In this document: piece after piece, positions 1 to 44,032 of the stretch
How positions within the stretch are numbered: position 1 is the stretch's first letter
Layout of the letters: each line of letters opens with the position of its first letter
NCBI GenBank assembly: GCA_002868925.1
Contig: PKTZ01000093.1
Span: 1-44,032 of the forward strand
DNA from: Desulfuromonas sp.
GTDB taxonomy: Bacteria > Desulfobacterota > Desulfuromonadia > Desulfuromonadales > UBA2294
Reading direction: 5' to 3'
DNA length: 44,032 nucleotides
Made by a program: the position numbers and the translations under genes
Notes under the pieces: generated by a model
Told to the model about the DNA's origin: nothing
Databases searched by the model: none
The model's input: only the letters and a program-made list of their open reading frames with translations

Positions 1-1038
1 ACACTCACCGACCGCATTGCCGTAATCGTCGATCTTCTCCAGCAGGTCGCGTCCTTCGAGGTCGGCAACGACGTTGGCCCGCGCCTCGTAGCGCTCCTGT
101 CCCTTGTAGGGACCGCCGTTCTCGTTGACGACACCCGACTCGTCGAAGATATTGATAAACTCCAGGTCGTGCCGTTTGCCGATCTCGAAGTCATTGAAGT
201 CGTGTGCCGGGGTGATCTTGACCACCCCTGAACCGAATTCGCTGTCGACGTACTCATCGGCAATGATCGAAATTTCGCGATCGACCAGCGGCAGCATCAC
301 CTTGCCGCCGATCAGGTCGGCGTAACGCTCGTCCTCCGGGTTGACCGCCACCGCCGTGTCGCCGAGCATTGTCTCGGGGCGGGTCGTGGCAACGACGATA
401 TAACGATCGGAACCGATCACCGGGTAGCGCAGATGCCAGAGATGACCGCGCTTTTCGTCGTGCTCGACCTCGAGATCGGAGAGCGCCGTGTGGCAGCGCG
501 GGCACCAGTTGATCAGCCGGTTGTCGCGATAAATCAGGCCGTCCTCATAAAGCCGGACGAACACCTCGCGCACGGCCTTCGACAGGCCCTCGTCCATGGT
601 AAAGCGTTCCCGTTCCCAGTCACACGAAGCGCCGAGGCGCTTGAGCTGTTCGATGATCTTGCCGCCCGATTCCTCGCGCCATTGCCAAACCCGGTCGACG
701 AAAGCCTCACGACCGAGTTCATGCCGGTCACGGTTCTCCCCGGCCAGCTGTTTCTCGACCACGTTCTGGGTCGCGATGCCGGCATGATCGGTCCCCGGCA
801 TCCAGAGGACCTCGGCGCCGCACATCCGCTTCCAGCGGGCGAGGATATCCTGCAGGGTATTGTTCAGGGCGTGCCCCATATGCAGCACGCCGGTGACATT
901 GGGCGGGGGGATAACGATCGAGTACGCCTCCTTGCCGTTCGTCTCATCGGCGTGGAAGATGCTACCCTCTTCCCAGGCGGCGTACCATTTTTTCTCTACG
1001 TCATGCGGTTCATAGCCTTTCGGCAGGTTCTGAGCCAT
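1..1038 (-). CDS. valS: valine--tRNA ligase, N-terminal part (cut by window edge)
   Basis: Cytoplasmic class I aminoacyl-tRNA synthetase that charges tRNA-Val with valine. The first 346 codons are present; the rest lies beyond position 1. The protein begins [19 protein letters not shown], the usual ValRS opening, followed by [18 protein letters not shown], which contains the HIGH-type ATP-binding signature (HMGH). Further on it reads [10 protein letters not shown], then the connective editing domain with [17 protein letters not shown] and [13 protein letters not shown]. The KMSKS loop and anticodon-binding domain are not visible. The ORF track misses this gene because the frame is open to the edge. 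The ATG at 1038 is the first Met that keeps the conserved N-terminus; an AAGGA lies about 12 nt upstream, so ribosome binding looks weak. The terminator of the preceding operon lies just upstream, so valS probably has its own promoter. Confidence 0.97.
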
Positions 1039-1093
1039 CGTCTTTGCAAATCCTTGAGCTTATTGAACGGCAACACCGTTCTTTTATTACCTT

Positions 1094-1130
1094 CTAAAAA
1101 GAAGGGAAATGGGGAGCATCCCCATTTCCC
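1094..1130 (-). terminator. intrinsic terminator of the cheW-cheW-receiver operon
   Basis: A perfect 12-bp stem (GGGAAATGGGGA / TCCCCATTTCCC, 3-nt loop) at 1104-1130. Read on the minus strand it is followed by TTCTTTTTA. It lies 35 nt beyond the stop of the receiver gene and upstream of valS, so it should insulate the two. Confidence 0.85.
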
Positions 1131-1164
1131 ATGAATTTTGAAACAGGAAACCGGCTCCGGCCGA

Positions 1165-2205
1165 TCAGAGGTTCTCCTTGATCTTGCGGATTTCGTCCCG
1201 GATCAGGCTCTCGGCCAGATCGGGGACGACCTCCCAGGCGATCTTTTCGAGGACGACGCCGGCGACCCGCTCAACGATCTTCTCCAGGTCGGCGTCCGAC
1301 ATACCGGCGACTTGGCTTTCGACGTCAGCAGGTGCAGCGGTCGGCTGAACCGGCGGGGTCGGTTGCGGAGCTGGCTCGGCGACAGGCTGAACCGGTTCCG
1401 GCACGACCGGTTGTACCGGCTCTGGCGTAACGGGCGGAGTTGGTGCTGCCGCTTGTGGCGGTGGCTCGGGCACTGCCGGCGGAACCGGGGCGGCCGGCTC
1501 GACAGGCGGCTCCGGAGCGCTCGGCTCAACCGCAACGATCTCCGGCTCGTCGAGCTCGATGGTCTCGGAGGTATCCCCCCAGACGGCGGCTGAGTCGGAG
1601 GCTTCGGCAGCGGAACCGTCATCGACGATAAAATCGGCTTCATCTTCGAACACCGGCGCTTCGGCAACCGGTTCGGGCTCGATCTCCGGCTCGTCGAAGG
1701 TGACATCGTCCCAGCTGTCGGGAGAAGTCGGTGCTGCCGGCTCGATGGCCGGGGCGGCCGGTTCTGGAGCTGGAGCAGCCGGCTGGACCGGAGCCGCGGG
1801 TTCGGGAGCAGGCGCGGCCGGGGCAGCACCTGCCGGGGCACCGGCGAGCAGCGATTCGACCTTTTCGATCAGCGACTGCGACTCGAACGGCTTGGCAATC
1901 CAGCCTTCGGCGCCGGAACTGATCGCCTTCTCTTCGTCGAACGGTTCGAAGGTTCCGGTCAGGAGGAGCACCGGCACATCCTGCAGGTTCGGGTCCTGCT
2001 TGATCGCCGCGCAGAGCTCGTAACCGTTCTTGCCCGGCATGAAAACATCGGCCAGGACCAGGTTCGGCTTGTCCGCCTGTGCTTTCTCGAATGCGGCATC
2101 GCCATTATCGACGATCGTCAGGTCGTAGTCCTCATTGGCGAAGGTGATCCCGATGACTTTCTGGATCGTAATACTGTCGTCTGCCAACAACAGTTTCTTG
2201 CTCAT
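1165..2205 (-). CDS. receiver-domain protein with Pro/Ala-rich linker and conserved helical tail
   Basis: A CheY-like receiver fills residues 1-120: acidic pair D9-D10, phosphoacceptor D53 in LVLADVFMPGKNG, the Thr of LLLTGTFEPF and the Lys of WIAKPFES. Residues from about 125 to 290 are low-complexity Pro/Ala/Glu sequence with repeated PAPEPAAP-like and EPVQPV-like units, expected to be disordered. The last 45 residues (SDADLEKIVERVAGVVLEKI... ending EIRKIKENL) look like amphipathic helices. No DNA-binding output domain is present. It is the last gene of a minus-strand operon with two CheW-like genes, 42 nt after the second, with a strong GGAGG site ahead of ATG. Phosphorylation by a kinase encoded elsewhere and an output through protein-protein contacts are inferences. 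Confidence 0.9.
   Translation of the reverse strand: MSKKLLLADDSITIQKVIGITFANEDYDLTIVDNGDAAFEKAQADKPNLVLADVFMPGKNGYELCAAIKQDPNLQDVPVLLLTGTFEPFDEEKAISSGAEGWIAKPFESQSLIEKVESLLAGAPAGAAPAAPAPEPAAPVQPAAPAPEPAAPAIEPAAPTSPDSWDDVTFDEPEIEPEPVAEAPVFEDEADFIVDDGSAAEASDSAAVWGDTSETIELDEPEIVAVEPSAPEPPVEPAAPVPPAVPEPPPQAAAPTPPVTPEPVQPVVPEPVQPVAEPAPQPTPPVQPTAAPADVESQVAGMSDADLEKIVERVAGVVLEKIAWEVVPDLAESLIRDEIRKIKENL
1335..1833 (-). repeat. low-complexity Pro/Ala/Glu coding repeat
   Basis: The linker of the receiver protein is built from short degenerate repeats such as PAPEPAAP, AIEPAAP and PEPVQPV. At DNA level this is a G+C-rich stretch of recurring CCGG/GGC words. It also produces long spurious ORFs in the other frames (for example 1559-2023 on the plus strand). 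Such stretches usually vary in length between strains. Confidence 0.7.
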
Positions 2206-2247
2206 TGCATGCCTCCTCGGCGCCTCGCGAAACGCCTTGTAGATTCG

Positions 2248-2667
2248 CTAGATAGAAAGCAGAGTAAGCAGCTTTTCAATATCGAGCACCGGATAATTGT
2301 GCTCCCTGTACTGAAAGAAATGGCTTACGACTGCCGATTCGTCTTCTGCGGTCGCCTCCCTGAAGCTTCCGTCCTGACTTTCAACGATCCTGACGGCCGC
2401 CTCGATCGGAAGGCCGATAGAACCATAATCGCTCTGGTACACGATGGTGTAACTGTTTTTTCCGCAGCCCCCGGTCTCCCCGTCGGCCAGGATATCGCCC
2501 GAAACCATCGGCACGATCTCACCGGAGAAGAGGAAAACGCCGGCCAACCCCTTGCACAGACCGGCCAGTGGAAACAGCTCCGGCTCCTGGAGGATATGCC
2601 TGATCCCGTCGACCGGCAACGAATAATCGCGACCGCCGAAATTGAGCAATGCCACCTTCGCCGTCAT
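2248..2667 (-). CDS. CheW-like domain protein (second of pair)
   Basis: A 139-residue single-domain protein with the CheW pattern: a starting beta strand (VALLNFGGRDYSLPVDGIRHIL), a central GLAGVFLFSGEIVPMVSGD strand-turn that matches the CheW region before the conserved Asp, and an ending PVLDIEKLL helix. CheW domains couple chemoreceptors to CheA-type kinases; this one is more diverged than housekeeping CheW. It overlaps the upstream CheW-like gene by ATGA, so translation is likely coupled. No kinase, receptor or methylation gene is adjacent, so the partner system cannot be named from this window. Confidence 0.85.
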   Translation of the reverse strand: MTAKVALLNFGGRDYSLPVDGIRHILQEPELFPLAGLCKGLAGVFLFSGEIVPMVSGDILADGETGGCGKNSYTIVYQSDYGSIGLPIEAAVRIVESQDGSFREATAEDESAVVSHFFQYREHNYPVLDIEKLLTLLSI

Positions 2668-3110
2668 CGCGCTGCTCCGACCTGTTCCAGGGCGAGCGGT
2701 TCAAAACCGACGAGCGGCTCCCGGTGCCAGACCTGGATCGTCTGGTACGGCAGTGCGGAGTGCATTCTGAGCAGCAGCGGGACTTCACAGACCCGGAACT
2801 GATCGGCCGGGAAGATCCCCTCGACCTTGTCGACCGGCAAGGCCCAGACCCCGTCCGAACCGTTGACCACGACATAAGCACTCTCGAAACTTTCAGGGGC
2901 CGGCAATCCGAGCCTTTGCCTGACGTTGATCGCGTGAATCGCCTCATCACGATAACTGATCAGGCCGAGCAGACCCATTTCGGGATCGGCCGCGGAGCGA
3001 TCTAGAACGCCGGCTCCCGCTTCCCTTATTTCAACAAGGTCGTCGAGCGACAGGGAAAAACCGACCTCGGCGATCCGAAAGACGAGTTTCTTGTCGATCA
3101 TATCCCTCAT
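2664..3110 (-). CDS. CheW-like domain protein (first of pair)
   Basis: A 148-residue CheW-fold protein: KKLVFRIAEVGFSLSLDDLVEIRE at the start, then GLLGLISYRDEAIHAINVRQRLGLP, the classic CheW core 'G(L/V)xxxRGxxIPVxDLxxxLG' in variant form, and VWALPVDKVEGIFP later. It probably serves as a scaffold or input sensor for a two-component kinase. It is the first gene of the operon with the second CheW-like gene and the receiver protein, behind a near-consensus promoter. The start could be ATG at 3110 or the ATG at 3101 (MIDKKLVF); a GAGGG sits between them, and neither has ideal spacing. Confidence 0.85.
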   Translation of the reverse strand: MRDMIDKKLVFRIAEVGFSLSLDDLVEIREAGAGVLDRSAADPEMGLLGLISYRDEAIHAINVRQRLGLPAPESFESAYVVVNGSDGVWALPVDKVEGIFPADQFRVCEVPLLLRMHSALPYQTIQVWHREPLVGFEPLALEQVGAAR

Positions 3111-3170
3111 CTGCCCATGGTCCGGTTGCCCTGAACTATCCGTTGCGGAAAAAGGGGAAACCTAAAGGTA

Positions 3171-3198
3171 ATTATCATAATTAGAGCGAAAGTGTCAA
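3171..3198 (-). promoter_or_regulatory. sigma-70-type promoter for the cheW-cheW-receiver operon
   Basis: On the minus strand TTGACA (3198-3193) is followed after 16 nt by GATAAT (3176-3171), with the shifted ATAATT at 17 nt as alternative. It lies about 60 nt upstream of the first CheW-like start and points into that gene. Confidence 0.7.
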
Positions 3199-3235
3199 GG
3201 CTCGCAGCCCAGATATCTTTTGCTATTCTGCACAT

Positions 3236-4276
3236 TTAGACTACGCTCCAGGGTTGCGGCAAATAAATTTCATTATACAGGTTCAGAGCAAAGCGATCGG
3301 TCATTCCGGCGATAAAATCGGCGACATCGACTTCGACCGGAACCGAACCCGATTCCCGGCAACCGTATCGGGCCAAGGCTCCCCGGTTATCGAGAAAGTA
3401 GCGGAACAGCTCCCGGAGCAGATGCGACGCCTTTTCGAACTCCTCATTTACGGTCTCGACCAGGTAGACATGGCTGAAAAGCCAGTCACGCAGGGTTATA
3501 ACGACCTGGTCGATATCGTCGGTAAAGCGGATAATAGCACCGTCGTTATTAAGCGAGAGTTCAATCATGTCGCCGATCATGACATCGAGCCATTCTTCAC
3601 ATCGTTCGCCGAGTACGCTCCGGATCTCTTCAGGAATCTGGTCCCGCTTGATCAAGCCGGCCCGCAAGGCATCATCGAGATCGTGATTGACATAGGCGAT
3701 GATATCGGCAAACCGAACGATCTGTCCTTCGAGAGTGGCCGGCAGACTCTCCGGTGCGGCGGCGCTCAACGTGCCCCGCCCTTTCGAATGCCTGCCGATG
3801 CCGTCGAGGACCTCGAAACTCAGATTAAGACCGGCACCACCGTTTTCGAGCCGCTCAACAACCCTTCGGCTCTGCTGAACATGATGAAAACCTCCCGGCA
3901 CCAGTTCGTTCAACACCCGTTCACCGGCATGGCCGAAGGGGGTATGCCCGAGATCGTGCCCCAGGGCGATCGCCTCGGCCAGGTCCTCGTTCAACGCCAG
4001 GGCCCGGGCGATGGTGCGGGCAATCCGCGAAACCTCGAGGGTATGGGTCAGACGGGTTCGATAATGATCCCCTTCCGGCGAAAGGAAAACCTGGGTCTTG
4101 TGTTTCAGGCGCCGGAACGCCTTGCAGTTGAGGATCCGGTCAAGGTCGACCTGGAAAGCGGTGCGCATGACACACGGTTTCTCTTCGACCGCCCGTCCCT
4201 TGCTGGCATGGCTGAACGTTGCATGACGGGAGAGGACTTTCTCTTCCTTTTTTTCGAGCAGCGTGCGGATATCCAT
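3236..4276 (-). CDS. dgt: deoxyguanosinetriphosphate triphosphohydrolase-like HD protein
   Basis: HD-superfamily phosphohydrolase of the dGTPase type, which splits dNTPs to deoxynucleoside plus triphosphate and so adjusts dNTP pools. The sequence has DLDRILNCKAFRRLKHKTQVF, then THTLEVSRIARTIARAL, and the HD dyad in ALGHDLGHTPFGHAGE, followed by HHVQQSRRVVERLE, all hallmarks of the family. The 346-residue length fits the shorter dGTPase-like group. The ORF track begins 41 codons upstream; the ATG at 4276 (MDIRTLLEKKEEKVLSRHATFS) is preferred because the family N-terminus starts there and the upstream residues look unrelated. Its ribosome-binding site (TTGGG region) is poor. It is monocistronic on the minus strand. 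Confidence 0.92.
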   Translation of the reverse strand: MDIRTLLEKKEEKVLSRHATFSHASKGRAVEEKPCVMRTAFQVDLDRILNCKAFRRLKHKTQVFLSPEGDHYRTRLTHTLEVSRIARTIARALALNEDLAEAIALGHDLGHTPFGHAGERVLNELVPGGFHHVQQSRRVVERLENGGAGLNLSFEVLDGIGRHSKGRGTLSAAAPESLPATLEGQIVRFADIIAYVNHDLDDALRAGLIKRDQIPEEIRSVLGERCEEWLDVMIGDMIELSLNNDGAIIRFTDDIDQVVITLRDWLFSHVYLVETVNEEFEKASHLLRELFRYFLDNRGALARYGCRESGSVPVEVDVADFIAGMTDRFALNLYNEIYLPQPWSVV

Positions 4277-4515
4277 CAAATGACCCAACAAACCTTTGTA
4301 AACAGTTAGCTTTTCGGCATGACTGAAGTGTAACAGACGAACAACTTTCTTGGAAAGAAAAGAGTTTGGTCCGAAATGCAAATGAACCGGAGTCCACAAA
4401 ATCGACGTTTCAAGTCAACAAGACTTCACTTGTCTTTCCCCGGCACATATCCGAATATCCCGATAAGGTATTATCGTAAAAGGGTTTTCATCCGAATATT
4501 CTTAATCGAAGATGC

Positions 4516-4545
4516 TTGACCTGCAGCGGCATAATTACATACAAT
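4516..4545 (+). promoter_or_regulatory. sigma-70-type promoter for the PilZ protein gene
   Basis: TTGACC (4516-4521), an 18-nt spacer, then TACAAT (4540-4545). The start of transcription would be near 4552. The ORF-track start at 4516 is the -35 hexamer itself, so the real start must lie downstream. Confidence 0.7.
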
Positions 4546-4575
4546 TGCAGGATGGGTAAAAAAAGGAGAATAGAA

Positions 4576-5334
4576 TTGAAAAGAATCCTGGTCGGCGACA
4601 ACCGGGAGGAACTTCTCTCCACACTTGAGGTAATTCTCAAGAACTGGGGTTACAGGGTGCTGGTCACATCCTCACCGGATGGATTCACCAGCATGCTCAA
4701 CGACCTCTCCCCCGACCTGATCATTGCCGGCCCGACCATCCTGTCGAACTCCGGGATCCAGGCTCATCTAAAGGGAGCGAAAGCCCCCCTGCTGATACTT
4801 CAGGATTCACAAATCAAACCGATCAGAAACCTCGCCGGCGAACCGATCGACTACCCGGTTGATATCTTCAAGCTCTTCGAATCGGTCCAGAAATATCTCG
4901 AAACGATTCCACGAAAAAACATCCGGATCAAGGTCCAGATGCCGAGCATGTACTACCATGGCAACATCCCCTGCATTGCCGAGGTCATCAGCCTCAGCGT
5001 CGAAGGGATGTTCATCAAGACCGGTTCGCGTATTGACGGCCTAGACCAAGTCCGCATCGTGCTGCCGCTAATCGGAATGCAAAAAGAAATCGAGTTGGAA
5101 GGCAAGGTCATCTACACGGTTGAGCCGTTGCAACGCAACAACTACCAGCAGGGAATGGGCATTCAGTTCTGCAGGATCGACTCCGAAAACGAGGCCCTAC
5201 TCCAGAAGTATGTCGAAAATCTTCTGGTGAGCGAACTGAGTGAACACAACGACTCTGAAAACGCCCTTGACTTAAGCCAGCTGCATAGCCAGCCGATTAT
5301 TCCGACCCTGAACCTGCTCCACCCCGGGACCTGA
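4576..5334 (+). CDS. degenerate receiver plus PilZ domain protein
   Basis: About 252 residues. The N-terminal 110 residues follow the receiver fold (KRILVGDNREELLSTLEVILKNWGY) but the phosphoacceptor Asp is missing: the usual LLLDxxMP reads LIIAGPTIL. The C-terminal part is a PilZ domain with an RxxxR start (RKNIR) and ISLSVEGMFIK in place of (D/N)xSxxG, then GKVIYT and QGMGIQF. PilZ domains bind cyclic di-GMP and regulate motility or surface polysaccharide; the Arg motif supports binding, while the Asp/Asn-to-Ser change leaves it open. The start is taken as TTG at 4576 because AAGGAG sits 7 nt upstream and the promoter covers the ORF-track start. The gene is monocistronic and convergent with deoB. 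Confidence 0.85.
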   Translation: MKRILVGDNREELLSTLEVILKNWGYRVLVTSSPDGFTSMLNDLSPDLIIAGPTILSNSGIQAHLKGAKAPLLILQDSQIKPIRNLAGEPIDYPVDIFKLFESVQKYLETIPRKNIRIKVQMPSMYYHGNIPCIAEVISLSVEGMFIKTGSRIDGLDQVRIVLPLIGMQKEIELEGKVIYTVEPLQRNNYQQGMGIQFCRIDSENEALLQKYVENLLVSELSEHNDSENALDLSQLHSQPIIPTLNLLHPGT

Positions 5335-5355
5335 CACTCAATGCCTCATTCCGGT

Positions 5356-6519
5356 TCATGCCAGAAGATCATTCCCGACCTGCCAATTCTGACCAAACGC
5401 TGCGGCCACCGTTGCCGCGACATCCCTGAAACTCTCACTAATCCCGAGGTCCATTCCGGCCTGCATACCTTTTGACCAGAGTAGCAGCGGGACAAATTCA
5501 CGCGTATGATCGGTGCCATCGGTTGTCGGGTCACAACCATGATCGGCGGTAATGATGAGCAGATCGTCGCTCGTCAACTCTTGCATCAAGCCCGGCAGCC
5601 ACCGGTCGAAGTCGGCCAGGGCGCCGGCAAAACCGGCCGCATCGAGACGGTGGCCGTAGAGCATGTCGAAATCGACCAGATTGGCAAAGATCAGGCCACG
5701 ATCGCTCCGGTCCAGTGCAGTCATGATCTGCCGCATGCCATCATCGTTGTCACGGCTCTTGATCGTTTCGGCTACCCCCCGACCGACAAAGATATCGGAG
5801 ATTTTACCGATGGCGACGACCGGAACCCCGGACGACTGCAAGAGATCGAGAACGGTCGGTGCCGACGGCGGCATCGAAAAATCACGCCGCCGGTGGGTCC
5901 GGGTAAAACCGGTGTCGACCGTACCGACGAAGGGCCGGGCAATAACCCGCCCGATGCGATACGGATCGAGCAGGCCTCGCATCTCGCGACAGATCTGGTA
6001 AAGCTGGTCCGGCGGGACCACCTCTTCGTGGGCCGCGATCTGGAATACCGAATCGACGCTGGTGTAAACGATCGGGGCACCGGTGCGCAGGTGTTCGGCG
6101 CCGAGGTCGCGGATAATATCGGTACCGCTGGCTGCGATATTGCCGAGCAGGTCGAGACCGGTAGCCTGGCGGAACAGCTCAACAATCTCGGGCGGGAATC
6201 CTTCGGGGTAGGAGGCAAAGGGCTCGGTCGTCTCCAGACCGGCAAGCTCCCAGTGCCCGGTTGTCGTATCCTTGCCCGGGGATTTCTCCTTCATCTTCCC
6301 CCAGGCGGCAGCCGGATGCTCGGCCGGAGGCAAACCGGGAGCCGGGCAGATATTGCCGAGCCCTAACCTTTGCAGGTATGGCAGTTCCAGAGGGCCGGCC
6401 TGTTCGGCAACGTGACGCAGGGTATTGGCGCCGGCATCGCCATAAGCGACAGCGTCCGGCAAAGCGCCGACCCCGACCCCGTCGAGAACGATCAGGATTA
6501 CCCGGTTAAAGGTCGACAT
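5356..6519 (-). CDS. deoB: phosphopentomutase
   Basis: Interconverts (deoxy)ribose 1-phosphate and 5-phosphate in the cytoplasm, feeding deoxyribose 5-phosphate to DeoC. An alkaline-phosphatase-superfamily enzyme of 387 residues. Visible metal-site motifs: ILIVLDGVGVGALPDA at the N-terminus, GKDTTTGHWE with the phospho-accepting Thr, and TADHGCDPTTDGTDHTREFVPLL at the C-terminus. The start is ATG 6519, preceded by CAGGAG five nt upstream; the ORF-track start adds eight residues with no support. It follows deoC with a 2-nt gap, so the two form one transcriptional unit for deoxynucleoside breakdown. Confidence 0.97.
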   Translation of the reverse strand: MSTFNRVILIVLDGVGVGALPDAVAYGDAGANTLRHVAEQAGPLELPYLQRLGLGNICPAPGLPPAEHPAAAWGKMKEKSPGKDTTTGHWELAGLETTEPFASYPEGFPPEIVELFRQATGLDLLGNIAASGTDIIRDLGAEHLRTGAPIVYTSVDSVFQIAAHEEVVPPDQLYQICREMRGLLDPYRIGRVIARPFVGTVDTGFTRTHRRRDFSMPPSAPTVLDLLQSSGVPVVAIGKISDIFVGRGVAETIKSRDNDDGMRQIMTALDRSDRGLIFANLVDFDMLYGHRLDAAGFAGALADFDRWLPGLMQELTSDDLLIITADHGCDPTTDGTDHTREFVPLLLWSKGMQAGMDLGISESFRDVAATVAAAFGQNWQVGNDLLA

Positions 6520-6521
6520 GC

Positions 6522-7181
6522 TTACTCCTGATCCGCTAACCACTGGCGGACGATTTCGACCCCGGCGCTGGCTCCGATCCGGGTTGCTCCGGCCGCAATC
6601 ATGCGTTGGCAGCTCTCCCAGTCGCGGATACCACCGGCCGCCTTGACACCTGCCCTGCCGTCAACAGTCGCGGTCAGAAGCTTGACATCTTCGACCGTCG
6701 CCCCGCCTTCGGCAAAACCGGTCGAGGTCTTGACAAAGGCGGCACCGGCCTGCACCGCCGTCCGGGCCAACTGTTCCTTCATCCCGGCATCGAACAGGCA
6801 GCATTCGAGAATCGTCTTGACCGGCACCGAACCACAGGCGGAAACCACGGCGGCGATATCGGAATGGACCCGTTCCAGGTCGCCGGCCTTTGCCGCACCG
6901 AGATCGATGACCATGTCAATTTCCGTCGCCCCGGCAGCGATTGCCCGTTCGGCCTGCATTTTCTTGATTTCCGAAAGCTCGTAACCGAGCGGGAACCCGA
7001 TCACGGTTGCGACTTCGACACCGGAACCGTAGAGCCGGTGGCTCGAGCGACCGACGAAAGTCGGCGGCACACAAACCGCGGCAAAACCGTACTCGACCGC
7101 CTCTTCACAGAGGAGGTCGATATCGGCACCGGTCGTTGTCGCTTTGAGCAGGGTATGGTCGATCAGGGAAGCCGGGTTCAT
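6522..7181 (-). CDS. deoC: deoxyribose-phosphate aldolase
   Basis: Cleaves 2-deoxyribose 5-phosphate to glyceraldehyde 3-phosphate and acetaldehyde. The 219-residue TIM barrel shows IDHTLLKATTT at the N-terminus, the Schiff-base lysine in AAFVKTSTGF, and the second conserved lysine in GVKAAGGIRD. Three possible starts (GTG 7187, ATG 7184, ATG 7181) are adjacent; ATG 7181 has the better spacing from AGAG and gives the usual family start. It begins right after the argJ stop and runs directly into deoB, so argJ-deoC-deoB are probably co-transcribed although the pathways are unrelated. Confidence 0.97.
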   Translation of the reverse strand: MNPASLIDHTLLKATTTGADIDLLCEEAVEYGFAAVCVPPTFVGRSSHRLYGSGVEVATVIGFPLGYELSEIKKMQAERAIAAGATEIDMVIDLGAAKAGDLERVHSDIAAVVSACGSVPVKTILECCLFDAGMKEQLARTAVQAGAAFVKTSTGFAEGGATVEDVKLLTATVDGRAGVKAAGGIRDWESCQRMIAAGATRIGASAGVEIVRQWLADQE

Positions 7182-7188
7182 CATCACT

Positions 7189-8382
7189 CTAGGTACGGTA
7201 ATCGGCGTTGATCTTGACGTAATCGTAGGTCAGATCGGAGGTATAGTAGTAGGCGCTGCCATCACCGCTTTTGAGATCAACGGTCACGGTAAACTCAGGC
7301 TGTTTCATGATGGCGGTCGCCGCCTCTTCCTGCTCGGCAGATGTCGCCAGGCCATCCTCGGCCAGTAAAATATCTCCGACCCGGATGTCGACCCGGTCCG
7401 GATCGATCTCGGCCCCGGAGTAGCCAACCGCCGCGATGATCCGCCCCCAGTTGGCATCCTCACCGAAGAGCGCGGTCTTGACCAGGCTCGACGTTGCCAC
7501 CGATTCGGCCGCCAACAGGGCGTCTCCTGCACTGGCGGCACCGATGACTTCAACTTTCACCAACTTGGTCGCTCCTTCACCGTCCCTGACGATCATCTTT
7601 GCCAGGTCGAGCAAGACCTCGGCCAGCAGTTCCGAGAAGGTTACCGCTTCGGAGGAATCGGCCTCAATTTCGGCGTCGCTTGCACCGTTGGCCAACAACA
7701 GGACCATGTCGTTGGTCGAGGTATCGCGATCCACAGTGATCCGGTTAAAGGAGGATTCGACCGCCTGCTTCAACATTGTATCGAGCAGTTCAGGCGCAAT
7801 CTTGGCATCGGTAACAACAAAGCCGAGCATGGTCGCCATATTCGGATGGATCATCCCGGCCCCCTTGGCGAGGCCGAGGATTGTATAAGGGCTCTCTTTA
7901 AACGAGCCATAAGCCGCCGACACCTTGGAAAAGGAGTCGGTCGTCATCATCGCCTCGGCGACCGCTTCAGCATTTCCGGGATCCAGCCCCGACACCAGTT
8001 GTGGCATTGCCGCTGTGATCTTGTCGACCGGTAACCGCTGCCCGATAACACCGGTCGAGGAGACCGCGACCAGGGTTTCGTCAATATCGAGAACCGCAGC
8101 CATCTCCATGCTGCAACGTCCGGCATCGAGCATCCCCTGCTTGCCGGTACAGGCGTTGGCGTTTTTACTGTTGACCAGGATCGCCTGGCAGAGTCCGCCC
8201 CGCACCCGCGGAGCGGTCAAAACAACCGGCGCCGCCACGACCTTGTTGGTCGTAAAGACCCCGGCACTATTCGCCGGCACATCGGAGAAGATCAGGCCGA
8301 GATCGAGCTTCCCCTCTTTTTTCAGCCCGGCCGAAAGCGCCGCGAAGCTAAACCCCTTGACCGTTAATTCCTGTTTATTCAT
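7189..8382 (-). CDS. argJ: bifunctional ornithine acetyltransferase / N-acetylglutamate synthase
   Basis: Arginine biosynthesis: transfers the acetyl group from N-acetylornithine to glutamate, and in bifunctional forms also uses acetyl-CoA. A 397-residue protein with the family start GFSFAALSAGLKK, the KGAGMIHPNMATMLGF segment where self-cleavage before the nucleophilic Thr yields alpha and beta chains, and NRITVDRDTSTND. The start ATG 8382 has AGGTGG six nt upstream; the ORF track's start six codons earlier has none. It sits 10 nt downstream of the hybrid kinase gene. A short ArgA-like acetyltransferase is also encoded at 20.6 kb, so whether ArgJ is mono- or bifunctional here is unresolved. 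Confidence 0.96.
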   Translation of the reverse strand: MNKQELTVKGFSFAALSAGLKKEGKLDLGLIFSDVPANSAGVFTTNKVVAAPVVLTAPRVRGGLCQAILVNSKNANACTGKQGMLDAGRCSMEMAAVLDIDETLVAVSSTGVIGQRLPVDKITAAMPQLVSGLDPGNAEAVAEAMMTTDSFSKVSAAYGSFKESPYTILGLAKGAGMIHPNMATMLGFVVTDAKIAPELLDTMLKQAVESSFNRITVDRDTSTNDMVLLLANGASDAEIEADSSEAVTFSELLAEVLLDLAKMIVRDGEGATKLVKVEVIGAASAGDALLAAESVATSSLVKTALFGEDANWGRIIAAVGYSGAEIDPDRVDIRVGDILLAEDGLATSAEQEEAATAIMKQPEFTVTVDLKSGDGSAYYYTSDLTYDYVKINADYRT

Positions 8383-8392
8383 TATTCCACCT

Positions 8393-10054
8393 CTATGCAC
8401 CCGGGCCGACCGGGAAAGTCAGGCCGAAGGAGGTTCCGACCCCGTCGGTCTCCTCGAGGGATATCGTTCCGTTCATATTCTTGACAATCGCCCAGCAAAG
8501 GGCAAGACCGATGCCGACTCCGGACGGTTTAGCGGTGTTGATTTCACCGAGCTGGCTGTAATCGGCGAACACTTCAGCCGCCATGTCGGGCGACAGACTG
8601 GCACCGTTGTTGTAGACCTGCAGGTAGATGTGCCGATCCTCGTCCCCGGTTTCCATCACACCCCGGATCGCCAATTTACCACCATGCTCGTTGAACTTGA
8701 TGGCGTTGTCGACCAGCGACTCGAGCAAAACCCTGAATTTATCGCGGTCGGCGCTAAGTGCCGGCAAGTTGTCATCGATCGCCAGCTCGACCTTCAGCCC
8801 CTGCTTCTCGATCTCCGCACCAAACGAGTTGACAACCTCCCTACATATCTCGGCAACGGAAACCGGTTGCTCCTGCCAATGGGCCGTTCCAGAGTCGATC
8901 GAGAACAGAAGCAACATGCCGCTGATCAACCGCTCCATGTGCAGGCTCGAATCGGTCATCTTCTGCAGGTAGTCGTCGAACTCGGCCTCGCCGATCTGGG
9001 AACGGTGCATCAACAGCAGTTCCGAGAACCCGAGAATGCTGGTCAGCGGTGTTTTCAGTTCATGCGAGAGGTTGCAGACCAGCCGCGAACGCCTTTCGTT
9101 CAGAGCCTCGAGCTCATTCGCCTTCTCCCGCAACTGGCTGAACAGGAAGAAGTTCTCGATCGCCAGAACCGTCTGGTGTGCGATCGACGAGAGCAGGTAC
9201 TGGTCATGGATTGAAAAGATCGAGCCGTCGGCCTTATTGTTGACATTGAGTACCCCGAGAATCCGGTCCCTCCCCTTGAGCGGCAACGACAGCGCCGAAC
9301 GCGTAGAATACTGCCCATCGTCGCCGGAGGGGGAGAAACGATCGTCGCCACCGATGTCGGTTGTCAGAACCGGCTTTCCGGTTACAAAGACATGCCCCGA
9401 AAGACCCTCGCCCGGCTTGATCAACGCTTTATCGGCGACACCGTCCGGCAGACCGCGGGACGCCCGGATCTTCAGGTTGCCGTTTTTGTCCGGCAGCATC
9501 AGCGAAGCGGTTTGAACTCCGACCGAATCGACGATCAGGTCGATGACCCGGTCGAGCAGGGTATCCAGGTCTCCCTCGCCGCTCGCCGTCTCGCCGATCT
9601 CGCGCAACAGAATCAGGTCGGAGAGTAGCCGCTCCGCTTCCTCCCGGTCACGGATCGCCTTGAGATTCCGTACGTACTCGAGCAACCCTTTTTCAACTGT
9701 TGCAACCAGCTCCATATCGGAGAACGGCTTGACCAGATAATCGAGGGCGCCACCGCTCAGCACTTCGCGCAAGGCGTGAAAATCCTGATGTCCGGAAACG
9801 ACCACCACCGGGATCTCCGGTTTAAGCGCCTTGACCTGTTGCAACACCTCGAGTCCCGAGACATCAGGCATTTCGAGATCGGTCAGGACCAGGCCGATAT
9901 CGTCATTTTGGTCCAGAATTTCGGACAGATCCATCGCCGTAGCGGGCAAGGTGGTAACCCCCGACTCGGCCAGAGAGTCGGTGATCATCTGCCGGAAGAA
10001 CTCCTCGTCCTCGATAACGAGAACCTTCGGCTGCTTTTCGAGCTCGGCGTTCAT
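8393..10054 (-). CDS. receiver-GAF-histidine kinase hybrid sensor
   Basis: A 553-residue cytoplasmic signalling protein. Order: CheY-like receiver (residues about 9-125; phosphoacceptor D59 in LVLTDLEMPDVSG, Lys in YLVKPFSD), a coiled-coil-like linker, a GAF domain (about 155-300, LLDRVIDLIVDSVGVQTASLML to FFLFSQLRE), then HisKA with the phospho-accepting His in NLSHELKTPLTSILGF, and an ATPase domain with DNAIKFNE and GVGIGLALCWAIVK. No membrane segments. The receiver comes before the kinase, so the protein likely takes phosphate from another kinase and is gated by a small ligand at the GAF domain; that is inference. Lies between secA and argJ, with 10 nt to argJ. ATG 10054 is preferred to the GTG at 10057. 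Its target is unknown. Confidence 0.92.
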   Translation of the reverse strand: MNAELEKQPKVLVIEDEEFFRQMITDSLAESGVTTLPATAMDLSEILDQNDDIGLVLTDLEMPDVSGLEVLQQVKALKPEIPVVVVSGHQDFHALREVLSGGALDYLVKPFSDMELVATVEKGLLEYVRNLKAIRDREEAERLLSDLILLREIGETASGEGDLDTLLDRVIDLIVDSVGVQTASLMLPDKNGNLKIRASRGLPDGVADKALIKPGEGLSGHVFVTGKPVLTTDIGGDDRFSPSGDDGQYSTRSALSLPLKGRDRILGVLNVNNKADGSIFSIHDQYLLSSIAHQTVLAIENFFLFSQLREKANELEALNERRSRLVCNLSHELKTPLTSILGFSELLLMHRSQIGEAEFDDYLQKMTDSSLHMERLISGMLLLFSIDSGTAHWQEQPVSVAEICREVVNSFGAEIEKQGLKVELAIDDNLPALSADRDKFRVLLESLVDNAIKFNEHGGKLAIRGVMETGDEDRHIYLQVYNNGASLSPDMAAEVFADYSQLGEINTAKPSGVGIGLALCWAIVKNMNGTISLEETDGVGTSFGLTFPVGPGA

Positions 10055-10125
10055 CACTGGTGGGATATCCGTTAAACGTTAATCAGCCTTGAAATACACT
10101 CAAACGGGGCCGAAACTTGCAGTCA

Positions 10126-12816
<2,691 letters not shown>

Positions 12817-12877
12817 GTTTTTCTCCAAAAAAATCGGCCGGATAAAACTCCGGGTTATCGCGCTGATAAAACATGGA

Positions 12878-12907
12878 ATTCTAGCATAGCGGGTCGGCTG
12901 CTCACAA
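12878..12907 (-). promoter_or_regulatory. sigma-70-type promoter for secA
   Basis: On the minus strand TTGTGA (12907-12902), 18-nt spacer, TAGAAT (12883-12878). It lies about 60 nt upstream of the secA start; TATGCT just before it is an alternative -10. Confidence 0.5.
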
Positions 12908-12955
12908 GGGAAGAAACGGGATTTACACGTGAATGCCGGCGGTTCTTCCGGTCTC

Positions 12956-14245
12956 TTAATGATGGCTGCTTTTTCCGGACAAGCCAGCGACCACTTCCGG
13001 GTGCTTCGCTTTGTAGAAAACGATAATCAGAGCCGAACCGGCCAGGGCTCCGCCGAGGATGGCGGCAGCACCGGCGACCGAGTTGAGCAGACGGGGTGCA
13101 AAGACCAGAGCCAGGCCGAGCGTCAGCATCATCACACCGGAGACCAGCTTCAACTCACGCCCCTGCCACTCGCTGAGCTGATGACGACCCAGAGTCAGGC
13201 TGAAGGTCACGACTATGGCAAGAAGCGGCAGGATGTAAACGACATTATAGGCGACAAGATAGAGATAGAAAGCGGTGACCGGCAGCTCGTGCATGGTCAG
13301 CACCCGGGTAAAAACCATCGGGAACCCGGCGGTACAGAGCAGTTCGTATGAATTGGCTGCGATTGCCAACAAAATGGTGCCGAAAATCATCACCGGGAAC
13401 CTGGACGCATAGACCAGCGAACGGATCCGCTGTGCCAGGTGACCACGCTGGGCATCCGACATCGACAGGCTTGCGCCTTGCTTAAAGCGGAAGAAATCCT
13501 TGATGTTGAGTACCGCCACGATCAACGCCACCAGCCCGGCGAAAAGGGTTACGACCTGCACCCCGCCGACCACCAGGAAAAGATTGAGCCAGGCCGCCAT
13601 GAACAGGAAGTAGATCAGGCCGGAGAAGAAGACGAAGACACCGCCGATCACCAGCATCCGTATATGGGAATGGGCGTTGACCAGCAGTCCGAGCAAGAAA
13701 AGAAGGACAAAAAATGCGCAGGGGTTGATGCTGTCGAGCAGGCCGAGGGTCAGAGTCAACAGCGGCAGGGAGGTCTCTTTCCCTTCTATTTCACCGAGCA
13801 GCGGAACGGTGAAGGTCTGCTCAACCACTTGGACCTGTTCCTCGCCCCCTTGTTCCACCCCGGCGAGCCGGTCAAGCGGATCGATGCAACCGTCCAGGAG
13901 ACATCGCTCGATGGTCCGCTCGATCTCTGCCCGGTGTGATTCGTTAAAGCCGATCCAGTAGCGGTCTCCGACAAACAGTGCCGGCGTTCCGAGCGGCTCG
14001 CCATAAAACTCGACCAGAGACATCAGAACTTCCCGGTTCGGCCGGTTCCGCCAGACCTGGTACTCGCACAGCACAACACCGGGGTTAGTTGCAGCGACAT
14101 CGAGAACGAGAGGATGGACGGCCGCGCAAGCGGGGCAGTTATCGGCCGTAAAAAAGTGAACCTTCAGCCGCTGGTCAGCGGAAAGGGGCGGTGCCAGGAA
14201 GAGGCAGAGGAGGAGCGCTGTCAGCAAAAAACGGGCAACAGGCAC
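12956..14245 (-). CDS. membrane thiol-disulfide protein: thioredoxin-like domain fused to DsbD/CcdA-type transmembrane domain
   Basis: A 429-residue protein with a signal peptide ([18 protein letters not shown]), then a periplasmic thioredoxin-like domain with a CPAC redox motif ([15 protein letters not shown]), then about six to eight membrane segments of the DsbD/CcdA type. The two membrane cysteines expected for electron transfer are present in [11 protein letters not shown] and LLCTAGFP. It probably moves reducing power from the cytoplasm to periplasmic thiols, for example for cytochrome c maturation. Compared with DsbD the domain order is reversed and only one thioredoxin-like domain is present. 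The start is GTG at 14245 with GGGAGGAATTC directly upstream. It is monocistronic. Confidence 0.85.
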
Positions 14246-14349
14246 GAATTCCTCCCGGTTTTGTCATTTGGTCTTATTTCATTTTATCAGGCCTTCGCCG
14301 CGACAAAAGCCGAAACCGTAAAAAATTGGCTACAACTCAAGACAAAATC

Positions 14350-14597
14350 ATATTGCCACCAAGTCACCAAGGACACCAAGAAAACCAAAAACTGTTTTTA
14401 ACGCTAAGCCGCCAAGGCGCAAGGAAAAGATGAAAACCGCTCAGGGAATTGGAGTTTCGAAAGCATGAAGTGATTGGGTTTTAATCGAAAAAATCATGCT
14501 GTAAGTTTTTGCTTTCTCTGCGCCTTCGCGTCTCTGCGTTAAATTGAATCGATTTTGTCGTCTTGGTGACCTTGGTGTCTTGGTGGCGAACTATATT
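14350..14597. repeat. long imperfect inverted-repeat element, copy 1 (CACCAAG / ACGC-AAG type)
   Basis: Two arms of about 75-85 nt face each other over a spacer of about 75 nt. The left arm runs from GCCACCAAGTCACCAAGGAC to AACGCTAAGCCGCCAAGGCG; the reverse complement of the right arm reads CGCCACCAAGACACCAAGG and AACGCAGAGACGCGAAGGCG. Inside each arm are short direct repeats of the CACCAAG and ACGC.AAG types. It occupies most of the 420-nt gap between the DsbD-like gene and typA and holds no gene. Related copies lie at 25.2 and 26.2 kb. Confidence 0.85.
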
Positions 14598-14603
14598 CCG
14601 TCC

Positions 14604-14631
14604 AAAAAAAAGGCCGGGGAAATCCCCGGCC
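14604..14631 (-). terminator. intrinsic terminator of typA
   Basis: An 8-bp G+C stem (GGCCGGGG / CCCCGGCC, loop AAAT) at 14612-14631. On the minus strand it is followed by eight T residues. It lies 35 nt beyond the typA stop. Confidence 0.9.
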
Positions 14632-14665
14632 CTGTGCGTTCCATTTTCGTTGTAAACAACCGAAC

Positions 14666-16477
14666 CTATCCTTTGCTGATCTTGGCCGCTTTTTTCCGCT
14701 CGTGCTCGACCAAAACCTTCTTGCGCAGCCGGATGGCGTTCGGTGTCACCTCGACCAGTTCATCTTCATCGATAAATTCGAGCGCCTGCTCGAGGCTGAG
14801 GATTGTCGGTGTTGTCAACCGGACAGCATCATCCGACCCGGAAGCACGGACGTTGGTCAGCTTCTTCCCCTTGCCGGCGTTGACCACGAGATCATTCTCC
14901 TTGGCGTGCTGGCCGATGATCATCCCCTCGTAGACGCTGACACCGGGCCCGACAAAGAGGATACCGCGCTCCTGCAGATTCCAGAGAGCGTAGGAGACCG
15001 TCTCGCAGGCATCCATGGCGATCAGGACACCGTTCTTGCGACCCGGGATTTCACCCTTGAACGGGGAGTACTCGTGGAAGACATGGTTCATGGTGCCGGT
15101 GCCGCGGGTATCGGTCATGAACTCGGTCCGGAATCCGATCAAACCGCGGGCCGGGATGACGAATTCGATCCGCACAACCCCGTCCATCGGCTCAAGCTTG
15201 ACCATTTCGGCCTTGCGCTTGCCGAGCTTCTCGATCACCGTCCCCTGAAACTCCTCCGGCACGTCGATTGTCAGGTACTCCATCGGCTCGCAGCGGACAC
15301 CGTCGATATCGCGGTAGATAACTTCCGGCTTCGAAACCGCCATCTCGTACCCTTCGCGGCGCATGTTCTCGATCAGGATGGAGAGGTGCAGCTCGCCCCG
15401 CCCGGAAACCTTGAAGCTGTCGGTATTGTCGGTATCCTCGACCCGCAGCGACACGTTGGTCCGCAACTCACGCATCAACCGATCGCGCACCTGGCGGCTG
15501 GTCACGAATTTGCCGTCGTTGCCGGCAAAGGGGGAAGAGTTGACGATAAAGTTCATCGACAGGGTCGGCTCGTCGATCGAGACATAGGGGATCGCCTCGC
15601 CATCCTGCGCATCGGCCAAAGTCTCGCCGATCCCGATCTCCTCGAATCCGGCGATGGTGACGATATCGCCCGCCTGGGCATCCGGGATCTCGACCTGGGT
15701 CAAGCCCTGGTAACCGAGAAGCTTGCTGATCTTGCCGGTCGTCTTTTTTCCATTCCGATCGATCTGGGCGATGGTCTGGCCGGCACTCACCCGCCCGGCA
15801 AAGACCTTGCCGGTGGCGATGCGTCCGATGTAATCGTCGTAGTCGATGCTGGAGACCAGCATCTGGAACGGTGCGTCCGGGTTACCACCCGGGGCCGGCA
15901 CATGCTCGCGGATGATATCAAACAGTGGATCGAGGTTATCATTTTCATCGGCCGGGTCGTTCTTGGCGATACCGAGCTTGGCACTGGTATAGACGATCGG
16001 AAATTCGAGCTGTTCCTCGTTGGCGTCGAGCTCGCAGAAAAGATCGAAGACCATGTCGACCACCTCTTCCGGCCTCGCGCCAGGGCGGTCTATTTTATTG
16101 ATCACGACCACCGGACGATGACCGAGGCCGAGCGCCTTTTTCAATACGAACCGGGTCTGCGGCATCGGGCCGTCGAAGGCATCGACCAGCAACAGCACCG
16201 AGTCGACCATCATCAGTACCCGCTCGACCTCGCCGCCGAAATCGGCGTGCCCCGGGGTGTCGACGATATTGATGTGCATATCGTCCCGCTGCACCGAAAG
16301 GTTCTTCGAGAGGATGGTAATCCCCCGTTCCCGCTCGAGGTCGTTCCGGTCCATGACCCGGTCGACCACCTTCTGGTTAGTCCGGAAAATGCCGGACTGC
16401 TTGAGCATGGCATCGACGAGGGTCGTCTTGCCGTGGTCAACGTGGGCAATAATGGCGATATTTCTCAACTCATTCAT
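14666..16477 (-). CDS. typA: ribosome-associated GTPase TypA/BipA
   Basis: A translational GTPase of the elongation-factor family that acts in ribosome assembly and stress or low-temperature growth. It has 603 residues. The G domain shows [16 protein letters not shown] (G1), [17 protein letters not shown] (G3) and [15 protein letters not shown] (G4). After the EF-Tu-like domain 2 comes the BipA-specific part, including [20 protein letters not shown] and the C-terminal [18 protein letters not shown]. The start is ATG 16477 ([10 protein letters not shown]) with AGGAAAG upstream; the track adds 15 residues that lie over the leader. Divergent from the M1 peptidase gene. Confidence 0.97.
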
Positions 16478-16520
16478 GATGTTCTTTCCTATTAAGATGT
16501 TCTGCCCGAAAAAGCCCCAC

Positions 16521-16549
16521 ACCTTACTGGTTTGTCATCCAGAAGTCAA
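16521..16549 (-). promoter_or_regulatory. sigma-70-type promoter for typA
   Basis: On the minus strand TTGACT (16549-16544), a 17-nt spacer, then TAAGGT (16526-16521), about 45 nt upstream of the typA start. Confidence 0.6.
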
Positions 16550-16597
16550 ACAGGAAAAATCCTTCTGAATACCTTTTTCATCGCTTTCGAGATCGGG

Positions 16598-16606
16598 TGC
16601 TATACT
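16598..16606 (+). promoter_or_regulatory. extended -10 element, possible leaderless start of the M1 peptidase gene
   Basis: TGCTATACT is an extended -10 (TGn plus TATACT). The hexamer ends exactly 6 nt before the ATG at 16613, so the predicted first transcribed base is the A of the start codon. No Shine-Dalgarno sequence and no good -35 box is visible. Confidence 0.4.
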
Positions 16607-16612
16607 TTATCA

Positions 16613-18661
16613 ATGTTACGATTATTCCTGACCGTACTCCTCACCATCCTACTGTTCCCCTCTTTTGGCAGGGGTATGACCAGTCAAGACCTCACCGTCA
16701 AACTACTTCCCAACCAGCATCTGCTCGAAGGCAGTGCGATCCTGCATGGAGAGCCGGCCCCGCCCGGCCAAGAGACAGTGTACTTCCTCGCCCCCGAAGC
16801 CGACATCCTGACTGTCAAGGCTGGTCAAAAACCGCTTCCGTACCGATTCGAAAACGGACGGCTGTTAATCAATGCAACATCGTCTTCCTCCTTGACTGTC
16901 GACTACCGGATCCGGTTCGACAACCCGCTGCCGGAAAAAATGGTCAGCATCGAAGACCCATCGTTCGGCATTGACGCCACCATTACCGAGCAAGGAACCT
17001 ATCTCTCGGAATCATCCGGTTGGCATCCACGCCCGGTTGGAGGCAAAAGCACTTATCGAATCACCATTACCGGTCCATCCGGACTGCTCGGGGTAACCAG
17101 TGGCAAACTGTTATCGCTCACGACCGATGGCAGCGAAACAAAGACCATCTGGCAAGTTGCGGTTCCAGAAAAGGCGCTCGCCCTGGCCGCTGGGCCGTAT
17201 CACATGGAACGGGCCACGGTTGGTGAAGTTGAACTGCTCACTTTTATGCGGGACGAAAACGAGGAATTAGCCCGACCCTACCTTGACGCCTGCCGGAAAT
17301 ACATCCAGCTCTACCAGGAGCTCTTCGGCCCTTACCCCTACCCCTCCTTCTCCGTGGTCGAAAACTTCTATCCTACAGGGTACGGCCTCCCCGGCTGGAC
17401 TCTGCTCGGCAGCAGCGTAATAAAGCTCCCGTTCATTCGGCATACCTCTCTGCCACATGAAATCGCTCACGCCTGGTGGGGGAACGCAATCGGCATCGAC
17501 TATGCCAGCGGTAACTGGGGAGAGGGGCTGGCAACCTACGTCGCCGATTACTATCTCAAGGAGTTGGCATCTGCAACCGAGGCGCTGGAATACCGCCTGA
17601 AGATTCTGCGCGACTATTCTACCCTGGCTGCCGACAACAGTGATTTCCCCCTGGTCGATTTCCGCAGCCGCATGTCGAAACGGGACCAGGCAATCGGCTA
17701 CGGTAAGTCAGCCATGATCTACCATATGCTGCGCCACAAAATAGGCGACAGCGCTTTTTGGACCGGACTCCGCCTGGTTGCGAAAAACGGCCGTGGCCAG
17801 ATTTATGACTGGGGAGATCTGCAAAAGCAATTCGAAGAGGCCTCCGGAATCGATCTGAATCTGTTTTTCAGTCAATGGCTCACGCGGAGCGGAGCCCCGA
17901 CCATCAAGCTGGCCAAAATGACATCCGACAAGACCACAACCGGATGGCAAATAGGCGGAGAGGTCATCCAGACTGATCCACCCTACCGGATCAACCTGCC
18001 GATCGCGGTAAAAACCGAAAGTGGAACAGTTGATCTCTCAATCAAAATCAACGAAGAGAGGACCGACATCAATATTCCGGTCAGTGCACGCCCTTTGAGT
18101 CTTGAAATTGATCCGAGCAATCATATTTTTCGTCGATTATTTCCGGAAGAGCAGCCGGCGACCATCAACCATTTGCGCGCCAGCCGATCACGGGTGATTA
18201 TCGTCACCGAAAGGGATGAAGATATTCTCTCAGCGGCAAGTGACCTGCTCCGGGGTTTACACTGGCAAGATGCCGAAATTATCAGTGCAAAAGAGTCACA
18301 AAAGATGAACTTTGAAAAGCGGGACACTCTTTTTATCGGCCGTCCGTCAAATGCACTGCCCCCCATCTCCCTTCCTGAGAAATTCGCCATCAGCGGCCAG
18401 GAATTTCTAATCGATGGGAACCGCTACGACCAGGGAGAAGATGTCCTTTTCATGGTACTATTAAGCAACAAGGGAGAACAGGTTCGTGGTTATTTACTTG
18501 CCAATTCGAAAACCGCGATTCAGCAAACGGCACGTCGCATCCCCCACTACGGTCGCTACAGTTACCTCGTTTTCCGTGCCGGCAAAAACTTGGTCAAGGC
18601 GACCTGGAGGACCGAGTCATCACCCTTGAAGCATGACTTCAAACAGGACCAAAAACATTGA
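16613..18661 (+). CDS. secreted M1-type (gluzincin) metallopeptidase
   Basis: About 682 residues. Signal peptide MLRLFLTVLLTILLFPSFGRG, then a beta-rich N-terminal domain. The catalytic domain has the zinc motif HEIAHAWW (His282, His286) with the third ligand Glu304 in GNWGEGLATY; the spacing between HEXXH and this Glu is 17 residues. The exopeptidase-type GxMEN is not obvious: the matching region reads ENFYPTGYGLPGWTLLGSS, so it may not be a true aminopeptidase. The last 200 residues, after FFSQWLTRSGAPTIKL, are a domain I do not recognise. ATG 16613 is chosen because the signal peptide starts there; the track's start 27 codons upstream precedes the -10 element. Its stop overlaps the TTG start of the ChaN-like gene. 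Confidence 0.85.
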   Translation: MLRLFLTVLLTILLFPSFGRGMTSQDLTVKLLPNQHLLEGSAILHGEPAPPGQETVYFLAPEADILTVKAGQKPLPYRFENGRLLINATSSSSLTVDYRIRFDNPLPEKMVSIEDPSFGIDATITEQGTYLSESSGWHPRPVGGKSTYRITITGPSGLLGVTSGKLLSLTTDGSETKTIWQVAVPEKALALAAGPYHMERATVGEVELLTFMRDENEELARPYLDACRKYIQLYQELFGPYPYPSFSVVENFYPTGYGLPGWTLLGSSVIKLPFIRHTSLPHEIAHAWWGNAIGIDYASGNWGEGLATYVADYYLKELASATEALEYRLKILRDYSTLAADNSDFPLVDFRSRMSKRDQAIGYGKSAMIYHMLRHKIGDSAFWTGLRLVAKNGRGQIYDWGDLQKQFEEASGIDLNLFFSQWLTRSGAPTIKLAKMTSDKTTTGWQIGGEVIQTDPPYRINLPIAVKTESGTVDLSIKINEERTDINIPVSARPLSLEIDPSNHIFRRLFPEEQPATINHLRASRSRVIIVTERDEDILSAASDLLRGLHWQDAEIISAKESQKMNFEKRDTLFIGRPSNALPPISLPEKFAISGQEFLIDGNRYDQGEDVLFMVLLSNKGEQVRGYLLANSKTAIQQTARRIPHYGRYSYLVFRAGKNLVKATWRTESSPLKHDFKQDQKH

Positions 18662-19548
18662 AACTATCAACTGTCAGAACCCCAATATTCTTTTTGACTC
18701 TATTCTTATGGTCTGCAACCGCGTTATCACATCCGCACATCCTTAAAACAGAGGACAAAAGCGAGGTCAGCAGCGCCACCTTCCTCGAAGACCTCCGACA
18801 GGCGCAGGTCATCTTCATTGGTGAACTGCATGACCATATCGGCCACCACCAGGCCCAGTTGGCAGTGATCGACGCACTCGATGATGACCCAAAAATGCCG
18901 CTGGCAATCGGCCTGGAAATGTTTCAGCACAACAATCAGCATATCCTTGACCGATGGGTCGACAACGAGCTACCTCTGGAGAGGTTTCTCGTGCACTATC
19001 ATGAGAACTGGGGGATGTGGCCGCAATACCAGGACATCTTCTTTCACGCCCGGGAAAACGGAACCAGGATGATCGGTCTTAATATCCCAAGGCAGATATC
19101 AAACCAGGTTGCTGCGGAAGGGTTTCAGAAACTTCCGGAAGATGTCCGCAAGATGCTCGGCGATGTTCGATGCGTTGTCGGACGGGATTACGAAACCTTT
19201 ATCCGCCAGGCGATGGGAGGCTTTGGTGGACATGGCGCCAAGTATCTCTATTTCTGTGAAGCCCAGCTTCTCTGGGACAGTGTAATGGCCCGCAATCTCG
19301 TATCCTTTCTCGAAAAGAACAGAGACTTCCGGATCGTGGTTATTGCAGGGAGCGGACATTCCTGGAAGTACGGCATCCCCCGGCAAATGCTGCGGGAAGC
19401 AGATATCAGTTTTCGGGTTATCCTGCCTGAGCTTTTTGGTCGCGCCGATCGGCTCAATATCACCGATGAAATTGCCGACTACCTCTGGCTCGACGTCGGG
19501 GATGATGGCTGGACCTTGCCCGAGGAAGAACCACCCCCTCCAAGCTGA
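18658..19548 (+). CDS. ChaN family (haem-binding uptake / Tiki-fold) protein
   Basis: A 296-residue protein with a signal peptide (IFFLTLFLWSATALS) but no clear lipobox. It matches the ChaN/DUF399 family: VIFIGELHDHIGHHQAQLAVI at the start, IGLEMFQHNNQHILDRW, then YFCEAQLLWDSVMA and IVVIAGSGHSWKYGIP near the end. The conserved GE..H and Glu/His residues form the family's active or haem-binding pocket. ChaN members are linked to iron/haem uptake, and related folds can be proteases. It begins with TTG at 18658, overlapping the peptidase stop by four bases (TTGA), so translation should be coupled and the two products likely work together in the envelope. Convergent with the M23 gene. Confidence 0.88.
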   Translation: MKLSTVRTPIFFLTLFLWSATALSHPHILKTEDKSEVSSATFLEDLRQAQVIFIGELHDHIGHHQAQLAVIDALDDDPKMPLAIGLEMFQHNNQHILDRWVDNELPLERFLVHYHENWGMWPQYQDIFFHARENGTRMIGLNIPRQISNQVAAEGFQKLPEDVRKMLGDVRCVVGRDYETFIRQAMGGFGGHGAKYLYFCEAQLLWDSVMARNLVSFLEKNRDFRIVVIAGSGHSWKYGIPRQMLREADISFRVILPELFGRADRLNITDEIADYLWLDVGDDGWTLPEEEPPPPS

Positions 19549-19550
19549 AA

Positions 19551-19578
19551 CAAAAAAGGCCCCGGTTATCCGGGGCCT
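19551..19578 (-). terminator. intrinsic terminator of the M23 peptidase operon
   Basis: A perfect 8-bp stem (GGCCCCGG / CCGGGGCC, loop TTAT) at 19558-19577. On the minus strand it is followed by six T residues. It sits between convergent genes and could also act weakly on the plus strand. Confidence 0.85.
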
Positions 19579-19602
19579 GAATACTTTTACTGGGAAGCTT
19601 TA

Positions 19603-20472
19603 TTAAATGAATTTTTTCGGATTGACCGGTACACCGTTGCGGCGCACTTCATAGTGGACATGGGAACCGGTCGAGCGCCCGGTATTGCCAACGGCGGCGA
19701 TCTTCTCACCACGTGTAACCCGTTGACCGGCACGGACATGGAGCTTCGAGTTATGCCCGTAGTAGGTACGGTAGCCGTAACCATGCTCGATCACGACCAA
19801 CTTGCCATAACCGGGAACGGTCTCGGCTTTGCTGACCACGCCGTCGGCGGTTGCGTAGACCGGCGTTCCGGTGCGGGCGGCGATGTCATAACCTTCGTGC
19901 ATCTTCCGCTTGCCGGTAAACGGTGACTTACGCATTCCGAAGCTGGAAGTGAGCCAGCCCTTGACCGGCCAGCCAGACGGCTTGGCGCCGACCATCGAGC
20001 GCTGGTCGTGGAGGAAACCCTGGATCTCTTCCTGGCTCTCGCGGCGCAGGTCGATATCACGACGCATCTGGTCGATGCGGGTCTGCAGCTGGGCGAAGGA
20101 GTCGTTCTCGTCGATCTCGGGAGGACCACCGATACCGGCCATGGCATCGGTTTTTGGCTTGCTCAGGTCGGCCAGAATCCGGACCTTGGCGTCAGTCTGA
20201 GCCATCAACCGCATCTCTTTTTGCAGGTCTTCCAGACCGGCAACGAGGCTCTGCAGTTCGTTACGCTGCTGGCGATTTTCGGTCTGCAACCGTTCCAGTT
20301 CCGCCTGGTCGAGTTCAGAGACAATGTAATCAACAGTCATCGCACCGAAACCGGTCATCACCACCAGGGCGCAAGCCAAACAAGCCTTGAGTACCGAACG
20401 CTTGATATTGAAGCGCCGGACCTGGTGTGAACCTTCAGGGATGATCAGAAATGTGTACTTCTTGACTGACAA
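19603..20472 (-). CDS. M23-family (LytM-type) peptidase with membrane anchor and coiled coil
   Basis: A 289-residue envelope protein, probably a peptidoglycan endopeptidase or an activator of cell-wall amidases. An N-terminal membrane segment (LKACLACALVVMTGFGAM) is followed by a coiled coil of about 70 residues (SELDQAELERLQTENRQQRN onward), then the M23 domain: GWPVKGWLTSSFGMRKSPFTG, HEGYDIAARTGTPVYA with the first His and Asp ligands, and the HxH of SHVHYEVR. All three zinc ligands are present, so it may be catalytically active. The TTG start at 20472 is well supported by CGGAGG seven nt upstream and has no competing ATG nearby. It is last in the nadK-recN-acetyltransferase run and ends at a strong terminator. 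Confidence 0.93.
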   Translation of the reverse strand: MSVKKYTFLIIPEGSHQVRRFNIKRSVLKACLACALVVMTGFGAMTVDYIVSELDQAELERLQTENRQQRNELQSLVAGLEDLQKEMRLMAQTDAKVRILADLSKPKTDAMAGIGGPPEIDENDSFAQLQTRIDQMRRDIDLRRESQEEIQGFLHDQRSMVGAKPSGWPVKGWLTSSFGMRKSPFTGKRKMHEGYDIAARTGTPVYATADGVVSKAETVPGYGKLVVIEHGYGYRTYYGHNSKLHVRAGQRVTRGEKIAAVGNTGRSTGSHVHYEVRRNGVPVNPKKFI

Positions 20473-20600
20473 ATTAAAGCCTCCGGATAAATCTTAGAAT
20501 GCCACCAAAAAAGGAGCACCCCGCGTAAGATACAGGTAATACTGCATATCTTCCATTCTTGTCAAGGTCAAATTTCATTAAAAAAGAACCAGTTATCGCA

Positions 20601-21062
20601 TTATTCGACCATGGCCAGGTTAAGTTGCATGGCGATCTCGTCGCACTCGGGAAACTTGACACACTTGATACAATCACTCCAGATTTTCTGCGGAAGTTCC
20701 GACTTCTCGATCTCCGAAAATCCGAGTTTGCCGAAGAAATCGGGCTGGTAGGTCAGGCAGAAAACCTTGCTGACCCCGATCCGTCGTGCCTCGTCGAGGC
20801 AGGCGTCGACCAGAATTCGTCCGACGCCCCTGCCTGCAGCCTCTTCGGCAACCGCCAGCGACCTGACTTCGGCCAGATCCTCCCAGCAGATATGCAACCA
20901 GGCGGTGCCGACGACGATCCCATCGACTTCGTAAACATAGATATCACGAATCGTCTCGTAGATATCGGCCAGAGAGCGGGAGAGCATCATCCCCTCGCCG
21001 GCGTATTTCAACAGCAACTGCTGAACGGTCCTGGCATCGGCCATCTTCGCCTTGCGGATCAT
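20601..21062 (-). CDS. GNAT N-acetyltransferase, short ArgA-like N-acetylglutamate synthase
   Basis: A 153-residue stand-alone GNAT domain. The acetyl-CoA binding loop reads EEAAGRGVGRILV (R/QxxGxG/A), preceded by AEVRSLAVAEE. The C-terminus LPQKIWSDCIKCVKFPECDEIAM matches the single-domain ArgA-type enzymes I know from deltaproteobacteria and mycobacteria, which make N-acetylglutamate for arginine synthesis. That assignment rests on the C-terminal pattern and is moderately sure; a general GNAT is the alternative. The three Cys (CxxC...C) could bind a metal. It starts 3 nt after the recN stop. Confidence 0.75.
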   Translation of the reverse strand: MIRKAKMADARTVQQLLLKYAGEGMMLSRSLADIYETIRDIYVYEVDGIVVGTAWLHICWEDLAEVRSLAVAEEAAGRGVGRILVDACLDEARRIGVSKVFCLTYQPDFFGKLGFSEIEKSELPQKIWSDCIKCVKFPECDEIAMQLNLAMVE

Positions 21063-21065
21063 TTC

Positions 21066-22739
21066 CTACTCTCCCCTGCCTGTTGAACGGCCGATCAACT
21101 CGCGGGCGTGTTCGAGGGTACGGTCGGTCACCTGGGCGCCGCCCAGCATGCGCGCCATCTCCTGAACCCTCGCCTCTTCATCCAACCGAACCAGATCGGT
21201 CCGCGTCCGTTCCCCGGCGACCGCCTTTTCCACCCGGTAATGGCAATCGGCATAAGCGGCAACCTGCGGCAGATGGGTTACACAGAGAACTTGCAAACCC
21301 TGCGCCACTTTACGTAACTTTTCCCCGACTTTGGTCGCGGCCACTCCGCCGATACCGGCGTCGACCTCGTCGAAGATGGCCGTCGTCATCGCGATGCCGG
21401 CCGGCACCACCCGCCGGATCGCCAGCATGATGCGTGACAGTTCACCGCCGGAAGCTATTCTATTCAAGGGTTTAGGCTCTTCGCCCGGGTTGGCCGAGAA
21501 GAGGAAGGTGCAGCGCTCCATCCCGTTATGCTCCGGCACCTCAACCGGTTCGAGGGAAACTCGAAACCGGGCCTTTTCCAGTGCCAGATCCTGTAATTCT
21601 GCGGCAACCGCCTTCTCCATACGGGCCGCGCCCTGCTCTCTTTTTTGGCTCAACTGTGTCGCATTTTCACTCAGTTGTGCCACAGCCTCTGCAACTTTTG
21701 CACTCAACGCCTCGCGTGATGCCTCGACATTGGCCAACTCGTCCAGCTCCTTCTCGACCCGGTCGCGGTACTGGATCAACTCTTCGACGGTCGGCGCGTA
21801 CTTCCGTTTGAGCGATGTCAGATGGGCCAGCCGTGCCTCGACCTCCTCCTGGCGTTGCTGATCAAAAACCAGCTGGCCAGAGTAGTCGCGTAACCGGGTG
21901 GCGGCATCTTCGAGCAGGTACTGGGCCTGGCGGACCGATTCAGCCGTTTCGGCGAAAAGCGGCTCGACCTCCTGCAAGGCTTCCTGGTCCGCGGCCAGAG
22001 TCGCCAGGCGATCACAGATCGCGGCATCCCCTTCGTAAATGTCCGTGACGCTTTGAGAACAGGTGCCGGCCAGTTTCTCGGCGTACTTCAACCTCTTCCG
22101 TTCAGCCTCGAGGTTCTCGTCCTCACCGACCTCCAGGTCCGCCTCTTTCAACTCACGCACCTGAAAGGTGAGCAGGTCGATACGCTGGGCCCGGTCGCGA
22201 TCGGCCAGCTCGAGTGCCGCCAACCGCTCCTGTACCGATTTCGAATGATCATAGGCCTGGCGGTAGGCAAGCCACTCATCCTCGACTTCTGCAAAGCGGT
22301 CGAGCAACGCCAGGTGGGCTGCAGTTTTCTGCAGTTGTTGTTGTTCGTGCTGACCGTAGATCACCATCAGCTCCGAAGCGATACCCTGTAGCTGGGTCAG
22401 GGTCGCCATTGAACCATTGAGGTAGACCCGGTTCTTGCCACTGCGGGAGATAACCCGACGGATCAGCAGCTCGTCGCCCGGTTCGAAACCGGCCGCGTCG
22501 AGCTGCTGTCGCACCACATCACAGCCGGCAATGGCGATCATCGCCTCGACCGTCGCCTCTTCGGCCCCGGAACGGATCAATTCCGGGCGGGCACGGTCGC
22601 CGAGGAGCAGTCCGACCGCGTCGACGATAATCGACTTACCAGCTCCGGTCTCACCGGTCAGGACGTTGAAGCCGTCGCCGAACGAAAGGTGCAACTCTTC
22701 GACAATGGCAAAGTTTTTGATATGGATTTCAGTCAGCAT
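21066..22739 (-). CDS. recN: DNA repair protein RecN
   Basis: An SMC-like ATPase that helps repair DNA double-strand breaks. It has 557 residues: Walker A GETGAGKS at residues 29-36, long coiled-coil arms through the middle (AERKRLKYAEKLAG..., TSLKRKYAPTVEELIQYRDR), the ABC signature ASGGELSRIMLAI and the Walker B/D-loop AIFDEVDAGIGG, then LCVTHLPQVAAYAD. All marks of RecN are present. The start ATG 22739 gives the family N-terminus MLTEIHIKNFAIVEEL; the ribosome-binding site is weak. It follows nadK by 21 nt, an arrangement common in bacteria. Confidence 0.97.
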   Translation of the reverse strand: MLTEIHIKNFAIVEELHLSFGDGFNVLTGETGAGKSIIVDAVGLLLGDRARPELIRSGAEEATVEAMIAIAGCDVVRQQLDAAGFEPGDELLIRRVISRSGKNRVYLNGSMATLTQLQGIASELMVIYGQHEQQQLQKTAAHLALLDRFAEVEDEWLAYRQAYDHSKSVQERLAALELADRDRAQRIDLLTFQVRELKEADLEVGEDENLEAERKRLKYAEKLAGTCSQSVTDIYEGDAAICDRLATLAADQEALQEVEPLFAETAESVRQAQYLLEDAATRLRDYSGQLVFDQQRQEEVEARLAHLTSLKRKYAPTVEELIQYRDRVEKELDELANVEASREALSAKVAEAVAQLSENATQLSQKREQGAARMEKAVAAELQDLALEKARFRVSLEPVEVPEHNGMERCTFLFSANPGEEPKPLNRIASGGELSRIMLAIRRVVPAGIAMTTAIFDEVDAGIGGVAATKVGEKLRKVAQGLQVLCVTHLPQVAAYADCHYRVEKAVAGERTRTDLVRLDEEARVQEMARMLGGAQVTDRTLEHARELIGRSTGRGE

Positions 22740-22760
22740 CGGGATCTGTCGGGTGAAGGG

Positions 22761-23612
22761 TTAGCGCTCGCCCCAGTGCAGCTTAGCGCGCAGGACTTCG
22801 CAGTATTCCTTGTCGGGGCTCAGGATCAGGCGCGTTCGGTTGGTCGAACGATGCACCTCGACCACATCACCGCCTTTGAGCGGCATCCCGACCTGGCCAT
22901 CGGCGGTGAGGACGACATCCTCATCCTTGAACTTAACCTCAATCCGGATCGCTGAATCGGCCGGCACAATCATCGGCCGGTTAGTCAACATGTGCGGGCA
23001 GATCGGGGTAATAACGAAGCAGTCGGTGCCGGGATATATGATCGGTCCGCCGGCCGCCATGTTGTACGCGGTCGAACCGGTCGGCGAGGAGATAATCAAT
23101 CCATCCGCCTTGAATGTCGTCAGGTACGAATCGTTGACATGCACCTCCATGTCGATGATCCGCGCCAGTGCCCCCTTGTTAATGACCACGTCATTTAGAA
23201 CCGGGTACTTATTGACGACATTATCATTGCGATTGATCACAGCTTCGAGCATGAGACGATCGGAGACCGTGTAACGCTCCTGCAGCACCTGCTCCAACAC
23301 GTCGAACAGTTCCTGGCGGGTGATCTCCGTCAGGAATCCGAGGCTGCCGAGATTGACCCCGAGAATCGGAGTGCCGAAGCCACCGATCGCCCGGGCAACG
23401 GAGATCAAGGTACCATCGCCGCCAAGTACGATGATCATATCGACCAGTGACGGGATTTCCGCCTCCGGCCGCCCTTCGCAATTCAGCTCGCTGGCGAGGT
23501 TCTCTTCGAACACAACCCCAACCCCTTTTTCTTCCAGCCAGGCGGCGACCCGGGCCGCCAGTTCGACAGCATCGGGATTTTTTCTTTTGCTAAAAATACC
23601 GGCGGTTTGCAT
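22761..23612 (-). CDS. nadK: NAD kinase
   Basis: Phosphorylates NAD to NADP in the cytoplasm. The 283-residue protein carries the catalytic GGDGTLISVAR (residues 64-74), the NLGSLGFLTE motif and the SPTGSTAYNMAAGGPI loop, as in the NadK/PpnK family. ATG 23612 has AAGGAG upstream at good spacing. It is the first gene of the nadK-recN-acetyltransferase-M23 run and divergent from rarA. Confidence 0.97.
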   Translation of the reverse strand: MQTAGIFSKRKNPDAVELAARVAAWLEEKGVGVVFEENLASELNCEGRPEAEIPSLVDMIIVLGGDGTLISVARAIGGFGTPILGVNLGSLGFLTEITRQELFDVLEQVLQERYTVSDRLMLEAVINRNDNVVNKYPVLNDVVINKGALARIIDMEVHVNDSYLTTFKADGLIISSPTGSTAYNMAAGGPIIYPGTDCFVITPICPHMLTNRPMIVPADSAIRIEVKFKDEDVVLTADGQVGMPLKGGDVVEVHRSTNRTRLILSPDKEYCEVLRAKLHWGER

Positions 23613-23686
23613 CGAATCTCCTTAAGACCTTTTTCCGGTTGAAATCTATCACAGGCGCTAACGGAAGTCCATCTTTTCACCTTCGC

Positions 23687-23715
23687 TTGTCGCATTGGCG
23701 GAGCTGTGCTAGATT
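23687..23715 (+). promoter_or_regulatory. sigma-70-type promoter for rarA
   Basis: TTGTCG (23687-23692), a 17-nt spacer and TAGATT (23710-23715). Transcription would start near 23722. This excludes the GTG at 23706 used by the ORF track and supports the ATG at 23748. Confidence 0.5.
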
Positions 23716-23747
23716 CAGTCAATTCAACCCTTTTTCCGGCAACCTAC

Positions 23748-25067
23748 ATGGACCTTTTCGACACCCAAACCGACCCGCGATCAATACCCCTGGCCGAACG
23801 GCTCCGCCCCAGAAGTTTGCAGGAGATGGTCGGCCAGCAGGAACTGATCGGCGAAGGGAAGCTGCTGCGCCGCCTGATCGAGTCGGATCAGCTTTCGTCG
23901 GTCATTTTCTGGGGTCCGCCCGGCACCGGCAAGACCACCCTCGCCCAGGTCATCTCCGCCACCAGCCGCAGCAACTTCGTCTTCTTTTCGGCGGTGTTGC
24001 AGGGGGTCAAGGATGTCCGGGAGATCGTCGCCAAGGCGCAGGATCTGAAGAAGTACCACGGCACCCGCACCGTGCTCTTCGTCGACGAGATCCACCGCTT
24101 CAACAAGGCACAGCAGGACGCTTTCCTCCCCTATGTTGAGAAGGGGGATATTATCCTGATCGGCGCGACCACCGAAAACCCCTCGTTCGAGGTTAACGCC
24201 GCACTCCTCTCACGCTCCCGCGTCTTCGTCCTCGAACTGCTGAAGAAAGAGGATATCCTCCAACTTCTGCAACGGGCGGCCACCGACCCACGCGGCCTGA
24301 ACCAGCCGGTCCCGCAGATCAGCGACGAGGCGCTCGACTTCCTCGCCGAACAGGCGAACGGCGACGCCCGTACCGCACTGAATGCACTTGAGACCGCAGC
24401 CGCGGCGGCGATAGACGGGAAAGTCGACCTCGCCATCGCCGAAGAGGCGATGCAGAAAAAAGTTTTGCTCTACGACAAGGGCGGCGAGGAGCATTACAAC
24501 GTCATCTCCGCCTTCATCAAGAGCATGCGCGGATCCGACCCCGACGGTGCCCTCTACTGGCTGGCCCGGATGCTCGAGGCGGGAGAGGACCCGCTCTTTA
24601 TCGTCCGGCGCATGGTTATTTTCGCTTCCGAGGACATCGGCAACGCCGACCCGCGGGCGCTGCAGCTGGCGCTCTCGGTCCAACAGGCGGTCCATTTCGT
24701 CGGCCTGCCGGAAGCCCGGATCACCCTGGCCCAGGGGGTGACCTACCTGGCAACCGCACCGAAGAGCAACGCCAGCTACGTCGGCATCAAGGAAGCCCAG
24801 GCCGAGGTGAGAAACAGCGGTGCCCTGCCGGTGCCGCTGCACATCCGCAATGCCCCGACCAAGCTTATGCAGAACCTCGATTATGGTAAGGGGTACAAGT
24901 ACGCCCATGACGACGCCGCGGGCTACCAGTCACAGGAGTACCTGCCCGATGAGCTAAAGGGGAAGAAGTATTATCGGCCGACCGAGCGGGGCTACGAAAA
25001 GACCATCGGCGAACGGATGGCCTGGTGGGAGCAGCTCAAGAAAAACAAGACGAAGCCGAAAGGTTAA
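23748..25067 (+). CDS. rarA: replication-associated recombination protein A (AAA+ ATPase)
   Basis: A clamp-loader-like AAA+ ATPase (RarA/MgsA) that acts at stalled replication forks. 439 residues: PLAERLRPRSLQEMVGQ, Walker A GPPGTGKT at residues 56-63, Walker B LFVDEIHRFNKAQQD, sensor 1 IGATTENPSFEVN, Arg finger region LLSRSRVF, then the RarA C-terminal tetramerisation part (KSMRGSDPDGALYWLARMLEAG, FASEDIGNADP, YLPDELKGKKYYRPTERG). The start ATG 23748 is chosen because the family begins MDLF/MSLF just ahead of the AERLRP motif. It is monocistronic. Confidence 0.97.
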   Translation: MDLFDTQTDPRSIPLAERLRPRSLQEMVGQQELIGEGKLLRRLIESDQLSSVIFWGPPGTGKTTLAQVISATSRSNFVFFSAVLQGVKDVREIVAKAQDLKKYHGTRTVLFVDEIHRFNKAQQDAFLPYVEKGDIILIGATTENPSFEVNAALLSRSRVFVLELLKKEDILQLLQRAATDPRGLNQPVPQISDEALDFLAEQANGDARTALNALETAAAAAIDGKVDLAIAEEAMQKKVLLYDKGGEEHYNVISAFIKSMRGSDPDGALYWLARMLEAGEDPLFIVRRMVIFASEDIGNADPRALQLALSVQQAVHFVGLPEARITLAQGVTYLATAPKSNASYVGIKEAQAEVRNSGALPVPLHIRNAPTKLMQNLDYGKGYKYAHDDAAGYQSQEYLPDELKGKKYYRPTERGYEKTIGERMAWWEQLKKNKTKPKG

Positions 25068-25185
25068 TGTCAGGCATTAAAAGACATATAAGTATACTTA
25101 ATATAATCAAACAAACACATAAAAGATCATTATTTCAATATTTAATTAAATACTAAAGTTAAACAATTCACAACAACTTGTATTT
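25068..25185. other. A+T-rich non-coding stretch
   Basis: After the rarA stop the sequence is strongly A+T-rich (TATAAGTATACTTAATATAATC and TATTTAATTAAATACTAAAG) up to the inverted-repeat element. No gene and no clear terminator hairpin was seen. Confidence 0.6.
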
Positions 25186-25437
25186 ATCACCACGAAGGAC
25201 ACGAAGAAAAACAGATTCTAAAAAACTTGTCTCACGCAAAGACGCAAAGCCGCCAAGGAAACCGACAATCTAATAAAAGGGGAAAAACTTTTTTGGGGAT
25301 TAAACCCAAAATTTTTCTTGTGTTTTTAAGTTTTTGATTTCGCCTTAAATGGTTTCTTTGCTTTTCCTTTGCGGCTTTGCGCCTTAGCGTGAGAAACAGA
25401 CTTTGACTTTCCTCGTGTCCTTCGTGCCTTCGTGGTA
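25186..25437. repeat. long imperfect inverted-repeat element, copy 2
   Basis: The left arm (about 25186-25263) reads ATCACCACGAAGGACACGAAG and then CTCACGCAAAGACGCAAAGC. The right arm (about 25352-25437) is its imperfect reverse complement: TACCACGAAGGCACGAAGG and CTCACGCTAAGGCGCAAAGC. The spacer of about 90 nt includes GGGGATTAAACCCAAA. It fills the gap between rarA and the nitroreductase gene; the 128-aa ORF on this stretch (HEGHEESQ...) is a repeat artefact. Confidence 0.85.
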
Positions 25438-25478
25438 AGCAAATCCCTTCTATTCCTTTAACCAACAGCAACCCTCGA

Positions 25479-26063
25479 TCAGAAACTCCCCTCCCCCGCA
25501 ACCTCGGCCGACGGTTTCCGACCGTTCGGCTTTTCATTTGCCCGCTGGTCGTCAGATAGTTTCGATGGATCGTCCCGCCTGCCGACCGCCACCGCCGCCA
25601 TGATCTCGTACTCATCAAGAGAAACGTTCAACACCTCGGCCGCTTTGTTCACGCTGAACCCGGCCATGCCGTGTGCGTAAAGTCCCAGTCGCCGCGCCTG
25701 CAGCGCCAGCGACATCCAGGCGGCGCCGGCATCAAAGACAGCATGCCGGTTCGGCTTTTCACTTTTACTGAAATGCTTGCGCGCCAGTACGAAGACGAGC
25801 ATCGGCGCATGCTGTGCCCACTGTTGATTTTTTTCGACCAGCGCTTCGCTGAAGCGGGCCCGGTCGTCGGACGACACCGCGTAGCGGAAATGCCAGGGTT
25901 GATCGTTGAAGCAGGAGGGCGCCCAGCGGGCCGCCTCGAACAGGGTTGCGATCTGTTCTTCGCTCAAAGGTTCGTCGCTAAAAGCCCTGGGCGACCAGCG
26001 ATCGGTAAAGATCGCATCGACTTCGACCTCGGGAACGCGTTCATTCGGTATTTGAGGGATCAT
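25479..26063 (-). CDS. nitroreductase family protein (FMN oxidoreductase)
   Basis: A 194-residue flavin oxidoreductase that probably uses NAD(P)H to reduce nitro or quinone compounds; the substrate is unknown. The N-terminus RWSPRAFSDEPLSEEQIATL plus ARWAPSCFNDQPWHF is the FMN phosphate-binding region, and the C-terminal half has FDAGAAWMSLALQARRLGLYAHGMAGF, the typical dimer and FMN contact segment, and MAAVAVGRRDD. The start ATG 26063 has AGAGG five nt upstream. The gene lies between two copies of the inverted-repeat element in like orientation, which may mean it moved in as a unit. Confidence 0.9.
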   Translation of the reverse strand: MIPQIPNERVPEVEVDAIFTDRWSPRAFSDEPLSEEQIATLFEAARWAPSCFNDQPWHFRYAVSSDDRARFSEALVEKNQQWAQHAPMLVFVLARKHFSKSEKPNRHAVFDAGAAWMSLALQARRLGLYAHGMAGFSVNKAAEVLNVSLDEYEIMAAVAVGRRDDPSKLSDDQRANEKPNGRKPSAEVAGEGSF

Positions 26064-26224
26064 ATCGGCCTCTTCTGGTTTCGGGAAAGTTCAGCGATTC
26101 ATTCACTTCGAGACTACCAACACCTGCGCCGCTGTTCAAGTCGGGAACGATTCATCCTGCACCTTGTCACATCTTAGTGAAGGGCAACGGAGTCAATACA
26201 ACAAACCTATAATCGACAAACAGG

Positions 26225-26456
26225 TTTGCCAAGAAGACACCAAGAAAGGCTAATCCTTAAAGACTTGTCTCAAGCGAAGACGCAAAGACGCGAAGAAAGT
26301 CGACAACCTAAACAACAGAATCTTATTTTAAGGGGTAAAACCAAAACCTTACTGTTTAGAGTTTTTGATCAAACAAAGTTTTTGATTCTCTCTGCGTCTC
26401 CGCGTCTTTGCGTTAAAAATAGATCTTGAATTTCTTGGTATCCTTGGTGGCGACAT
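26225..26456. repeat. long imperfect inverted-repeat element, copy 3
   Basis: The left arm (about 26225-26303) reads GCCAAGAAGACACCAAGAAAG and CAAGCGAAGACGCAAAGACG. The right arm (about 26384-26456), reversed, reads GTCGCCACCAAGGATACCAAG and AACGCAAAGACGCGGAGACG. The left half and centre resemble copy 2 (ACTTGTCTCA, CGACAACCTAA, GGGGTAAAACCAAAA). Occupies most of the 510-nt gap between the nitroreductase and acyl-CoA ligase genes. Confidence 0.85.
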
Positions 26457-26510
26457 GTTTTTTGCTGGGGACAGAACGACACTCCACCCGAACGAATTTA
26501 AATTCGACTG

Positions 26511-26540
26511 TTGCAGACCCTGACCAAATATAAGTAAAAT
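26511..26540 (+). promoter_or_regulatory. sigma-70-type promoter for the acyl-CoA ligase gene
   Basis: TTGCAG (26511-26516), an 18-nt spacer and TAAAAT (26535-26540), 34 nt upstream of the ATG. It lies just beyond the right arm of repeat copy 3. Confidence 0.5.
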
Positions 26541-26574
26541 GATACTTTACACACCGGAACAAGAATGAGGCGAC

Positions 26575-28470
26575 ATGCCCGAAAAGCACAACTTCAGCTC
26601 CCTGCACGATGTGTTGCTGCAGGCCCGGCACAAGCACCCCGACAACGAGGCGTTTATCTATCGTGCGGCCGAAGAGGAGCATGTTGTCACCTACAAGAAG
26701 TTCTACGAGGACGTCCTCCTGCTCACCCGCTCCTTCGCCGACAAGAAAATCGGCAAGGGGACAAAAGTCCTGCTCCTTTCCGACAACCGCTACGCCTGGA
26801 TCGTTACCGACTTCGCCCTGGTCGCGCTCGGTGCCATCAGCGTCCCACGCGGCAGCGACGCCCCGACCCGGGAGTTGGAATACATCATCGATCATTCCGG
26901 CTGCGAATTTCTTATTGCCGAGACCCGCTCCCTTCTCGAAAAGCATGATCAGATGTTCTCGACCAAGAAATTCCGGAACATCTTCCTTATCGAGGGAAAG
27001 ATCGAACACAGACTGTTCAGCAACGTCTTCAGCTACAACGACCTGATGAAGAAGCGGAAGATCAGTCCGGACGACATGGCAGAATTCGACAGTCGGGGCG
27101 AGAAGATCGATCCGGAAGACCCGTTCACCCTGATCTACACCTCGGGGACGACCGGCAACCCGAAGGGGGTCATCCTCACCCACACCAACATCATCTACAA
27201 CATCGAAGCGATCCCCAAGATCGTCAATCTCGAAAGCGACGACTACTGGCTCTCGGTCCTGCCGACCTGGCACATCTTCGAACGGGCCGCCGAGTACATG
27301 GCGATTTCGAGTTGCGGCTGCACCGTCTATTCCTCGGTGAAAACCTTCGCCGAAGACCTGCAGTACTACAAGCCGACACTGGTCTGCTCAGTGCCGCGGC
27401 TCTGGGAAGCGCTCTACACCCGGATCAACACCGCCCTCGAGCAAAAGGGGGCACGGCAGGCCCACATGTTCCGCCTGCTGGTCAAGGTCTCGGCCGCCTA
27501 CCGACGAAACCGGCGTATCCTCAAAGACCAGTTGCCCCGTTTCAAGAAAGTAGGGCCCGGTGATTTCATCGGCAAACTCCCGGCCCTGCTCAAAATCGCT
27601 CTGCTCGTGCTGCCCTACCGCTTGGCACAGAAGAAGTTCCTTCTGGTCCAGGAGCGGTTCGGCGGTCAGTTACGATTGGCAGTCAGCGGCGGCGGCAGCC
27701 TGCCGAAGTACCTCGACGAATGGATCGACGCGCTCGGCATCCGCATCGTCAATGCCTATGGCATGACCGAGTGCGCGCCGGCGATCGCTGCCCGCGGGCT
27801 CAATTGCGATGTCTTCGGCACCATCGGCCCCGCCCTGCCCGGAACCGAGTTGCGGATCGCCGATGAAAAGGACCGGCCGCTACCAACGGGAGAGGAAGGG
27901 GAGATCCAGGTCAGGGGAGCGCAGGTGATGCCGGGCTACTACAACTCCCCGGAAGAGAACGCAAAGACCTTCACTGAAGACGGCTTTCTGAAAACGGGCG
28001 ACCTCGGCAAGCTGACCGTTGGCGGCGAACTACTGATAACCGGGCGGGCCAAGGAGATCATCGTCTTGGCCAGCGGCGAGAATATCGACCCGTCCCGCAT
28101 TGAAGGGACGATCACCATGCTGCCGTTCGTCAAAGACGCGGTCCTGGTCGGCCAGGATCGCAAGGGGCTGGCGGCGCTGATCGTACCCGACTTCGATAAG
28201 CTCAAGGAATTCGCCAAAGAGAAAATGCACCGGACCAAAGAAAGTCCGGCTGAAATGATGACCGACCAGGGGCTGGCCGACAAGACCCGCCAGGAGATCA
28301 ACAAGTTGCTGATGCCGAAAGAGGGTTTCAAGGCCTACGAGAAGCTGATGAATCTCAGTTTCCTGGAAAATGAGTTCGAACCGGGTGAAGAGCTGACCAA
28401 CACCCTGAAGAAAAAGCGGCACATCATCGAGCGGAAGTACCGGGAACTGATCGACAAGCTGTTCTCGTAA
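26575..28470 (+). CDS. long-chain fatty acid--CoA ligase (AMP-forming)
   Basis: Activates fatty acids to acyl-CoA through an acyl-AMP intermediate; cytoplasmic or membrane-associated. 631 residues of the ANL superfamily: P-loop YTSGTTGNPKGVILTH near residue 187, PTWHIFERAAEYMA, VSGGGSLPKYLDEWIDALGI, NAYGMTECAPAIAARG, then the hinge and lysine region FLKTGDLGKL...LITGRAKEIIVLASGENIDPS and a C-terminal TNTLKKKRHIIERKY with the likely catalytic lysine. It resembles the long form (FadD15/FAA type). GAGG four nt before ATG 26575 supports the start. It converges on the ferredoxin-like gene with only 16 nt between the stops and no terminator hairpin. Confidence 0.93.
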   Translation: MPEKHNFSSLHDVLLQARHKHPDNEAFIYRAAEEEHVVTYKKFYEDVLLLTRSFADKKIGKGTKVLLLSDNRYAWIVTDFALVALGAISVPRGSDAPTRELEYIIDHSGCEFLIAETRSLLEKHDQMFSTKKFRNIFLIEGKIEHRLFSNVFSYNDLMKKRKISPDDMAEFDSRGEKIDPEDPFTLIYTSGTTGNPKGVILTHTNIIYNIEAIPKIVNLESDDYWLSVLPTWHIFERAAEYMAISSCGCTVYSSVKTFAEDLQYYKPTLVCSVPRLWEALYTRINTALEQKGARQAHMFRLLVKVSAAYRRNRRILKDQLPRFKKVGPGDFIGKLPALLKIALLVLPYRLAQKKFLLVQERFGGQLRLAVSGGGSLPKYLDEWIDALGIRIVNAYGMTECAPAIAARGLNCDVFGTIGPALPGTELRIADEKDRPLPTGEEGEIQVRGAQVMPGYYNSPEENAKTFTEDGFLKTGDLGKLTVGGELLITGRAKEIIVLASGENIDPSRIEGTITMLPFVKDAVLVGQDRKGLAALIVPDFDKLKEFAKEKMHRTKESPAEMMTDQGLADKTRQEINKLLMPKEGFKAYEKLMNLSFLENEFEPGEELTNTLKKKRHIIERKYRELIDKLFS

Positions 28471-28486
28471 AAATCCTTCCCATCGA

Positions 28487-29767
28487 TCAGATCACAGCAC
28501 CATATCTTTCACACAACTTACCGAGATAACGCGAGCCGACCTGTTCGCTGACAAGCACCCTCTTCACCGGCGGCAGGGTCAGGATAACACCGAGGACGGC
28601 GGCCAGGGCGCGATGGCTCCAGAGCACCCGGTTGTCGAAGATCAGGTTCTGCAGCTTTCCCCTCTCGATCGCCATCAGCACCGCCTTGTGGGTCGAGTTG
28701 ACCGGGGTGATCACTTTCTCGCGGCGCGATTTCATCGCAATCGCATCGCGTTGGCAGTTACGGGCGCAGACCCCGCAACCGAGGCAAAGCTCCTTGTCGA
28801 CAACCGCTCTTTTACGACCGAAACCATCTTTCCCATCCGTCTCGAGGGAGAGAACCTTGACCGGGCAGGTCGGCAGGCAACGGCCGCAGCCGCTGCAACG
28901 ATCATCGATTTCGGCGATAAAGTTACTGGTGTGGACCGGGTTCATCAACCCGAAACGCTGGGCGGCAAGCATCGCTTCGCAGCAGCAGGGGCAGCAATTG
29001 CAGATAAAATTGACCCCCTGCTGGACATTCTCGCCGAACTGCGCCAGGTTCTGCTCCCAGGCTTTGTGCAGCAGCTCGAGGCATTCGACTTTGTCGACCC
29101 GGCGGGTAACTCCGTGCCGATTGAGCGACTCGGCAACGGTGTTGAAGGTCATACAGATATCCATCTCGGCGTCGCAGGCCAGCCCCTGGTGCTGGCGCTT
29201 ATGCCGACAGTAACAGATACCGATGCCGATCTCGCTGGCCGACTCGATCACCCCGGTTGCCCGTTCGAAATCGAGCACATGCAGCGACTGCTCGGCCGAC
29301 AACACCCCCTCCTGCACGAGTACCCGACCGAGCTGGGTCTTGCCGGTAACGAAGAGCGCCTTGATAAAATCCTCCTCGACCGTGATGTACTGCTCGTACA
29401 GCTCGGAAAGAAGTTTCTGATCGATGTCGTCGCGGACACGCATCAGGGCAAATTCGAAAAAACCGGCCATCGGCGGCGGCAGCACGTATTCCATCCGCCC
29501 GTCGACTTCCATATCGACCAGCAGCGCCCGGTCGGCCAACTGCTGCAACACTGTCTCCGCCTCTTCGAGTCCCATCTGCCAGCACTTCGCCGCTGTCTCG
29601 ACCGTAAATGGCCGGATCGGCAAGACGGCGACCAGCTCCGCCTCCTTTTCGCTGAAGAGCATGCCGAGTATTCTGAACAGCAGCTCTGAGGGCGGGGCGC
29701 CCTGCGGGAAACGGTTGAGCCGATCGGTCAGGTCGGCGTAACTGCTCCGCGCGGTCAGATGGGCCAT
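28487..29767 (-). CDS. Cys-rich 4Fe-4S ferredoxin-type protein with winged-helix-like N-terminus
   Basis: A 426-residue soluble-looking protein. Residues 1-120 look helical and wHTH-like (LLFRILGMLFSEKEAELVAVL, AAKCWQMGLEEAETVLQQLADRALL). The middle has two unusual Cys groups: CYCRHKRQHQGLACDAEMDIC and CNCCPCCCEAML. Then come two classic 4Fe-4S motifs, CSGCGRCLPTCPV and CLGCGVCARNCQ. The C-terminus has a hydrophobic segment (RALAAVLGVILTLPP). It is probably an electron-transfer or redox-responsive protein; I do not know a named function. The start overlaps the mscS stop by one base (TGATG), so the two are translated together. No partner oxidoreductase is adjacent. Confidence 0.8.
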   Translation of the reverse strand: MAHLTARSSYADLTDRLNRFPQGAPPSELLFRILGMLFSEKEAELVAVLPIRPFTVETAAKCWQMGLEEAETVLQQLADRALLVDMEVDGRMEYVLPPPMAGFFEFALMRVRDDIDQKLLSELYEQYITVEEDFIKALFVTGKTQLGRVLVQEGVLSAEQSLHVLDFERATGVIESASEIGIGICYCRHKRQHQGLACDAEMDICMTFNTVAESLNRHGVTRRVDKVECLELLHKAWEQNLAQFGENVQQGVNFICNCCPCCCEAMLAAQRFGLMNPVHTSNFIAEIDDRCSGCGRCLPTCPVKVLSLETDGKDGFGRKRAVVDKELCLGCGVCARNCQRDAIAMKSRREKVITPVNSTHKAVLMAIERGKLQNLIFDNRVLWSHRALAAVLGVILTLPPVKRVLVSEQVGSRYLGKLCERYGAVI

Positions 29768-30594
29768 CAGTTGCCGTTCTCGCTCGACTCGGAGTAGAGA
29801 TGAACATCACGCTGCGGATATGGGATGGTGATGCCATTTTCGTCGCAAGCAACCTTGAGCTTTTCGATCAGGTCGAAGCGGGTCGGCCAGTACTCATCGG
29901 CCCTGACCCAGGGGCGCACCACGAAATCGACGCTGCTCGCACCGAGTTCGGCCACCGCTACCACCGGCTCCGGCTCCGGCAGGATCCGCAGCTCGGCCGC
30001 CAGCACGTCGTGGATAATCTGCCGCGCCTTCTCAATGTCGTCGTCATAATGGATGCCGAAGACCAGGTCGATGCGCCGGGTCTCGCGGGCCGAGTAGTTG
30101 ATGATGCTGCCGCCGATGATGGCGCTGTTCGGGATCGTCACTTCGCGGTTATCGGGGGTGCAGAGCATCGAGGTAAACAGTCCGACCCGCTCGACTTTAC
30201 CGGCCGTCCCGCCCGCCTCGACATAATCACCCGCCTTGAACGGACGCATCATGATCAGCATGATGCCGGAGGCGACGTTCTGCATCGAGTCCTTCAGCGC
30301 CAGCCCGACCGCCAGGCCGGCGGCACCGACGACGGCGACCAGGGAGGTCGTATCGACCCCGAGCTGGTCGAGGGCGGCGATCACCACCACCACGGTGAGG
30401 ATCGAAGAGATCACGGTCCGGACGAAACCGAGCAGCGCCTCGTCGGTCACTTTGTGCGCCAACAGTTTGACCAGAAAGCCGGTAACCATCTTCGCCAGAA
30501 TCCGACCGACGATAAAAATCGCGATGGCATAAACAATCTTCAATCCCCAGACCGTTATCATCTCCCGGTCCAACCCGGAAAACCACTGTTCCAT
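29767..30594 (-). CDS. small-conductance mechanosensitive channel (MscS family)
   Basis: A 275-residue inner-membrane channel of the short MscS type that opens under membrane tension to release solutes. Three membrane segments: VYAIAIFIVGRILAKMVTGF, VRTVISSILTVVVVIAAL, and the pore helix VVGAAGLAVGLALKDSMQNVASG with its Gly/Ala pattern. The beta domain follows (RPFKAGDYVEAGGTAGKVERVGLFTSML, TIPNSAIIGGSIINYSA), then the alpha-beta C-terminal vestibule. GGAGGA lies just before ATG 30594. The gene ends one base into the ferredoxin-like gene. Confidence 0.94.
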   Translation of the reverse strand: MEQWFSGLDREMITVWGLKIVYAIAIFIVGRILAKMVTGFLVKLLAHKVTDEALLGFVRTVISSILTVVVVIAALDQLGVDTTSLVAVVGAAGLAVGLALKDSMQNVASGIMLIMMRPFKAGDYVEAGGTAGKVERVGLFTSMLCTPDNREVTIPNSAIIGGSIINYSARETRRIDLVFGIHYDDDIEKARQIIHDVLAAELRILPEPEPVVAVAELGASSVDFVVRPWVRADEYWPTRFDLIEKLKVACDENGITIPYPQRDVHLYSESSENGN

Positions 30595-30615
30595 CTCACT
30601 CCTCCATCATTTGAT

Positions 30616-31629
30616 TTATTGCCAGATTCCGGCGAGGGCGGTGCCACAGGCTGCACACCGACCGTTTTGTACATTGTTCTCGGTCAACCGAAAACCGAGC
30701 CGCCCGACCACCGTTTCACCGCAGGAGGGGCAGAGGCTGCTCTCGCCGTCGGCGCCCGGGATATTGCCGGTATAGACAAACTGCAGCCCGGCGTCGATAC
30801 CGATCTGCCGCGCTGTCTCGAGGGCCGAGACCGGGGTCGGCGGTTCGTCGAGCATCTTGTGGGTCGGGTAAAAGGCGGTGACATGCCAGGGAGTGGTCAC
30901 GTCGAGTTCAGCGGCGATAAAATCGGCGATCCCCCGTAGTTGCTCTTCATCGTCGTTGTGATTCGGAATTATAAGGGTCGTCACCTCGATCCAGATACCG
31001 AGCCGCCTGTACTCCTTCAGGGTCGCCAGCACCCCCTGCAGCGAGGCGCCGGTCACGTGACGGTAGAACTCCTCGGTGAACCCTTTCAGATCGACATTGG
31101 CCGCGTCTAGATAGGGTGCGATCGTTTCCAGCGCCTCGGTCGAGGTATAGCCGTTGGTCACGAAAACATTCTTCAGGCCGGCTTCTCTGGCCAGCACCGC
31201 CGTATCGTACGCGTACTCGAAAAAGATGGTCGGTTCGGTGTAGGTGTAGGCGATACTGCGGCAGCCGGCCGCCAACGCCTTTTCGACCACCTGCTGCGGT
31301 GACAAAGGGTCGCCCGGGATCGAGCTCTTGTGGTGCGGCCATTGCGCGATCTGATAATTCTGGCAGTGCAGGCAACGGAAGTTGCAGCCGACGGTAGCAA
31401 TCGAATAACTCAGGCTGCCGGGGAGAAGGTGAAACAGCGGCTTCTTCTCGATCGGGTCGACGTTGCTGGCGATACTCTTACCGTAAACGAGCGTAAAAAG
31501 CGTCCCTTCCCGGTTCTCACGTACGCCGCAGATACCGCGCTTGCCATCCTTGATATGACAATGGAATCGGCAGAGATTGCAGTGGACCGAATCGCCCTCA
31601 CCCTTTTTCCAGAAACGCGCCTCGTGCAT
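30616..31629 (-). CDS. amrS: AmmeMemoRadiSam-type radical SAM enzyme
   Basis: A 337-residue radical SAM protein of the AmrS group, related to pyruvate formate-lyase activases. N-terminal Cys motif CNLCRFHCHI...GICGV, then the SAM cluster CNFRCLHC (C82, C86, C89) after SIATVG, YTEPTIFFEYAYDT, VFVTNGYTS and DAANVDLKGF. The C-terminus has a zinc-ribbon-like pair (CPSCGE, CAACG). Its substrate is not known; in many genomes it is next to AMMECR1 and Memo genes, which are absent here. ATG 31629 is used because GGAGG lies 6 nt upstream; the track's start is 10 codons earlier. It sits between rodA and mscS on the minus strand with small gaps. Confidence 0.9.
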   Translation of the reverse strand: MHEARFWKKGEGDSVHCNLCRFHCHIKDGKRGICGVRENREGTLFTLVYGKSIASNVDPIEKKPLFHLLPGSLSYSIATVGCNFRCLHCQNYQIAQWPHHKSSIPGDPLSPQQVVEKALAAGCRSIAYTYTEPTIFFEYAYDTAVLAREAGLKNVFVTNGYTSTEALETIAPYLDAANVDLKGFTEEFYRHVTGASLQGVLATLKEYRRLGIWIEVTTLIIPNHNDDEEQLRGIADFIAAELDVTTPWHVTAFYPTHKMLDEPPTPVSALETARQIGIDAGLQFVYTGNIPGADGESSLCPSCGETVVGRLGFRLTENNVQNGRCAACGTALAGIWQ

Positions 31630-31712
31630 GGCTCTCCTCCCGGTCGGACTAGAGAACAACTATAACAGAAATGAAGGCCGCCGCCAGAGAGCGGATCGGC
31701 AATATCGACGGA

Positions 31713-32810
31713 TCAGAACATGAAGCGGCGCATGCTGACGTTAAGCAGAATTCCGACCCCGATCATCGTCGTCACCATACTGGTCCCGCCGTAGGAGAAG
31801 AGCGGCAGCGGCACCCCGACCACCGGCAGCAGGCCGATGACCATGCCGAGGTTGACCACGATATGCCAGAACAGCATCGCCGACACCCCGAGGGCGAGAT
31901 ACATGCCGAACAGGTCGTTGGCGCGCCGCGCCGTGTAGATCCCCCAGGTCACGAGCAGCAGGTAACAGAGGAGCAGGATAAGGCAGCCGGTAAAACCCCA
32001 CTCCTCGGCGAAGACCGAAAAGGCGAAGTCGGTATGCCGCTCCGGCAAAAAAGAGAGCTGGGACTGGGTCCCCTGCATGAAGCCCTTGCCGAACAGGCCG
32101 CCGCTGCCGACCGCGATCTTCGACTGGATGATGTGATAGCCGGCGCCGAGCGGATCCCGTTCCGGGTCGAGGAAGGTCTTGATCCGCTGCTTCTGGTAAT
32201 CGTGCAGCAGGAACCAGCCCCCGCCCACGGCCGCCAGTCCCATCAGCGACAGCGAGATCAGGGTGCGCCGCTGAATACCGGCAAACAGCGCCATCGAGCT
32301 GGCGATGAAAATAACCAGCATGGCGGTACCGAGATAGGGCTGTTTCATGATCAGCAGCACCGGAACTCCGAGCAGTGCGAACGGCATCCAGAGCTCTTTG
32401 AAGTTATAGCCCTGCACCTGGTCCTTGACGCTGAAATAGCGGGCCATGACGACGATGATCATCAGCTTCATGATCTCGCTCGGCTGCAGGTTGAAAAAAC
32501 CGAGATTGAGCCAGCGGGTCGCCCCCATCGAGGTCTTGCCAACGACCAGCACGGCGACCAATAACAGCACGTTCAGCACGTAAAGCGGGGTCGCGAAGTA
32601 TTCGAGGTTGCGATAATCGAAAAGGCAGACCGACAGGGCAATGACCAGCCCGATCCCGAGCCAGTAGAACTGCTTGAGGTAGACCGGAGTCGCCGCCGCG
32701 CTCCAGGTCGAGGTGGCGCTGTAGAGGTTGAGAATACCGATACCGGTGAGCAGGCAGACCAGCAGCAACAGGACCCAGTCGAAGTTAACAATCAGTCGAC
32801 GATCGAACAT
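31713..32810 (-). CDS. rodA: rod shape-determining protein RodA (SEDS glycosyltransferase)
   Basis: A 365-residue SEDS-family membrane protein that polymerises lipid II glycan chains for cell elongation in partnership with PBP2. About ten membrane segments; family marks are DWVLLLLVCLLTGIGILNLYSAT at the start, LQPSEIMKLMIIVVMARYF, PDLGTA-like QPYLGTAMLVIF, the extracellular KIAVGSGGLFGKGFMQGTQSQLSFLPERHTDFAFSVFAEEWGF loop and PLPLFSYGGTSMVTTMIGVG near the end. The ATG directly abuts the mrdA stop (TAGATG), so the two partner proteins are translated together. Last gene of the mre operon. Confidence 0.96.
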   Translation of the reverse strand: MFDRRLIVNFDWVLLLLVCLLTGIGILNLYSATSTWSAAATPVYLKQFYWLGIGLVIALSVCLFDYRNLEYFATPLYVLNVLLLVAVLVVGKTSMGATRWLNLGFFNLQPSEIMKLMIIVVMARYFSVKDQVQGYNFKELWMPFALLGVPVLLIMKQPYLGTAMLVIFIASSMALFAGIQRRTLISLSLMGLAAVGGGWFLLHDYQKQRIKTFLDPERDPLGAGYHIIQSKIAVGSGGLFGKGFMQGTQSQLSFLPERHTDFAFSVFAEEWGFTGCLILLLCYLLLVTWGIYTARRANDLFGMYLALGVSAMLFWHIVVNLGMVIGLLPVVGVPLPLFSYGGTSMVTTMIGVGILLNVSMRRFMF

Positions 32811-34700
32811 CTATTCAATCTCCCCTTCCGGAACCGGCACCTCGTCCTCCGGTGCCGTATCGTCATCTTCGGCAAAGTAGGCCTGCAGGATCGCCTTTGA
32901 AACCGGGGCCGCGGCGGTGCTGCCGTGACTGCCATGCTCGATGACGACGGCGATGGCGATTTCGGGCGCCTCCGCCGGCGCGTAGGAGACGAAAAGACCG
33001 TGATCACGAAAACGGTATTCGATATCCTCGTCCTTGATCTTCTCCTCTTCCTCGTCACTCTTCATCCGGATGACCTGGGCGGTTCCGGTCTTGCCGGCTA
33101 CGGTCACGTCCGGCATGCGGCTTAGCCAACCGGTGCCATGCGGTTCGTTCACCACCGCTACAAGACCTGCTTTAAGGGCATCGAAATCTTTCTGTTCGAT
33201 TTCTGCGACCTTGAGTACCTCCGGCTCGGTTAAACTGAGTACGTTGCCGTCGAAATCCTCGACCCGCTCGACGACGTAGGGCCGCAGTACCTTACCGTTA
33301 TTGGCGATCGCCGCCGTCATCACCGCTAACTGCATCGGCGTTACCAGGTCGTATCCCTGGCCGATCGCCGCGATCACCGTCTCGCCGTTGTACCAGCGAT
33401 CGTTGAACCGCCTTTTTTTCCAGGCGCTGTCCGGAATCAGGCCGCTGCGCTCCCTGGCCGGGCGGAAATCGCTGACCGAACCGAGGCCGAGCTGCCGGGC
33501 CGTCTCGGCGATTTTGTCGATGCCGATCTTGAGCGAGACATCATAAAAGAAAACATCGCAACTTTCTCGGATCGCCTTTTTGAGGTTGGTTTCGCCATGC
33601 CCTTTTTTCTTCCAGCAACGGAACTCGCGCGGCCCGACTTCGATGCGGCCGCTGCAATCGACCGTGTAGTCGGGACCGACCAGCCCGCTTTCCAGAACGG
33701 CCAACGCCGTAACCAGCTTGAAGGTCGAGCCGGGCGGATACTGGCCACGCAACGCCTTGTTCTGCAACGGGTGGCGACTGTTCTGCAGCAGTTCGAGCCA
33801 TTCTTCCGGGTAGATGCCACGGGCGAACAGGGCCGGGTCGAAGGAGGGCTTGCTCACCAGCGCCAGTACCGCCCCACTCCGGACATCGAGGGCAACGGCG
33901 GCTCCCGCCTGATCACCGATCGCCTCCTCTGCCGCCAGTTGAAGCTCCTTGCGCAGGGTCAGAAACACCTTCTTGCCGGGGGTCGGCTCCAGGGTCTTGA
34001 GGGTGCGCAGTTCCTTCCCCTTGACATCGACCTCGAGCAGACGTTCCCCTTCCAGTCCGCGCAGGTAATCCTCGAGAAAACGCTCGAGGCCGTTCTGACC
34101 GATAAAGTCACCGCCGCGGTAGTTATTGTAATCGCCGCTGGCGAGTTCCTCCTCGGTAATCTCACCGAGGTAACCGAACAGGTGCGAAGCCATCTCGCCG
34201 TACGGATAAGCCCGGATCGGGGTAACCAGGGTCAGTACCCCCGGCAGGTCGACCGCGTTCTCCTGGACCCGCTCGACGTTGTCCCAACCGACATCGACCG
34301 CCAGCGGGACCGGACGATAGCGGGGCAGCCGCTTCCCGGCCATCCACCGTTCTTCCAATTGCTCCTTGTCGACGTCGAGGTAGCCGGCCAGACTGGAGAG
34401 CAGCCGATCGCTGTCCTCCACCTCCTGGCGCAATGCGGCGATGGTAAACCCGGGACGGTTGTCGACCAGCAAGGTACCGTCGTGATCGTAGACCGGGCCC
34501 CTTTCGGCCGCGACCGGCAGGTAACGGATCCGGTTCTTCTCCGAAAGCTGGCGATACTGATCGACGCTGATGATCTGCAGGTACCACAGGCGGAGCAGCA
34601 GGATGGCAAAAACCACAACCGCTGCGAGCGAAAAAAGAACGAATCGATTTTTCAGCCTGGGGAGATCGACCCAGCGGGTTCTAACTTTCATAGTTCTCAT
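32811..34700 (-). CDS. mrdA: penicillin-binding protein 2 (elongation transpeptidase)
   Basis: Cross-links peptidoglycan during rod elongation together with RodA. 629 residues: a membrane anchor (RFVLFSLAAVVVFAILLLRLWYLQII), the dimerisation/pedestal region with ERGPVYDHDGTLLVDNRPGF, and the transpeptidase domain with the SxxK active site in YPPGSTFKLV, the second motif SCD in ESCDVFFYDVS (Cys in place of the usual Asn position, as in many PBP2), and KTGTAQ. A Cys-bearing GRIEVGPREFRCWKKKGHG also fits PBP2. Starts at ATG 34700 (or 34691), overlapping the 3' end of mreD by 20 (or 11) nt. Gene order mreD-mrdA-rodA is the usual one. Confidence 0.95.
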   Translation of the reverse strand: MRTMKVRTRWVDLPRLKNRFVLFSLAAVVVFAILLLRLWYLQIISVDQYRQLSEKNRIRYLPVAAERGPVYDHDGTLLVDNRPGFTIAALRQEVEDSDRLLSSLAGYLDVDKEQLEERWMAGKRLPRYRPVPLAVDVGWDNVERVQENAVDLPGVLTLVTPIRAYPYGEMASHLFGYLGEITEEELASGDYNNYRGGDFIGQNGLERFLEDYLRGLEGERLLEVDVKGKELRTLKTLEPTPGKKVFLTLRKELQLAAEEAIGDQAGAAVALDVRSGAVLALVSKPSFDPALFARGIYPEEWLELLQNSRHPLQNKALRGQYPPGSTFKLVTALAVLESGLVGPDYTVDCSGRIEVGPREFRCWKKKGHGETNLKKAIRESCDVFFYDVSLKIGIDKIAETARQLGLGSVSDFRPARERSGLIPDSAWKKRRFNDRWYNGETVIAAIGQGYDLVTPMQLAVMTAAIANNGKVLRPYVVERVEDFDGNVLSLTEPEVLKVAEIEQKDFDALKAGLVAVVNEPHGTGWLSRMPDVTVAGKTGTAQVIRMKSDEEEEKIKDEDIEYRFRDHGLFVSYAPAEAPEIAIAVVIEHGSHGSTAAAPVSKAILQAYFAEDDDTAPEDEVPVPEGEIE

Positions 34701-35208
34701 TCAGGCGGCTCAGGCCGGGGATGACCAGGCGGGGCAAGCGTCGCTGCAGGCGGGTCAGCATAAACATGATGATGTAAGCGACCAGAACGTTGAGCAAAAC
34801 CTGGGGCAGGATCCAGCGGGCGATAACCAGCCAGACATCGCCGGCCTTGGCCAGCCCGCCGAGCAGGATCAGCATCGCCGTCTCGAGCAGGGTCCCGCAG
34901 AAGACCATGAACAGCAACAGAAACGGGTTCTCCGAGTTGAAGAAGCTGACCGTGCCCCGGACCACGAAAAAGATGACGAGGAAGGCCATGCCGTACATCC
35001 CCATGAACGTCCCGGCATAGACATCGAGAAGGATCCCGAGGAAATAGGCGGCGATCCCGCCTCGGCCGTACTGCTCGTTAACCCCGAGATAGACGACCAG
35101 GATCAGCAACAGGTCGGGCTTGAGATGAACCGGGAAAAACCGCGGGAAGATTGCCGTCTGAACCATCAGACAGATAAGGCCGACCAGGAAGTAGAAAAAC
35201 CAGCGCAT
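34681..35208 (-). CDS. mreD: rod shape-determining protein MreD
   Basis: A small membrane protein of 175 residues with about five membrane segments (FFYFLVGLICLMVQTAIFPRF, LLLILVVYLGV, GIAAYFLGILLDVYAG, LVIFFVVRGTVSFF, LLLFMVFCGTLLETAMLILL). The LGILLDVYAGTFMGMYG segment is typical for MreD. It links MreC to the elongation machinery. Its ATG overlaps the mreC stop by one base (TGATG), and its own 3' end overlaps mrdA. Confidence 0.92.
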   Translation of the reverse strand: MRWFFYFLVGLICLMVQTAIFPRFFPVHLKPDLLLILVVYLGVNEQYGRGGIAAYFLGILLDVYAGTFMGMYGMAFLVIFFVVRGTVSFFNSENPFLLLFMVFCGTLLETAMLILLGGLAKAGDVWLVIARWILPQVLLNVLVAYIIMFMLTRLQRRLPRLVIPGLSRLNENYES

Positions 35209-36026
35209 CAGGGGCCCTCCCTGAGCAGTACCAGGACCTCTTCCAGGCGTGAAAAATCGACGCTCGGCTCAACCGAGACCGACTGGAAGAGCCCGTATTC
35301 TTTTTTCACCACCTGGCGGACCGACCCGATAACCAGCCCCTTCGGGAAAACACCGCCGGTGCCGGAGGTGACGATCCGGTCGCCGACCTTGATCTCGGCC
35401 AGGCGCAGCGCAAAATCGAGGGTCAGCTCGGCCCCCTGTCCCCGGCAGACACCGCGGGTGCGGCTGCTCTGGACCAGGGAAGCGACTGCCGACGAGGCAT
35501 CGGTGACCAGCAAGACCGTCGACTGGTGGGGGGCGACCCGCACCGTCCGGCCGACCACCCCTTCGGCGACGACGACCGGCATCCCCTCTTCGAGCCCGTC
35601 TTCCGACCCCTTGTCGATGATCACGGTCCGAAACCAGCTCGAGGCATCCTCGCTGATCACCTGCGCCGGCAGGGTCGGCAGCTGCACCTCCTCCTTGAAG
35701 TCAAGCAGCTTGCGCAGCCGTTCGTTCTCAAGGCGGGTTTCGTCAACCTCGGCGAGCTCGTTCTGCAACCAGCGGTTCTGCTTGAGCAGCCGCTCGTTCT
35801 CCTCCTCGGTTTCGATCAACCAGAGATAATGGTTCCAGGTATCGGCCGCGCCCTTGCAGGCGACATCGATGAGCTTATGTAATGGGGAGGTCAGGCCCAG
35901 AACCGATCGCTCGAAAAAAGTCGAGCCGCCCCCGCGCCGCAGGTTTGCCGAATAGAGCAGCAAGGCGGCCAGGATCAGGGCAAAAACGAGAATCGGCCGG
36001 CGAAAGCGCCGGAGGAGTTCCAGCAT
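35208..36026 (-). CDS. mreC: rod shape-determining protein MreC
   Basis: A bitopic inner-membrane protein of 272 residues that scaffolds the elongation complex in the periplasm. One membrane helix (RPILVFALILAALLLYSANL), then a coiled coil (ETEEENERLLKQNRWLQNELAEVDETRLENERLRKLLDF), then the paired beta barrels with ISEDASSWFRTVIIDKGSEDGLEEGMPVV and VGDRIVTSGTGGVFPKGLVIG. The last is the most conserved part of MreC. It is separated from mreB by about 100 nt that contain two hairpins and overlaps mreD by one base. Confidence 0.96.
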   Translation of the reverse strand: MLELLRRFRRPILVFALILAALLLYSANLRRGGGSTFFERSVLGLTSPLHKLIDVACKGAADTWNHYLWLIETEEENERLLKQNRWLQNELAEVDETRLENERLRKLLDFKEEVQLPTLPAQVISEDASSWFRTVIIDKGSEDGLEEGMPVVVAEGVVGRTVRVAPHQSTVLLVTDASSAVASLVQSSRTRGVCRGQGAELTLDFALRLAEIKVGDRIVTSGTGGVFPKGLVIGSVRQVVKKEYGLFQSVSVEPSVDFSRLEEVLVLLREGP

Positions 36027-36060
36027 CGGAATAACTCCAGGTCAATATGAAAGCAAAAGA

Positions 36061-36080
36061 GAGGGCCAAAGCCGGCCCTC
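36061..36080 (-). terminator. hairpin between mreB and mreC (possible attenuator)
   Basis: A 7-bp G+C stem GAGGGCC / GGCCCTC with a 6-nt loop. On the minus strand it is followed by TCTCTTTTGCTTTC, a broken T tract. A second small stem (ATCTCC / GGAGAT) lies at 36098-36116. The placement suggests partial termination that would lower mreCD-mrdA-rodA relative to mreB. Confidence 0.45.
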
Positions 36081-36128
36081 CCTGCATGAGAAAAACAATC
36101 TCCAGGAAACGGAGATATAAACCGGCAA

Positions 36129-37187
<1,059 letters not shown>

Positions 37188-37281
37188 TCAAATCGGAATC
37201 GGGCTTGTCCTGCTCCCGTAAAATGCTGTTCACACTACCAAAATCGCTCCTCGTTTGCAAGATAGAAAAAGCAAAAAGTTA

Positions 37282-37310
37282 TTGCATTTAACCCCCTTAT
37301 TGTCTAACAT
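37282..37310 (+). promoter_or_regulatory. sigma-70-type promoter for the ppiD-like gene
   Basis: TTGCAT (37282-37287), a 17-nt spacer and TAACAT (37305-37310), about 50 nt upstream of the ATG. It lies in the divergent region with mreB. Confidence 0.5.
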
Positions 37311-37363
37311 GCGGCCCTGTTTCTCAGGTACAAAAAACGACCCTTTCAAGGAGATTTTCAGGG

Positions 37364-39304
37364 ATGCTCGATCTGATCAGAAAAAAACAGCAATCGACTA
37401 TAATCAAATTCGTATTCTGGGCGATCATCGCCACCTTCGTCGGGACGATTTTCCTCGTCTGGGGCAAAGGGAGTGACCGCGCCTCGAACGGCGGCACCCT
37501 CGCCGCCACCGTGAATGACCGGCAGATCGCGATCACGGACTACCAGCGGGCTTACCGCAACCTCTACCAGTTCTACCAGAACCTCTACAAGGAGAAGTTC
37601 AACGCCGAGATGGAGAAACAGCTCGGCATTGCCCGGACCGCAATCGACCAGCTCGTCCGCCAGGTCCTGCTCGAAGAAGAAGGGGACCGGCTCGGCATCG
37701 AGGTCTCCCGCCAGGAGCTGGTCGACTCGATTTCGCAGATCCCGCAATTCCAGAGAGACGGCGTCTTCGACCGGCAGACCTACCTGCAGGTGCTCGAATA
37801 TCAGCGCCTGACCCCCGACGAGTTTGAAGCGGCCCAGCAGAGCACCCTATTCGCCGAAAAAGTCGAAGAACAGATCATGTCGTCGGTCACCGTCACCGAC
37901 GCCGACATCGAAGACGAGTTCCGCAAGGAGAACGAGAAGGTCAACCTCAGCTTCGTCCGCCTCGCCCCGGCCCTGTTCGAAAGCAAGGTCGAAGTTGCCG
38001 ATGAGGCGTTGGAGACCTATTTCCAGGACAACCAGGAAGAGTTCCGGGTGCCGACCAAAATCGCCATCCGCTACCTGCAGTTCGAGCCGGGCCGCTACGA
38101 GGACGACGTTGTCCTCGAACAGAACGACATCGAGAAATACTACCAGCGCCACCTCGACAAGTTCGAGATCGAGGAACAGGTCAGCGCCGCCCATGTTCTG
38201 GTCAAGCTCGACCAGGACGCCGACGACAAGACCAAGGAAGAGAAGCGTAAGCTCGCTGAAACCATTCTCGAGAAAGCCAAGACTGGCGAAGACTTCGCCA
38301 AGCTGGCCCGTACCTATTCCGACGACACCGGTAGCGCCGCCAAGGGTGGTTCCCTCGGCTACTTCACCCGCGGCACCATGGTCCCGTCCTTCGAAAAAGC
38401 CGCCTTCGCCCTGAAACCGGGACAGATCAGCGACATTGTCGAGAGCCCATTCGGCCTGCATATCATCAAGGCCGACGGCTACATCGAGCCTTCCGTCAAA
38501 CCGATCGACGAGGTGATCGACACCATCAAGGCTGACCTGCGCAAAGAGATGGCGGTGACCGTCGCCTTCGAAAAAGCGATGGACGCCTATAACATCAACC
38601 GCAAAACAGGCGACCTCGACAAGGCCGCTGCGGACAACGACCTCGGCGTCAAGGAGAGCGGCCTGTTCGACCGCGTCACCCCGATCGACGGCATCAGCGA
38701 GTCCTCGGAAATCACCGCCGCCGCCTTCGCGCTTGACATGAACGAGCTGGCCCGCCCGATCCGCCTTAAATCTGGCATCTACCTGGTCGGTCTCAAGGAG
38801 CGCAAAGAGAGCCATATCCCGGAATTCGCCGACGTCAAAAAAGAGGTCGAGGCAGCCTACCGCAAACAGCAGGCCGTCGGCCTGGCCAAAGCGGCTGCCG
38901 ACGAGATCCTGGCCGGGCTCAAGGAGGGCAAAAAACTCTCGGCGCTGTCCAAGAAGAGCGGCGCCAAGGTCGAGGAGACCGGGCTGTTCGCCGAATCGTA
39001 TGGTGCTTTCGTCCCCCGCCTCGGCAATGCCGAAGAGCTGGCCACCCAGGCGTTCGACCTGACCGAAGAGAACCCGGTCGCACCGAGAGTTTACGAGCTC
39101 GGTGGACGTTTCGTCGTCGCCTCCCTGAAGAAGCTCGAGCCGGCCGACATGAGCAAGCTCGACGATGAGAAACGGGCGGAGCTGCGGGAAAAGGTCAACA
39201 ACAGCAAGCGTCGCGAAGTGCTCGAAAACCGCATTGCCGAGCTCAAAGCCGCCGCCGAAATCGTTTACACTCCATACATGCAGTCGATGCTCGAAAGAGG
39301 TTGA
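37364..39304 (+). CDS. ppiD: PpiD/SurA-type periplasmic peptidyl-prolyl isomerase and chaperone
   Basis: A 646-residue membrane-anchored folding factor for exported proteins. A single N-terminal membrane helix ([22 protein letters not shown]) keeps the rest in the periplasm. Residues about 45-170 are a SurA-like chaperone domain ([40 protein letters not shown]). A parvulin domain lies near residues 268-360 ([54 protein letters not shown]). After that comes a second, degenerate domain. This is the PpiD architecture and length. AAGGAG precedes ATG 37364. purC begins two bases after its stop. Confidence 0.92.
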
Positions 39305-39306
39305 TC

Positions 39307-40203
39307 ATGGCAAACGTTATTAAAGAGAGTAACCTCCCCGACCTCAACCTGGTCAACCGCGGCAAAGTCCGCGAGATATACGATCTCGGCGAACACCTGT
39401 TGATGGTCACTTCCGACCGGATCTCCGCCTTCGACGTCATCATGGACCAGGGTATCCCGCACAAGGGTCAGGTGCTCAACACTTTCTCCAAATTCTGGTT
39501 CGAGAAAATGTTGGACATTATCCCGAACCACATCGTTTCGACCGACGTCGACGACTTCCCGGCCGAGACCCACAAATACCGCGAGCAGCTCGAGGGGCGC
39601 AGCATGCTGGTCAAGAAGGCCGAACCGCTGCCGGTCGAGTGCATTGTCCGCGGCTACATCTCCGGCTCCGGCTGGAAGGAATACAAGAAGATGGGCACCA
39701 TCTGCGGCATCCCGCTGCCGGCCGGACTCAAGGAGAGCGAAATCCTGCCGGAGACGATCTTCACCCCGTCGACCAAGGCCGAACTCGGTGACCACGACGA
39801 GAACATCTCGTTCGAGGAGACGGTCAAGCTGATCGGCCAGGAAATGGCCGAAAAGGTACGCGACATCTCGATTGCCATCTACGAGCGGGCCCGCAAATTC
39901 GCCGACGAAAAAGGGATCATAATCGCCGACACCAAGTTCGAGTTCGGTCTGATGGACGGCGAACTGATCTGGATCGACGAGGCGCTCTCGCCCGACTCCT
40001 CCCGCTTCTGGCCGAAAGACCAGTACCAGCCGGGCGGACCGCAGATGAGCTTCGACAAGCAGTTTTTGCGTGATTACCTCGAAACCCTCGACTGGGGCAA
40101 GGTCGCACCGCCACCACCGCTGCCGGACGAGATCGTGCAGAAGACCTCGGAGAAATACCGCGAGGCACTGCTCCGCCTGACCGGCATAAAAATCGAAGAT
40201 TAA
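39307..40203 (+). CDS. purC: phosphoribosylaminoimidazole-succinocarboxamide synthase
   Basis: Purine synthesis: joins CAIR and aspartate with ATP to make SAICAR. 298 residues of the longer SAICAR synthetase type: [27 protein letters not shown] at the start, [17 protein letters not shown], then [11 protein letters not shown]-like [32 protein letters not shown] and [15 protein letters not shown] 39307 has AGAGG six nt upstream; the track's TTG at 39301 overlaps the ppiD stop. It is followed by a clear terminator. Confidence 0.97.
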
Positions 40204-40205
40204 CC

Positions 40206-40234
40206 AAAAAAGGCCGAGCAATCGGCCTTTTTTT
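40206..40234 (+). terminator. intrinsic terminator after purC
   Basis: Stem GGCCGA / TCGGCC with loop GCAA at 40212-40227, extended by A/T pairs and followed by seven T residues. Its tail ends only 15 nt before the next start codon. Confidence 0.85.
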
Positions 40235-40249
40235 ATCTATGCTTGTACT

Positions 40250-40927
40250 ATGAAGAGACCTACGAATCCGTCCTCTTTTATCATCCTGCTGGTTCTTGCC
40301 GGCCTGCTCATTTCCGGCTGCGCCGAAAAGCTGCCGCCGGCCGACCCGGATCTTGCCCAGCAGATGCAGCGTGAAGGGCTCAGCCTGCTCAACCGCGGCG
40401 ACTTCACCGGGGCCTCCGCGAAACTATCCGGGGCCATCCAGTACGACCCGCAAAACAGCCGGGCCTATCTCACCTACACCGAGGTGCTCGAATCGATCCG
40501 GCTGTTCGACGGCGCGATCGACGTTTTCAAAAATGCAGTCGATCGCCTGCCGGCGGGCGACCCGTCGCTGCCATTAATCCACTATCGATACGGACTGCTT
40601 CTCGCCCGCAACGGCACGGATATCAAAAAAGCGAAACAGAGCCTCACCCATGTCACCGACCCGGCACAGAAGCTCGACCTGCAGGGGGTTATCGAGATTT
40701 ACGACGCCAGACCGGGAGCGGCCCTGGCTCTGTTCGGCAACGCCCTCGCCGAAACCAAAAATCGCGACCAACAGGCCCGAATCCACTACCACACCGCCCT
40801 GGCCTACCACAAACTGGGCGATACCGCCAAAAGCAACGAAGCGCTCTTTCACGCCGTCAACAACGCCAGCAGCCTGGCCCTGAAAAATCATATCCGGGTC
40901 TTCTTCGATACCCGGCAGCCCCCCTGA
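40250..40927 (+). CDS. TPR-repeat lipoprotein
   Basis: A 225-residue protein with a lipoprotein signal peptide: IILLVLAGLLISGC with the lipid-bearing Cys24. The rest is helical repeats of TPR type (MQREGLSLLNRGDFTGASAKLSGAIQYDP, AYLTYTEVLESIRLFDGAIDVFKNAVDRLP, ARIHYHTALAYHKLGDTAKSNEALFHAVN). TPR lipoproteins usually serve as envelope scaffolds; no specific role can be given. There is no Shine-Dalgarno sequence, and TATGCT ends 6 nt before the ATG, so the mRNA may be leaderless, or read-through of the purC terminator may supply it. Confidence 0.82.
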   Translation: MKRPTNPSSFIILLVLAGLLISGCAEKLPPADPDLAQQMQREGLSLLNRGDFTGASAKLSGAIQYDPQNSRAYLTYTEVLESIRLFDGAIDVFKNAVDRLPAGDPSLPLIHYRYGLLLARNGTDIKKAKQSLTHVTDPAQKLDLQGVIEIYDARPGAALALFGNALAETKNRDQQARIHYHTALAYHKLGDTAKSNEALFHAVNNASSLALKNHIRVFFDTRQPP

Positions 40928-40969
40928 TCCGCCCAACGGCCAGTTTCGTCAACAAGAGCTTAAATAATG

Positions 40970-40998
40970 TTGACACCGGGAAACGACTTTGCTATAAA
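40970..40998 (+). promoter_or_regulatory. consensus sigma-70-type promoter for tRNA-Ala
   Basis: TTGACA (40970-40975), a 17-nt spacer and TATAAA (40993-40998), 15 nt before the tRNA. The -35 is a perfect match and the -10 has five of six. Confidence 0.85.
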
Positions 40999-41013
40999 TC
41001 TTTCTCGCTTCAC

Positions 41014-41089
<76 letters not shown>

Positions 41090-41097
41090 ATAAAAAC

Positions 41098-41132
41098 AAG
41101 GACTTATGGCTTTGTGCTGTAAGTCCTTTTTT
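41098..41132 (+). terminator. intrinsic terminator of tRNA-Ala
   Basis: A 9-bp stem AAGGACTTA / TAAGTCCTT with a 13-nt loop, followed by TTTTTT, directly after the tRNA. Confidence 0.88.
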
Positions 41133-41278
41133 ATTGCTCCTTCCCAAGGTGTCCAGATATGTGTCTAGTTACTTTTAAATCGAATATTTGTCAGCATAAT
41201 TAATCATTGATTGAATCAGCCAAAATTGAAGTGACTCAAACCTCTAATGGCTTCCTATAAGGGCTACGCTGTCTTCCA

Positions 41279-41390
41279 ATAAATCACGACGGCCAAGGAG
41301 CATTTCGCTTTCTTAAATTGCAGGGGTTGTAAGAATTGGTAAATCTGAGGGTATTTCAGCTTCAGAATAGAAATAGCAGGATTTATAAGA
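41279..41390. repeat. accessory-region repeat, unit A
   Basis: Two blocks match unit B at 42850-42997: ATAAATCACGAC...TTAAATTGCAGG (41279-41324) and TCTTAAATTGCAGGGG...ATTTATAAGA (41311-41390). By eye the 80-nt block is about 70 percent identical. The 75-aa ORF that covers it on the minus strand has only a GTG start and looks spurious. Confidence 0.6.
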
Positions 41391-41449
41391 CGGTCATTAA
41401 TTTGACTGTGCTTTTGTTTTATCCCATTAAATGAATAGTTCTTTAACTT

Positions 41450-41532
41450 TGCTATAATTACAAAACCAAACCAATTGCGGCTAAGGGCCACTCTTTGGGA
41501 TTCTATCCCTCCCTGGCCGCACTTTTTTATTT
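41450..41532 (+). ncRNA. candidate small RNA with extended -10 promoter and structured 3' end
   Basis: TTTGCTATAAT gives a perfect -10 (41453-41458) with an extended TGn; transcription would start near 41465. After about 10 nt comes a strong stem, GCGGCTA(A)GGG / CCCTGGCCGC (10 bp, one bulged A), whose loop holds a second hairpin GGGATTCTATCCC. ACTTTTTTATTT follows. The product would be about 60-65 nt. The outer 7 bp with an unpaired A at the 3' side also recall a tRNA acceptor stem, so a reduced tRNA remnant is possible. The promoter shares ACTTTGCTATAA with the tRNA-Ala promoter. Alternatively this is only a terminator. Confidence 0.45.
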
Positions 41533-41539
41533 GTTACCT

Positions 41540-41578
41540 AAAAAACAGGGACCTTCAAATTAAAGGCCCCTGTTTTTT
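41540..41578 (-). terminator. intrinsic terminator of the octahaem cytochrome gene
   Basis: AAAAAACAGGG(A)CCTT paired with AAGG(C)CCCTGTTTTTT around a 7-nt loop; the symmetric A and T tracts would let it work in both directions. It lies 18 nt beyond the cytochrome stop on the minus strand. Confidence 0.88.
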
Positions 41579-41595
41579 AATATAGATCTTTGTTG

Positions 41596-42639
41596 CTAAT
41601 GAATTTTCTTCGCGTTCTGGGATGCCCATCCCCTGTCACGGCTAGCATGGCAGCCGAGGCAGACATAATCAAGTGTCACAAAACCTTTTGAAAAAGTAGA
41701 CTTCATTCCTTTTTCTTCCACAGTCTTAAACATATCCGCATTCTTGTCGGTGTTGATCTTGAAGATATGGGTGCGAACATCACCGGTGTAGCTGGAGACT
41801 GCGATGGCCGACTTGCTCGCCTTCGGCATGTGACATTCGATGCAGCGGGTTCCCTGCTTCCCGTGGATATTCTTAGCGAAGCTCTTAGCGACATCGTCAT
41901 GGCATTCGGCACAGTTATCTTTGGCCAGGATTGCCCGCTTGTGCGGATCATGGCAGGTCGTGCAGTCAAGGTCCTTATGGACGCCCGCCTTAAGTTCGTT
42001 GATCTGCTCGTGATGCTTTATGAAGCCGCCACTGGCTGGTGGCTCAGGCCCCATACCGCCGCGCTGGTGACATTTGCCGCAGGACTCGGCCGATGTACTT
42101 ATCTGGATATTCTTCTTGCTCGGCTGACGGATGTGGTCACCGCCAGCACCGTGACACTCTTCACATCCGATTCCGTCTTCGGACCAGGTCCCTATCATGC
42201 CCGGCTTACCGTCCTGATTCCCCATGGAGCTGTAGTTGGTCATATGACAGGGGCCGCACTTGTAAGGCTTCTTTTCCCCCTTGTGATAGAACGACCAAGA
42301 CCCATCCTCGATGTTGTACTGGGTCATAGCTTCACTACCGTCTTTTGCGGTTGTAATAATGTAACCGTTGTTATCAATAAAGCGAGCTTTCTTGTTTGCT
42401 CCGCCAATTACATAGGAAATATCGTCCCAGCTATAGCCAGGAGGAAGAGGAAGTTTAGAGTAGCGGGCCTTCTCCATTTTGCGCAGCTTCCAGGGATGCC
42501 CGCTGGCTTGCCAGTCGTTGTAGTTCTCCTGGTGACAGGAAAAGCATTGATCCGATCCAACGTAGTCGGTGGCGACGGCCGGAACAGCCAACAACGTAAA
42601 GATCAATCCGAGACACGACATCATTGTCAACTTCTTCAT
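41596..42639 (-). CDS. secreted octahaem c-type cytochrome
   Basis: A 347-residue periplasmic protein with a signal peptide (LGLIFTLLAVPAVATD). Eight CxxCH haem-binding motifs are visible in order: CFSCH, CGPCH, CEECH, CGKCH, CTTCH, CAECH, CIECH, CLGCH. The many other His residues can provide distal ligands. It opens with the YVGSDQCFSCHQENYNDW...HPW pattern common in multihaem cytochromes of metal-reducing bacteria. The role is electron transfer in respiration; the donor and acceptor are not known, and it is not clearly one of the named octahaem reductases. GGGAGA lies upstream of ATG 42639. It stands alone in an A+T-rich tract between repeats, and would depend on the Ccm/Ccs machinery encoded elsewhere. 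Confidence 0.92.
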   Translation of the reverse strand: MKKLTMMSCLGLIFTLLAVPAVATDYVGSDQCFSCHQENYNDWQASGHPWKLRKMEKARYSKLPLPPGYSWDDISYVIGGANKKARFIDNNGYIITTAKDGSEAMTQYNIEDGSWSFYHKGEKKPYKCGPCHMTNYSSMGNQDGKPGMIGTWSEDGIGCEECHGAGGDHIRQPSKKNIQISTSAESCGKCHQRGGMGPEPPASGGFIKHHEQINELKAGVHKDLDCTTCHDPHKRAILAKDNCAECHDDVAKSFAKNIHGKQGTRCIECHMPKASKSAIAVSSYTGDVRTHIFKINTDKNADMFKTVEEKGMKSTFSKGFVTLDYVCLGCHASRDRGWASQNAKKIH

Positions 42640-42676
42640 GGTTCATCTCCCTTGCGATTGGTTTGAGGACATGCCA

Positions 42677-42706
42677 ATTCCGCTTCGTAGCAGATGAACG
42701 CGGAAT
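42677..42706. promoter_or_regulatory. inverted repeat in the cytochrome leader
   Basis: ATTCCGC / GCGGAAT, 7 bp with a 16-nt spacer, between the predicted promoter and the cytochrome start. It could be an operator for a dimeric regulator or a 5' leader stem. Confidence 0.35.
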
Positions 42707-42722
42707 AATATCAATATTTTGA

Positions 42723-42750
42723 ATTCTATAAGGGAAAAGAAAATGCGCAA
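42723..42750 (-). promoter_or_regulatory. candidate promoter of the octahaem cytochrome gene
   Basis: On the minus strand TTGCGC (42750-42745), a 16-nt spacer and TAGAAT (42728-42723), about 85 nt upstream of the start codon. Confidence 0.45.
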
Positions 42751-42849
42751 GCGGGAAAGTTTATAATTAAACTAGGGATTTAGATTTTCGTGAGGATAGA
42801 GTCTCATTGAAGGAACTGGGCCCGCGCTCCCTTCACTCTACGAATTTCC

Positions 42850-42997
42850 ATAAGTCACGACTGCCAGGAAGGCTTTGTCTTTCTCAAATTGCAGGACTGG
42901 TGAGAAGCTATCTCAATTCTTAAATTGCAGGGTTTATAGGAATTATTAAATTAGGCGGGTTTTGAACCCTTAGTGAGAAATAGTAGGACTTATAAGA
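42850..42997. repeat. accessory-region repeat, unit B
   Basis: ATAAGTCACGACTGCCAGG... and two AAATTGCAGG blocks (42885-42895 and 42921-42932), then ...AGAAATAGTAGGACTTATAAGA. It matches unit A at 41279-41390, with one extra internal block of about 30 nt. It lies in the 510-nt gap between the cytochrome and the lipoprotein gene, beside a terminator and a tRNA-Pro-like fragment; no gene is seen in that gap. Confidence 0.6.
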
Positions 42998-43026
42998 AAA
43001 GAGCGACCCTGATTAGGATCGCTCTT
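42994..43026 (-). terminator. intrinsic terminator after the tRNA-Pro-like fragment
   Basis: AAGAGCGA(C)CCT / AGG(A)TCGCTCTT with loop GATT (42999-43026). On the minus strand it is followed by TTCTTA. It lies downstream of the tRNA-Pro-like fragment, in the place expected for a tRNA terminator. Confidence 0.7.
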
Positions 43027-43034
43027 CCTATTAT

Positions 43035-43080
43035 CGGTCGGGGCTAGAGGATTTAAACCTCCAACCCTTGTTCCCGAATC
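43035..43080 (-). pseudogene. decayed 3' fragment of a tRNA-Pro gene, copy 1
   Basis: On the minus strand it reads GATTCGGGAACAAGGGTTGG then AGGTTTAAATCCTCTAGCCC and CGACCGA. This follows the 3' half of bacterial tRNA-Pro(GGG): anticodon loop TCGGGAA, T arm with loop TTTAAAT in place of TTCAAAT, acceptor strand ending CCCCGACC and a mutated CCA (CGA). The sequence upstream of the anticodon does not pair, so the 5' half is missing. Such 3' fragments commonly mark integration junctions. Confidence 0.6.
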
Positions 43081-43148
43081 CTTTGATTTTTTAGAAGTCT
43101 GTTGAAAGGACGAATAGGATAGTCCTCTCTATTCTTCATCAATGGCAT

Positions 43149-43748
43149 TTACTTATTGCGAAAAACGGCGGCATCAATCAATTCTTTTTGGAGTTTTTTT
43201 AGTGCATTTTCAGCAGCTAGTTTTCCAGCGAGACTGTGGTCCTTAATGATTTCACTTACAGCTACAACGTCGTTATCAGCTTGAACGGTAGTCTGCCAAA
43301 CCTGAGTTTGGTCTTTGTCAACAGCAATACAGTTTATTGTCATCGAAAAGTCGGTGGGTGGCCAGAAGAATGCATTTCGAGATGAAGATGTAGTTGTAAT
43401 TCTTGGTATGAAAACAAAAGATATGTCCTTATCCTGAAGGAACGATATGTCATTGAGATCTTTGATCATGTAAGTTGTTGTGAAAATATTTGATAATACA
43501 AGGTTGAAGGCTGGTTCAAGATCAGCATACGGTGCATATTTTACAGAATCACCTCCGCCCGCAGATGTTGTAGTTTGTAAAGCTATATTTTCTGTCGAAA
43601 TGTAATAGCCGACGTTTTTATTGATTTTTTGTGAAGGGCCTTCATTGCCAATATTGTCAAGTTTTGGGTTGATCTTAATATTATGAGCACAACCGCTACA
43701 CAATAATAAAAGCACTAGGATGAAGAAGAAACGTCTCTGAATTTTCAT
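43149..43748 (-). CDS. hypothetical lipoprotein
   Basis: A 199-residue protein with a lipoprotein signal peptide: positive MKIQRR, a hydrophobic FFFILVLLLL and lipobox LCSGC with Cys20. The mature part is low in G+C codons. It contains YYISTENIALQTTTSAGGGDSVKY, FVFIPRITTTSSSRNAF and a C-terminal helix KLAAENALKKLQKELID. The pattern (a beta-rich domain, then a helix that starts after an inducible-looking AxSEIIKDHS) recalls small outer-membrane lipoproteins of the LPP20/YajG kind, but I cannot assign a family. ATG 43748 has GGAGGG upstream; the track's start adds six residues over that site. Codon use is unlike the core genes, fitting acquired DNA. Confidence 0.7.
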   Translation of the reverse strand: MKIQRRFFFILVLLLLCSGCAHNIKINPKLDNIGNEGPSQKINKNVGYYISTENIALQTTTSAGGGDSVKYAPYADLEPAFNLVLSNIFTTTYMIKDLNDISFLQDKDISFVFIPRITTTSSSRNAFFWPPTDFSMTINCIAVDKDQTQVWQTTVQADNDVVAVSEIIKDHSLAGKLAAENALKKLQKELIDAAVFRNK

Positions 43749-43787
43749 GATTTGCCCTCCTTGCATAAATTTGGTTTTTCTTAATTG

Positions 43788-43815
43788 ATTTTATCTCTAT
43801 AGAGTCAAGGTGCAA
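43788..43815 (-). promoter_or_regulatory. candidate promoter of the hypothetical lipoprotein gene
   Basis: On the minus strand TTGCAC (43815-43810), a 16-nt spacer and TAAAAT (43793-43788), 40 nt upstream of the ATG. Confidence 0.45.
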
Positions 43816-43888
43816 CTGCGGAGAGGAAGCCCGGGGCCGGAATGCAAATAAAAAAAGCGACTCTGATTAGGGTAATTCTTTTTATTAT

Positions 43889-43917
43889 TGGTTGGGGTGA
43901 GATGATTTGAACCTTTG
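43889..43917 (-). pseudogene. decayed 3' fragment of a tRNA-Pro-like gene, copy 2
   Basis: On the minus strand it reads AAAGGTTCAAATCATCTCAC then CCCAACCA. It has a T loop TTCAAAT, an acceptor-like CACCCCAAC and an intact CCA. Its left flank (43857-43881) is a decayed form of the terminator seen next to copy 1. Nothing of the 5' half is visible. Confidence 0.45.
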
Positions 43918-43928
43918 ACATATATTCT

Positions 43929-43998
43929 CATAAGTCACTGGTTGCGAGAAGAAAAACCGCTTCTTATTGATAGAGATATTTAAGAGGGTTATTAAATC
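43929..43998. repeat. accessory-region repeat, unit C (weak)
   Basis: CATAAGTCAC at 43929-43938 matches the start of unit B, and GGTTATTAAATCA near 43987 resembles its later part; the rest has diverged. Confidence 0.35.
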
Positions 43999-44001
43999 AA
44001 G

Positions 44002-44032
44002 AATGGCCACCCAAAACAGGTGGCCATTTTGT
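44002..44032 (+). terminator. strong hairpin at the right edge
   Basis: A 10-bp stem AATGGCCACC / GGTGGCCATT with a short A-rich loop, followed by TTGT at the window edge. It may terminate a gene beyond the edge on the minus strand, or be a free-standing bidirectional terminator. Confidence 0.6.

Follow-up and report, generated by a model that had tools for sequence, protein, structure and literature searches.

The low-G+C right end of the window, by which the whole analysed stretch of 44,032 nucleotides from Desulfuromonas sp. contig PKTZ01000093.1 is meant, most probably belongs to an array of gene cassettes on the chromosome, moved by a small serine recombinase from the resolvase/invertase group (Gin, gamma-delta). 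Sequence comparison establishes the sites, their order, orientation and spacing, their linkage to a recombinase with conserved catalytic residues, and exchange at the centre of the site. Each boundary has a CT site followed 36 to ~115 bp rightward by a GT site, and another dyad lies 36 bp upstream of that GT site. In the proposed mechanism, recombinase dimers would bind the 12-bp half-sites and cut at the central dinucleotide. Exchange would be like with like, between two CT or two GT sites, and could excise, insert, delete or duplicate a gene along with its boundary. The gene of the recombinase travels between a CT and a GT site; circular cassettes would serve as intermediates, and expression would presumably be local to each cassette. 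Such an array seems to work like an integron but to be built from entirely different parts.

Boundary sites and their setting

An earlier sequence-only reading had described a cassette-like accessory region to the right of tRNA-Ala, an observation that is confirmed overall (Table 1). The fall in G+C content that it reported was measured as a change from 0.56-0.62 to 0.38-0.48 beyond the tRNA gene, and the count of CXXCH motifs agrees with its octahaem cytochrome; no Pfam family matched the lipoprotein gene at 43149..43766. The promoter that it assigned to every gene is not supported by a sigma-70 scan, which found 7 promoters against 5.0 expected. In a presence/absence comparison at the tRNA-Ala locus, the contigs of both relatives stop within 184 bp of the tRNA gene, but the same-genus genome already diverges to the right of the terminator. 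As had also been noted, no integrase gene is found in the window, and specifically none in 41090-44032. The window ends because its contig does: the break falls at the 3' edge of a repeated recombinase gene, 2 bp past the expected position of the recombinase stop codon.

Table 1. Features at the right end of the window, with position, strand and evidence.
Feature	Position	Strand	Evidence
tRNA-Ala(GGC), intact; left edge of low-G+C accessory region	41014..41089	+	ARAGORN, Rfam
GT site, leftmost boundary, TCCTTGGCCGTC-GT-GATTTATTGGAA	41274..41299	-	PWM scan, 21.6 bits
CT site TTCTTACAACCC-CT-GCAATTTAAGAA	41310..41335	-	PWM scan, 38.2 bits
alpha-CT part of boundary module (unit A of the earlier reading)	41310..41392	-	model R1, E 2.3e-20
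Inverted repeat, 20 bp, probable terminator of cytochrome gene	41539..41579	.	inverted-repeat pair
Cassette gene, eight-haem c-type cytochrome, 347 aa	41596..42639	-	Pfam Cytochrome_C7/C554/MtrC-like; 8 CXXCH
GT site TTCCTGGCAGTC-GT-GACTTATGGAAA	42845..42870	-	PWM scan, 29.8 bits
CT-type dyad TTCTCACCAGTC-CT-GCAATTTGAGAA	42881..42906	-	PWM scan, 28.2 bits
CT site TTCCTATAAACC-CT-GCAATTTAAGAA	42917..42942	-	PWM scan, 36.6 bits
alpha element of boundary module (unit B of the earlier reading)	42973..42998	-	weak dyad, 5.6 bits; conserved in model R1
tRNA-Pro 3' fragment + terminator	42997..43078	-	89% to tRNA-Pro plus terminator
Probable lipoprotein (cassette gene), 205 aa	43149..43766	-	Pfam: none
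Second tRNA-Pro 3' fragment + terminator	43851..43914	-	84%
GT site TTCTCGCAACCA-GT-GACTTATGAGAA	43925..43950	-	PWM scan, 31.9 bits
Serine recombinase gene copy, 3' flank	43934..44032	-	100% over 99 bp to C150:8123-8221
-36 accessory dyad of GT site 43925..43950	43961..43986	-	PWM scan, position rule, consensus

The boundary sites are 26-bp near-palindromes (12+2+12) of two kinds, with either CT or GT at the centre; seven Desulfuromonadales genomes and two further MAG bins together contain ~470 of them (468) across ~60 loci. At a score of at least 14, 95 sites are found in 128 kb of array loci, compared with 0.7 after mononucleotide shuffling, and none in positions 1-41000 of the window. Each of four genus g28 genomes holds 40-66 matches to the GT pattern with at most 3 mismatches, and none to a reversed control pattern. 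The cassettes mostly carry a single gene and their recombination sites lie in one orientation, as in a cassette array: orientation is uniform in most loci over stretches of 10-20 kb (one G031 array switches twice), and the two kinds alternate along the locus with one or two genes between them. Genes face the same way as the sites in 78 cases and the opposite way in 164. The CT-to-GT spacing clusters at 36, 57-58, 101-104 and 108-113 bp, the boundary blocks sort into fixed-length families, and the GT-to-CT spacing has a median of 1.6 kb. A second full dyad lies exactly at -36 bp in 70% of 256 GT sites, against a baseline of 0.5%.

In the window, the GT site at 41274..41299 lies at a 36-bp spacing from its neighbouring dyad, the dyad at 42881..42906 is the -36 accessory dyad to the GT site at 42845..42870, as the family spacing rule has it, and the dyad at 43961..43986 reads CTCTTAAATATC-TC-TATCAATAAGAA on the minus strand. 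The alpha element was rejected as a full site, its fit being good in the left half alone. The repeat units already recognised in the letters withstood a shuffled control: local alignment of 41264-41424 with 42840-43005 scores 62, and the maximum in 2000 dinucleotide shuffles was 36. What recurs is a group of 26-bp dyads, not a tRNA 3' end.

Exchange of genes between loci

Alignments between loci (at least 400 bp, 80% identity) tend to break at the sites. Of 120 internal ends, 33 lie no more than 20 bp from a site in each of the two loci, whereas shifting the sites gave a mean of 0.14 and a maximum of 1, and in 32 of these 33 the sites are paired like with like. Where two sites have one flank in common, identity ends at the site centre; in CT pairs, positions 13-15 alone are common to the two sides in every case, in favour of a short overlap. 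Right-flank matches join sites of the same type in 48 cases and of different types in 5.

Individual cassettes tell the same. One with a cytochrome P460 gene is 97.5% identical in G031 and G072 for 716 bp, beginning and ending at a GT site, while its neighbours differ, and another with a 181-aa gene is 86.8% identical between G001 and G031, which belong to different families, even though purC reaches only 83% within the genus. For a third, identity between a Desulfuromonadales MAG and a Desulfofustis bin is 94.5%; Desulfofustis matches could be mis-binned, and much of the material as a whole consists of MAG contigs. The distance of a gene to both flanking sites stays constant across different genomic contexts. 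Identical cassettes stand beside differing neighbours, with breaks at the site centre, and have crossed families. The same-oriented arrays, and cassettes common to genomes with different neighbours, strongly support both the likeness to gene cassettes and the undescribed cassette system that had been suggested.

These alignments also bear on a different reading, in which the boundaries are MITE-like non-autonomous elements from a serine-recombinase transposon, inserted between ordinary, immobile genes. The fixed-length families of boundary blocks would fit, as would the position of the recombinase between CT and GT ends, most boundaries resembling that unit without the recombinase. However, this is unlikely, since sites within a locus keep one direction for 10-20 kb, with uniform orientation in most arrays, gene-to-site distances are constant, gene-side alignments begin and end at site centres, and genes are common to different families together with their boundaries.

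The linked recombinase and other candidate systems

The linked enzyme is a small serine recombinase of the Gin/gamma-delta type (PF00239), 190 aa long in G031, with S11 as catalytic serine; among solved structures, a DNA-invertase (4m6f) and gamma-delta resolvase (1zr2) come nearest to it. Its catalytic segments RVS and KLDRLAR are invariant across 11 homologues, and the intact catalytic residues together with linked 12+2+12 dyad sites place it, as judged from its sequence, among the small serine recombinases, of which Hin likewise acts on 26-bp sites (PMC3798978). The gene is placed between a CT and a GT site. In families f1 and f13, wherever sequence downstream of the gene is present, a GT site begins 93-96 bp beyond its end (G031, G084, G092, G099 with a weak site, the Desulfuromonas genome itself, a remnant in G101 and a contig end in G072), and many homologues whose flank is present have a CT site 57-107 bp ahead of the gene. 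It would be this enzyme that carries out the exchange. The window's own genome has a single assembled copy, which is frameshifted, and G072 a close copy cut at contig ends; no copy was found in G001 (12 modules, 98% completeness), and some homologues in other families have no site fitting the matrix, which fails in families f8 and f15. At E <1e-50 the recombinase occurs in 4 of 395 sampled genomes of the phylum, all four inside Desulfuromonadales. Homologues in plasmid and phage records are all below 60% identity, and IMG/VR holds no exact match of either site pattern, so viral carriers are unsupported. No array end bearing a recombinase platform, of the kind formed in integrons by an attI site and Pc promoter, was found in the loci examined, where contigs break at repeats.

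The case of G001 would be explained by XerCD-driven modules as in Acinetobacter, in which scattered dif-like sites are served by the housekeeping pair XerC and XerD and no dedicated recombinase is needed. Like the arrays described here, these dif/pdif modules consist of genes flanked by short recombination sites in linear, multi-module arrays (PMC12907356, PMC7399989). Their enzymes are tyrosine recombinases, however, whereas here a serine recombinase is linked to CT/GT dyads at a fixed distance, and the second dyad at -36 has no dif counterpart. Moreover, the layout of dif is 11-6-11, in contrast to arms of 12 bp around 2 bp, a comparison of 26-bp dyads (12+2+12) with 28-bp XerC-6-XerD sites by layout alone. 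XerCD is thus a very improbable driver.

Still less probable is an integron or an integrase-less attC cluster, in which an IntI-type tyrosine recombinase would act on attC sites. Integrons do share with these arrays the same orientation, mostly single and diverse genes, a site attached to each gene and cassettes exchanged between species, and a true IntI gene is present in the same-genus genome G001. Yet this gene is the only one above the TIGR02249 cut-off in six genomes examined (G000, G002, G031, G045 and G072 fall below it, and none is array-linked), and its 4.2-kb contig has no CT/GT sites. The attC boxes are ruled out, GTTRRRY and RYYYAAC each occurring in 1 of 93 boundary blocks, below the 11 and 13 of shuffles, and the sequence always common at exchange points is ~3 bp. 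Unlike integrons, the arrays have a linked serine recombinase that rides between two sites, 26-bp dyads in CT/GT pairs, genes in either orientation and no fixed platform seen.

The two tRNA-Pro fragments with terminators that had been pointed out are real (89% and 84%). That at 42997..43078 sits between the lipoprotein gene and the boundary, and that at 43851..43914 directly right, in site direction, of a GT site. The genome has nine copies of the piece, one of which is the intact tRNA-Pro gene of contig C39; the majority are found elsewhere than at the tRNA-Pro locus, scattered over many loci. tRNA-Pro sequence immediately follows 13 of 257 GT sites in two bacterial families, mostly starting at nucleotide 7-8. 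These fragments are riders of the cassette system. The earlier derivation of the modules from tRNA 3' ends is wrong, because the modules of most loci have no tRNA sequence and their conserved part is the dyads. Its idea of repeated integration at tRNA-Pro has a little truth in it, as some GT sites run directly into a decaying tRNA-Pro, but leaves the arrays unexplained. Islands of a tyrosine recombinase repeatedly integrating at the tRNA-Pro gene and leaving 3' fragments between genes, as the nine copies and the 13 GT sites would suggest, are as improbable as an integron, since most boundaries lack tRNA sequence, most copies are distant from the tRNA-Pro locus, no tyrosine integrase is generally linked to the arrays, and 41090-44032 contains no integrase, which such an island would carry beside an intact tRNA, with a direct repeat of the tRNA 3' end at its far side; they may nevertheless explain how tRNA-Pro pieces entered some cassettes. 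Islands of this kind likewise have tRNA fragments near element ends, but here the tRNA body (usually from ~nucleotide 8) follows a serine-type site. A tyrosine integrase at tRNA-Leu (C150:12800-13936), whose stop codon is followed by a CT site, was rejected as driver, not being linked to arrays across genomes; the tyrosine integrase near a G072 array is only 29% identical to it.

Relation to known systems and significance

The closest known systems also include Hin/Gin inversion and Tn3/gamma-delta res, with which the proposed serine-recombinase cassette array shares a small serine recombinase, 26-bp dyads and a central dinucleotide; in res, accessory dimer sites adjoin the crossover site. Those systems invert or resolve one segment, whereas the arrays delimit exchangeable genes by dozens of sites in each genome. 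Known gene-cassette arrays are mainly those of integrons, with XerCD modules as a simpler form, and tyrosine recombinases drive both; no published description of serine-recombinase cassette arrays was found in the open-access literature.

A wider picture can be proposed tentatively. It may be that a serine-recombinase counterpart of the integron exists, a self-spreading cassette economy with mutually exclusive CT and GT sites, in which gene bodies and boundary blocks, one of them with the recombinase, are separately exchangeable; it would be common to families of sediment bacteria and perhaps wider, with tRNA-Pro genes as the original docking target. An array system built on a small serine recombinase would store and swap single genes by a separate route, and integron-like gene capture would have evolved more than once. 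If CT and GT sites recombine with their own kind only, they would offer a ready set of orthogonal sites. The arrays would also form a sampled pool of accessory genes (cytochromes, lipoproteins, adhesins and riboswitch-controlled genes) in metal- and sulphur-cycling bacteria.

Repeat modules and paired sites

Sequence-only reading had described the region at 41090-44032 as poor in G+C, with an octahaem cytochrome gene and tRNA-Pro fragments lying among related repeat units. G+C content is indeed lower right of the intact tRNA-Ala gene (0.38-0.48), and the two genes located there, both on the minus strand, encode the eight-haem cytochrome and a probable lipoprotein of 205 amino acids. The tRNA-Pro fragments proved genuine and recurrent (nine copies genome-wide, counting the intact gene on contig C39), and the similarity of the units exceeds that of shuffled controls, with a score of 62 versus a maximum of 36 in 2000 shuffles.

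A search with a model of these repeat-bearing boundaries, or modules, found 11-13 copies in the own draft genome (216 contigs, of which the window spans all of C159), 12 in G001 of the same genus, and 9 and 4 in G072 and G031, respectively, both members of another family. Within the modules are two kinds of near-palindrome, each 26 bp long: TTCTTACAAACC-CT-GACWTWTRAGAA and TTCTCRKAAGTC-GT-GACTTATRAGAA. A position matrix built from CT and GT examples detected 95 sites with a score of at least 14 in 128 kb of module-bearing loci versus 0.7 in shuffled sequence, and no such site in window positions 1-41000; the site total is 468 across about 60 loci. Because the matrix was seeded with both kinds, the near-exclusive CT and GT centres are partly a product of construction; site order, spacing and orientation are independent of this seeding.

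Organization and distribution of the arrays

All sites point in the same direction in most loci and the two kinds alternate, in the order GT site, one or two genes, CT site, GT site. The gene-holding GT-to-CT interval has a median of 1.6 kb, and in many cases the CT-to-GT distance is 36, 57-58, 101-104 or 108-113 bp. A second full dyad lies exactly 36 bp upstream in 70% of 256 GT sites (other offsets, 0.5%), and the consensus of the GT region is TTCCTAAATACC-TC-TATCAATAAGAA, 10 bp, TTCTCAGAAGTC-GT-GACTTATAAGAA. Each of the three GT sites in the window has a dyad at this position. A pattern survey of 136 Desulfuromonadales genomes gave GT-site counts of 40-66 per genome in four members of genus g28, 14 in G084, eight in G001 and five in the own genome; the reversed control pattern gave zero matches in these genomes. 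Exact site matches in named records come from Desulfuromonadales MAGs, a Deltaproteobacteria MAG and isolate IMCC39146. Three small contigs with such matches are assigned to a Desulfofustis bin and a Desulfobacteria bin; the bin names suggest a single sample, and these contigs may be mis-binned.

In G031 an array segment of about 8 kb (L138:6138-14528) runs in the reverse orientation, flanked by two copies of a two-gene cassette, and in G001 a boundary module is interrupted by an insertion sequence (L083:4870-6039) carrying a pair of transposase-like ORFs. Several arrays contain c-di-GMP-I riboswitches, some upstream of cassette genes.

Riboswitches within arrays, and GT sites with a tRNA-Pro body (from nucleotide 7-8) starting 0-2 bp beyond them
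Feature	Location	Remark
c-di-GMP-I riboswitch	L014:3700-3773	
c-di-GMP-I riboswitch	L013:4507-4581	
c-di-GMP-I riboswitch	L147:17888-17974	
c-di-GMP-I riboswitch	L138:7540-7630	match slightly under curated cut-off
GT site, tRNA-Pro body	L138:2912	
GT site, tRNA-Pro body	L147:16471	
GT site, tRNA-Pro body	L176:649	
GT site, tRNA-Pro body	L222:8725	
GT site, tRNA-Pro body	L009:8743	
GT site, tRNA-Pro body	L011:1395	further examples exist

Cassette exchange and the serine recombinase

Inter-locus blastn alignments with a length of at least 400 bp and an identity of 80% or more have 120 internal ends. Of these, 33 lie no more than 20 bp from a site centre in each of the two loci, against a mean of 0.14 and a maximum of one in 50 trials with rotated site positions, and 32 of the 33 pair like with like (CT/CT or GT/GT). 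Site pairs with a common right flank and different left flanks share the right half-site and differ in the left, and those with a common left flank show the reverse. In CT sites only positions 13-15 are common to both flank classes, and the exchanged overlap is therefore short, as would be expected for a serine recombinase; tyrosine recombinases, with an overlap of 6-8 bp, could hardly account for it. G031 and G072 share a cytochrome P460 cassette whose two copies match at 97.5% from one GT site to the next and have different neighbours on either side, and a G001 cassette reaches 86.8% identity with a counterpart in G031, which belongs to another family; as a yardstick, purC of the own genome and G001, within one genus, reaches only 83%. 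Judged from these alignments, cassettes move between loci and genomes.

The proposed driver is a small serine recombinase (190 amino acids, PF00239, resolvase helix-turn-helix) with catalytic segments invariant across 11 homologues, its structural relatives being the Gin-type DNA-invertase 4m6f (8e-27) and gamma-delta resolvase 1zr2 (2e-26). A GT site begins 93-96 bp past the gene in G031, G084, G092, G099 (a weak site) and own contig C150, as well as at a G101 remnant and a G072 contig end, and a CT site lies 57-107 bp ahead of the start in many copies whose upstream flank is present; two G031 copies have an additional 83-aa ORF between gene and CT site. The C150 copy is frameshifted, and no copy was detectable in G001. 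The terminal 99 bp of the window match C150:8123-8221 exactly and end 2 bp past the position matching the C150 recombinase stop codon, and G072 contigs C87 and C88 terminate within the gene; thus this repeated gene is a point at which assemblies break. Homologues with 73-81% identity are present outside the own family and that of G031 and G072, where few nearby sites fit the matrix; in a sample of 395 genomes of the phylum, the only close homologues detected belong to the order. Toxin-antitoxin-like genes adjoin some of these homologues, which lie between small paired genes of this kind in G048 (L198, L220), G038 (L199) and G029 (L201); such pairs may be cassettes with diverged sites.

tRNA junctions and relation to known systems

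When the sequence to the right of each site (130 bp) was aligned to tRNA-Pro plus terminator, tRNA-Pro sequence was found 0-12 bp past the site edge at 13 of 257 GT sites, in the own genome and genus g28, beginning at nucleotide 7 or 8 and 0-2 bp from the site in nine; Rfam calls three of the 13 as tRNA, from model position 8. Differing T-arms among the 13 sequences suggest different isoacceptors. We know of no mechanism accounting for a tRNA-Pro junction 12 bp away from the crossover; the junction may mark the original target of the cassette system. A 49-bp tRNA-Ala 3' fragment in G001 (L218:414-462, contig C62) suggests a separate island at tRNA-Ala, and on C150 a tyrosine integrase (L009:12800-13936) adjoins tRNA-Leu(CAA), with a CT site immediately 3' of its stop codon.

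The array would function like an integron, yet fails the tests that define one: the general cassette-array idea is common to both, whereas recombinase superfamily and boundary differ. G001 encodes a true integron integrase (L107, G001:C61:2798-3739; 418 bits versus a cut-off of 265) on a contig without CT or GT sites. The geometry of the sites and the enzyme linked to them also set the arrays apart from dif modules. No description of such a serine-recombinase array was found in open-access papers, and novelty is provisional because the search covered these only.
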